Positions 1 to 43,144 are shown, counted from the first letter of the stretch. The stretch: DNA of 43,144 nucleotides from Vulcanimicrobiota bacterium (GCA_021107945.1 JAIORV010000082.1:1-43144); one strand, 5' to 3'. Numbers and translations: made by a program. The notes: generated by a model from the letters alone, not told the origin.

Positions 1-556
1 CTCAAATTACCAGAGTTGGGCAAAGCCATACACCCGGGATTGGTGGTCGGATCCGTTACTCAATACTGATAAGATGTTGTTGTTTTTTAAAAAAATACTT
101 GACAAGAATAAACCAGAATCTCAACCCCAATTGTTTAGAAGAGCAAGTCTGATAAGAAGAAGGATTGTTTTGAAGGAGAACTCCGGGAAAGAGATCCTTC
201 GCTGATTAATACATCGGAGGTAACTTGCCAGTAAAGTTTGAGGGGTCAGGTCTTGAAAATGGTAATTTTTTAGGGATAGACTCGTATTTTGCAAAATTTA
301 AGGCCTGACCCCGTGTGACCTGTCTTATAAAAAAAGGGCTTTCTACCCGAAAAATGTATTTGGGATCCTGTAATTGCCGATCTATGGCTATTTCTCAAAA
401 AAAGCACTTATTTATTCTGAGCATGGAATTATACAGGGCAGTACCTGAGAATTTATGTTCCGCATTTTCTGCAAATCCTTATATTTTATTATTTCTCTGC
501 GCTCTCCGCGTCCTCTGCGTTGAATTAAAAAGCATCATCCGGGTTCTATCTCGATT
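1..556. other. Gene-less left end of window
   Basis: I see no convincing gene here. The only open frame over 300 bases (315-641, plus strand) has no good ribosome site, overlaps the end of the methyltransferase gene on the other strand and has no recognisable domain. The stretch holds a short element with inverted GGGGTCAGG ends (242-312). Around 495-525 it also holds a fragment of the CTCTGCG/CCGCG repeat family that recurs through the window. Confidence 0.6.
242..312. repeat. Short element with inverted GGGGTCAGG ends
   Basis: Thirteen bases at 242-254 (GGGGTCAGGTCTT) are the reverse complement, with one mismatch, of 300-312. The 45 bases between them are AT-rich and non-coding. The layout resembles a REP or miniature inverted-repeat element. 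No second copy is in this window, so repetitiveness is inferred. Confidence 0.5.
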
Positions 557-1477
557 TTATCGCGGTTTCTGGAGAAACAAGGATAATGAAGTGAAGATTA
601 TTTTGCCCACCTGGATAATAAAATGGGGAGCCAGTCCGTAGTCATGCGGCAGGATACGTACATATTTAAACATTTCAGGATTGATCGTAAAATCAATCGG
701 TTCGGCAAGTTCAAGCCCTGATGGTTTGATAATATATTCAAACAATGTGCGGTCATTGAAATATCCGTCATACTCAACTTTATTGAGGGCAAACTCCGTG
801 GTCAGCACAGCCATCCCCCCGGGCTTTACAACACGGCCTATCTCTCTCGCCGCTTGTTTGTAATTCTTCTCACCACCGAAATGCTCAATGGAGGAAAGGC
901 AAATAACTATATCAAACGAATTATCCTGGAATTTAAGATTAAGAGCATCCATTTTCCTGAAGCTCAGGCGATCTTTTCGGTAAGGAAACGGAGCGAATTT
1001 ATCAGCGTCAATCAGTATGTCCGGATTGGCTTCTCCGTCCTTCTCAATGGCAAATGATCCCTCATATATATCGGTCCCAATTACATGACGACATTTATTT
1101 GCAAGGTAATATAAAGGCGCCTCATGACCCGATGCAACCCCCAATACCGTATTTTTTTCGTCCAACATCCCCATTTTTTTTAGACCGTATATTGAATGAA
1201 CATATTCCCAGCATTTTCTATTGGAAATTTCAATTTCATCACACCCAAATTCACGACATATTGCTTTCCACTCATCATCGAAAATAAAGCGGTCGTTGGC
1301 AAGCGTATTCAGGGGAAGTGAAAATCTTCGCTCCTGTGGATTATTTCGTTTTAAATCATTGAGATAATGACGAGCTTCCTCTATTGACTTTTTCTGCAAG
1401 CTCTTGTAACGGAAATAATTGAAATTATGCCAGATTTTTGCAGAAGCAAGCCTGATTTTAGAAAGGAATTCCGCCAT
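557..1477 (-). CDS. Class I SAM-dependent methyltransferase
   Basis: This 306-residue protein has a Methyltransf_11-type Rossmann core. The SAM-binding glycine loop reads VLGVASGHEAPLYYLA near residue 110. An acidic FDIVICLSSIEHFGG segment follows near 185-200, then a VVKPGGMAVLTTEF strand typical of post-motif II. The first 75 residues are basic and helical, and the last 40 are not conserved in the core family. The substrate cannot be read from sequence; similar proteins often modify small metabolites or cell-surface sugars. It starts at ATG 1477 with only a weak ribosome site. A 154-base gap containing a perfect palindrome separates it from the thiolase operon upstream, so it may be transcribed separately. 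Confidence 0.8.
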   Translation of the reverse strand: MAEFLSKIRLASAKIWHNFNYFRYKSLQKKSIEEARHYLNDLKRNNPQERRFSLPLNTLANDRFIFDDEWKAICREFGCDEIEISNRKCWEYVHSIYGLKKMGMLDEKNTVLGVASGHEAPLYYLANKCRHVIGTDIYEGSFAIEKDGEANPDILIDADKFAPFPYRKDRLSFRKMDALNLKFQDNSFDIVICLSSIEHFGGEKNYKQAAREIGRVVKPGGMAVLTTEFALNKVEYDGYFNDRTLFEYIIKPSGLELAEPIDFTINPEMFKYVRILPHDYGLAPHFIIQVGKIIFTSLSLFLQKPR

Positions 1478-1500
1478 TATTGCATCACCACTTTTTTTTT

Positions 1501-1540
1501 ACGGCGAGATGCCGACCAAGTTGAGAAGGCATCTCGCCGT
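1501..1540. repeat. Perfect 13-bp palindrome between genes
   Basis: ACGGCGAGATGCC at 1501-1513 is exactly inverted at 1528-1540 across a 14-base loop. It lies between the DUF35 gene and the methyltransferase. The nine T residues at 1492-1500 precede it on the plus strand and become A residues after it on the minus strand, so it does not look like an intrinsic terminator in either direction. It more likely belongs to the intergenic palindrome family. Confidence 0.6.
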
Positions 1541-1631
1541 TAACAGCTTCTTCTTTATGCACATGATTCCGAATCCCCGTGTGTTCGAGGAAACGAAAGG
1601 AAATCATTGCAATCGAAAAAAATAAATAAAA

Positions 1632-1976
1632 TTACTTCACCGGCGAAAAGACCCAGCCGAAGATGTCCTCTCCTGCCATTACGCGGAAATTCTCCCACGA
1701 AGCTTTTACCCTGTCGCCGACGGAAACATCAGGAGTCGTTATTCGTCCCATTGCCTTGATCCCGTTATCGAACCTGATAATGCCGAAGGTAAGGAATCTG
1801 TCGTCGATTCCCCAGGGGAGCTGAAGCAATTGGGAGAATGTCAGAATCTCGCCCTCGTCAGTGAACGGCACTTCCTCAAATTCCGTGCTCTTACACTGAA
1901 GGCAACGCACTCGCCGGGGATATGTCAATCTCCCACATTCCTTACACTTGAACGCCTTTTTATTCTTGATATTCAT
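1632..1976 (-). CDS. Zn-ribbon/OB-fold (DUF35) acyl-CoA-binding partner protein
   Basis: This 114-residue protein matches the DUF35/OB-fold partner of thiolase-superfamily enzymes. The N-terminal rubredoxin-like zinc ribbon uses Cys11, Cys14, Cys25 and Cys28 (CKEC and CLQC). A compact OB-fold with VGDRVKAS near the C-terminus follows. In known complexes (archaeal thiolase/HMG-CoA synthase, bacterial steroid side-chain aldolases) this partner binds the CoA substrate and channels it to the catalytic subunit. The start at ATG 1976 is fixed by a GAGGAGGG site and by the ATGA overlap with the thiolase-like gene. A longer in-frame reading would run far into that gene and lacks a ribosome site. Translation is probably coupled to the upstream gene. 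Confidence 0.85.
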   Translation of the reverse strand: MNIKNKKAFKCKECGRLTYPRRVRCLQCKSTEFEEVPFTDEGEILTFSQLLQLPWGIDDRFLTFGIIRFDNGIKAMGRITTPDVSVGDRVKASWENFRVMAGEDIFGWVFSPVK

Positions 1977-3157
1977 GACTCCCTCCTCAGAACAAATGCT
2001 ACAACATTGTTGCCAAATCCGCCGAAGTTTACAGTGAGACCCACATCGTGATTCTCGACCTGTCTCGGTCCCGCTTCGCCTCGTAGTTGCCATGTGAGAT
2101 CAACTATCTGGGCAACCCCGGTCGCGCCGACAGGATGGCCTCTTGCCTTGAGTCCTCCCGACGGATTAATGGGCAGACTTCCCTTTATCTTCGTCTCGCC
2201 GGCTTCCAGGGCTTTCTTTGCTTCGCCTTTCGCGAATAGCCCGGCATGCTCGCTCTCGGCTATTTCAAGAATAGTAAACGCGTCGTGAAGCTCGGCAACC
2301 TGGATGTCCTTTGCGGTTATGCCGGCTCGTTTGTATGCTTGGTTACATGCCATTGTGACAGCTTTAAGGTCTGTGGGATCATCCCTCTCGGCGAGGGTAT
2401 GCGTATCAGTCGCCTGTCCGAATCCCGCCACCTTTATCAGAGGCTTTCCAAAATCCTTCACTCTGTCTGCCGGGCAAAGGATGACAGCCGCCGCACCATC
2501 GCTGACGGGACAGCAGTCAAAAAGCCTCAGGGGCTTTGCAACGTATGAGTTATTTACGATAGAATCCGGGGTTTCAATCATACCTTCCATCGAAATCTTC
2601 ATCTGGATATGGGCATAAGGATTCAAAATGCCGTTCTCCTGGTTCTTCATAGCAACCATCGCCAGATGCTCAGGTTTTATATCATACTTATCCATATAAA
2701 GTTTTGCGAACATTCCCGCCATTCCAGGCAGTGAAACGCCGTAAATATACTCGGCATACGGATGTGTCAGTGTCGCCACGAAATCGGTAGCACGCCATCC
2801 CGTAACATCTCTCATCTTTTCTCCACCGACTACCAGCACGAAATCATAATACCCGGACGCCACGGCGAGCACTCCATTTTTCACAGCGGATGCACCCGAC
2901 GCGGGACCGTTCTCGACGAGATCAGCAGCGGCGGGAAGAAGGGCGAGATTATCAACCAATGCACTTGCTATACCGGTCTGATGGTTCAATATTCCTCCAC
3001 CCATATTTGCAACATAAACCGCATCGATGAGCGTATCTCCTATTCCGGCATCTTCCATAGCCCGCAATGAGGCTGAACTGAGAAGATCCAGAAGATCGTT
3101 TTCATCAAGCCTTCCAAAGGGCGTCATTCCAACTCCAAGAATTGCAACATCTCTCAT
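1973..3157 (-). CDS. Thiolase-like protein lacking the catalytic cysteines
   Basis: This 394-residue protein has the full SCP2/thiolase-type double fold. It has the GVGMTPFGR start, the NPSGGLKARGHPVGATG segment with His341, and a glycine-rich C-terminal loop. The usual acylated cysteine (E-x-C-A-S-G) is replaced by proline 85 (ENGPASGAS). The second catalytic cysteine in the final loop is replaced by Asn377 (VNFGGFGNN). Ordinary Claisen thiolysis or condensation is therefore unlikely. Cys-less members that pair with DUF35 proteins include the Ltp2-type retro-aldolases of steroid side-chain breakdown, so aldol chemistry on an acyl-CoA is my best inference. The start at ATG 3157 is set by an ATGA overlap with the gene before it. 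Confidence 0.8.
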   Translation of the reverse strand: MRDVAILGVGMTPFGRLDENDLLDLLSSASLRAMEDAGIGDTLIDAVYVANMGGGILNHQTGIASALVDNLALLPAAADLVENGPASGASAVKNGVLAVASGYYDFVLVVGGEKMRDVTGWRATDFVATLTHPYAEYIYGVSLPGMAGMFAKLYMDKYDIKPEHLAMVAMKNQENGILNPYAHIQMKISMEGMIETPDSIVNNSYVAKPLRLFDCCPVSDGAAAVILCPADRVKDFGKPLIKVAGFGQATDTHTLAERDDPTDLKAVTMACNQAYKRAGITAKDIQVAELHDAFTILEIAESEHAGLFAKGEAKKALEAGETKIKGSLPINPSGGLKARGHPVGATGVAQIVDLTWQLRGEAGPRQVENHDVGLTVNFGGFGNNVVAFVLRRES

Positions 3158-3849
3158 ATTTTCCACGCCCCCTTTGCTCCACAAATTTGCTCTGTTATTG
3201 TTTTCTCATCAGCAATAATTATCTCTTTCTTTGCATGCTCCAGTAATTCCGGGGGACAAGGACGTGAGCCGCAAACAAGGCGGGGTTTGTTTTTATAGTA
3301 AAGCTCCCGGGTCAACTTGAATGATTCCGCTCCGCCCAGCTCGTGCTGAACGCCTTCCTGTTTAATCAGGCTATATTCAATCATCCATCTTCTGAACCCG
3401 AGGGGGCTTTCCGCTGTAATCCACACCTCATGCTGATTCAGATGTTCGATATGATGCTCCATTTTTGAGGCGAACAGATGCGCTCCAATGCGCAATCCTC
3501 TTTCAATCGCCAGCGTATGAAGGCTGATACCGATTTTTTTCGACAACATTCTGCCGTTAACCGCTCCCACAAGAACACCGTCAATCTGTCCCACAAGACA
3601 GTATTCATTTCTAACTCTGTGTTTCATCCATCCAAGAAGCTCGGCGTAAAGCCTTGCTCCCACGACATCGTAAAAATCTCTTTCGATTTTAATCGTGGGT
3701 TTTATTGCCTTCAGTAGAACAGGCACTTCGCTTCTGTCTATTGGACGCACAACCATTTTGTTTCCCGTGGCCAGTGTAATTACCTTTGGCGGATAAGGGT
3801 TCATAGGTAATTCCGGCGGTCTGAGAATTTGTTCTAACTCCATGTCCAT
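3154..3849 (-). CDS. GNAT-fold acyltransferase-like protein
   Basis: This 231-residue protein contains a GNAT-like core from about residue 28 to 170. It opens with a VRPIDRSEVPVLLKAI strand-helix, continues with a VGAVNGRML beta-hairpin, and has LAIERGLRIGAHLFASKMEHH in the position of the acyl-CoA-binding loop and helix. A basic and acidic tail of about 60 residues follows. The canonical Q/R-x-x-G-x-G/A loop is only loosely kept, so activity is uncertain. The gene lies 28 bases after uridine phosphorylase and its stop overlaps the start of the thiolase-like gene (ATGA). A working link to the acyl-CoA chemistry of the next two proteins is therefore likely but inferred. AAAGGAGG lies about 11 bases before ATG 3849. 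Confidence 0.65.
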   Translation of the reverse strand: MDMELEQILRPPELPMNPYPPKVITLATGNKMVVRPIDRSEVPVLLKAIKPTIKIERDFYDVVGARLYAELLGWMKHRVRNEYCLVGQIDGVLVGAVNGRMLSKKIGISLHTLAIERGLRIGAHLFASKMEHHIEHLNQHEVWITAESPLGFRRWMIEYSLIKQEGVQHELGGAESFKLTRELYYKNKPRLVCGSRPCPPELLEHAKKEIIIADEKTITEQICGAKGAWKI

Positions 3850-3877
3850 ATTCCAATATTCCTCCTTTACCCGTTAA

Positions 3878-4657
3878 TTATTTTGAATCCCACTTATGTA
3901 ATATTCTAACTGCTTCAATGGCCGCTTTTATAGCCTCTTCAACTCCCACTTTTTTCACAATGGGGGTATTGTCATAAGTGAGGCCTATAATCGCCGTAAT
4001 CTCGCCGACACGCACTCCCCTGATAGTTCCTATTGTAAAGAGTGCCGATGACTCCATCGATGTCGCCTTTACATTTGCTTTTATCCAGGTCTCCCAGAGA
4101 TCGAGATTATGTTTAGCCTGGGGAATCATATCCGATTCCTCGATATAGAAAGCGTCCTTACAATGCATGATTCCGCAATGATAGCGCAGGTCAAGATTTT
4201 TGCAGGCTTCCCGCAACGCAAGGCAGACATCCATATCGCTGACTGCAGGGTATGACAGGGGAACATATTGTCTCGATGTTCCCTCTTCTCGAACCGCTCC
4301 GGTTGAAATGACAACATCTCCGAGCTTTACTTCCCGAAGAAGCGATCCTGCGGTTCCGACACGGATGAATGTATCGGCTCCAACGCGGATCAATTCCTCC
4401 AGGGCGATGGCGGCGGAAGGACAACCTATTCCCGTTGATGTTGATGATATTTTTATCCCGTCAACATAACCGGTATATGTCGTATATTCCCTATTTTCCG
4501 CTACTTTTTCCGCATTGTCGAAATATTGTGCAATTTTCGAAACCCTCCCCGGATCCCCCGGGAGAAGAACATATCGCCCCACGTCTCCCTTTTTCAGGCC
4601 GATATGATATTGAGTTTCCAAATCCTTGATCTCGGTATGGGCATGTTCCACAATCAT
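3878..4657 (-). CDS. udp: Uridine phosphorylase-family nucleoside phosphorylase
   Basis: This 259-residue protein is a full-length NP-I family nucleoside phosphorylase. It cleaves a nucleoside with phosphate to the free base and ribose-1-phosphate. Visible marks are the phosphate-binding LLPGDPGRV near residue 32, STGIGCPSAAIALEEL near 73, the RVGTAGSL phosphate loop near 97, and the MESSALF ribose-binding motif near 200. The pattern fits uridine phosphorylase better than the purine enzymes. The start at ATG 4657 follows an AAGGAGGA site. It is the first gene of an apparent operon with the GNAT-like, thiolase-like and DUF35 genes. No nucleoside-linked role for those three is obvious, so shared transcription may be fortuitous. 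Confidence 0.85.
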   Translation of the reverse strand: MIVEHAHTEIKDLETQYHIGLKKGDVGRYVLLPGDPGRVSKIAQYFDNAEKVAENREYTTYTGYVDGIKISSTSTGIGCPSAAIALEELIRVGADTFIRVGTAGSLLREVKLGDVVISTGAVREEGTSRQYVPLSYPAVSDMDVCLALREACKNLDLRYHCGIMHCKDAFYIEESDMIPQAKHNLDLWETWIKANVKATSMESSALFTIGTIRGVRVGEITAIIGLTYDNTPIVKKVGVEEAIKAAIEAVRILHKWDSK

Positions 4658-5353
4658 TCCTCCTTATGTTATTATATTTTTTAAGCTGTTTCCAATGAGT
4701 CCTTTTTAATTATATGAAAGCTTAATTACCCCAAAGAATAAGGTCTGATTAGATGCGAAATTTTATCTTCCAGGACTCAAAAAATTAATAAAGGCGGGCA
4801 TGAGAATTTCTATAAGTTTTATCTATATTCCTGCAATTAGATCCCGGACTTCGCGATTATCCCGGAAAAATGAAACTAATCTTTATATACATCTATTTAA
4901 TTAATGGTGATTTTCTGATAAACCGCAAAGAAGCAAAGGGCGCAAAGATTCCCGTAAAGAAATTTTACAAACTATTCAGACCTTTCACTGTAGGAGAGGC
5001 TTCCAGCCTCGATTTTAGAGCATTCCAGGATCGTTTCAGGGACCACAAAGAGATTCGGAAAACGGATAAAGCAGCCCGAATCTGTAGGAGGGATGTCCTC
5101 ATCCCGATAAACGGATAGTACTTTTTTTGTATGTTTTTTTATAACTATTCACCGCAGAGTTCGCAGAGGACTCAGAGTGTCTGTTTAGTTTTTACCTCCG
5201 TTCCTTCGTGCTCCCCGCGTTCTTTATGGTTGAGAATTAGAAGAACAAATGAAAAAAAATGCAAACATAAGGATTTGAGCAGTGGAGAAATAAATTGACG
5301 GCATTGAGAGATTTGTTTAATAGCAACCATTGAGGACACAGAGAATTCTCTAA
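4658..5353. other. Gene-less stretch rich in interspersed repeats
   Basis: No gene is supported; the open frame at 4870-5118 is made of repeat sequence. I see an AACTATTCAGACC element with an inverted AGGCTTCCAGCCT core (about 4970-5015). A second palindrome, TGTAGGAGGGATGTCC..., covers 5083-5114 and recurs inverted near 33678 and 35883. A TAACTATTCACCGCAGAG element begins at 5142. CACAGAG-type repeats run from 5333 into the tRNA-Phe array. Confidence 0.7.
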
Positions 5354-5439
5354 TTTATCTCTGTGTTCTCTGTGGTAAAAAAATATAAGGGCTGAACAGT
5401 AACCATTTTTTTTTTCTCTCTTTTTTGGGAACCAAAATA

Positions 5440-5494
<55 letters not shown>

Positions 5495-5580
5495 TTTATC
5501 TCTGTGTTCTCTGTGGTAAAAAAATATAAGGGCTGAACAGTAACCATTTTTTTTTTCTCTCTTTTTTGGGAACCAAAATA

Positions 5581-5635
<55 letters not shown>

Positions 5636-5721
5636 TTTATCTCTGTGTTCTCTGTGGTAAAAAAATATAAGGGCTGAACAGTAACCATTTTTTTTTTCTC
5701 TCTTTTTTGGGAACCAAAATA

Positions 5722-5795
<74 letters not shown>

Positions 5796-5804
5796 TAATA
5801 GAAA

Positions 5805-5878
5805 CGGGAGCGACGGGATTTGAACCCGCGATCTTCGGCGTGACAGGCCGACGTCCTAAACCGCTAGACCACGCCCCC
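5805..5878 (-). tRNA. tRNA-Asp (GTC)
   Basis: This 74-base cloverleaf has acceptor stem GGGGGCG with CGCTCCC and one G-T pair, discriminator G, anticodon stem TCGGC/GCCGA with loop CTGTCAC (anticodon GTC), and T-loop TTCAAAT. CCA is not encoded. It lies nine bases before tRNA-Phe in the same transcript. Confidence 0.95.
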
Positions 5879-5942
5879 GTTTTATAACATCAGGCATTCA
5901 CCTGAAACTATCCATTTCCGGGAAACCTGTTTTCTTCAAGAG

Positions 5943-6015
5943 TGGGCGAAACAGGACTTGAACCTGTGACCTCCTACATGTGAAGCAGGCGCTCTACCGA
6001 CTGAGCCATTCGCCC
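5943..6015 (-). tRNA. tRNA-Val (CAC)
   Basis: This 73-base cloverleaf has acceptor stem GGGCGAA with TTCGCCC, discriminator A, anticodon stem CCTGC/GTAGG with loop TTCACAT (anticodon CAC), and T-loop TTCAAGT. CCA is not encoded. It is the first tRNA after the promoter, so the order is Val-Asp-Phe. Confidence 0.95.
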
Positions 6016-6027
6016 TCAGGCTAAAGT

Positions 6028-6055
6028 ATTATAGCAGAAAGTATCTAAATGTCAA
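6028..6055 (-). promoter_or_regulatory. Consensus sigma70 promoter of the tRNA operon
   Basis: On the minus strand, TTGACA (6055-6050) and TATAAT (6033-6028) match the consensus exactly with a 16-base spacer. The expected start near 6021 is about six bases before tRNA-Val. A promoter this strong suits stable RNA genes. It sits inside the gap after the zinc-ribbon gene. Confidence 0.85.
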
Positions 6056-6094
6056 GCATGTTATATGAAAAACATCAATAAATTTTCTTGATAA

Positions 6095-7849
6095 TCATAC
6101 AGGTTCGCTATAATTGGAATCTGAATCGGTAACAATGGAGCCGCTGATTGTATCGGTGGGCATCTGCGGTTCCTCCTCAGCGGACTTTGCCATCTCCACT
6201 TCAATCTTCGCAAGTTCACCTTCAGCGATGTCCCCGATTTTCTGTACCTGATAAATCTTCATTGAAGCTTCAATACTGGTTTGAAGTCCCTGTCTCAAAC
6301 ATTCCACATCGGAATCCGCTCCGAACTGTCGCAGTTGCGCAATGCCCTGCAAAAATTCATCAAGTCCTTCCCTCAACAGTGAAATCGTGTCGTCAACCAA
6401 TTCCTTCTGCTCCGTCGCCGCTTCCCTGTCTTCCTCGGCGTAACTTTCTACGTAGATTGTTGTCCGCCCGGCGTCAAGTTCTCTCCTTGAGGATATAATT
6501 AATCCTTCCATCCATTTGAGGGTATTATCGTATTCCTCAAATGTGATTTTACCGTCCCTGACGTCGGCAGAGGCATCGACTACCTTCTTGACATTTTCCG
6601 TCATCACAAATTCTTGTCCAAATCCGGAGTCAATCTGCCCAGCCTCGCCAACCTGGAATGTGGACTGCATCGTCGGACCTCCCTCTATCTTGGGTAAAAC
6701 GGCATTGCACTTACCACAAACTTTCGAGATGGGGTCATTCAAGTGTCCACAGCGAATACAAGCTGTCTTGCCCTCTCTCTCGCCGATGTCATCGTATATC
6801 TTTTGTGACTCTTTCAGGAGCCCGACTCCTTTTTTGAGTTTTTCAACAGCCTTAGTCAGATGCTGTGTGTTATTATCCTGTAAATATGTTTTAACTTCTT
6901 CAATTGCTTCGTTGATAGTGTCGAGGCTTTCCTCGGTACGTGGATATTCCCCTTCGAGTTCGGTATTTTCCGTTGGAAGCGACATGAGTCCCTCGACATC
7001 AACCCTGAGACTTCTTATCTCGTCTTCATACAGCTTTAGATTCTCCATAAGAAGCTCCTTGGGGAAAATATCATTTTTGTGCCCCTCTATCGTAGCAATC
7101 AGTAAATTTGCATAAGGAGAATCTGTGGGACCATCAAGGAACATCTCGTCGTTGAATTTCGTATAACCCGACTTGATGATCTCTTGTGATTCCCGGATGA
7201 TCTCCAGCGAGTCTTCTATTAAAAGATCGTTGTGTGCCTTTGCACCCTCATCCATTTTGTCGAGTCCAACAACAAACTTGTCATAACCCTCTTTCAACTT
7301 CTCTATTGCTTCGGGCGCCTGGTCACCCTCGTATCCTTCAAGTTCATCAATTATCTTTTCGAAGAACTGGGTCGCATTATAAATCATGAACCTGAATTCG
7401 TCTTCCGAGATCTCTTCTTTATTGAAGCTCTCGGTAAGTAAAATAAGCATATTGAGGATGGGGAAACTCGTGGGTCCCAACTGAAGTGATTTGGCTTCAT
7501 AAACAGTGAGGTAATCCAGAATGTGATTTGTTGCTTCAATGATTATCTCCACACCGTCTTTTATAAACTTGACGTTTTCTCCCTGGATATACTTAAATAT
7601 CTCATCAAGTCCATTCTGGTATTCGTCAAAACTTTGAAGTACAAATTCCATCTCCTCTTGCATCTGTTCAAGATAGTGCTCACCCTGCTTATTGGCCTGA
7701 TCAATAAAATCTTGTCTTGCCTTATCCAATCCTATTGTCATCTCATCAAGTAATGTCGCCAGTTCATCCGCATCGGCCTGCCCTGCCAATATAGCTTCAC
7801 ATAACTCGATAAGTCTGTTGGATTGAGGGGAAAGTGTCGCCTGTTCCAT
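6095..7849 (-). CDS. Zinc-ribbon protein with four helical repeats
   Basis: I do not recognise a named family for this acidic, almost wholly helical protein of 584 residues. Residues 364-381 form a zinc ribbon (Cys364, Cys367, Cys378, Cys381: CIRC, CGKC). The rest appears to be four copies of one unit: a short helix with a G-x-(I/A)-x-x-(D/E)-E-(L/F) turn, then a long coiled segment. Units begin near residues 10, 122, 236 and 425. Units 2 and 3 both open with GPT followed by a Leu/Ile-rich helix. There is no signal peptide or membrane segment, so it should be cytoplasmic, perhaps a scaffold. Start ATG 7849 has an AGGGAGGG-like site. The next gene upstream on the same strand encodes the glycine-zipper protein. 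Confidence 0.75.
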   Translation of the reverse strand: MEQATLSPQSNRLIELCEAILAGQADADELATLLDEMTIGLDKARQDFIDQANKQGEHYLEQMQEEMEFVLQSFDEYQNGLDEIFKYIQGENVKFIKDGVEIIIEATNHILDYLTVYEAKSLQLGPTSFPILNMLILLTESFNKEEISEDEFRFMIYNATQFFEKIIDELEGYEGDQAPEAIEKLKEGYDKFVVGLDKMDEGAKAHNDLLIEDSLEIIRESQEIIKSGYTKFNDEMFLDGPTDSPYANLLIATIEGHKNDIFPKELLMENLKLYEDEIRSLRVDVEGLMSLPTENTELEGEYPRTEESLDTINEAIEEVKTYLQDNNTQHLTKAVEKLKKGVGLLKESQKIYDDIGEREGKTACIRCGHLNDPISKVCGKCNAVLPKIEGGPTMQSTFQVGEAGQIDSGFGQEFVMTENVKKVVDASADVRDGKITFEEYDNTLKWMEGLIISSRRELDAGRTTIYVESYAEEDREAATEQKELVDDTISLLREGLDEFLQGIAQLRQFGADSDVECLRQGLQTSIEASMKIYQVQKIGDIAEGELAKIEVEMAKSAEEEPQMPTDTISGSIVTDSDSNYSEPV

Positions 7850-8157
7850 CCCTGTCCCTCCTTCTTAATAATTTAGATGATTTCTAATATTATTTGTCCT
7901 TATATAAAAAAATCCTCCAAAAGAACATGCAACATTAATAAAGATATGTTTAAGACAAAAAAAAGGTTACTGTTCAGTCCCCTATGTTTTTTTTACCACA
8001 GAGAACAGTAACGTCCTTTGCATCATCTTCGATTCGCTCATTTATTGCCAATAGATCAAAGAGATTTTATCCGGGATTCTCCTTGTTTTAATAACCCATG
8101 CGGTGAATAATTACTATCCCTGCGACCTCTGCAGTAATTAGTTACAGAAATTATTAA
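7850..8157. other. Gene-less stretch with a repeat element
   Basis: No gene is seen. The stretch contains an element at 7966-8012 related to the tRNA-Phe array unit. Near 8100-8145 it has a degenerate GGTGAATAATTAC / CTCTGCAG member of the TAACTATTCA family. Confidence 0.6.
7966..8012 (-). repeat. Inverted-end copy of the tRNA-array repeat
   Basis: GTTACTGTTC (7966-7975) is perfectly inverted at 8003-8012. Read on the minus strand, its interior (TTCTCTGTGGTAAAAAAA then ATA-GGG-CTGAACAGTAAC) closely matches 5364-5403 in each unit of the tRNA-Phe array. This shows that part of the array unit is itself a dispersed element. Confidence 0.7.
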
Positions 8158-8181
8158 GGCGGCAATCCGGAGATCGCCGCC
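8158..8181 (-). terminator. Possible terminator after the glycine-zipper gene
   Basis: GGCGGC at 8158-8163 pairs with GCCGCC at 8176-8181. The stem can extend three more pairs with one mismatch around a short loop. It lies 25 bases beyond the stop of the minus-strand gene ending at 8206 and is followed by TTAATAATTTCTG. The T-run is imperfect, so termination is plausible rather than certain. Confidence 0.5.
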
Positions 8182-8205
8182 TGTAAGTAGTCGATTTAAT
8201 AAATA

Positions 8206-8985
8206 TTACATCATGGAACTCATGCCGAATGATGCGCCCATAAACATTCTGCCACCACGGCTCGGGCCACATTGCTGTCCCTGCTGTCCCTGCATGCCCT
8301 GCTGTCCCTGCTGTCCCTGCTGTCCCTGCATCATCCTCATCATCATCATCATCATCATCATCATTTTCATCATCATCTGCTGCATCATGCCGCCGCCCTG
8401 TTGCCCTTGCTGCATTCCTTGCTGCATTCCTTGCTGCCCCTGGTATCCCTGGTATCCCTGATTCATTCCTTGCATTCCGGGCATCATTCCGGGCATCATT
8501 CCTTGCATTCCGGGCATCATTCCTTGCATTCCGGGCATCATTCCGCCCATCATTCCGCCCATCGCTCCAGCCATAGGCATTCCCATATTGCCCATCATGC
8601 CATTCTGCATTCCACCCATTTGACCGGCAAATTTGGCTCTCATGTTCCTGCCATGGAAGTGAGCTCCGATTTTGCCACCGATGCTGCCTCCTATGCTCAT
8701 TCCAAGTCCACCACCAATCAGTGCGCCGATAGGGCCACCGACTGTGAATCCGAGAAGACCTCCGCCGAGAGCACCGGTGATTCCTCCACCGACTGACATA
8801 GCCGTTGGGCTGCCAAGGACTTTACCGGCTACTTTACCGGCTACTGCACCAACACCGAGACCAACCGCGGCACCAATAGGCCCACCTACTGTGAATCCAA
8901 CGATTCCTCCGACTATTCCTCCTGCTCCTACTGCTCTGGCTACTCCTCTGATGGCGTTACCTATTCCTCTTACAATTCTTCCCAT
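8206..8985 (-). CDS. Glycine-zipper protein with Met/Gln-rich tail
   Basis: This 259-residue protein is of strongly biased composition. Residues 1-110 carry two copies of a GFTVGGPIGA-type glycine-zipper block, the kind that packs membrane or amyloid-like helices. Residues 120-180 are repeats of M-P-G-M-Q-G. A Q/G-rich block and a run of about sixteen residues that is almost all Met follow (from a CAT trinucleotide run at 8338-8364 on the plus strand), then more G-Q-Q repeats. ATG 8985 is the start because AAGGAGGG lies eight bases before it; an upstream in-frame extension has no such site. The complementary strand is also open for long stretches but is only a shadow. The function is unknown; a pore, membrane-anchor or metal-binding role would be a guess. 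Confidence 0.7.
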   Translation of the reverse strand: MGRIVRGIGNAIRGVARAVGAGGIVGGIVGFTVGGPIGAAVGLGVGAVAGKVAGKVLGSPTAMSVGGGITGALGGGLLGFTVGGPIGALIGGGLGMSIGGSIGGKIGAHFHGRNMRAKFAGQMGGMQNGMMGNMGMPMAGAMGGMMGGMMPGMQGMMPGMQGMMPGMMPGMQGMNQGYQGYQGQQGMQQGMQQGQQGGGMMQQMMMKMMMMMMMMMRMMQGQQGQQGQQGMQGQQGQQCGPSRGGRMFMGASFGMSSMM

Positions 8986-9032
8986 TATATATACCCTCCT
9001 TATTTTTAAAGTCTTACGACCTGTCTTCGATA

Positions 9033-9063
9033 TGTATATCACTGCATGACCTAATTTTGTCAA
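9033..9063 (-). promoter_or_regulatory. Candidate promoter of the glycine-zipper gene
   Basis: On the minus strand, TTGACA (9063-9058) is followed after 19 bases by TATACA (9038-9033), about 48 bases before the start codon. The spacer is longer than the 17-base ideal. An alternative -10 two bases earlier would restore the spacing but fits less well. Confidence 0.45.
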
Positions 9064-9293
9064 GGGGTTAACATGTTTTTTATGAAGATTTTTTAATCCC
9101 TTATCAATCCTGCCGTGAACCCGGAAGGGATAGGAAGATATTAACGAGAATTATAAGAAATTGTATTATTATTAATTAATTAATGCTTTACTATGGTAAC
9201 AAAAAAAGTGATATAATCCACGTCACATAATTATACTTTTAGCTTAATGCAATTATTATTCAAAGAATATCATCAGACGGATAGAGTGAAAAT

Positions 9294-11432
9294 ATGAAAA
9301 ACGAGCGCAGAATAAAACAACTGGAAAGAAATATCATCGAAAGATCCGGTGATGCCGACTCTCATTTTGAACTGGGAATGTTATATTCTCTAAATGAGAA
9401 TTTCAGAACAGCAACTCTTGAACTTGAGAAGTCAATCCTGCTAAAACCGGGAAATTTCAAAGCAAATTATGAATTGGGGCTGATCTATTCCCTCAACAGT
9501 CAGTATCAGGAAGCTATACGTCAGTGGAAAAAATTAACCGATGAAGACGGGGATATCTTTTTTGATCACCTCAAATCAGAACCTTCACAGAATATCATGC
9601 CCGCTGTCAGAAAGTGGGAGAGATTCAGGGACACTCAGAAAGAGTCCGCATACAAGAATTTCACTCTGGGATTTGCAAACTTCATGATGGGCAGATGGGA
9701 TCGTGCAATACTGGATTTCAAAGAAGCTATAGCCACAAACCCCAGGTTGGAGGCAGCAAATTACTACAAAGGCCTGTGTCATCTGCAAAAGGAAGAATAC
9801 AAGCAAGCCGCTTCACATTTCTTAACGGAATTGACCATTCGCCCCCGGCATGCCTCCACACTGTATCACCTTGGTCTTGCATACCACGAAATCGGTCAGG
9901 CATCGAAGGCGTTTCAACATTTCCACAGAGCTTTAAAAGAAATGCCCCGGTATGTCAAGGCTCACTTTCAACTTGGCATGGCCTTTTCACAACAGGAAAA
10001 TTTTGAAAAAGCAGTGGAGATGCTTGAAAAAGTTATCGAGCTTAACCCGCGTTTTATGCGGGCATATTTTAAGCTGGGACAGATATATGAAAAACAATAC
10101 CTGATGGATAAAGCTATTGCCCAGTATGAACTTGCAATACAACTTGTTCCTGATTTCAAGGAGGCAAATTTTCGCCTGGGATTATTATATAAAAACTTTG
10201 GAAAACCTGAGTTGTCGCTGGAATACCTCAAAAAAACAGTGGAGCTTGACCCTCAGGAGGGTGATGCGCATTATTATATGGGTATCATATACCTCCAACG
10301 CAATGATTATGATAACGCCATAAAAAAATTCAACAAAGCTATAGAAATAATGCCGAAACACTCGTATGCCCATTATAGTCTCGGACTTTCATATTTCAAG
10401 ATTGACAAACCGGATGAAGCTATAGAAGAATATAAACAATCCCTTGAGTTAAACTCCCGGGATACGCAGGCTCAAAACGCCCTGGGACAGGCATATCTTG
10501 CCCTGGGGGATTATGAGAAGGCAACCGGGTATTTTAACAATGTGCTTGCAATAAATCCCGGCGAGATTCAGGCACATTACAATCTTGCCAGAATGCATTT
10601 CAAATTCAGGAATTATGAAAAGGCAATATCTGCTTTCCGAGAGGCTTCACGACTGGAGCAATCGGAGAAAAATCGGCATTTCAATGTGGGGATGGAGCTT
10701 ATCAGGGATGACCGTTTCGAAGAAGCAATCCAGGAATTGGACAACGCAGCCAAGGAAACTCCGGAATCCCGCCAGGATCTCTCCCAGAAAGCTAGTATGT
10801 TATTGCTTGCGACATCCGCTCTGGAACAGGCGCAAAATAATTATAAATATCGACAGTCATATGAAAAATTTGATCTCAGCATTAAAAGCTTTGTATCGCT
10901 TTTATCAAGGCTTGTGGATCAAAGGATTCCCGGGAAAAACGGGCATTCCCGCAGAGTGGGCGAAATAGCGGCCATAGTTGCGCCACATTTGAATTTCAAC
11001 GAGGAGGAGACACAGTTAATCAAGATGTTGGGAATGCTTCATGATTCAGGAAAAATATTGATACCGGAACATATCCTGGCATCCGATCCCGGGAGAATAA
11101 CAGCAGAGGATAATAGATTACTTCGCTCGCATCCGGAAACAGGGGCTGAGATATTGAAACAGATCCCCCTATTCGCTGAAAAAGCGGAATATGTTTTATG
11201 TCACCATGAAAGATATGACGGCAGAGGCTATCCCCGGGGACTCAAGGGAGATGATATTCCACTGGGAGCACAGATAATATGTATTGCGGATTACTGGGAC
11301 AATCTGATAATACTGAAAAAATTCTCCCCTGCATCCGCACTCGATCATATGCTGGGACTCAGACTCAAGAAGTTCTCCTCGAATATTCTTAATTGCTTCA
11401 CATCGGTTGTGGATGATTTGTTGTTGTTGTGA
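9294..11432 (+). CDS. TPR-repeat protein fused to an HD-GYP phosphodiesterase domain
   Basis: This is a 712-residue two-part protein. Residues 10 to about 500 are roughly a dozen tetratricopeptide repeats with classical A-x-x-x-Y/F-x-L-G-x-A spacing. Residues about 535-690 form an HD-GYP domain: His551 (NGHSRRV), the HD pair His583-Asp584 (LHDSGK), His613 (HPETGAE), His637-His638 (CHHERYDGRGYPRGLKG) and Asp near 662 (ADYWDNL). The metal ligands and the GYP loop are intact. Such domains hydrolyse cyclic di-GMP, or sometimes cGAMP, so a second-messenger role is expected. No receiver or membrane segment is present, so input presumably comes through the TPRs. TATAAT at 9222-9227 may be its -10. 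The stop is one base before a 24-bp direct repeat that starts the hicAB cassette. Confidence 0.85.
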   Translation: MKNERRIKQLERNIIERSGDADSHFELGMLYSLNENFRTATLELEKSILLKPGNFKANYELGLIYSLNSQYQEAIRQWKKLTDEDGDIFFDHLKSEPSQNIMPAVRKWERFRDTQKESAYKNFTLGFANFMMGRWDRAILDFKEAIATNPRLEAANYYKGLCHLQKEEYKQAASHFLTELTIRPRHASTLYHLGLAYHEIGQASKAFQHFHRALKEMPRYVKAHFQLGMAFSQQENFEKAVEMLEKVIELNPRFMRAYFKLGQIYEKQYLMDKAIAQYELAIQLVPDFKEANFRLGLLYKNFGKPELSLEYLKKTVELDPQEGDAHYYMGIIYLQRNDYDNAIKKFNKAIEIMPKHSYAHYSLGLSYFKIDKPDEAIEEYKQSLELNSRDTQAQNALGQAYLALGDYEKATGYFNNVLAINPGEIQAHYNLARMHFKFRNYEKAISAFREASRLEQSEKNRHFNVGMELIRDDRFEEAIQELDNAAKETPESRQDLSQKASMLLLATSALEQAQNNYKYRQSYEKFDLSIKSFVSLLSRLVDQRIPGKNGHSRRVGEIAAIVAPHLNFNEEETQLIKMLGMLHDSGKILIPEHILASDPGRITAEDNRLLRSHPETGAEILKQIPLFAEKAEYVLCHHERYDGRGYPRGLKGDDIPLGAQIICIADYWDNLIILKKFSPASALDHMLGLRLKKFSSNILNCFTSVVDDLLLL

Positions 11433-11433
11433 T

Positions 11434-11457
11434 AATTGGGGACAAACACCTTTTTTC
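11434..11457 (+). repeat. Left 24-bp direct repeat flanking hicAB
   Basis: This 24-base sequence begins AATTGGGGACA and ends CACCTTTTTTC. It recurs at 12163-12186 in the same orientation with one mismatch. It begins one base after the stop of the HD-GYP gene. The pair brackets the toxin-antitoxin genes. Confidence 0.8.
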
Positions 11458-11464
11458 TGGAAAA

Positions 11465-11493
11465 TTGACAAGCACAATAAAATGTGCTAACAT
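11465..11493 (+). promoter_or_regulatory. hicAB promoter with embedded palindromic operator
   Basis: TTGACA (11465-11470) and TAACAT (11488-11493) are separated by exactly 17 bases. The spacer carries the perfect palindrome AGCACA-N6-TGTGCT (11471-11488), lying between the -35 and -10. This is where an autoregulatory antitoxin would block RNA polymerase. The antitoxin encoded downstream has a helix-turn-helix domain, so it is the likely repressor. Confidence 0.8.
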
Positions 11494-11515
11494 ATTATTA
11501 AAAAGTGAGGTAATG

Positions 11516-11695
11516 ATGACCGGAAAGCAAATGATAAAGCTATTTAAAAAACATCACTGGAAAATCAAAAGAACCGAAGGAAGTCATTATATAATGTTTA
11601 AAAAAAAGAATAGAGTCAGTATTCCTCATCATACAAGGGATCTTTCAAAGAAAGCCGAGAGGAATTATTTAAAAGCGTTATCGGAGGCTGAATAG
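11516..11695 (+). CDS. hicA: HicA-family mRNA interferase toxin
   Basis: This 59-residue HicA toxin has a double-stranded-RNA-binding-like fold. The N-terminal TGKQMIKLFKKHHWKIKR helix and strand lead to the catalytic GSHYIMF histidine, then a VSIPHHTRDLSKKAERNYLKAL tail. The family cleaves mRNA and arrests growth until neutralised by HicB. I place the start at the second of two adjacent ATGs (11516) because GTGAGG then has five-base spacing; the ATG at 11513 would be too close. A longer frame from 11429 would overlap the promoter and is rejected. The antitoxin follows after one base. Confidence 0.88.
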   Translation: MTGKQMIKLFKKHHWKIKRTEGSHYIMFKKKNRVSIPHHTRDLSKKAERNYLKALSEAE

Positions 11696-11696
11696 T

Positions 11697-12113
11697 ATGA
11701 AATATGCGGCAATTGTCCATAAAGAAAAAGATGGAATATTTCTGGAATTTCCGGATCTTCCTGGATGTATGACAGACGGAAATTCAATAGAAGAGTTGAA
11801 GAAATTTGGTATGGAGGCTTTATCGGGTTATTTGAAATCTTTGATAGAAGATGACGAAGATATCCCGGAGTCTTCCCTTTCGAGCGGAGAAAATATTTTA
11901 TGGTTTGAAATTCCCCCGGAATTAATTATTGCCATTCAGATTTTGAAAGAAAGAAAAAGACAGGGATTAACCCAGATGGGACTGGCAGAGAGGATGAAGG
12001 GTTCCCGCCGGACTGTGCAAGAAGTGGAAGGACTCAAGGGAAGCCCGACATTAAGAACTTTAAAGAAGATTGCAAAGGCATTGGGAAAGCAATTAGTGGT
12101 GAAGTTGATATAG
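11697..12113 (+). CDS. hicB: HicB-family antitoxin with C-terminal HTH
   Basis: This 138-residue antitoxin has two parts. Residues 1-65 are the partly degraded RNase H fold that binds HicA (YAAIVHKEKDGIFLEFPDLPGC, then SIEELKKFGMEAL). Residues 78-138 are a Cro/C1-like helix-turn-helix (RQGLTQMGLAERM, then GSPTLRTLKKIAKALGK). It should neutralise HicA and repress the promoter at the AGCACA/TGTGCT palindrome. The start codon is one base after the hicA stop, with GGAGG just before it inside the hicA end. Both genes look intact. Confidence 0.9.
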   Translation: MKYAAIVHKEKDGIFLEFPDLPGCMTDGNSIEELKKFGMEALSGYLKSLIEDDEDIPESSLSSGENILWFEIPPELIIAIQILKERKRQGLTQMGLAERMKGSRRTVQEVEGLKGSPTLRTLKKIAKALGKQLVVKLI

Positions 12114-12162
12114 TTATAGTTGATTAATTATATAATTTTTAATTTATTTAATTTATTGTTTT

Positions 12163-12205
12163 AATTGGGGACAGACACCTTTTTTCAAAAAACAGGTGTC
12201 TGTCC
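12163..12205. repeat. Right direct repeat and GGACAGACACCT hairpin
   Basis: 12163-12186 is the second copy of the 24-bp direct repeat flanking hicAB. Its GGACAGACACCT core (12169-12180) is perfectly inverted at 12194-12205, giving a 12-bp stem with a 13-base loop. It lies between convergent genes and touches the stop of the next gene. It could act as a bidirectional transcription barrier, but no clean T-run follows on either strand. Confidence 0.7.
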
Positions 12206-13078
12206 TTAATTTCCCTTAACTTCCTTATTGATATTATCAATATGGGTCAGAAGATCATTAATGGTTGCTTGTATTACTTGTAAACAAATCTTGGCGGTAT
12301 CCTCATCCGGATAATGGGCCATCAGTCTCTGTTCATATGGATGAATGAGGTTCCTATAGCAACGAAGAGATGAACTGAAATCCTTAGCGTCGCTTTGAAT
12401 CCAACCCAAATCATATGCTACATTTATAAACTCACTTAATTTCCAATCCCCAAACTTTTTGACTTTCCCCCTTTTATCTTTAGGCGAGCATTTAGATTTG
12501 TTCGCTTCTCTTGAGTATTGTGTCACTATAGAGAGGAATAAACCCTCGAGAATGCCTCCCATCATGACAATAGACGATAAAAAAGCCTCACCCTCAATGC
12601 ATATTTTTACTTCCTTCCATCTTCTCTCCAGGATTTCGGATAATTCCTTGTCATTGCTTATTTTGAGAAAATCTGGAGTTGTAATGGCATAGATCTTTTT
12701 TTCCTCGGCTGGCAATATGGTGGGCTCAATATTTTGTATTCGGGGATTCGCGGAATCGAGGAAAATTCTCATTCCTTCCGGAGCCAATAATACGTTCAAT
12801 CGTTTGATCGAATTGTTCAGGGGGGTTGGATCACCCGAGTATTCTTTTGGATCAGCCAGTCGTAAGATAATCTTTGACATTTCCAGAGGTTGAGAATTAT
12901 ATTCCTTTAACCTGTCCAATGTCCACCATTTACGAGTGGAGCCATCATGATCCACACAATTGATTCCAGCTGATCTGAAAAATTTCGGAATTTCATATCC
13001 TTTTCGATAGATAGGACCATTGTCCCCACAAATTAAATCCGCTAACGCTTCCAAGGTTTTTGGGTACAGCGACTTCAT
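12206..13078 (-). CDS. AbiJ-like protein with putative HEPN-type C-terminus
   Basis: This 290-residue protein has two apparent parts. Residues 7-110 (IPKFFRSAGI, DGSTRKWWTLDRL, ILRLADPKEY, LNVLLAPEGM) resemble, from memory, the N-terminal domain found in AbiJ-type abortive-infection proteins. Residues 150-285 are helical and end in an RCYRNLIHP motif: Arg239 and His246 fit the R-x4-6-H signature of HEPN ribonucleases. If correct, it would cut RNA on phage infection. I have no alignment to prove it. ATG 13078 is chosen because AAGGGG lies eight bases upstream; the GTG nine bases earlier abuts that site. It is convergent with hicAB and separated from it only by the GGACAGACACCT hairpin. Confidence 0.55.
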   Translation of the reverse strand: MKSLYPKTLEALADLICGDNGPIYRKGYEIPKFFRSAGINCVDHDGSTRKWWTLDRLKEYNSQPLEMSKIILRLADPKEYSGDPTPLNNSIKRLNVLLAPEGMRIFLDSANPRIQNIEPTILPAEEKKIYAITTPDFLKISNDKELSEILERRWKEVKICIEGEAFLSSIVMMGGILEGLFLSIVTQYSREANKSKCSPKDKRGKVKKFGDWKLSEFINVAYDLGWIQSDAKDFSSSLRCYRNLIHPYEQRLMAHYPDEDTAKICLQVIQATINDLLTHIDNINKEVKGN

Positions 13079-13256
13079 TGTCTGCACCCCTTTATCAAAT
13101 TTTCATTAATGTACTTCTTATCATAAATCACTCATGATCAAATTGCTGGATCCGCCAGTTTTGGCACAAACCAGATAAAAGTGCCTACTCATATTTTCAA
13201 AATTATTTTCACTTGTTTCTTCATTCCCCTATTATTCTGTTCCTAATTACCATTTG

Positions 13257-13985
13257 TCATTTGGATACTGTAAATTCCCTCCCCTCCTTTTCCAAAAAAA
13301 TCGTCCAGTTTTTTTCCTTTGGCATATGCCCAAAACAAAAGGGGCCAATTATCTTCTTATTGAAACCAAAGAAAGACTTTATCTCATAATATGCGCAAAT
13401 ATCACATAATGGTTTGTTACAGATTATGCAAGTCTCAATTTGCCTTCTATTATGCCAGATACATGAACCTGTACTCTTATAGGAAACACCTCTTACATAT
13501 TCATTGGATGTGTTTATTTCTGCTAATTTATTTTTGTAAGTAATTGTATTGAATTTACTATTCTTTTCATCCATCTCTTTTTGGCATTCTATACAGGTGT
13601 ATCTTTTTGTCAATTTTGTAATGTTTCCACAATGACCGATATTAAGAAAACCATCAGAGCCAACATAGTGGCAATGGGATTTAGATTCTTTGCTGCAATT
13701 AATACATATTGGACGATCACATTGGACACAGAACATAATAGATTGTTTGCCACAAATAAAACAAGGTTCTGTGGTATAATGAATTTCCCAATGTCCACAT
13801 TTATAGCCACAGTAAGTACAATAGGCTCTTCTGTCATTCAAAATATTGCCGCAATTTAAACAGAGGGGTGCTCGCCAGTTATTTTGAATTTTTGGGTTTA
13901 GCAATATCCATTCTTTTCCCTCATAATGAATCCAAATTATTGATTTTTTAATACTTCTTAGATGGTATATAACTGATGGGGACAT
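13257..13985 (-). CDS. Cysteine-rich multi-zinc-finger protein
   Basis: This 242-residue protein of unknown function carries at least eight Cys pairs. Examples are CLNCG near residue 42, CTYCG near 56, CFICG near 75, FCVQCDRPICINC near 85-97, CIEC near 133 and CIICNKPLCDIC near 186-197. The middle resembles B-box or treble-clef zinc binding. It has no signal peptide or membrane helix. Codon use is AT-rich like its neighbours in this patch. CGGAG lies seven bases before ATG 13985. It sits 178 bases upstream of the AbiJ-like gene on the same strand, so the two could be one unit. A role in nucleic-acid or protein binding is inference. Confidence 0.65.
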   Translation of the reverse strand: MSPSVIYHLRSIKKSIIWIHYEGKEWILLNPKIQNNWRAPLCLNCGNILNDRRAYCTYCGYKCGHWEIHYTTEPCFICGKQSIMFCVQCDRPICINCSKESKSHCHYVGSDGFLNIGHCGNITKLTKRYTCIECQKEMDEKNSKFNTITYKNKLAEINTSNEYVRGVSYKSTGSCIWHNRRQIETCIICNKPLCDICAYYEIKSFFGFNKKIIGPFCFGHMPKEKNWTIFLEKEGREFTVSK

Positions 13986-14151
13986 AATAATCTCCGTATT
14001 TTAGTATAAATGGGATAATTTTCTTTCCAGATTTTTGCATATAATTTAAGGGTTAAAAAAAGAATACAGGAATATAAATGTAATAATTTTTGTAGTAACA
14101 GAAAAATCCTCCCTAAAATTCCCTCATTGTATAAACAGGTGTTTGTTAGCA

Positions 14152-14373
14152 TTATGATATCTGTGGAGGCAAACCGCATATGTATCCAAATCCTTCATAA
14201 TCATAAAGAAAACTTGCATACCCTTCAACATCCCGGTCCTCGAGATCATCCACCGACATTTTTATGGCTTTTGATCTGATTTTTTTGACATGTTTTTCTT
14301 TCAAAGAATATTCATCCAGAATGCTTTGAGGCACGTCATAAAATTTCTCACCGGGGCCTTTGACTATAGTCAT
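14152..14373 (-). CDS. Small orphan protein under a CRP-type promoter
   Basis: This 73-residue protein is one I do not recognise. It has a polar, highly charged N-terminal half with a FYDVPQSILDEYSL stretch. An Asp/Glu-rich helix (MSVDDLEDRDVEG) follows, then an aromatic, glycine-containing tail (YDYEGFGYICG) with the single Cys and PP near the end. It has no signal peptide. ATG 14373 is the start because GGAGG lies eight bases before it; the in-frame upstream Met is not so served. It has a long leader of about 145 bases from the predicted class II CRP-type promoter at 14524-14569. The leader-core look is compatible with a modified-peptide precursor, but no modifying enzyme is adjacent. Confidence 0.6.
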   Translation of the reverse strand: MTIVKGPGEKFYDVPQSILDEYSLKEKHVKKIRSKAIKMSVDDLEDRDVEGYASFLYDYEGFGYICGLPPQIS

Positions 14374-14523
14374 TAAATTAACCTCCAATTGGCTTGGCAA
14401 TGCTTCTATATTGTTTTTCCGGAAATTTAATAATATTTCAATGAATCAGACAAACAGATAATAACAGGAATTAATTGAAATAAACTGATAACAGTTCACA
14501 AGAATCGATTCCTTTCTACAAGT

Positions 14524-14569
14524 ATTATATAGTTTTCTAAATAAAATACTTGTGATCTCAATCACAAGT
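14524..14569 (-). promoter_or_regulatory. Class II CRP/FNR-type promoter
   Basis: A 22-bp perfect palindrome with the CRP consensus core TGTGA-N6-TCACA (arms ACTTGTGAT at 14548-14556, inverted to 14569) lies upstream of a consensus TATAAT read on the minus strand (14529-14524). With a start near 14517 the palindrome centre (14558.5) falls at about -41.5, the exact class II activator position. No good -35 is present, as expected. The only gene downstream in that direction is the 73-residue protein. Confidence 0.75.
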
Positions 14570-14769
14570 TATTGGATATGTTTATTTGCAGTCATTCAGC
14601 CCGGTCATTTGCAGGTTTGCATGGCACTCTGTTTCGTGCGGAATCAAAAAAAACATCAATACATTATTAATTAAATATTACGATCCAGCACTTTTAATGT
14701 TCGCTTCGTTTAAATCTCCGCGCCCTCTGCGAACTCTGCTGTGAATAGTTACATTCATTTTATCGGCAA
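14570..14769. repeat. Gene-less stretch with a TAACTATTCA-family element
   Basis: No gene is seen. CTCCGCGCCCTCTGCGAACT ending in TGTGAATAGTTAC (14718-14753) is an inverted copy of the element at 5142-5180. Together with 14374-14569 (leader and promoter of the small protein), it fills a 396-base interval without other genes. Confidence 0.6.
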
Positions 14770-15306
14770 TTAAACATCATCTTTCATGTGTACGAAAGGG
14801 ATAACCGACACAATAGTTCTAAGTATAACCCTGTACAAAGGGATTGTGCCAAAACATGTGATTTTATTAATAATGCCGACATAGCTTGATACTCTGACAT
14901 TTTTTCCGTTTCTTTCCAGCCTGGTTATCTTGCCGAAAACTTGCGATGCTTTCACTGATTTTTCAGGAGCGGAAGATGAATCCGCTTTTGTAGTAAGGTA
15001 TGTTTCCCCGGTCCTGATGACGGATCTGATAACCCGCCTGACAATAAGCGTGCCACCCTTTCTGAAATAAACAAGGTCTCCCACATTCATCTTATCAATA
15101 GAAGCTGACTTTACAGTGACAACATCACCCTTACGAATAGCCGGGATCATTGCATTATCTCGAATAGTCACTTTTAATGACTTTCCTTTTCCAAGAGCTC
15201 CCACGTTCTTACCGTATTTGGTTGCATTAAGCACTCCGCTATTTAGCTCATGGGAAAAATTATCTATAACCGGGTTGAGTGGTACATATCTGTTTCTCTT
15301 TTCCAA
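14770..15306 (-). CDS. S24/S26 signal-peptidase-like protein lacking catalytic residues
   Basis: This 178-residue protein has the beta-fold signature of the S26 signal peptidase/SipW family. It shows V-T-I-R-D-N-A-M-I-P-A-I-R-K-G-D near 46-61, NVGDLVYF near 74-81 and LIVRRVI near 87-93. The nucleophile Ser of the S-M-x-P box is Ala52, and the general base (Lys or His of the H-R-V-V box) is Arg90, so peptidase activity is very unlikely. There is no N-terminal membrane anchor; the last 35 residues (GIINKITCFGTIPLYRVILRTIVSVIPFV, interrupted) are amphipathic to hydrophobic. It starts at TTG 15306 behind an AGGAGGAG site, 18 bases after ispD, so it is probably co-expressed with it. Its role is unknown. 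Confidence 0.7.
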   Translation of the reverse strand: MEKRNRYVPLNPVIDNFSHELNSGVLNATKYGKNVGALGKGKSLKVTIRDNAMIPAIRKGDVVTVKSASIDKMNVGDLVYFRKGGTLIVRRVIRSVIRTGETYLTTKADSSSAPEKSVKASQVFGKITRLERNGKNVRVSSYVGIINKITCFGTIPLYRVILRTIVSVIPFVHMKDDV

Positions 15307-15324
15307 GTTGCTCCTCCTGTGATC

Positions 15325-16050
15325 TTATTCATGAATAAGATTACTTTTCCAGATAGCCCTTGCCAATTCAAGGTCTTCTGTATTTGTTATCTTGATGTTA
15401 AATTCGGAGCCTTCTACTGTTTTCACAGGAAAGCCCGCTACTTCAAGCACAGAGGAATCATCAGTAATTGAAATACTCCTCTTCACCAAAACCCTGTACG
15501 ACTCCATCAAAACCGTTTTCTCAAAAACTTGAGGAGTCTGAATTCTTACTATTTTTGATCTGTCCAGTGTATTGACAACAAACCCATTGTCATCAATTCT
15601 CTTTATTGTATCACTGACTGCAAAAGCCGGTATAATGCCGGGAGTTGAATCAACGCTGTCAAGGATCCGCCTCAGGAGGGATTTACTTAGAAGCGGCCTT
15701 GCACCGTCGTGAATTACAATATATTCCCCCGGTGCATTAACAATACCTTCAAAAACAGAGTCCTGTCTCCTTTTTCCACCTCTTACCACTTTAATTAACT
15801 TTGGAATTGGAAATTTCTTCAACAAATTACTAATAATATCGAGAGCATCGGGAGAAACCGTCAAAATTATATTCTCAATTCTTCGATCCGCCGATATTGC
15901 TTCAAGGGTTCTTATAATGACAGGCTTGCCTGCAAGATCGGCAAACAACTTATCTATTCCCCGCATTCTGGTGCTTTTGCCCGCCGCGGGGACTACCGCC
16001 GTGAAGGTCTTGTTTTTGTCGTGGAGGGATTTATTTTTCGTGATTTTCAC
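15325..16050 (-). CDS. ispD: 2-C-methyl-D-erythritol 4-phosphate cytidylyltransferase
   Basis: IspD joins CTP to methylerythritol phosphate in the MEP pathway of isoprenoid synthesis. The 241-residue protein has all the family marks: VVPAAGKSTRM with the Lys/Arg of the CTP loop near residues 19-30, GGKRRQDSVFEG near 93, VIHDGARPLL near 114, RIQTPQVFEK near 166, SITDDSSVLE near 190 and NIKITNTEDLELA near 220. The length is normal. The start at ATG 16050 follows an AGGTG site. Its upstream neighbour is the YacL-like PIN-TRAM gene, an order also known in Bacillus, but here a repeat element separates them. Confidence 0.95.
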   Translation of the reverse strand: MKITKNKSLHDKNKTFTAVVPAAGKSTRMRGIDKLFADLAGKPVIIRTLEAISADRRIENIILTVSPDALDIISNLLKKFPIPKLIKVVRGGKRRQDSVFEGIVNAPGEYIVIHDGARPLLSKSLLRRILDSVDSTPGIIPAFAVSDTIKRIDDNGFVVNTLDRSKIVRIQTPQVFEKTVLMESYRVLVKRSISITDDSSVLEVAGFPVKTVEGSEFNIKITNTEDLELARAIWKSNLIHE

Positions 16051-16059
16051 CTGACTTCT

Positions 16060-16190
16060 TTTTTTTTAGACCACCCTCGATTTGAGTGAAGGTTGGCCTC
16101 CCAACCAGCCTGGAAATGGTATGAAATCGAGAGCCTGCCCTAAAATCGAGACCGAAAGCCTCTCCTGCAGTGAGAGGTCTGAATAGTTAC
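16060..16190. repeat. Palindromic intergenic element (TAACTATTCAGACC family)
   Basis: The whole gap between the PIN-TRAM gene and ispD is repeat. It contains GGTTGGCCTCCCAACCAGCC, a 27-base block (16105-16131) found inverted with one mismatch at 17351-17377, a CCTCTCCTGCAGTGAGAGG hairpin, and the terminal motif GGTCTGAATAGTTA. The end of the element supplies the TAG stop of the PIN-TRAM gene. Confidence 0.7.
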
Positions 16191-17299
16191 TACCTTTTTT
16201 TTGACTTTGGGGGATTATTTCTTGCCCTTGAAAATATCATTTTTCCCGCAACCGTTTGAATCACACTGGTTACTGTTGCATTGATCTTTTCTCCGATATG
16301 CCTTTTTCCATCTTCCACCACAATCATTGTCCCGTCATCCAGGTATCCCACTCCTTGCCCCGACTCCTTGCCCTCGCGTATAATTTTGACTTCCATCTCC
16401 TCGCCGGGAAGAACCACGGGTTTCAGAGAGTTTGCCAACTCGTTAACATTAAGTACAATTAATCCCTGGAGTTGGGCGACTTTGGCAAGGTTGTAATCGG
16501 TGGTCATCAATTCCGCTCCCAATTCCTGCGCCAGCTTTACAAGCTTGGTATCCACGCCCACATCATCATAATCTTTGTCATAAATCTGTATGCCGGGTTC
16601 TTTTGTCAGGTGGTGTAATACATCCAGTCCCCGACGACCCCGGTTTCTTTTAAGGCTGTCCGCCGAATCGGCAATTGCCTGGAGCTCATTCAAGACAAAA
16701 CGGGGAACCGTCAGATCTCCCTCGATAAAACCGGTTTTACATATTTCCTGTATCCTTCCATCGATAATAACACTCGTATCCAGGAGCTTTATTATCTTTG
16801 ATGAGGCAAACGGCATCCCCGGGCCGCCCTTGTTACTGAATAACCGGCCAAAACTCTTGACAAAGACCATTCTTGTTGCAAAAAATATTCCCAGGTAACC
16901 CCAGAAAATCGCAACCATCAGATATAGAAAAGGCTTGATGAATCTTCCGACAATCGCAATATCCTCGAACGGTATGAAGCCAAGTGCAAGGTTTATCAGC
17001 ATTGCAATTATAAGACCGAATATCAATCCAACCGCCCCAAGGATCGTTTCCTGGAGAGATAACTTTTTTAAACCAAGAACAACAATATCGATTAACTTCA
17101 TAAATAAATCGGAAACCAGGGGAGCAAGAGCAATTCCCATTAAAATTCCTACCATGACTAAAGACCAGAAGGTATGGGGTGTCTTTAGTGATGGATCCAA
17201 ATCCTTGATTTTCTGTAGGCTTTGTCCGATCTGATAGCCAAGGAGCCCCCCGAATATGGAAAGTATAATATAAAACATGAATCGTATGAATTTTATCAA
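16190..17299 (-). CDS. YacL-like membrane PIN-TRAM protein
   Basis: This protein of about 369 residues has four predicted N-terminal membrane helices, a PIN-type nuclease domain from about residue 175, and a C-terminal TRAM RNA-binding domain from about 300. The PIN domain keeps LLDTSVIIDGRI, VLNELQAIADS and ELMTTDYNLAKVA, giving the acidic metal-binding set. The TRAM domain reads GYLDDGTMIVVEDG. This is the YacL architecture; the RNA target is not known. A frame open to TTG 17323 exists, but AAGGAAG nine bases before TTG 17299 makes the latter the better start (ATG 17275 is a third option). The gene is bracketed by inverted copies of one palindromic element. Confidence 0.85.
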   Translation of the reverse strand: MIKFIRFMFYIILSIFGGLLGYQIGQSLQKIKDLDPSLKTPHTFWSLVMVGILMGIALAPLVSDLFMKLIDIVVLGLKKLSLQETILGAVGLIFGLIIAMLINLALGFIPFEDIAIVGRFIKPFLYLMVAIFWGYLGIFFATRMVFVKSFGRLFSNKGGPGMPFASSKIIKLLDTSVIIDGRIQEICKTGFIEGDLTVPRFVLNELQAIADSADSLKRNRGRRGLDVLHHLTKEPGIQIYDKDYDDVGVDTKLVKLAQELGAELMTTDYNLAKVAQLQGLIVLNVNELANSLKPVVLPGEEMEVKIIREGKESGQGVGYLDDGTMIVVEDGKRHIGEKINATVTSVIQTVAGKMIFSRARNNPPKSKKR

Positions 17300-17336
17300 A
17301 TCAGCATCTTCCTTTCCAGGCAAACAATAGAAAGAA

Positions 17337-17426
17337 GTACCTATTCAGACCTCGATTTTATACCATTTCCAGGCTGGCCGGAAAACCAGCCTCCACCCAA
17401 ATCCTGGGGGTAGTCTGAATAAATAC
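17337..17426. repeat. Inverted partner of the 16060-16190 element
   Basis: It begins CCTATTCAGACCTCGATT and ends GTAGTCTGAATAAATA, so its ends are inverted repeats of each other. An AGGCTGGCC/AACCAGCCT palindrome lies in the middle. The 27-base block 17351-17377 matches 16105-16131 in reverse complement. It occupies the leader of the PIN-TRAM gene. Confidence 0.7.
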
Positions 17427-17496
17427 AGAAAGAATTATATAACTATTCCATAATCTACCCCATAATCCCTCTATAAGAGTAATTATATTCAAAATA

Positions 17497-18501
17497 CTAT
17501 TTTTGTTTTAATTTCTTTATTTGAAATTGCGCAAATTTTACCGCACCGGAATTCTTTTTGCTGAATTTTTTTATTACGGTCTCATATACCTTCAACGCTT
17601 GCTTTTTCTTGTCCGACTTCTCAAGAACACTTGCCTTTTGCATATATGGAGCAACACCATCAGGCTGAAGCTTGATTAATTTATCAAAATCCTTTACCGC
17701 TCCGTCAAGATCGCCCACATCCTTTCGCAGTTTTCCTCTCATGTAATAAACATCGGGATTGTCAGGAGCAAGGGCAACAGCCTTGTCCATACACTCCACA
17801 GCCTTCTGATACTTCCCCATAAGCATATATATCAACTTCAGGGCCAAATAGTTCTTATAATCTTTCGGATCCAGCTCGACAGCTTTCTGAATGTATTTCA
17901 AGCCTCCCTTCAAATCCCGGTCTTTCTGAATAAACAGTAAGCCTTTTATTCTGTAACCCTCAGCACTATCAGGCTTCATCCTCAGAAGCCTGTCGCATTC
18001 TTCAACAGCCCCGCTAAAGTTTTTTTGCAGAGCATACAACTTGACTCTCGCAAGAATTAGCCCGGTATTTGTATGATCAAGCTTATCCGCTCTTTTAATA
18101 TCCTTTTCAGCTTTATCAAGATTATGATTCTCAAGATAAAGCTCGGCACGCTGGATATAAGGGTCAGGCGCATCAGGATTATTAAAAATAGACTTGTTAA
18201 TCTGCGCCAACTTCTCGTAATCCTTCTTGCTGAATTTGCGCGGTCTAAGTTTCTTTATCTTTTTCCGGACAGGCGAAGATGTGGGACTGATGGAAGAGCC
18301 CGGTGAAGGAGGTTTGTGAGAAGAAATGACAACAAGAGGTTTCTTCGTCGGTGATTCGACGGGCTTGTTTCCCGGCGAGCACCCGGTTAACGTCAGAATC
18401 AGATAAGTAATTATCACAAGAAACATGGGCAAAAATCTCTTACCTGCAAATCGAGAATTAAACCCTGCCTCATTTTTACGACAAACAGAATTAAATTGCA
18501 C
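17497..18501 (-). CDS. TPR-repeat lipoprotein
   Basis: This 334-residue exported lipoprotein has a basic n-region (residues 1-22), a hydrophobic stretch (24-40) and a lipobox LTGC with Cys41. A Pro/Ser/Lys-rich linker runs to about residue 95. Six or so tetratricopeptide repeats follow (for example PDSAEGYRIKGLLF and PDNPDVYYMRGKL). It should be membrane-anchored on the outer face and act as a protein-binding scaffold. The start is GTG 18501 with AAAGGAGA nine bases upstream. It follows the large exported TPR gene after 51 bases, so they are likely one operon. Confidence 0.85.
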   Translation of the reverse strand: MQFNSVCRKNEAGFNSRFAGKRFLPMFLVIITYLILTLTGCSPGNKPVESPTKKPLVVISSHKPPSPGSSISPTSSPVRKKIKKLRPRKFSKKDYEKLAQINKSIFNNPDAPDPYIQRAELYLENHNLDKAEKDIKRADKLDHTNTGLILARVKLYALQKNFSGAVEECDRLLRMKPDSAEGYRIKGLLFIQKDRDLKGGLKYIQKAVELDPKDYKNYLALKLIYMLMGKYQKAVECMDKAVALAPDNPDVYYMRGKLRKDVGDLDGAVKDFDKLIKLQPDGVAPYMQKASVLEKSDKKKQALKVYETVIKKFSKKNSGAVKFAQFQIKKLKQK

Positions 18502-18552
18502 TGATAAAATCTCCTTTATTCTCTATTCTCTGCGGCGAATAATCCCGTTTCA

Positions 18553-21234
18553 TTAATCTCCACTTTCCGAAGTGATCTTTATAAACTCACTGTCTTTCCA
18601 ATATTTCTTGAAATCCGGGTCTTTCGCCGCATAATCCTTCAGCTCGGGATCAAGCTTAATCGCTTTCTTCAGGTTTTCTATCACCATTTCTTTCCTGTCC
18701 ATAAGGGCATAAACAAATGCAGTCCTGTAATAAAGCAAAGAGTTACCAGGAGAGACCTTAACCGCCGATTTCATAACATTTAATGATTGCCCATATTTTC
18801 CCTCCATTGAAAGGGATAGGGACAGGTTACTTAAAAAGTCTATATCACGGGGAAATTTCCTGACCGCCTCTTTATAAAGCTTTACCGCCTTTTTGAAATC
18901 CTTGTTTTCTATATAAAAAATTCCAAGATGCCTATAACCCTCTTTTCTTCCCCTGGAAACCCTGATCGCCCTCTTAAATGATTCTTCCGCCTTTTTGTTC
19001 TTCTTCAGCATCCTTTGTGCAATTCCAAGGTTTATCAAACTTGTACAATCTTCCGGATCGGTTTTAACCAGCTTTTGATATATCTTCTCAGCTTTCTCGT
19101 ATTTTTGGAGCTTTATGTAGAGAATACCCAGCCTCCCGTACCCTTCCAGGTAATATTTCATCCTGTCAACCATATCCTCCAGTGTTCCGGCGGCTTTTAT
19201 AATCTGACCGGTTCTCTCGTAATAAACTGCCTTCAGATATTGTGCCTGATAATCATCAGGCTTTTCTTTTAAAATAATCCCAATCTGCTTCTCCGCTTTC
19301 TCATATTTCCCGTTTCTCAAGTAAGCCCTCGCAAGTTGTCTTCGAGCTTTCAGGAATATCGGGTCTGCTTCTAACGCTTTCTCAAAATATTTCTCTGCAT
19401 TGTTCATATCGCTGCCATAATATGATGTCAGTCCCCTGTTGAATAAATATATAGAATTACCGGGAGAAATATCAATCGCCCTGTCAAGCTGAGATTCAGC
19501 ATCCTTGATTTTACCGCCGACAAGGTAGATAACTCCCATATTATTATGAGCATCTGCAAACTGCGGCTCCGCTTCCAGCGTCTTTGCAAAATATTTCAAT
19601 GCCCTTTTGTTTTTTCCAATGCTTTTATATAACACGCCCAGATTATAGAGAATGAGTGGATTCCGGGGGTTTTTCTTTTCCAGACCAAGAAGTATTTTCT
19701 CGGCATCCTCGATATTTCCCCGATACATCTGCGTTATGGCAAGGTTGATGTATGCCTGTATGAATCCCGGCGACATATCAATACTCCTGTTGAAATAGAG
19801 CCATGCAAGGTCGAGATCCCTCTCTGAAAGGGCAAGTAGCCCCAGGTTGTATAACGCCTCCGGATTTCTGATATTGTATTGAATCGCCATGTGATAATTT
19901 TCTTTGGCAAGCTTGTTTTTATTTTGTAATCTGTAAAGAACTCCGAGGTTGTTATATGCCGATGAATATTCCGGGTCAATCTCCAGGGCTTTCTTGAAAT
20001 ACTTCTCAGCTTCATCAAACCTGCCGGTTTTTCTTGAGATTATTCCCAGGTCGTTATAAACTTCCTTGAAATCACCCGATTTTGTAATTTCAATCAGCTT
20101 TTTTTGGGCTTTCTCCAGCTTCCCCATATGAAGATAAACCGATGATATATTATAAGCATAAAGAGTATTCCCGGGATTTTCATCTCCCAGCTTCAGGAAC
20201 ATCCCCAGTGATTTCTCGAATTTTCCGGTTTTCAGGAATAACATCCCCAGATTATATTGGGCGATTTGGTTGAAAGGATCGATTCTGAGTATTTCTTTAT
20301 AGATCACTTCTGCTTCTCCGGCATCTCCGCTTCTCTCAAGGGAATATGCCCGGTTGTACATCAAAATGATATTACCCGGCATCTTTTTAAGTGCGTTTTC
20401 AAAAAACTTCGAAGCTAAACGATCCTCTTCCCGGGCGATTAACATTATTCCCTTTCCTATTACCGCCGGAAGAAAACCGGGAGCTTTCAACAGGATATTA
20501 TCATACATTATCCCGGCTCTTGAAAAATCTCCCATCTTGACCAGACAACGGGCGTAGAGCGATTTTGACGAAAGGAAATCCGGGTCTGCCTCCAGGGATT
20601 TTTCAATATGCGGCATTACTTTTTCAGGCCCCTTGCCCTCGTCCATCAGTTTACTTGCAAGAAGGAATTCTTTATATGATGCAGTTGACTTATATTTAAT
20701 CAGATCAATGTTTTTCTCGATTGTAGTGTTGCTTAGTGAGTCCTTTCCGATTTTTTCCTGAAGCAGGCTGATAAGTTTCTCCAAAACATGAAAATCAAAT
20801 GGACTTGTTGTCTTTACTTCGAATTTTGATATATTTCCCTTCTCAATGTTCAGAAGATAATAATCAACCGAGTCTTTCCCGATGTATCCTGTCAACAGGT
20901 AGTCAATATGATATTTTCGCAATTTATTTAAAAGTTTTTCAGGAATGTCTCTTGAGCCTAAATCCTTCAAATTAATAACAGGCATATTATCCGGCGGAAT
21001 AACCGCAAGAAATCCCGGCGTCAGGTTGAAAAACAGGTTCATCCTGTCGGGGAGGATTTGCCTGCATTGATTTTCCTGCTCCGCCACATTTCCCTCATAG
21101 GGAAGGACTACAACTCTTTTAATTCTTCCTTTTTTTTGAGTATATGCGGATAAGTCATTAAAAAGATTGGATGAAACAAGAAAGAGAAACAAAAAAAATA
21201 TGACAATTAATCCTTGCCTGCTTTTATTCTTCAT
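18553..21234 (-). CDS. Large exported TPR protein with FlgO/TolB-like N-terminal domain
   Basis: This protein of about 893 residues has an N-terminal signal segment (basic start, then IVIFFLFLFLVSSNLF). A domain of about 150 residues opening KRVVVLPYEGN and containing YHIDYLLTGYIG recalls the N-terminal fold of FlgO/CsgG-type envelope proteins. Close to twenty tetratricopeptide repeats follow to the C-terminus. It probably works outside the membrane as an assembly scaffold; the partner is unknown. I chose ATG 21234 (AAAGGA just upstream). ATG 21249 with GGGAGG is also possible. A longer frame to GTG 21321 only translates the GGGAAGT repeat upstream. The TPR lipoprotein follows in the same direction. 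Confidence 0.75.
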   Translation of the reverse strand: MKNKSRQGLIVIFFLFLFLVSSNLFNDLSAYTQKKGRIKRVVVLPYEGNVAEQENQCRQILPDRMNLFFNLTPGFLAVIPPDNMPVINLKDLGSRDIPEKLLNKLRKYHIDYLLTGYIGKDSVDYYLLNIEKGNISKFEVKTTSPFDFHVLEKLISLLQEKIGKDSLSNTTIEKNIDLIKYKSTASYKEFLLASKLMDEGKGPEKVMPHIEKSLEADPDFLSSKSLYARCLVKMGDFSRAGIMYDNILLKAPGFLPAVIGKGIMLIAREEDRLASKFFENALKKMPGNIILMYNRAYSLERSGDAGEAEVIYKEILRIDPFNQIAQYNLGMLFLKTGKFEKSLGMFLKLGDENPGNTLYAYNISSVYLHMGKLEKAQKKLIEITKSGDFKEVYNDLGIISRKTGRFDEAEKYFKKALEIDPEYSSAYNNLGVLYRLQNKNKLAKENYHMAIQYNIRNPEALYNLGLLALSERDLDLAWLYFNRSIDMSPGFIQAYINLAITQMYRGNIEDAEKILLGLEKKNPRNPLILYNLGVLYKSIGKNKRALKYFAKTLEAEPQFADAHNNMGVIYLVGGKIKDAESQLDRAIDISPGNSIYLFNRGLTSYYGSDMNNAEKYFEKALEADPIFLKARRQLARAYLRNGKYEKAEKQIGIILKEKPDDYQAQYLKAVYYERTGQIIKAAGTLEDMVDRMKYYLEGYGRLGILYIKLQKYEKAEKIYQKLVKTDPEDCTSLINLGIAQRMLKKNKKAEESFKRAIRVSRGRKEGYRHLGIFYIENKDFKKAVKLYKEAVRKFPRDIDFLSNLSLSLSMEGKYGQSLNVMKSAVKVSPGNSLLYYRTAFVYALMDRKEMVIENLKKAIKLDPELKDYAAKDPDFKKYWKDSEFIKITSESGD

Positions 21235-21792
21235 ATATATTCCTTTCATTTTCCGCCTCCCATATCCCTTTTCCCATATCCCCTTTCCCACTTCCCACTT
21301 CCCACTTCCCACATGATACACTATTTATGTCAATGGTCAAGAAATTTACAGGAGATCTTTAATTGAGGGAGTAGTTATATTAAGGTCAATTAATGAGCGG
21401 GAATGAACATTATTGCCGGTCTGATGTTCATAAAAGCATAGCGATTCAAGCTATATAATTTAGGAGTCAGGTAGTTTTTAGGCTGTTTCAACAAGTAACT
21501 CAATATGCTGGTTTCCTCATAGTTAAGCCGCTGAAGCGGCTTAGGGGGAGGCAGCTTTACATCAAGCCGCTTCAGCGGCTTAACTATGAGAACTTTCTTT
21601 CAGGAAGGTTCCCACAAAGCAATATAGCTGGCATTTCAGGTTAAGTAATGTTGTTTTTTATTGTAATTTCATAAAACCGCGAATCTACAACAAGCAGAAA
21701 TGAGAAACCGGATTCGGCACTTGGGATATTGCCTTCGTTCTCGATACTTTGTGGTCTTTGCGGTAAAAAAGTGACATTAATAAGGAGCTAAT
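21235..21792. other. Gene-less divergent intergenic stretch
   Basis: No gene is seen. It contains four copies of a 7-base CACTTCC unit (about 21287-21311), a nested palindrome (21516-21590) and a GTGGTCTTTGCGGTAAAAAAG repeat fragment (about 21750). It separates the divergently transcribed TPR and ABC/EutN units and must hold both promoters, but I could not assign one. Confidence 0.6.
21516..21590. repeat. 27-bp nested perfect palindrome
   Basis: Arm 21516-21542 is the exact reverse complement of 21564-21590 across a 21-base G-rich loop. Each arm also contains AAGCCGCTGAAGCGGCTT, nearly self-complementary, so either a cruciform or two small hairpins can form. It is non-coding and lies about 200 bases before the ABC ATPase gene. 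Confidence 0.85.
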
Positions 21793-22800
21793 ATGGAAAA
21801 GCAAGATATAGGTGTTAAGGATTCCGCACCCGCAGGTGAAAATTACCCGCGCGATATTATCAAAGTGCGAAGCTTGACAAAATATTTCGCCACAAAAGCC
21901 GCCGTAAACGATCTGAACTTCAACCTTGAAGAGAAAGATGTATTCGGTCTTATCGGCCCCAACGGCGCAGGCAAAACCACAACATTGAGAATACTTGCCA
22001 CCGTCTTGAGAAAAGATTCCGGTGAAGTAATCATCGACGATATCCCCCTGGAATATGACACAAACCATACAAGCCTTCAACAAATACGATCCAGAATCGG
22101 TTTTATGCCCGATTACCTTGGGGTTTATGACGATCTTCTTGTCAGTGAATATCTTGATTTTTTTGCACGGGCGTTTTACATAGAAGAAAAGATGCGCCCC
22201 TTCGTGATAAACGAAGCTCTTGAGATTACAGGTATCAAGGAGCTTGCGGAAAGGGAAATCGAGGGACTTTCGAGGGGAATGAAGCAAAGACTCGGACTTG
22301 CAAGAATCCTTCTTCACGACCCAAAGATTCTTCTCCTGGACGAGCCCGCCGCCGGGTTGGACCCCAGGGCGCGCGTAGAATTGCGGGAAATCATTAAGGG
22401 CCTTCGAAAAAAAGGAAAGACCATTATTATTTCATCGCATATCCTTGAAGATATCGAGGACTTTTGTAACAAGATAGGAATTATCGAGGACGGCCATATT
22501 ATAAAACTTGAGGATATGGAGACTCTCAGCCGTCAGACGATTAAATACAAAATTTGCCGGGTGATGCTCCTGAAGAAAAAAGAAGAAGGTAAGGATTTTC
22601 TTGCCTCCAAGCCACTTGTCAAAAATCTTGTATGGGAAGAGGAAAAACTGAGATTTGATTTTCATGGCACTGACGAGGAATTGGCATCTCTATTGAAAGA
22701 GATGGTGAAACTGGATTTTGAAGTTCTCAGTTTCTCGAAGGAAAAACCCAGGCTTGAGGATGTCTATTTGAAGTTTACCGAGAGAAAACCGATAAAATAG
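21793..22800 (+). CDS. ABC-2-type transporter ATP-binding protein, no permease nearby
   Basis: This 335-residue ABC ATPase has Walker A GPNGAGKT (55-62), signature LSRGM (159-163), Walker B LLLDEP (180-185) and the ISSH switch histidine. The C-terminal 100 residues are the usual ABC-2 accessory region. These proteins normally energise a separate membrane permease for drugs, polysaccharides or lipids. None is encoded here; instead three EutN/CcmL genes follow directly (12-base gap, then tight spacing). AAGGAG lies eight bases before ATG 21793. Co-transcription with shell-vertex proteins is unusual. Either the permease lies elsewhere or the ATPase has another partner. Confidence 0.9.
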   Translation: MEKQDIGVKDSAPAGENYPRDIIKVRSLTKYFATKAAVNDLNFNLEEKDVFGLIGPNGAGKTTTLRILATVLRKDSGEVIIDDIPLEYDTNHTSLQQIRSRIGFMPDYLGVYDDLLVSEYLDFFARAFYIEEKMRPFVINEALEITGIKELAEREIEGLSRGMKQRLGLARILLHDPKILLLDEPAAGLDPRARVELREIIKGLRKKGKTIIISSHILEDIEDFCNKIGIIEDGHIIKLEDMETLSRQTIKYKICRVMLLKKKEEGKDFLASKPLVKNLVWEEEKLRFDFHGTDEELASLLKEMVKLDFEVLSFSKEKPRLEDVYLKFTERKPIK

Positions 22801-22812
22801 AGGGAGAAAATT

Positions 22813-23121
22813 ATGAAATTTGCCAAAGTAGTCGGCACTGTTGTTTCCACACAGAAAGATGAAAATGCCGAGGGATGGAAAATGATGATAGTTCAACCCC
22901 TGGGACTGGATTTCAAACCCAGGGGGGATTCCATGGTTGCAACGGATGCAGTCGGCGCAGGAGAGGGAGAGCTTGTCCTGCTTACATCGGGTTCTTCCGC
23001 CCGACAGACAAAGGTTACAAAAAACCGCCCCTGCGACCTTGTCATTGTTGCCATTGTGGATATAGTGGAAAAAGAGGGCGAAGTTATATTTAAAAAATTC
23101 GAAACCAAGGGGTTTGATTAA
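22813..23121 (+). CDS. EutN/CcmL-family microcompartment vertex protein 1
   Basis: This 102-residue member of the pentameric BMC vertex family (Pfam EutN_CcmL) opens KFAKVVGTVVSTQKDE. It contains the conserved DAVGAGEGELVLLTSGSSAR loop and ends with IVAIVDIVE. Such pentamers cap the corners of bacterial microcompartments. AGGGAG precedes ATG 22813. It has the longest charged C-terminus of the three (KKFETKGFD). It lies 12 bases after the ABC ATPase. Confidence 0.9.
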   Translation: MKFAKVVGTVVSTQKDENAEGWKMMIVQPLGLDFKPRGDSMVATDAVGAGEGELVLLTSGSSARQTKVTKNRPCDLVIVAIVDIVEKEGEVIFKKFETKGFD

Positions 23122-23122
23122 T

Positions 23123-23413
23123 ATGCATCCCGCAAAAATACTTGGAAGAGTGGTGGCAACTCACAAGGAAGACAGCCTGACGGGCGTCAAGTTGATTATC
23201 CTCCAACCCACCGACTGGGAGGGAAATCCTATCGACGATTACCTCGTGGCGGCAGATGCAGTTTCCGCCGGATACGATGAATTTGTATTTTTTGTCGAGT
23301 CCATGGAGGCCGCTGTCGCCTTTTCGAACGTCCCGCCCATTGATGCCTCGATTGTAGGAATTATTGACGGCGTTCAGCTTGACGATGAATATTACACAAG
23401 GAGTGTAAAATGA
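23123..23413 (+). CDS. EutN/CcmL-family microcompartment vertex protein 2
   Basis: This 96-residue EutN/CcmL family member starts HPAKILGRVVATHKEDS, has DAVSAGYDEFVFFVESMEAA in the pore-loop position, and ends SIVGIIDGVQLD. The usual G-x-G-E-x-V loop is altered (AGYDEFV) and acidic residues replace the Ser-rich S-S-A-R stretch, so it has diverged from copies 1 and 3. ATG 23123 is one base after the previous stop; the TTG nine bases earlier is less likely. Its stop overlaps the next start as ATGA. Confidence 0.88.
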   Translation: MHPAKILGRVVATHKEDSLTGVKLIILQPTDWEGNPIDDYLVAADAVSAGYDEFVFFVESMEAAVAFSNVPPIDASIVGIIDGVQLDDEYYTRSVK

Positions 23414-23706
23414 AACTTGCAAGAGTTGTCGGAAACATCTGGGCAACAAGAAAAGCTACCGTCCTGAAAAACAAGAGAATGTTACTTGTTCAGCCTATGG
23501 ATCCCATCAGCGGAAAGACTCATGGCAAAGTTATGATGGCGCTTTGCGATAAGATCGACGCCGGAATCGGGGATGTCGTCCTGGTAATGGATGAAGGCTC
23601 CTCCGCCGGGCAAGTTCTTGGAATCAACAGCAGACCTGTAAGAACATTCATTTTCGGAATAGTTGATGAGCTTGAGAAGGATGGAAATATCGTAAAATAC
23701 ACATAA
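23410..23706 (+). CDS. EutN/CcmL-family microcompartment vertex protein 3
   Basis: This 98-residue EutN/CcmL family member starts KLARVVGNIWATRKA. It has DKIDAGIGDVVLVMDEGSSA and ends FIFGIVDELE. It is closest to the EutN/CcmL consensus of the three. It is translationally coupled to copy 2 by an ATGA overlap at 23410-23413. The three together suggest hetero-pentamers or alternative vertices. No BMC-H or BMC-T shell gene or encapsulated enzyme is in the window. Confidence 0.9.
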   Translation: MKLARVVGNIWATRKATVLKNKRMLLVQPMDPISGKTHGKVMMALCDKIDAGIGDVVLVMDEGSSAGQVLGINSRPVRTFIFGIVDELEKDGNIVKYT

Positions 23707-23715
23707 CAATTGGCA

Positions 23716-23780
23716 AACCTAAAGGTTTGAGCTACGGCATTGTGTTATCGCAGGAACGTAGCGCGGGTTTTTAAACCCGC
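23716..23780. repeat. Two hairpins after the EutN cluster
   Basis: CAAACCTAAAGGTTTG near 23714-23730 and GCGGGTTT/AAACCCGC (23763-23780) form two stable hairpins nine bases after the last EutN/CcmL stop and beyond. Neither has a following T-run. They look like another intergenic repeat type that may also slow transcription into the phosphatase gene. Confidence 0.5.
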
Positions 23781-23877
23781 CAATCCATTACACTACATAT
23801 AGGAGGTCCGGAGGGCAAAATGCAAAATTTAAACATATAAAGGGATTGAGTGATATTCTGTAAATAAAAATAATGTT

Positions 23878-24579
23878 ATGAAAATATATCTAATCAGACA
23901 TGGAGAATCCATATACAACAAGAACGGTATTCTCCAGGGACATATTGACATTCCCCTCTCGGATAAGGGCAGGGAACAGGCGATAAAAACCGCGGATAGG
24001 CTCAAACATGACATAAAGAAAAACGAGCTGAAGGTGGTTGCCGTTTATTCCAGCGATCTCAAAAGAGCAACACAGACCGCTCAAAAAACAATAGACATTT
24101 TGAAGGATGACGGACTTGATTTTCCCATACATTACAGGGAGAATCTCAGGGAGATATTGTTGGGAGTATGGGAAGGAAAAACAAAGAATCAGCTTTACTC
24201 GGAGAAAGAGAAGGACGGAGTTTCCCTTTTCGAAAAATGGATCAAAAATCCCGAGTCGATAGTTCCGGAAGGAGCGGAGGCAATATCTAATTTTTACGAT
24301 CGCGCAATAAAGGCACTATCGGAAATAATATTTGCTTATAAAGAAAATGTCCCGGATGGAAAATCGGCAATCATAGTATTTGCTCACGGCGGTGTTCTGT
24401 CGATGATCCTCAACTATATTTACGGCAAGGATCCCGCTAACTTCGTCCGTTTTGCATTCCCCAACGCAAGGGGGTTTGTCGTTGAATATGAAGGCGAAAC
24501 AGGGGAAATAAATGAAAGCCTTCGTGGTAATTATAGGTCCAATCTAATAAACAATATCAGGGGTTGGTGGAATGTTTAA
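23878..24579 (+). CDS. Histidine phosphatase (phosphoglycerate-mutase superfamily)
   Basis: This 233-residue protein has the branch-1 histidine phosphatase fold. RHGES at residues 7-11 carries the phosphorylated His. LSDKGREQA near 32 and YSSDLKRATQTA near 60 supply the phosphate-binding Arg. LGVWEGK near 98 carries the acid, and VFAHGGVL near 165 the second His. The family dephosphorylates many small molecules (cobalamin precursors, sugar phosphates, phosphoglycerate); the substrate cannot be told. The ribosome site before ATG 23878 is weak. It is 171 bases after the EutN genes with hairpins between, so a shared role with them is not assured. Confidence 0.88.
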   Translation: MKIYLIRHGESIYNKNGILQGHIDIPLSDKGREQAIKTADRLKHDIKKNELKVVAVYSSDLKRATQTAQKTIDILKDDGLDFPIHYRENLREILLGVWEGKTKNQLYSEKEKDGVSLFEKWIKNPESIVPEGAEAISNFYDRAIKALSEIIFAYKENVPDGKSAIIVFAHGGVLSMILNYIYGKDPANFVRFAFPNARGFVVEYEGETGEINESLRGNYRSNLINNIRGWWNV

Positions 24580-24731
24580 AACGGGAAGTGGGAAATGAGA
24601 AAAGGGAAAAGAGAATAGAATCGCCTTTGAAAAAGACTCCTACCAAACTTCTCCTTAAGTATTATCCTTTTAGATCTGCGGCAAGACGCTGCAGCCACGG
24701 TCTTTGGCGGAAGATCCGTTGTAGATTATTC

Positions 24732-25751
24732 TTATCCACAATAACTCCATTGGCGATCAGGGAAGAAAGATTCTGATAGATATTCAAGGCATTTTAATGT
24801 TTTTGAAGAAGAGGGCCTGCCAGTCTGTGCCAAAAACATATCAAGAATCAATTCTAAAATATCTTCTGTTGGAGATCCTAAATTGACTTTAACTCCCAAT
24901 TCCCTTAGTCTGCTCATAGTATTTCCTCTCTTAGTCCTCACTTCCCTTATGAGATTGACGTGAAAAACAGTTGGAAGAATTCTTCCAGTGAAGAGTTCAA
25001 ATAAAGTTGCTCCCAGTGAATGTATATCAGCTTTTACTGTTACGAATTTTGGATTGAGTGCTTGTTCAGGTGCCATGTATTTTATTGTTCCAAGGCCTTT
25101 TTGGAAGGTATGTGTAAAAGTCCCGGTGGCAAGTTCCTCTTTAAAGTCTCCCCATTTTACTATTCCAAAGTCTCCCAACTTGACAACCTCAGGTATTTGA
25201 TAGGGTCTCACCTTTGAGATGAATATATTTGCAGGCTTGACATCGCGGTGAATCAATTTCTTTGAATGAAGATAAACCAAGGCAGACAGAATGCCACATG
25301 CAATGTTCAGCTTTTGTTCTGTTACGTCATTATTTGTTGTCTCCTTTTCAAGTTTCCTTATTAAGCTTTCCAAAGTTATTCCAGGAATATATTCCATTAT
25401 AATAAATGGATTGGCTGGATAAGTCTCCTTAAAGCATCTAGCGCCACTGTTATCTTCATATGAAATAATCTCTACCAAATTTGAATGATCAAGGTTTATC
25501 CCTCTTTTGCCTTCATTGATAAATCTTTTTCGAATATCTTCCAATGAAGACTGATCAATATATCGGAGTTCTGGTGCCAAGAATTTGACTGCAACAGTTT
25601 TATCGCTCTTTATATCTTTCGCCTTTCTTACGACACCAATAGCACCATCACCAATTTTTCCTCTGAGCATATATTCCTTCCCCATTGAGGAAAATCTTTG
25701 TCCGTCCTCACTCTTGAAATTATCTCTTGATAATAACATAAAATCGTTCAT
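24732..25751 (-). CDS. Soluble Ser/Thr protein kinase
   Basis: This 339-residue Hanks-type kinase has a glycine loop GDGAIGVV near 34-41, AVKF with Lys56, a helix-C Glu near 80, catalytic loop HRDVKPAN with Asp170, DFG at 194-196, and MAPEQA closing the activation loop. It contains no membrane helix or PASTA/TPR extension, so it is cytoplasmic. The last 60 residues finish the C-lobe. The start at ATG 25751 has GAGAGGG seven bases upstream. It is convergent with the histidine phosphatase. The gap holds a GGGAAGTGGGAAATG tract of the same type as near 21290. Substrates are unknown. Confidence 0.9.
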   Translation of the reverse strand: MNDFMLLSRDNFKSEDGQRFSSMGKEYMLRGKIGDGAIGVVRKAKDIKSDKTVAVKFLAPELRYIDQSSLEDIRKRFINEGKRGINLDHSNLVEIISYEDNSGARCFKETYPANPFIIMEYIPGITLESLIRKLEKETTNNDVTEQKLNIACGILSALVYLHSKKLIHRDVKPANIFISKVRPYQIPEVVKLGDFGIVKWGDFKEELATGTFTHTFQKGLGTIKYMAPEQALNPKFVTVKADIHSLGATLFELFTGRILPTVFHVNLIREVRTKRGNTMSRLRELGVKVNLGSPTEDILELILDMFLAQTGRPSSSKTLKCLEYLSESFFPDRQWSYCG

Positions 25752-26046
25752 TATTCTGCCCTCTCATCTTGTTGTTGCATCTTTTATGGAAACTTCTTGC
25801 CCTGATCTTATTATTGTTGTTGCTTTCTTTAAAAATTTGTTACTCGGAATATCTGCTTCGGTATCTTCCAACCAGGACTCTTTTGCTTCGTTACTCCTTT
25901 AAAAACTCTCTCATCTGCCATCATATGTATCATCTTTTTTTCCTTCCCCTCCCTCCAAACATACACTAAATTCAGGGAAGAAAACTGTCTCCTTTATATT
26001 AACACAGAGGCCCTCTGCATCCTCCGCGGTGAATAGCCACAAACAG
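25752..26046. other. Gap with repeat fragment
   Basis: No gene is seen in 295 bases. CACAGAGGCCCTCTGCATCC followed by CGCGGTGAATAGCCAC (26003-26040) is a degenerate TAACTATTCA/CCGCAGAG element directly beyond the stop of the TPR gene. Confidence 0.55.
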
Positions 26047-26985
26047 TTACACGAAATAAAGTCTCAATCGCCTTTGCAGAAACTCGCTCTTCTTTACCGC
26101 CTCTTTAAGAATCCATTGTACATTATTTTTATATTTGCTGGAGGGGTAATCTTTCAGGAAACTCTTTGCCTCTTTTTTCGCTTTTGAATACTTTTTCATT
26201 CTCACAAGGCATCTTATCCTTCGATAAAGGGCATCGTCAACAATGTTTGCACCGGGGTATTTTTTTAATATTATACTATACACACCCGCCGCCTCGTTCC
26301 ACCTGCGATCCTCCTCCAGGCTTATTCCATCCATAAACAGCGAGAGGGGTTTATAATTGTAATCCGAGTTCTCCCTTATAAACTTCATACGTCGGTTGGC
26401 GCGCCCTATATAAATATTCCCCGTGGAAAGCCCCTGATTGGCGGCGATTTGTTTTGACTTTGCCAGGACTTTCTCGGCACTCTTATAATCCTTCTTTCTC
26501 TGCTGGAGTATTAACGCCTGGTTCTGAGCGGCAGGGACCGATACCGCGCTCCCCGGGTATCTTTTTGCAACATCGCCATAAGCTGACATTGCCCTATCGT
26601 ATTTCTTCAATTTTGTCTCGTATGTTTCACCGATCTTGAAAAGAGCCTGGGGCGTGTAATTATTTGAGGGATATTTCCTTGCAAAATTGTAAAGTCTGGA
26701 TATGCCTTCCTGATATTTTCCTATTTGAATATATGAATACCCAATCCAAAAGTAAGCTTCCACATAAGTTGTATTGGGGTATTTCTTCAGTAACTTATCA
26801 AATGTAGCTATTGCCGATCTCCATTTTGCCTGGAGACAATATGAATTTCCTTTCTCCCACAATTCCGTCTGTGATTCCGATTTTGCAAGAACAGGAGTAA
26901 CTCTAAGAAAAAGAATAAGGATAAGAAAAATGAAAATTAACCGGGGAAGTTTATCCCGGCTTATTTCCATATTAACATTTTTCAT
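26047..26985 (-). CDS. Exported TPR protein (BamD/YbgF-like)
   Basis: This 312-residue protein has a basic N-terminus, a hydrophobic segment (LIFIFLILILFL) and a likely signal-peptidase site after VLA. Five to six TPR-like hairpins follow with the Y-P-x-x-x-Y/A pattern typical of BamD/YbgF-type envelope proteins (KYPNTTYVEAY, KYPSNNYTPQA, RYPGSAVSVPA, KYPGANIVDDA, DYPSSKYKNN). It should act outside the membrane in complex assembly. ATG 26985 is 12 bases after the anti-sigma stop; a GTG nine bases earlier is possible. It is the third gene of the ECF sigma/anti-sigma operon, so envelope stress is a sensible but inferred context. Confidence 0.8.
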   Translation of the reverse strand: MKNVNMEISRDKLPRLIFIFLILILFLRVTPVLAKSESQTELWEKGNSYCLQAKWRSAIATFDKLLKKYPNTTYVEAYFWIGYSYIQIGKYQEGISRLYNFARKYPSNNYTPQALFKIGETYETKLKKYDRAMSAYGDVAKRYPGSAVSVPAAQNQALILQQRKKDYKSAEKVLAKSKQIAANQGLSTGNIYIGRANRRMKFIRENSDYNYKPLSLFMDGISLEEDRRWNEAAGVYSIILKKYPGANIVDDALYRRIRCLVRMKKYSKAKKEAKSFLKDYPSSKYKNNVQWILKEAVKKSEFLQRRLRLYFV

Positions 26986-26997
26986 TTTTATCACTCT

Positions 26998-28452
26998 CTA
27001 TTTCCCAATTTCCTTTGTTCGCTCAATAAGACCACTGCTTATTACTTTCCTTTTTAAACTCTGAATTCCCGCAGGCTTAATATTCATAACCTCATTTGTT
27101 ATACCCTGCATAGTTTTCGTATGCCTTCTCAACAGAGGATCCCTTTTAAATCTCCTGGCGTTGCAGTTGAGGCTTTCCACATAATTAGCCCTCGAAAGCT
27201 CATTCCTTATAAGCTTAAGTCCGGTTTTTGTTTCAGCCATGGACACAATCTTTATAAGAACAACCTCGGAAGTGGCAAGGTAGTCGCTTACCTCGACGGA
27301 TTCCTTCACGGTTTCCTCTCTGGCGTCGAAGTCATCGAAGGATTCGGAGACAGGTAATCCGTCTTCGTCTTTCTTTTCATGCTCGACAGCTTTTCTTCCA
27401 CCTCTTGCGAGCCCTCCTCCAGAACTTTCACCGGCGGGCGGAGCCGGTTTTGCCGCTAATCTCGGCGCAGGAGGAGCGGCAGGAGCCGGTCTGGGCGCTC
27501 GTCTGTAAAACTTATCGATTCCTGTCGATTTAGCGGGAACGCTCCTTCCCTTTTTATCCGATTCACCGGACAAAGCGCCCTCAACGCCGCGTTTGGGCGC
27601 AACTCTGACCCGTGATTTTGTTGATTCTCTTTTAACTGCTTTGGGCTTTATAGGTTTTGGACGCGCCATTTCAGGAAATGTCTTATAACCGGAAACCTTG
27701 CCGGCTGTTATGGGTTTTTCATCGTCTCCGGCAACTCTCCCGTTGCGGGATGCACTTCCTACAGATGCCGCCACTGGTTTCTTTTTGGGTAATGCCTCAA
27801 CTCCGGAATCGGACGGTACAAATGGAGCGGAAGGCTTATCAGATTTGACTGCCGGACCCGGGGGTTTTCCGGCAACGGTCGCCTTTCTTCCCTCAACAAG
27901 CTCTTCTGCTACAGGCTCCTTCATTGCAAGTTCTCCCGGGGGTGCAGGTTGCGCCACTCCAATGTCCTTTTCCTTCGCTTCTTCGGGAACGGTCTTCTTT
28001 TTGTTTTTCATTGCATCTTCCATTGTTTTATCGGTAGTCCTGATATCACTCGCAGGTGTTGATATTTCCGCTTGATGCCGGGGAAGAGTGGCGGTTTTGT
28101 TGGAAAATATTATCTCCCACACAAGGGGAAATGCAATTATCATCATGATAGCAATTGCGGCAAGTGCCCATTGAGTCTTGTTGAACCCTGCGAAAATATT
28201 CCACCAGGAACGGGGAGCGGAGGCTTTTTCAATCTTCTCCGACAAGCGCGCATCGAATCCTCCCCAGTAAGCTTCATCCGGCAGAGGCTCCTCCATCTCG
28301 TGCAGGATACCATCCAGCGATTTCATCTCCGAGACAAGCGCGGCACACTTAGAACAGGAGTCCGTATGCTCCTCGAACTGTTTCATTTCCTGGCTCGAGA
28401 GCTCTCCGTCCAGATATCCGCTTATTCTATTTTCAATATCATTGCAGTTCAC
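26998..28452 (-). CDS. zf-HC2 anti-sigma factor with long Pro/Lys-rich outer region
   Basis: This 484-residue membrane protein has an N-terminal ZAS domain with Cys3, His29, Cys33 and Cys36 (EEHTDSCSKC) that should hold the sigma factor. A single membrane helix lies at about 95-116. A disordered region rich in Pro, Lys, Ala and Glu spans about 120-375, and a helical C-terminal domain ends the protein. It is three times longer than a plain anti-sigma factor, so the outer part probably senses or binds envelope material. The gene follows the ECF sigma gene after 119 bases of repeat, an intact pair. The start at ATG 28452 has only a modest GAGGTGG-type site. Confidence 0.85.
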   Translation of the reverse strand: MNCNDIENRISGYLDGELSSQEMKQFEEHTDSCSKCAALVSEMKSLDGILHEMEEPLPDEAYWGGFDARLSEKIEKASAPRSWWNIFAGFNKTQWALAAIAIMMIIAFPLVWEIIFSNKTATLPRHQAEISTPASDIRTTDKTMEDAMKNKKKTVPEEAKEKDIGVAQPAPPGELAMKEPVAEELVEGRKATVAGKPPGPAVKSDKPSAPFVPSDSGVEALPKKKPVAASVGSASRNGRVAGDDEKPITAGKVSGYKTFPEMARPKPIKPKAVKRESTKSRVRVAPKRGVEGALSGESDKKGRSVPAKSTGIDKFYRRAPRPAPAAPPAPRLAAKPAPPAGESSGGGLARGGRKAVEHEKKDEDGLPVSESFDDFDAREETVKESVEVSDYLATSEVVLIKIVSMAETKTGLKLIRNELSRANYVESLNCNARRFKRDPLLRRHTKTMQGITNEVMNIKPAGIQSLKRKVISSGLIERTKEIGK

Positions 28453-28481
28453 AAATACCCACCTCGGGTTAATTTAGATAA

Positions 28482-28560
28482 AACTATTCAAACCTCTCAC
28501 CAACTGTAGGAGAGGCTTCCAGCCTCGATTGTCGTGGCAAGATGCCACTCCAACAAAGGG
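28482..28560. repeat. Palindromic element between sigma and anti-sigma genes
   Basis: AACTATTCAAACCTCTC, then TGTAGGAGAGGCTTCCAGCC (about 28502-28521), then a GTGGCAAGATGCCAC palindrome (about 28533-28547) fill the gap. This is a member of the TAACTATTCAGACC family. It forms hairpins in the sigma/anti-sigma transcript and may set their ratio. Confidence 0.65.
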
Positions 28561-28571
28561 GGGGCGAATGC

Positions 28572-29144
28572 TTAAATTTGGATATACTCTTTAAGCAAGT
28601 CTTTCAACTGACTCCGGGCTCTGTTCAGTCTTGACATTACAGTCCCGATGTTACAATTCAGAGTATCGGCAATTTCCTTGTATGAGAGTCCGTCAAAAAC
28701 ACGCAGAACAAGGGTAGCGCGATATATGGGAGTGAGTTTCTGCATCGCGGCGAGAATCTTTCCGTCCCGCTCGGTACGCTGAAATGTAGCTTCAGGATTG
28801 AAGGGATTATTATGCTTTACCGGTTGCATGTAATGCTCCTCCATCTCCGCTTCCAGAGATCTGTCTTTCCTGCGTTTTTTCTCCCTTTTCAGGTAGTTGA
28901 TAGTAAGATTGACGGCTATACGATGAAGCCAGGGGTAAAAGTGATACTCCTCTTTATACTGATGAATGTTAGTATAAAGTTTCAAAAAGGTTTCCTGAAG
29001 CAGTTCATCGGTAATATGATGACTTCTTGTCATCCTGTAAATCTTCGAATATAACCGCCTCTTATAGCGGGAAACAAGAACATCGAACGAATGCCTGTCT
29101 CCCTGCTTTACCTTTTTGGCGAGCTCCTTATCGTCTAATTCCAT
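28572..29144 (-). CDS. ECF-type RNA polymerase sigma factor
   Basis: This 190-residue sigma-70 family protein contains only regions 2 and 4, as in ECF factors. Region 2 reads FDVLVSRYKRRLYSKIYRMT, then DELLQETFLKLYTNIHQY and FYPWLHRIAVNLTINYLKREK. Region 4 reads LTPIYRATLVLRVFDGLSYKEIADTL, then IGTVMSRLNRAR. It should direct polymerase to promoters of an envelope regulon and be held by the zf-HC2 anti-sigma factor encoded next. ATG 29144 is preferred, with AAGGA seven bases upstream; the TTG just before it is closer than ideal. The spacer between the two regions is long and His/Asn-rich. Confidence 0.92.
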   Translation of the reverse strand: MELDDKELAKKVKQGDRHSFDVLVSRYKRRLYSKIYRMTRSHHITDELLQETFLKLYTNIHQYKEEYHFYPWLHRIAVNLTINYLKREKKRRKDRSLEAEMEEHYMQPVKHNNPFNPEATFQRTERDGKILAAMQKLTPIYRATLVLRVFDGLSYKEIADTLNCNIGTVMSRLNRARSQLKDLLKEYIQI

Positions 29145-29401
29145 CAACTATCCTTGAGTCCGGGCTTTCGCCTTGTAGTTTTATACATGATGCATTAAAT
29201 TATATTCCATAAAAAATAAAAATATCCCCTTTTTTTCACATGGATAACGAATGGCGCTTTCATTTTCTCCTTTCTTTTATCCATTTTCCATTTTCTATTT
29301 TCCATTATCCTTCAGCGAAGAATCTCCTGAATATTTGCATGGAGGAGATAGAATTGGTTCGATGAATAATCACCATTGTTTAAACAAATAAGGAGGATAA
29401 A

Positions 29402-30505
29402 ATGCTGGATATTAACTACAAACAGGTTGCAAAAACAATAATTAATGATTCGATGAAATTAAACGAAGATGATGTCGTCTGGATACTGGCGGGTGATCAT
29501 AACCTGCCCCTATGCGAGGAAATCGGAATACAGACGTGGAAAATTGGAGCTTTCCCAATAATAGAAATGCAATCGGATAATCTCATGAAAAGAATGTACA
29601 AAGAGACGCCGGATAAATATCTTAAAAAACCCCATACCGGCCTGGCAAATATCAGGAAACACATTACAGCATTTATTTATATGGAGCCTTTGAAGGATCC
29701 CACCACGCTGGAATCGGTTCCCGCTTATAAAAAAATCGCATACATGACATCCGCCATGCCGGCGAAAAAAGTACTTTGGAATGGGGATGTAAAAGTTTCG
29801 CTTTTTCTTTACCCCACACCGGAGATGGCAAAAGCATACAACGTGTCGTGGGAATTTTATCACGATCGTGTATGGGGCGCTATTCAGATTTCCCCGGATG
29901 AGTTGTACCGCGCAAGCAAACCCATAAAAGACTTTCTGACAGGCAAGAAAAATATTCATATAACATCTCCCAAAGGCACTGATTTACGTTTTTCTATAGA
30001 AAACAGGGGAATACTTTTATGCACGGGTGAGGATCTTGACGAGAACCGCGAATTGGGCGACGCAAACCTGAATATTCCAGCGGGAGAGGCATTCACATCA
30101 ATCGTGGAAGATTCCACAAACGGAGTTGCCGTTTTTGACAAGGTCTTTGTCGATGGTACTTGTGTTGATGATCTCAGACTTGAATTCAAAGATGGAAGCG
30201 CAATATCATTCGATGCCGCTTCAAACAAGGATAAATTTGGAGAGTTTTTCAACTCACTCAAACCCAAAGATAAAATAGCGGCGGAGTTTGGAATCGGAAC
30301 AAACCCTGCAGTAAAGGGAGTAATAGGATGCCTTCACACCGACGAGAAAATAGCAGGCACAATCCACATCGCCATAGGGTCCAACCTTATGTATGGCGGT
30401 AAAAACGAGACCCCTCTGCATTTTGATATGATTATGCCGGGACCGACAGTTGTCGCCGACGGTGAGACAATGATGAACGCAGGACGGCTAACAATTAACG
30501 GATAA
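29402..30505 (+). CDS. M29-family aminopeptidase
   Basis: This 367-residue metallo-aminopeptidase is of the thermophilic M29 family, which removes N-terminal residues from peptides using two metal ions. Metal ligands can be placed at Glu229 (NIPAGEAFTS), Glu295 (AAEFGIGTNP), His322 (GTIHIAIG), His340 and Asp342 (LHFDMIM). The catalytic YGG follows the IGSN stretch; the usual IGHN is IGSN here. There is no signal peptide. AAGGAGGA lies five bases before ATG 29402. It is flanked by repeats and transcribed away from the sigma operon, so it stands alone. Confidence 0.88.
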   Translation: MLDINYKQVAKTIINDSMKLNEDDVVWILAGDHNLPLCEEIGIQTWKIGAFPIIEMQSDNLMKRMYKETPDKYLKKPHTGLANIRKHITAFIYMEPLKDPTTLESVPAYKKIAYMTSAMPAKKVLWNGDVKVSLFLYPTPEMAKAYNVSWEFYHDRVWGAIQISPDELYRASKPIKDFLTGKKNIHITSPKGTDLRFSIENRGILLCTGEDLDENRELGDANLNIPAGEAFTSIVEDSTNGVAVFDKVFVDGTCVDDLRLEFKDGSAISFDAASNKDKFGEFFNSLKPKDKIAAEFGIGTNPAVKGVIGCLHTDEKIAGTIHIAIGSNLMYGGKNETPLHFDMIMPGPTVVADGETMMNAGRLTING

Positions 30506-30526
30506 CGGAGGCGAAGGTATCGAAAA

Positions 30527-30606
30527 AATATATCAACCGCGAAGACACGAAGTTCACGAAGAAATTTATATTAAAAACTCCGTGTTCTCCGTGGCTTCGT
30601 GGTAAA
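30527..30606. repeat. Inverted CACGAAG/GGCTTCGTGG repeat
   Basis: ACCGCGAAGACACGAAGTTC at about 30528 faces CCGTGTTCTCCGTGGCTTCG at about 30581, so the two halves can pair. The same right half occurs at 33758-33785, and relatives occur at 35690-35775 and 37840-37905. It lies between two convergent genes. Confidence 0.65.
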
Positions 30607-30643
30607 ATATCCCATTTCCCGTTTCCCACTTCCCCCTTCTCGT

Positions 30644-31459
30644 TCACAGCAAAACCCCGGTGTCGATACCTTCAGCACCGAACCATACTTCAACATCCAT
30701 CCCGGATATATCTCCCAGGTATTCCTTCGCCGACCCATGGCTTATCGATATCTCCAGCGTGTCATAACTACCGATGATCGCCAACAGCTCACCGGGGACG
30801 GACTCTATGTAAGACCTGTTGATCTGATGAACCATATACCCACCGATTCTCACCAATCCAATCTTCCTGTCTTTCAGGAGCGAGGCCTCTATATTTGTTA
30901 TCAGGTTGCCGAAATGATCCGCAAACAACACCCGTCCCCTTATAAGATGTTTCCCCACATGGGGTTTAGGGAAATCTATCTTTTTATATTCCTGTATGTG
31001 AGGACCCAGGCAATGAAGAGGAACACCGCTTGAGATATGCGCGGCGGCGGGAGAGAATACATCCCTGCCGTGAAAAGTATCCGACACGGGAGCAAGCATA
31101 TACTTGGGATTGTTTATCTCAACCATTTCACTGATTTCCTTGCCCGCAAGCACAAGGGACAGAATCCCGTTATCGGGAGCGATGAAATAATAATCCCTCG
31201 TCTTTGCCACAATCGCCCCGCGGGATGTGCCCACGCCGGGATCAACTATCACTGTAAATATGGTACCCGACGGAAAATAATGGAAGACTTTTGATAAAAT
31301 AAAAGCCGCCCGGACAACATCCTGGGATCCGATCTTGTGGGTTATATCTATCACATGTGTACCGGGGCTTATGGTGGCGATGACGCCCTTCATTACACCC
31401 ACATACGGGTCCTCGTTACCGAAGTCGGTTAACAGAGCTATTGTTCCTGATTTCATCAT
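30644..31459 (-). CDS. SAM hydroxide adenosyltransferase (DUF62/SAM hydrolase)
   Basis: This 271-residue member of the DUF62 family splits S-adenosylmethionine with water to adenosine and methionine. Its signature segments are present: LLTDFGNEDPYVGVMKGVI at the N-terminus, VIVDPGVGTSRGAIVA near 70, APDNGILS near 94, and DTFHGRDVFSPAAAH near 127, then the C-terminal RGRVLFADHFGNLITNI barrel. A GGGGGA site precedes the tandem ATGs at 31459/31456. The yjbQ stop is one base upstream, so it is the last gene of a tight four-gene operon with pdxT and an ATP-grasp gene. Confidence 0.92.
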   Translation of the reverse strand: MMKSGTIALLTDFGNEDPYVGVMKGVIATISPGTHVIDITHKIGSQDVVRAAFILSKVFHYFPSGTIFTVIVDPGVGTSRGAIVAKTRDYYFIAPDNGILSLVLAGKEISEMVEINNPKYMLAPVSDTFHGRDVFSPAAAHISSGVPLHCLGPHIQEYKKIDFPKPHVGKHLIRGRVLFADHFGNLITNIEASLLKDRKIGLVRIGGYMVHQINRSYIESVPGELLAIIGSYDTLEISISHGSAKEYLGDISGMDVEVWFGAEGIDTGVLL

Positions 31460-31460
31460 T

Positions 31461-31877
31461 TTATTCCCCCATTATCTGCACTATCAGTGTGCGATTCCTG
31501 TTCTTATTATCAAAATCCACGAATATTATCTGTTGCCAGGTACCCAGAGTCAATTTCCGATCCACAAAAGGAACTGTAATCGAGGGACCCAGTATTGACG
31601 CCCTCATATGTGAAAACCCGTTTCCATCATGCCACCTGGCATTGTGGGCATAGAAATCATCCTGAGGAACCAGTTTCTCCCAGAACTTCCTGAAATCCTG
31701 AACAAGACCGCTTTCGTATTCAATTGTAGTTATTCCGCCGGTTGCCCCGGAAACGAAAACCGTTACAATACCTGACTTCATTCCCGAATCTCTCACCTTG
31801 CGGGAGACCTCCCCGGTTATATCGTGAAGATCACAAAATCCCTCAGTTTCAAGCTGAATCTGCTCAGTCTTTACCAT
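31461..31877 (-). CDS. yjbQ: YjbQ/UPF0047 family protein
   Basis: This 138-residue protein is of the UPF0047 (YjbQ) family. Members have been linked to weak thiamine-phosphate-synthase-like activity, but their true role is unsettled. Conserved marks are FVSGATGGITTIEYE near 42, HNARWHDGNGFSHMRASI near 78, and LTLGTWQQIIFVDFDNKNRNR near 109. The start at ATG 31877 overlaps the end of pdxT by 14 bases and has GGAAGGAAA before it. Placement between pdxT and SAM hydrolase suggests cofactor housekeeping (inference). Confidence 0.9.
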   Translation of the reverse strand: MVKTEQIQLETEGFCDLHDITGEVSRKVRDSGMKSGIVTVFVSGATGGITTIEYESGLVQDFRKFWEKLVPQDDFYAHNARWHDGNGFSHMRASILGPSITVPFVDRKLTLGTWQQIIFVDFDNKNRNRTLIVQIMGE

Positions 31878-32478
31878 GCATTTCCTTCCATTTCTCTACA
31901 ATATTTACAAAGTATTCATGAAAACGCGAATCCCCTGCTATTTCCGGGTGGAAAGACGTGGCAAGAAGGTTGTCCTGCCTTACGGCGACAATATTATTCT
32001 CAAACCTTGCAAGAACATCCACCGTGCCGTTCACACATTTTATTATAGGAGCGCGAATAAAAACGCCGTGAAAAGGCCTCTCTCCGATTTCCGATACATC
32101 CAGATCCGCCTCGAAACTTTCAATTTGCCTGCCGAATGCATTCCGAATGGTGGTAATATCCATCAGCTCAAGCAGGGGCTGGCCGGGAAGACCGTCCTCA
32201 ACTTTTTTGCTCATCATTATCATCCCGGCGCATGTGCCGAACATGGGAAACCCGGAATTCCCCTTCTCTCTGAGAGCTTCAAGCAAATCATACCTGTTAA
32301 GCATCTTCCCCATTGTTGTTGATTCTCCGCCGGGAATTATAAGCCCGTCTATATCCGCAAGTTGATCCTTCAACCTGACCTCGATAGTTTCAATTCCCAT
32401 GGAATCAAGAATCTGTATATGTTCCTCGAAAGCTCCCTGCATGGCAAGGACGCCAATTTTTAGTGGTTTTTTACTCAT
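31864..32478 (-). CDS. pdxT: Pyridoxal 5'-phosphate synthase glutaminase subunit
   Basis: PdxT hydrolyses glutamine and passes ammonia to PdxS for vitamin B6 synthesis. The 204-residue protein has IGVLAMQGAFEEH at the start, GGES at 50-53, the nucleophile Cys83 in GTCAGMI, and the His177/Glu179 pair in SFHPE. The length is normal. ATG 32478 is the start (GGAG seven bases upstream, two bases after the ATP-grasp stop). The longer frame to 32544 would run inside that gene. Its usual partner pdxS is not in this window, so it must be elsewhere. Confidence 0.93.
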   Translation of the reverse strand: MSKKPLKIGVLAMQGAFEEHIQILDSMGIETIEVRLKDQLADIDGLIIPGGESTTMGKMLNRYDLLEALREKGNSGFPMFGTCAGMIMMSKKVEDGLPGQPLLELMDITTIRNAFGRQIESFEADLDVSEIGERPFHGVFIRAPIIKCVNGTVDVLARFENNIVAVRQDNLLATSFHPEIAGDSRFHEYFVNIVEKWKEMHGKD

Positions 32479-32480
32479 TA

Positions 32481-33452
32481 TTATTCTCCGTTTACCCTCT
32501 TTTCCATTTCGCCATGTACGAGATGCTTTATTGACGGCCAGCATGAAATCGGTGGCGGGTTCAGTGCATACTCAATTGCGACGGCGGACATTTTATCCAG
32601 AATCCATTCGTAATAGTGAGGCGTTACAACATCTGGTCTCGAGTCGGGAACCTGGTTGCAAAAATCTATAGCATAGGGAACGCCGTCTTCAATTGCGAAT
32701 TCCACGGAGTTCATATCATAATCCAGCACCTCACAAAGTTTAATCGCCTGATTTACAACAATCTTACCCATTTCCGGTGAAAGATGCTCATGATCCACGA
32801 TATAAGCCGCCTGCGACGGGTCTTCCTTATGTCCGGGATTATACCTGATTGGCATGACATACTTCTTGCCATATACAAGCACCCGTACATATTGCTGGAA
32901 ATTGATGAATTCCTGTAGGGTCATGACCGTAGTCCCCGATTTGTCATATGCGTCCATAAGCTCATCCATATCATGAACGATATAGACATCTCTCCACCCT
33001 CCACCTTCCGAGGGTTTTAATACGGCAGGAAATCCCCCCACTTGCTCGATAATCTCTTCCCACTTCAAGGGGAATTCCAGGTTTTCAAGATCCGAATCCT
33101 CGAATCCTTTGGGGTGATCTTTTGTGGGAATTAAAACCGTGCGTGGAACTTTGACCCCAATTTTCCGGGCGACTCCGTATGCAAAATATTTCTCCAGGAA
33201 AAATCTGAAGGGATTGTTGATTACATATGTGCCGTTTAAAAAGGCGTTTCTTGTATAATCGCGAAAATAGGGCAGGCAGTGGGAAATCCTGTCGATAATA
33301 ACATCATAGGAGCATTTTTCGCCTGCGCCAACCGCTCCCGTCTTTATCATCTCCGCCCGTACACCCTTTATATTTTTTTTGTTAATGGTTTCAATGAGAT
33401 CATACGGAAAAGGTCCCTCCGTTCCGTGAAGTATTCCTACAAGTTTGCCCAT
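32481..33452 (-). CDS. ATP-grasp family ligase (RimK-like)
   Basis: This 323-residue protein has an ATP-grasp core. KIGVKVPRTVLIP near 103 and GGFPAVLKPSEGGGWRDVYIV near 145 form the ATP-binding Lys and glycine loop. LQEFINFQQYVRVLVYGKK near 185 and MNSVEFAIEDGVPYAIDFCNQVP near 255 supply acidic and Asn/Asp metal ligands. It should ligate a carboxylate to an amine or thiol, but the substrate is not evident. Start ATG 33452 has AAAGGAAG upstream; the longer frame to 33476 lacks that. It is the first gene of the ATP-grasp > pdxT > yjbQ > SAM hydrolase operon, which suggests a peptide- or cofactor-like product. Confidence 0.82.
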   Translation of the reverse strand: MGKLVGILHGTEGPFPYDLIETINKKNIKGVRAEMIKTGAVGAGEKCSYDVIIDRISHCLPYFRDYTRNAFLNGTYVINNPFRFFLEKYFAYGVARKIGVKVPRTVLIPTKDHPKGFEDSDLENLEFPLKWEEIIEQVGGFPAVLKPSEGGGWRDVYIVHDMDELMDAYDKSGTTVMTLQEFINFQQYVRVLVYGKKYVMPIRYNPGHKEDPSQAAYIVDHEHLSPEMGKIVVNQAIKLCEVLDYDMNSVEFAIEDGVPYAIDFCNQVPDSRPDVVTPHYYEWILDKMSAVAIEYALNPPPISCWPSIKHLVHGEMEKRVNGE

Positions 33453-33815
33453 ATCTACTTCCTTTCTGAGTCTCACTATAAACTAAGCTCCGATTTATAT
33501 GTGGAATTATCAATCAAATAGTACACCATAAGATAGTTTTTGTGCAAGTGGATATCCATAATTCCAATAACTATTCACCACAAAGAAGCAAAGCGCGCAA
33601 AGAAAATTATTTTTAACCTCTGTGGTCTCTGTGTCCTCTGTGGTGAAAAAATAAATTCCTCATCATTCCTCACAATACGTTTATCGGGACGAGGATGTCC
33701 CTCCTACACATCCGGCATTCGCAATCCATCCTTCATCAGTATAATTTCCTTAAAAAACTCCGTGTTCTCCGTGGCTTCGTGGTGAAAAAAAAATGTCACT
33801 AATAACTGAAAAAGC
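33453..33815. repeat. Gene-less stretch composed of interspersed repeats
   Basis: A TAACTATTCACCACAAAG element starts at 33566 and runs, with its inverted CTCTGTGGT half, to about 33650. CGTTTATCGGGACGAGGATG (from 33678) is the reverse of the palindrome at 5083-5114. CCGTGTTCTCCGTGGCTTCG (about 33760) matches 30581. No gene is supported. Confidence 0.7.
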
Positions 33816-35612
33816 CTACTTCTCAACCCTCGTAACATCAAACATACCCTCGGGACCTACAAGCAAAGCTTTCTTGATATTACCCGATTTATCGACCTCG
33901 AAAAACAAAGTTCTGTCGGGAAGATTTTCTATCTCGAAGCGATACTTCCTGACGGGTACCACCTTCATTGTCAGGTCGCCGGGGAATGTGACGTTCAGGT
34001 TATCGTTTTTAAACCATATTTTCAGGGGCTGCCCACGGAGTTCATAATTACCGATGAACTTTTTCAGATATCCCTTTGTTTTCAGTTCTTTCGAAGGCTT
34101 TTTCTTGAATGAAATCGGATCTATTCCGGACTCAAGGGGCGTGGATAATGAGCATATATACCCGTCTATATCAGTGTGGAATTGAATTGCTATGGGTATT
34201 TCTCCCTTTCCTTTATTCTGAAAAACATCATAGTGGTAATGCTCAAGGTCCAAGTCTATGAAGTGGAATTTACCCCCAAGCTTGTTTCCTTTTTTCACGA
34301 CTTTCACAACGCCGTAACCGGGATTTTCATACTCGCCTACATAATCTTCCAGAGGATGCGACGGTTTGGTGTTTTTCATCTTGCATGGATCCTCTTTTTT
34401 CTTTCCCTGCTCTTTTACAATCTTTTTAGCAGCTTCCATCATTTTAGACAACCTGTCATTCCAATCGATGGGCTTGAGCTTCAGCAAGTTGTCAAACACC
34501 CTGTAAGCTATCGCTTCCGAGCCCATATGCTGACCGTAGTTCAAGTTTGTAAGAATAACAACTCCCATTTTATCTTCCGGCATCAGGCATATAAGGGCGT
34601 AAAATCCGTCAATTCCACCGTTATGCCATACGAGATTGTGATTGCGATAGTCCTGAACCAGCCAGGCAAATCCGTAGAATTTATCGCCAAGCTCGGAAAA
34701 TCTCTTCTTTCCCGGAATCGGTATTTGTGGCGAATGCATCAGGTCAAGGTTTGATTTTGATATGAATTGCTTCCCGTCAACTTTACCGTCGCCGGTGTGA
34801 AGTTTTAGCCATTTTGCCATTTCATTTACACTTGCGTTTATTGATCCCGCTGGACCTATGGCATCCAGGCTCCTGTATGGGATCAGCTTTACCTTCTCAT
34901 CAATAATCTTATAGGCAAGTGCGTGATCCGGGCTTTTCTTCATCTCCTCCACGGAGAAGCTGCAATTTTTCATACCCAGGGGCGTGAAGATCCTCTCATC
35001 CACGAACTCCTCCCACGTGCCGTTTGAAAGCTTACCCACAAGATAGCCGGCGGTCATGTACATCTGGTTGTTATACTGCCATTTATTCCTGAAACTTGCA
35101 CTGGGCTCCAGATATTTCAGGTGATCATATATCTGTTTCCTGGAATAATCCGTGCCGTACCAGCTCAGGGAGTGCCGGGGAAGTCCCGTCCTGTGAAGAA
35201 GAAGGTCTTTCACCGTCGCCTCTTTTGTCGCCATGGGATCGTAAAGCTTGAAATCGGAGAGGTACTTGATAATGGGCGTATCCCACTTGAGCTTTCCCTC
35301 ATCCACCAGCAGCCCGGCGCACATTGAAGTGAATGCTTTTGATGTCGAGCCTATCGCAAAAAGCGTGTCGGGAGTCACCTTGAGATTTTTCTCCACATCC
35401 CTGTATCCAAATCCTTTTGCATAGACAACCTTGCCGTCTTTCACCACGGCAATGGCAAGCCCGGGGATTTTCCAGTCCTTCATTGTTTTCTCGATGTAAG
35501 AGTCAAGGTCTTTCAGCTCCGCCGATGTTTTAACAGTTTCCGCCGTTGCAATCGAGAAAGACAAAAGAAGAATAAGTGATACCAACAGTGTGATTCTTGA
35601 AATTTTCCTCAT
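33816..35612 (-). CDS. Serine beta-lactamase-like hydrolase (S12 family), copy 1
   Basis: This 598-residue exported protein has a signal peptide of about 24 residues (ending ATA). Residues 33-400 are a class C/S12 fold: nucleophile box Ser89-x-x-Lys92 (STSK), Tyr180-x-Asn182, and His330-Asn-Gly-Gly in place of KTG. Two beta-rich segments to the C-terminus (GEYENPGYG, then GNYELRGQPLKIW) look like DUF3471-type appendages. All catalytic motifs are intact; likely substrates are D-amino acid peptides, esters or beta-lactam-like bonds. ATG 35612 has AGGAGGGAG just upstream. Its tandem paralogue lies upstream. The longer frame to 35762 translates repeat DNA. Confidence 0.87.
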   Translation of the reverse strand: MRKISRITLLVSLILLLSFSIATAETVKTSAELKDLDSYIEKTMKDWKIPGLAIAVVKDGKVVYAKGFGYRDVEKNLKVTPDTLFAIGSTSKAFTSMCAGLLVDEGKLKWDTPIIKYLSDFKLYDPMATKEATVKDLLLHRTGLPRHSLSWYGTDYSRKQIYDHLKYLEPSASFRNKWQYNNQMYMTAGYLVGKLSNGTWEEFVDERIFTPLGMKNCSFSVEEMKKSPDHALAYKIIDEKVKLIPYRSLDAIGPAGSINASVNEMAKWLKLHTGDGKVDGKQFISKSNLDLMHSPQIPIPGKKRFSELGDKFYGFAWLVQDYRNHNLVWHNGGIDGFYALICLMPEDKMGVVILTNLNYGQHMGSEAIAYRVFDNLLKLKPIDWNDRLSKMMEAAKKIVKEQGKKKEDPCKMKNTKPSHPLEDYVGEYENPGYGVVKVVKKGNKLGGKFHFIDLDLEHYHYDVFQNKGKGEIPIAIQFHTDIDGYICSLSTPLESGIDPISFKKKPSKELKTKGYLKKFIGNYELRGQPLKIWFKNDNLNVTFPGDLTMKVVPVRKYRFEIENLPDRTLFFEVDKSGNIKKALLVGPEGMFDVTRVEK

Positions 35613-35712
35613 TATTTCTCCCTCCTTATAGTTTTTATTGTTTTTTTCAACGCAGAGATCGCGGAGTTCGCAGAGATTTTTAAGGTTAAACCACGAAGGC
35701 ACGAAGGACACG
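35527..35712 (-). repeat. Duplicated 5' region of the beta-lactamase-like pair, copy 1
   Basis: This block covers the first 29 codons of copy 1, its ribosome site and 100 bases upstream. It is almost identical to 37680-37862, with a handful of substitutions and a 3-base indel next to the start codon. The rest of the two genes is far more diverged. Confidence 0.85.
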
Positions 35713-35965
35713 AAGAAAAATATCGAATAAGTGTTATTTACCACAGAAAACACAGAGTACACGGAGGATAAATTTTATATGAGGAACTTCCCCCCGCTTG
35801 CGGGGGGATTGAGGGGGGACTAATCCATCCTCCGTAATCCGCTATCCGTCCTCCAGCCTCCGTTTTCCGTTTTCTGTTATCCCTTTATCGGGACGGGGAC
35901 GTCCCTCCTACAGATCTGACCTCCGTCCTCCATTCTCCGGCTTCCGCAATCCAGATTTTGTTCTC
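35713..35965. repeat. Repeat-filled gap between the two hydrolase genes
   Basis: No gene is seen. CACAGAAAACACAGAG (about 35741), a CCCCCCGC/GCGGGGGG hairpin (about 35790), CCGTAATCCGCTATCCGTCC-type polypyrimidine repeats (35830-35880) and a TTTATCGGGACGGGGACGTCC palindrome member (35883) follow one another. With 35613-35712 it makes a 353-base interval without genes. Confidence 0.65.
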
Positions 35966-37765
35966 TTAATCTCCAGATTTTTTGAAATACAAAGATCCTC
36001 CGGCCGTTATAATCACGCCTCCCGTTACATTTCCAGATTTATCAATATTGAACCTCAGTCGCTGATCGGGCGCCTTCTTAATCCTGAACCTGTTTCTTGT
36101 CACAGGCTCGATTTCATACTTGCCCCTGCCAGGAAAATCAACCCAGAGGCTTTTGTTTTCCAATCTCACGGTTATCCTATTACCCGCCATCATGTAATCA
36201 CCGACGTATTTTGACAGGTATTCAGCCATCTTCAAATCGGGAGACGGGATCCTTTCAAATTTCACAGGAAATCCCACATTTATCGTCAGGGAGTCAATAT
36301 CCCCATGCACATCGGCATGATACTGCAGTTTCAGGTTCGTAAAATTGACAGATCCCACTATATCCCGTGATATCAACAGGAATGTGTCGTAATGGTAATG
36401 GTGGAGGTCAAATATGAAGCTATGGAATTTCCCGGAAAGCTTTTTCTTCTTTTGCCTTATTGAAATTTTACCGTACCCGGGGTTTACAAAATCACCTGAA
36501 TAATCGGCAATCGGATGGGATGGGCTTGTTTTCTTCAGCCTTGCCGGATCATCTTTAACCGTTTTTTTAATCTTTCCGTAATCCTTACCTCCTATAGCCT
36601 TTAAATACCTCCCATTCCAATCAATGGGATCGAGCTTAAGTAACTTATCAAAAACCCTGTATGTGATTATATTAGGAAGCCTGTTTTGTGTGAAGTCCAA
36701 TGATGACAAGACGACAACACCGATTTTTTTACCGGGCATGAATGAAATGCCGGAATGGAAGCCGTCAACGGATCCTGTTCCTGTGATAATCCGGTTTCCC
36801 CTGTATTCGAGAGCCGCCAGACCGGGGCATGCAAATACATCGCCAATCTTACCGCCGGATCCACTCTCGATGATAATTTGAGGAGTACGCAACATTTTAA
36901 CGCTTTCCGGGGAAATTATCCGATTTTGTCCAACTTTTCCCATATTTATATGCAGAAGCAGGTATTTTGCCATATCATTCGCGCTGGAGTTGATTGAGCC
37001 GCATGGACCCATCTCATCAAAGCTCCTGAACTGGATTTCTTTTGCTTTTCCGTCCTTTATGCAATATGGCAGGGAGTAATCCGGCGATTTCTTTATTTCC
37101 TCAATTAAAAGACTGCTATTCTCCATGCCAAGAGGACTGAAGATCCTTTCCCTTACAAAATCCTCCCATGTCCCGCCTGAAACCTTTCCCACAAGGTACC
37201 CCGTCGTCATGTACATCAGATTGCTATACAGATATTCCTCCCGGAAGCTCCCTCCGAATTCCAGGAATCTAAGTTTTTCATATATCTCCCGCCGGGTTAA
37301 ATCCGCCCCATACCACATACATGGATGTCCCATCATCCCGGTTCTGTGAAGGAGGAGATCCAACGGTGTGGATTCCTGTGTGGCAACGGGATCCTTTAGC
37401 CTGAAGTCGGGGAGGTAACTTATAACGGGCTTGTTCCATTCCAGTTTACCGTCATCCACCATGAGCCCGACGCACAGGGCGGTGAACGATTTTGTAACAG
37501 AGCCTATGGGGAAAACGGTATCCGGAGCAACCTTCAATTTCCTCTTTACATCCCTGTAACCGAACCCTTTTATATATATGATCTTCCCGTCTTTCACAAT
37601 CGCAATGGAAAGCCCGGGTACTTTCCAGTCTTTCATTACCTTCTCTATATAGGAGTCAAGGTCTTTCAACTCCGCCGGTGTTTTAACAGTATCCGCCGTT
37701 GCAATCGAGAAAGACAAAAGAAGAATAAGTGATACCAACAATGTGATTCTTGAAATTTTTCTCAT
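35966..37765 (-). CDS. Serine beta-lactamase-like hydrolase paralogue with altered HxG motif
   Basis: This 599-residue tandem paralogue of the downstream gene has the same signal peptide and layout. Ser89-x-x-Lys92 (SVTK) and Tyr180-Ser-Asn182 are kept. The His-Asn-Gly-Gly motif of copy 1 is replaced by Gly329-Thr-Gly-Ser in an otherwise aligned stretch (followed by VDGF against IDGF). Loss of the His or Lys that normally stabilises the oxyanion side suggests altered or lost hydrolysis, possibly ligand binding only. The C-terminal beta appendages are present. ATG 37765 has AGGAGGGG five bases upstream. The extension to 37861 is repeat DNA. Confidence 0.83.
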   Translation of the reverse strand: MRKISRITLLVSLILLLSFSIATADTVKTPAELKDLDSYIEKVMKDWKVPGLSIAIVKDGKIIYIKGFGYRDVKRKLKVAPDTVFPIGSVTKSFTALCVGLMVDDGKLEWNKPVISYLPDFRLKDPVATQESTPLDLLLHRTGMMGHPCMWYGADLTRREIYEKLRFLEFGGSFREEYLYSNLMYMTTGYLVGKVSGGTWEDFVRERIFSPLGMENSSLLIEEIKKSPDYSLPYCIKDGKAKEIQFRSFDEMGPCGSINSSANDMAKYLLLHINMGKVGQNRIISPESVKMLRTPQIIIESGSGGKIGDVFACPGLAALEYRGNRIITGTGSVDGFHSGISFMPGKKIGVVVLSSLDFTQNRLPNIITYRVFDKLLKLDPIDWNGRYLKAIGGKDYGKIKKTVKDDPARLKKTSPSHPIADYSGDFVNPGYGKISIRQKKKKLSGKFHSFIFDLHHYHYDTFLLISRDIVGSVNFTNLKLQYHADVHGDIDSLTINVGFPVKFERIPSPDLKMAEYLSKYVGDYMMAGNRITVRLENKSLWVDFPGRGKYEIEPVTRNRFRIKKAPDQRLRFNIDKSGNVTGGVIITAGGSLYFKKSGD

Positions 37766-37862
37766 TTTCCCCTCCTTATAGTTTTTATTGTTTTTTTCAA
37801 CGCAGAGATCGCGGAGTTCGTAGAGATTTTTAAGGTTAAACCACGAAGGCACGAAGGACACG
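37680..37862 (-). repeat. Duplicated 5' region of the beta-lactamase-like pair, copy 2
   Basis: Near-identical partner of 35527-35712: signal-peptide codons, ribosome site, leader and adjoining CACGAAGGCACGAAGGACAC repeat. Such local similarity beside diverged mature domains points to gene conversion or a recent promoter/leader exchange. CTTCGTG repeats continue to 37910. Confidence 0.85.
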
Positions 37863-37926
37863 GAGTTTTTTTAGATTCTTCGTGAACTTCGCGTCTTCGT
37901 GGTGAACACATGTTTTTTCGACAGTC

Positions 37927-39144
37927 TCACCTCTGACCTCCGTTATCCGTCATCCGTTTATATATTACAAATGTAAGCTGGTCCTGGAATTCTTCTATCT
38001 CCATCTCCGGGTTTCCATTTTCCTCCAGGAGCTTGATCGCCCTGGGAATGCCCTGTCCCAATTGCTCAACAAGGCCGGCGTCGTATAGAAATTTCATAAT
38101 TACAGGGTTCCTGTGATACGCAATCCCGAGCTTCATGCCCTCTTTGGTGATTGTATTTGGTATTCTCCCCGGGCTTGTTATCTCTATCCTGTCATCAAAA
38201 ATCCAGACATATATCTTGCTTCCCATTATTGTATAATCCCTGTGGGCAAAGGCATTTACAACTATTTCCCTGAGGGCGTCGAGGGGATAATCATACAGAT
38301 CTTTTCTCCTGACACCGTTTATGACCATTTCATGCCTGTTTGCAATGTAAAGGTAATTCATAGTATTCTCAATATTCCGGAGAATCCCTGACTCGAAAAC
38401 CTTGTGGTTAACTTTTTCGTCGGACTTTTCCCTGCCGCTTACATGAATCACTCTCACTCCCGCCTGAGGCAAGAAACTAGAGACATTTTCACCGAATAAA
38501 AGCAGACCCGCAATTGTGGGGGATTTTGTCTCCCTGTCGATCAGGTCAAGATTTGAAAGAACATTCTCAACTTCATCAAAAGACTTTCTTCTGAGATCGA
38601 TTTTTCTGAACTTCTCGAAATACTGTTCAAGGAATCCCCGTTCGAAGTCATCAAACCGGGAATTTGAAACGGGAATGATCTCATAATGTATGTTTTTTGA
38701 GGACTGGAACAACCTTTGTAATTCATCTCTATCGGTAATTTCTTTCGTCTGTGCTCCGTACCTGTTGTAAAATACCTTCACCGTTTGCCTTTTTCCGTCA
38801 ATAGTTACTCTTTCCTCGATAAAATATGGCTTGTTATATCCGTTCTCTATTTCAATAATACCCACTCTTTTATTGCCGATTACAATCTCATAATATGACG
38901 GGTTTATCCTTGGCATTATGAGATCGGTACACAAGTTGAATATTCTGTCGTTGTTATCATCCCTCGTCATTCCGACGATATTCCCATTATCATCGACTCC
39001 CAGCAATATTATTCCGCCCCTGTGATTGGAAAACGCTATCATCTCACGGGTAAGTCTCTTATTGGAAACCGTATCTTCTTTGAATTCAATATACGAGTTC
39101 TCTCCATTCTTTATGAGTTCAAGTATATCTCTCTCTTTAAGCAA
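37927..39144 (-). CDS. AlbA_2/Schlafen-type ATP-binding regulator
   Basis: This 405-residue protein has an AlbA_2 (divergent AAA_4) domain at about residues 8-125: SYIEFKEDTVSNKRLTREMIAFSNHRGGIILLGVDDNG. A GHKL-like HATPase_c_4 region follows at about 265-390 (PLDALREIVVNAFAHRDYTIMGS, then DDRIEITSPGRIPN, then GLVEQLGQGIPRA). Proteins of this layout are usually called ATP-dependent transcriptional regulators, and some occur in defence contexts. TTG 39144 is the start (GGGAGG seven bases upstream); the frame to GTG 39189 overlaps a repeat. It is upstream of the hydrolase pair but separated by repeats, so a shared role is not shown. Confidence 0.83.
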   Translation of the reverse strand: MLKERDILELIKNGENSYIEFKEDTVSNKRLTREMIAFSNHRGGIILLGVDDNGNIVGMTRDDNNDRIFNLCTDLIMPRINPSYYEIVIGNKRVGIIEIENGYNKPYFIEERVTIDGKRQTVKVFYNRYGAQTKEITDRDELQRLFQSSKNIHYEIIPVSNSRFDDFERGFLEQYFEKFRKIDLRRKSFDEVENVLSNLDLIDRETKSPTIAGLLLFGENVSSFLPQAGVRVIHVSGREKSDEKVNHKVFESGILRNIENTMNYLYIANRHEMVINGVRRKDLYDYPLDALREIVVNAFAHRDYTIMGSKIYVWIFDDRIEITSPGRIPNTITKEGMKLGIAYHRNPVIMKFLYDAGLVEQLGQGIPRAIKLLEENGNPEMEIEEFQDQLTFVIYKRMTDNGGQR

Positions 39145-39164
39145 GGCATTTCCTCCCCTTTCAG

Positions 39165-39265
39165 GATTGTAATTATTCAGACACCCCACAACTTGTGTAG
39201 AGGCTGGTCTCCCGACCAGCCTCGAAACGGCATGAAATCGGGGTCAGGGAACACCTCCTACAGGA
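39165..39265. repeat. Palindromic element of the TAACTATTCAGACC family
   Basis: TAATTATTCAGACACCCC is followed by AGGCTGGTCTCCCGACCAGCCT and CGAAACGGCATGAAATCGGG, then CACCTCCTACAGGA. The AGGCTGG/CCAGCCT palindrome and ATGAAATCG block are shared with 16105-16131. It fills the gap before the helical gene's stop. Confidence 0.7.
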
Positions 39266-39282
39266 TAGGATTGAATACATAC

Positions 39283-39921
39283 TCAGGATTTACCCATGAG
39301 ATCCGCGATTACCCTGGCGGCAAGTATTCCATCAAAAAAAGTAAGCATGAGGTATTTTACAACAAGTTGAATATTCCCCTGTGCAAGGTCTTTGAGTAAT
39401 ATGGAGTTGGTGAGGAAAAGCTCCCTGTATGCTTTTTCAAAATGGCTTATCAGATGAGTCTCACGGTCTATTTTCTCAATCATCCCCGTTTCCTTGTTAC
39501 GCATCCTGATTAAAAACACACGTTTGAAAACCTCAAGCAGATCCATGTCCTCGTAATCGAATATGTCAAAACCTTCCGTAACCTTTAAAAATGCGCGTCC
39601 GAGGAGAAACCCGTCAAGAAAATTATTGGACATCTGCATGTAAAGATAAAGCCTTAACATCAGCATTTTTTCAGCTTCCAGGGGCAATTCTATAATAATC
39701 TGCGCCACGCTGTCATTTATGAGATGGTTGCTAATCAAAATCAATAAAGCTATCAGATTTTTGTGAATTTTTATATTGCCGGTGTTATATTTCAGGAATT
39801 CATCAATAATCCGGATTGACTGCCGGTTTGTTGCAATATCCCTGCGAAGAAGGTGCCCCTTGCGTTTTGTAATTTCATCCAGTTCCCGTTGTATTTTTTC
39901 AGAGAGTTTATCTTCATCCAT
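39283..39921 (-). CDS. Uncharacterised helical protein
   Basis: I do not recognise this 212-residue protein. It is almost entirely helical: a charged N-terminal coil (EDKLSEKIQRELDEITKRKGHLLR), a Leu/Ile-rich middle (LIALLILISNHLIND, then MLMLRLYLYMQMSNNFLDGFLLGRAF), and a C-terminal helix pair. The hydrophobic segments are broken by charges and look like buried rather than membrane helices. ATG 39921 has GGGGTGG upstream; an upstream TTG is possible. It lies 69 bases after the membrane-protein gene on the same strand, so the two may be co-transcribed. No motif gives a function. Confidence 0.65.
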   Translation of the reverse strand: MDEDKLSEKIQRELDEITKRKGHLLRRDIATNRQSIRIIDEFLKYNTGNIKIHKNLIALLILISNHLINDSVAQIIIELPLEAEKMLMLRLYLYMQMSNNFLDGFLLGRAFLKVTEGFDIFDYEDMDLLEVFKRVFLIRMRNKETGMIEKIDRETHLISHFEKAYRELFLTNSILLKDLAQGNIQLVVKYLMLTFFDGILAARVIADLMGKS

Positions 39922-39990
39922 AAATTCCACCCCGGTCAATATTAAAGATTTTACAGCAAAACTCCTTGTGATACGGCAATCCGCTATCCG

Positions 39991-40713
39991 CTATCCTTCC
40001 TCCGTTTTCCCTATTTCCTCATCATCAGGTCTGTAGGGCTCCTCGCGAAGAAGATGGCAAATAAAGAGCTTCAGGAAGAAAACAGGGAGAAACCACTCCA
40101 TACCACGGGGAGATGGGGAAAGCACATAAAAATTAACAACAAGTCCTCCCAGATACATCATCATTGCAACGGGTCTTTGCAGATAGAGGGGTGATTTTAA
40201 TATAATAAGCGCACCTATGATGAGGTAAATATAAGAAATAGCGAAAAAAGACCAATCCATCGATCTGAAGAAATATGCCACAACAAAAAGTTGTACAGCA
40301 TGAATAAGTATAAATTTAATGTGAAATCCAAATCCCACACCTTCCCTGTGCCAGTATCTCTTGGCGGATGATGTGGCGTTGGTAATAACTCCGCCCGTCA
40401 TATCAAGGGCAATTATACTGCCGATAACAAGCTGCGCCATATTCCATCCCAATTTGTTCACAACGGCATAAACGGGAAGAGCTATCGCTGCAATAGTTAC
40501 AAAAAGAATCTGGAGGAATATCTCCATCTTCGTAGCGCCGGGACCCACAAACCGATCAAACGCTCCCGCCAAGCCCTTGCGGGGTTTTGGATAATTCCAA
40601 CTGATTTTCAATTGCCCCTCCTCCTTTGATTGTATTAATTCAGACCGTCCATCGAATTTTTTCCGCAAACCGACTTTTTCCTTTTTCTTCTCCACACACT
40701 CCCGGTTATCCAT
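39991..40713 (-). CDS. Uncharacterised multi-pass membrane protein
   Basis: This 240-residue protein has a charged cytoplasmic N-terminus (about 60 residues) and five or six membrane helices (for example IFLQILFVTIAAIALPVYAVV, split around residue 75, and FISYIYL-type stretches). Between helices 2 and 3 is a striking conserved-looking loop DMTGGVITNATSSAKRYWHREG, with Asp, Asn, Lys, Arg and two His/Arg positions that could form an active site or ion path. A charged tail ends the protein. I believe this loop recurs in uncharacterised Gram-positive membrane proteins, but cannot name a family. The ribosome site before ATG 40713 is weak. It is divergent from the cyclic-DPG-synthetase-like gene. 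Confidence 0.7.
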   Translation of the reverse strand: MDNRECVEKKKEKVGLRKKFDGRSELIQSKEEGQLKISWNYPKPRKGLAGAFDRFVGPGATKMEIFLQILFVTIAAIALPVYAVVNKLGWNMAQLVIGSIIALDMTGGVITNATSSAKRYWHREGVGFGFHIKFILIHAVQLFVVAYFFRSMDWSFFAISYIYLIIGALIILKSPLYLQRPVAMMMYLGGLVVNFYVLSPSPRGMEWFLPVFFLKLFICHLLREEPYRPDDEEIGKTEEG

Positions 40714-40868
40714 GCATTATTGAATCATTATCCACTTCTCAATCCGAAAATTACAATAAAAAAAAGGGTTCCAAAGAAATGTATAACAATAATAGTCCAG
40801 GAGATGCATAGCATTTTCTATTTTTTTCAGAACTTATTAAGAATAACATACAAGAAAGAGGGCATTAT

Positions 40869-42203
40869 ATGAGTAAAAAAAGAGTTCTCATTATGGGAGC
40901 CGCCGGCAGGGACTTTCATAATTTCAACGTCTATTTCAGAGACAGGGATGAATACGAGGTTGTAGCGTTCACAGCCACCCAGATTCCTGACATTGAGGGA
41001 AGATTATATCCTCCGGAATTGTCAGGGAAGCTTTATCCTGAGGGAATTCCCATTTACCCGGAAAGTGATCTGGTAAAGCTAATCAAGGAAGAAAAAATCG
41101 ATCAGGTAATTTTCGCTTATAGCGATGTGAAGCACGAGTATGTTATGCATAAGGCCTGCATAGTAATTGCAGCGGGCGCTGATTTTCGCTTGATGGGGCC
41201 TCGCTCCACCTTGCTCAAATCCAATGTTCCCATTATATCTGTGTGTGCCGTGAGAACCGGTGTTGGGAAAAGTCAGACCACTCGCAAGGTACTTGAGGTC
41301 CTTGAGGGAGCGGGACTGAAGGCAGTCGCCATCAGACATCCCATGCCGTACGGAGACCTCACCAAACAAGTATGCCAGAGGTTCGAAACCCTCGAAGATC
41401 TAAAGACACAGGAATGCACAATCGAGGAGATCGAGGAGTATGAACCCCATATTGCAATGGGAAGAGTGGTTTATGCTGGAGTGGATTACGGAGTTATATT
41501 AAGAGAAGCTGAAAAAGAAGCTGATGTCATAGTCTGGGACGGAGGAAACAATGACTTCCCATTCTACGAATCGGATATTCACATTGTCCTTGCGGACCCC
41601 TTGAGATTGGGACATGAATCCACATATTTCCCGGGGGAAGCCAACGTGAGAATGGCAGATGTTGTTGTAATAAACAAGGTTGACACGGCCTCTCCCAATG
41701 CGGTTGAATCACTTGAGCAAAATATTCGCAAGCTCAATCCGGATGCGCTTCTTATAAGGGCTGAATCACCCATAACAGTTGACAGGCCCGACGAAGTAAA
41801 AGGCAAGAAAGTATTGGTAATCGAAGACGGCCCCACACTTACACACGGTGAAATGCCATACGGGGCGGGAACGCTTGCCGCAAAACGCCTGGGAGCGAAT
41901 GAACTTATCAATCCCCGTGAATATGCAGTGGGATCAATTAAAGATATTTTCAAGAAATTCCCCCATATAAGAAATCTCTTGCCCGCTATGGGATACTCGG
42001 AAAAACAGATGGATGAATTAAGAAAAACCATCGAACGTACGCCATGTGAACTCGTCGTCATCGGCACTCCTATAGATTTGAGGCAATATATAACTATTCC
42101 CAAACCCGCCGTCAGAGTAACATACGATCTAAAGGAGATTGGAGACGTCGACCTGGAGCAGGTCTTAAAGCCTATTATCGAGAAGACAAAAAAAAATCTA
42201 TAA
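40869..42203 (+). CDS. Cyclic 2,3-diphosphoglycerate synthetase-like GTPase
   Basis: This 444-residue protein resembles the archaeal cyclic 2,3-diphosphoglycerate synthetase family. An N-terminal Rossmann-like domain (VLIMGAAGRDFHNFN) precedes a P-loop domain with VRTGVGKSQTT at about 128-137, DVIVWDGGNNDFPF near 225 as Walker B region, and VVVINKVDTA near 262. A C-terminal unit with GEMPYGAGTLAAKRLGA follows. The archaeal enzyme closes the ring of 2,3-diphosphoglycerate with ATP to make a thermoprotective solute; bacterial relatives are often just called GTPases. Both reactions fit the motifs. AAGAGGG precedes ATG 40869, and a strong intrinsic terminator follows the stop, so it is a single-gene unit. 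Confidence 0.82.
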   Translation: MSKKRVLIMGAAGRDFHNFNVYFRDRDEYEVVAFTATQIPDIEGRLYPPELSGKLYPEGIPIYPESDLVKLIKEEKIDQVIFAYSDVKHEYVMHKACIVIAAGADFRLMGPRSTLLKSNVPIISVCAVRTGVGKSQTTRKVLEVLEGAGLKAVAIRHPMPYGDLTKQVCQRFETLEDLKTQECTIEEIEEYEPHIAMGRVVYAGVDYGVILREAEKEADVIVWDGGNNDFPFYESDIHIVLADPLRLGHESTYFPGEANVRMADVVVINKVDTASPNAVESLEQNIRKLNPDALLIRAESPITVDRPDEVKGKKVLVIEDGPTLTHGEMPYGAGTLAAKRLGANELINPREYAVGSIKDIFKKFPHIRNLLPAMGYSEKQMDELRKTIERTPCELVVIGTPIDLRQYITIPKPAVRVTYDLKEIGDVDLEQVLKPIIEKTKKNL

Positions 42204-42225
42204 GTTGATTTCGATAGAATAATAC

Positions 42226-42257
42226 AAGTGGCGGGTTTACATACCCGCCACTTTTTT
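42226..42257 (+). terminator. Intrinsic terminator of the cDPG-synthetase-like gene
   Basis: AAGTGGCGGGT (42226-42236) pairs perfectly with ACCCGCCACTT (42243-42253) across a six-base loop and runs directly into TTTTTT. It lies 23 bases after the stop at 42203. It could also slow the minus-strand gene that ends at 42278. Confidence 0.9.
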
Positions 42258-42277
42258 ATTACTCTGAATATATTTAG

Positions 42278-42760
42278 TTATTTACCATTCACGCCATTCA
42301 CAGAGTTACCGTTTCTTCTGAGCATTTTTAGTCCTGGAATCTGCCTGGTTTTAAAAACCGATATCGAAATCAGATCCAATATTACTATAAGTGCTATTGC
42401 CATCAAAACTGCAGTGGGAATTTTTTCCATAAGTTTCAGGTAAAAGACATTTCCTTTGGGAACAATGAACTTTGCCATTGCAATCACAAACCATACAACA
42501 ACAGCAGTTAAAAACAAAGGTCTGCATTCACTCAAATCACATAGCAGTCGATCGAGTTTGTCCTCTTTTTGGGTTTTGTTAAACAGCTTCGAAATCCACA
42601 GGGTAGCCTCGGAAAGTATTCTTGTAACAACAACAATCAGCAGGAGAATAGCGGTCGCATTCAAAGCAAGCTCCGGAAGACTGAAAAACACGCACAATCC
42701 AAGAATGCCGGTCAATATTATCATGGATGTGCAAATGATGAAGTGCGTTTTTTTGAGCAT
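42278..42760 (-). CDS. Small membrane protein of unknown function
   Basis: This 160-residue protein has four predicted membrane helices at about 6-28, 32-52, 80-97 and 112-133. A basic cytoplasmic loop (KLFNKTQKEDKLDRL) lies between helices 2 and 3, and a polar Asn/Gly tail ends it. No catalytic motif is visible and I do not recognise a family. The start at ATG 42760 has GAGGAG nine bases upstream. It converges on the cyclic-DPG-synthetase-like gene across the terminator. Small size and lack of acidic residues in the helices argue against a transporter. Confidence 0.65.
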   Translation of the reverse strand: MLKKTHFIICTSMIILTGILGLCVFFSLPELALNATAILLLIVVVTRILSEATLWISKLFNKTQKEDKLDRLLCDLSECRPLFLTAVVVWFVIAMAKFIVPKGNVFYLKLMEKIPTAVLMAIALIVILDLISISVFKTRQIPGLKMLRRNGNSVNGVNGK

Positions 42761-43144
42761 GACGATCTTCTCCTCTCTGCCGTGAAGATGGATGTTGCAT
42801 ATACAGTCGGGCAGTTGAAGTGAAGTGTTTTCGAGTCAAATTTTCACAGTTAAATCTTTATATAAAACAGTCGGTAGCTTTCCCCTTATCTATTATACCA
42901 GATATTGCAGGAGTCCGTCAAACAAACGGGCTCCGGGAACCCTCACACAATCCGGTTAGAAGTTTAAGAAATATTTGCCAACATCCATGCCAATATGTAT
43001 AATATGAAGTACTCACATTTCGCACATGCGAATTTGTTAAGAAGCAATAGAATTTATTTCAAGTGTTTTAGAGTAATAACAGGAGTTTAAAGGTGTTTAA
43101 GACAACACCACAATTTATTGTGGTGAATTGAGTGTAAACCCCAC
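42761..43144. other. Gene-less right end of window
   Basis: No gene is seen in this AT-rich stretch. CACCACAA (43106-43113) is perfectly inverted at 43118-43125 with a TTTA loop, a small hairpin of unknown role. The promoter of the small membrane protein presumably lies near 42780-42860. Confidence 0.55.

Follow-up and report, generated by a model that had tools for sequence, protein, structure and literature searches.

A thiolase-fold protein without catalytic cysteines and its DUF35 and GNAT-like partners: a conserved gene trio with a possible role in nucleobase catabolism

What can a thiolase-fold protein do when both of its catalytic cysteines have been lost, and why does its gene overlap those of a DUF35 protein and a GNAT-like protein? 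The question is raised by three genes, here called the trio, in a 43,144-nucleotide stretch of DNA from a Vulcanimicrobiota bacterium (GCA_021107945.1 JAIORV010000082.1:1-43144; this whole stretch is referred to as the window). An earlier note on this DNA had described the thiolase-fold gene as joined to its two partners by ATGA overlaps, and both overlaps were seen in the sequence (Table 1). A uridine phosphorylase-like gene lies directly upstream of the GNAT gene with a gap of 28 bp, and the four genes, which run in the same direction in the order uridine phosphorylase-like, GNAT, thiolase-fold and DUF35, are probably part of one operon. The start codon of the DUF35 gene was placed at position 1976, a longer ORF from 2093 not being the true start.

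Table 1. Positions in the window of the trio genes, their overlaps and the residues discussed
Feature	Positions	Strand	Basis or remark
Uridine phosphorylase-like gene	3878-4657	minus	TIGR01718 282.5 bits, cutoff 280.3
GNAT-fold subunit gene, 231 aa	3154-3849	minus	
RGLRIGA, altered GNAT pyrophosphate-binding loop	3481-3501	minus	alignment of 57 trio GNATs
ATGA overlap GNAT/thiolase	3154-3157	minus	sequence; TCAT on plus strand
Thiolase-fold subunit gene, 394 aa	1973-3157	minus	both catalytic cysteines lost
Pro85 codon CCC, nucleophilic Cys position	2903-2905	minus	alignment
His291-Asp292-Ala293 of HDAF	2279-2287	minus	alignment; motif role from PMC12329534
His341 of GHPVGATG	2135-2137	minus	alignment
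ATGA overlap thiolase/DUF35	1973-1976	minus	sequence; TCAT on plus strand
DUF35 subunit gene (zinc ribbon + OB fold, CoA-binding type), 114 aa	1632-1976	minus	

The thiolase-fold subunit matches Pfam Thiolase_N/C_1 and NCBIfam PRK06064 (427 bits, cutoff 420), and the best Foldseek neighbour of its AF2 model (pLDDT 91.4) is 6et9, with a TM of 0.94 and 39% identity over the Foldseek alignment. A thiolase fold and sequence similarity to the SCP2/archaeal-type thiolases were found through Pfam, NCBIfam, AF2 and Foldseek. The DUF35 subunit contains a canonical C-x2-C-x10-C-x2-C zinc ribbon and scores 25.7 bits against zf-ChsH2 (cutoff 23.2) and 24.7 bits against OB_ChsH2_C, just under the cutoff of 27.1. 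The third subunit was found to be weakly related to the GNAT family by sequence (Pfam, 14.3 bits vs a cutoff of 20.7), and a PDB sequence search with it gave no match; a viral structure library searched with its model likewise yielded nothing of use. Its AF2 model (mean pLDDT 88.7) matched solved GNATs in a Foldseek search of the PDB, with a best E of 2e-7 and a TM of about 0.5 by query length, and a GNAT fold is supported by this predicted structure. The pairing of a Cys-less thiolase-fold gene with DUF35 and GNAT-like genes, as claimed in the earlier note, is borne out by Pfam, AF2, Foldseek and the gene neighbourhood.

The pyrophosphate-binding loop of the GNAT-fold subunit departs from the consensus Q/RxxGxG/A in that Arg120 replaces the first glycine (RGLRxGA). 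R117, G118, R120 and G122 are invariant in 57 trio GNATs, and the loop of an archaeal member (locus L133) reads RGAQIGA. A search with the window GNAT alone found distant homologues elsewhere, among them stand-alone homologues without a thiolase in genomes G011 and G012, and the conserved polar residues D58, Y60, R66, N98, S109, H111, E147, R154, H169 and E170 are common to these and to the trio GNATs. The stand-alone homologue in G012 (locus L088, G012:C46, 8877-14409) lies near a cyclase gene, a cytosine deaminase-like gene and AllG, and the same stretch encodes a small protein that appears MoaD-like by eye.

Catalytic positions of the thiolase-fold subunit

The earlier note had read Pro85 as standing in place of the nucleophilic cysteine. 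Alignment confirmed this reading, as position 85 is proline in all 61 alignable trio members vs cysteine in all 18 outgroup thiolases, and the nucleophile motif is ENGPASG here vs E[NDA]ACAS[GSA] in relatives. An alternative cysteine near this position, which the note had named as able to overturn the reading, did not appear in the alignment. A sequencing or assembly error can be ruled out, since the proline is found in 61 sequences and its codon CCC is at least two base changes away from a cysteine codon.

The second catalytic cysteine of SCP2-type thiolases is located in the HDCF motif (PMC12329534). This motif reads HDAF here, and Ala293 occupies the cysteine position in 62/62 trio members. 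The note had assigned this position to Asn377 instead, which did not hold: an Asn stands here in 62/62 trio members, and 17/18 Cys-containing relatives have it as well, so that it is normal for the family and is not a lost cysteine. The Pyrococcus furiosus thiolase 7yvy also reads HDAF, yet its nucleophile is intact; of the two losses, therefore, that at position 85 alone is diagnostic, whereas Ala293 by itself is not.

His341 was retained as the note had stated. Both His291 (HDAF) and His341 (GHPVGATG) are invariant in 62/62 trio members, as is Asn331, and His341 is also kept in 18/18 Cys-type relatives. Because the acyl-accepting cysteine is absent, an acyl-enzyme would not be able to form at the position-85 site and, judged from the sequence, the complex should not be able to act as a thiolase. 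The two histidines and the fold could still allow stabilisation of a CoA-thioester enolate, which would fit either decarboxylation or C-C cleavage.

The note had compared the trio to the steroid side-chain aldolases Ltp2-ChsH2 and Sal-Shy, and a retro-aldolase of this type would split a beta-hydroxyacyl-CoA into acetyl-CoA and an aldehyde or ketone, with the GNAT-fold subunit acting on a product. These enzymes do combine a Cys-less thiolase fold with DUF35, which in the trio is an adjacent gene at 62/62 testable loci, and Foldseek matched Ltp2 (6ok1) with a TM of 0.84. We know of no GNAT associated with Ltp2-ChsH2 or Sal-Shy. The catalytic tyrosine of these aldolases lies in a YDHF or YDCY motif (PMC12329534); when it was looked for in the trio it was absent, its position being taken by His291, on which ground the Ltp2/Sal mechanism was rejected, and the catalytic Cys304 of Sal corresponds to Ala293. 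Among the neighbours that were annotated, no gene for a partner hydratase with a MaoC domain was recognised. In sequence and fold the subunit is much closer to archaeal thiolases and to ST0096, and the gene neighbourhood described below points to nucleobases and carbamoyl phosphate and not to steroids. The steroid analogy is thus unsupported, and we regard a retro-aldolase as very improbable.

Conservation and phylogeny of the trio

The thiolase was used as the query in a pattern-based scan of GTDB species genomes, and the best 80 loci, mostly from MAGs, were kept; the scan relies on exact peptide patterns, so that more divergent trios or relatives without a GNAT could be missed. The trio counts are based on the 63 of these loci with at least 55% identity, where the GNAT gene lies just upstream of the thiolase gene in 57/57 testable loci and the DUF35 gene just downstream in 62/62, the loci missing one or the other being contig ends. 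The pairwise divergences of the three subunits are congruent (Mantel r 0.93, 0.885 and 0.883; 0/2000 permutations). This conservation rules out chance gene neighbours, and relatives lacking both partners, which the note had regarded as counter-evidence, were not found at the testable loci. The trio is therefore kept as a unit, and the earlier proposal was apt in so far as it described an acyl-CoA enzyme of three subunits; the part which made it an aldolase of the Ltp2/Sal type failed at His291.

The records carrying the trio are named Eisenbacteria, Bipolaricaulota, Verrucomicrobia, Lentisphaerae, Sumerlaeota, Elusimicrobia, Actinomycetota, Chloroflexi, Zixibacteria, Riflebacteria and others, and one archaeal trio cluster was found (L133). 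Horizontal acquisition by the window's lineage is likely, because no close relative of the thiolase was found among 148 other genomes sampled from the window's own phylum. At the locus of the closest trio (L007, Anaerolineales, 1769-3971), methylmalonyl-CoA mutase-like and epimerase-like genes, recognised by eye, are located just upstream, with a CN-hydrolase gene (PF00795) near them.

In a maximum-likelihood tree all Cys-less sequences fall into one clade (bootstrap/SH-aLRT 100/100), which includes Sulfolobus tokodaii ST0096 (PDB 4yzo). The trio has Pro at the nucleophile position, where the ST0096 group has Ser or Thr and one sequence of the archaeal set has Ala. Within the Pro sub-clade (99/95), the bacterial trios are joined by two sequences of the archaeal phylum that was searched. 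One of these (L133) has the gene order cyclase-thiolase-DUF35-GNAT-AllH, with FdrA, AllG and a molybdenum hydroxylase divergent, and the other (L134) has a DUF35 gene and no GNAT within the 9.8 kb available at a contig end. The GNAT partner was observed only with the Pro sub-clade, and 16 genomes of Cys-type thiolases, a set containing no positive control, gave no match when searched for a GNAT. From the tree and this distribution, the cysteine appears to have been lost first, and the GNAT partnership to be tied to the Pro lineage. The ST0096 protein shares with the trio its clade, both histidines and a zinc-ribbon (DUF35-like) gene overlapping downstream, but has Ser at the nucleophile position, an HDM motif and no adjacent GNAT; the trio clade gives a context for this orphan structure. 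In the Ser/Thr-type clade of ST0096 (L113-L128), a DUF35-like zinc-ribbon gene is mostly the next gene downstream.

These relatives bear on a different division of labour, in which the thiolase-fold protein would be a dead CoA-binding scaffold, DUF35 a bridge, and the GNAT-fold protein responsible for all of the chemistry, either as an N-acyltransferase or as a decarboxylase modelled on malonyl-CoA decarboxylase or CurA. The loss of both catalytic cysteine positions is consistent with this, as are the many conserved polar GNAT residues common to the stand-alone homologues and the occurrence of the latter without a thiolase, in G012 beside cyclase, AllG and cytosine deaminase-like genes. However, the invariance of His291, His341, Asn331 and Asn377 in 62/62 members is stricter than a scaffold needs, and the ST0096-type Cys-less relatives keep the same histidines with a DUF35-like gene and without an adjacent GNAT. 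We consider a dead scaffold unlikely.

Gene neighbourhood

Genes surrounding the trio were clustered and then named by Pfam/NCBIfam. They include AllH (PF11392), FdrA/AllF and AllG (PF06545), together with a cyclase-family hydrolase (PF04199) and the three subunits that make up an XDH-like molybdenum hydroxylase. Ten-gene clusters with the order GNAT-THIO-DUF35-AllH-FdrA-AllG-cyclase-XdhB-XdhC-XdhA are found in Verrucomicrobia (L109) and Lentisphaerae (L110), and at least one AllFGH, cyclase or molybdenum hydroxylase gene lies within about 6 kb of the trio at 43 of the 63 loci. Also encoded in the archaeal cluster (L133) are a PnrA-like ABC transporter for nucleosides and a carbamate kinase that scores above the TIGR00746 cutoff. 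AllG is present in 41/50 trio genomes vs 9/146 other genomes of the window's phylum (Fisher p 1e-24, uncorrected for relatedness and with this one phylum as the background). An association of AllF/AllG/AllH with the trio was thus observed through linkage or co-occurrence. The window's own genome contains AllG, two cyclases (one of them very close, 516 bits) and four molybdenum hydroxylases, all unlinked to the trio, and the trio likewise stands apart from the other pathway genes in the Bipolaricaulota loci. XdhA matched several molybdenum hydroxylase families, all below cutoff, and the PF04199 cyclase can be described only as arylformamidase-like.

AllG/FdrA also occur without the trio (G005, G003 and G145), and a nitrilase-family amidase, which could carry out the last step there instead, is nearby in two of these genomes. 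A uridine phosphorylase gene directly adjoins the trio-less AllG/FdrA genes in G005 (L105) and G003 (L106), and in L105 the amidase gene is next to them. Cytosine deaminase-like genes adjoin AllG and the cyclase in G011 and G012. In the window's phylum, pyrimidines are pointed to by the uridine phosphorylase and cytosine deaminase-like neighbours.

In another reading the cluster would degrade purines or a further N-heterocycle, and the acid handled by the trio would then be some other one, such as an acyl group derived from oxamate or imidazole. Purine use is where XdhA-like subunits and PnrA-like transporters are typically met, and the known substrate of AllFGH is oxalurate formed from allantoin. 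Nitrifiers carry allFGHK together with bmpA-nupABC, which has been interpreted as serving the use of purine products (PMC12625717). The uridine phosphorylase and cytosine deaminase-like neighbours speak against a purine substrate, and a non-exhaustive examination of the neighbours revealed neither an allantoinase nor a uricase-type gene. Purines or another heterocycle are a doubtful choice in our judgement, and a role of the trio in an ATP-yielding pathway of nucleobase catabolism is fairly probable; whether uracil in particular is the nucleobase is evenly balanced.

Candidate pathway and reaction

Ureidomalonate is the next homologue of oxalurate, being one carbon longer. Oxidation of uracil yields barbiturate, the ring opening of barbiturate yields ureidomalonate, and the chemistry of AllFGH would convert the latter to malonamate and carbamoyl phosphate. 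In E. coli, oxalurate is split by AllFGH through phosphorolysis, which yields oxamate and carbamoyl phosphate (PMC11326118). From the gene context we infer a route in which the molybdenum hydroxylase would oxidise the nucleobase ring, the PF04199 hydrolase would open it to an N-carbamoyl amide, AllF/AllG/AllH would release carbamoyl phosphate, giving ATP via carbamate kinase, and the trio would make a CoA thioester from the short acid amide that is left. For uracil, the intermediates would be barbiturate, ureidomalonate, malonamate with carbamoyl phosphate, and malonyl-CoA, which would end as acetyl-CoA and CO2. The assignment of malonamate to acetyl-CoA as the step of the trio is a tentative and rather unlikely one.

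The known oxidative pyrimidine pathway consists of uracil dehydrogenase, barbiturase and ureidomalonase. A molybdenum hydroxylase and the opening of the barbiturate ring would be in common with the proposed route, whereas ureidomalonase would be replaced by AllFGH and the trio; no barbiturase-type gene was recognised in the non-exhaustive look at the trio neighbours. The oxalurate branch of AllFGH-AllK, in E. coli allantoin catabolism and in nitrifier clusters (PMC12625717), has the same carbamoyltransferase subunits, carbamate kinase and a bmpA-type transporter, but a thiolase is found in neither report, nor does the nitrifier report have an acetyltransferase or cyclase.

Amide thiolysis by CoA is uphill and must be coupled, and decarboxylating KS domains in which Cys is changed to Gln are a known parallel for a thiolase-fold site without its nucleophile. 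We infer that the three proteins would form one acyl-CoA enzyme complex, in which DUF35 would hold CoA between the subunits and the GNAT-fold subunit would shift the acyl group between the amide nitrogen and CoA. Enolate chemistry with His291, His341 and the oxyanion hole, without an acyl-enzyme, would be the part of the thiolase-fold subunit, which would pull the amide/thioester exchange forward by decarboxylation. A further Foldseek match, 5ab7, is TbSLP, a thiolase-fold protein of the Cys-less type crystallised with malonyl-CoA, and TbSLP decarboxylates malonyl-CoA very slowly (PMC12329534). In the thiolase/HMGCS and PhlACB complexes, a bridge between subunits is formed by DUF35 (PMC6392133).

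Those complexes also suggest the opposite direction, namely C-C bond formation by the trio in an aldol or Claisen condensation of an acyl-CoA enolate with an acceptor, in the manner of thiolase/HMGCS or PhlACB. The nearest fold is indeed the thiolase of the archaeal acetoacetyl-CoA thiolase/DUF35/HMG-CoA synthase complex (6esq, 6et9), which resembles the trio in thiolase fold and family, in its DUF35 partner and in having a third partner enzyme, which DUF35 bridges there (PMC6392133). However, a Cys nucleophile and HMGCS are found there vs Pro and a GNAT here, and the genetic context differs. The multicomponent acyltransferases PhlACB and MucABC likewise combine a thiolase-fold protein, DUF35 and a third subunit, but PhlC uses Cys88 and the third subunit is of the KASIII/HMGCS type. 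The trio has no such third subunit and no acyl-accepting cysteine, and its context is catabolic; condensation is improbable on these grounds.

The best overall explanation is that the trio is an acyl-CoA complex in the catabolism of nucleobases, most likely uracil, and we place the chances for and against it about level. Points that count against it are the sub-cutoff XdhA matches and the merely arylformamidase-like cyclase, the lack of linkage in the window's genome and in Bipolaricaulota, the genomes with AllG/FdrA and no trio, the atypical CoA loop of the GNAT and the uphill thiolysis. The wider proposal, which we hold as possible but below even, is that of an undescribed ATP-conserving oxidative pyrimidine pathway in many bacterial phyla and in archaea of the Thermoproteota group, whose last step, from acid amide to acyl-CoA, is carried out by a GNAT/Cys-free thiolase-fold/DUF35 enzyme. 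No report of the trio was found in the open-access literature searched, and we take it as a new form of the thiolase-fold/DUF35 multicomponent CoA enzymes, in a probably undescribed catabolic pathway. The known partners of thiolase-fold/DUF35 pairs are HMGCS, KASIII-type proteins and a hydratase. A GNAT partner, combined with a nucleophilic cysteine lost throughout the clade, would extend these by a new architecture and probably also by a new reaction. For AllFGH, the linkage to molybdenum hydroxylase, cyclase and carbamate kinase genes would imply a second function besides the breakdown of allantoin, and the linked genes would offer a route of ATP-yielding nucleobase use to many uncultured lineages.

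Elsewhere in the window, three tandem units of 141 bp each (5348-5776), 99% identical, carry part of a tRNA-Phe gene, and only the last of them reaches an intact tRNA-Phe (5721-5795). A low-complexity ORF at 8206-9063 is rich in Met, Gln and Gly and contains repeats that resemble glycine zippers, as well as many short tandem ones.
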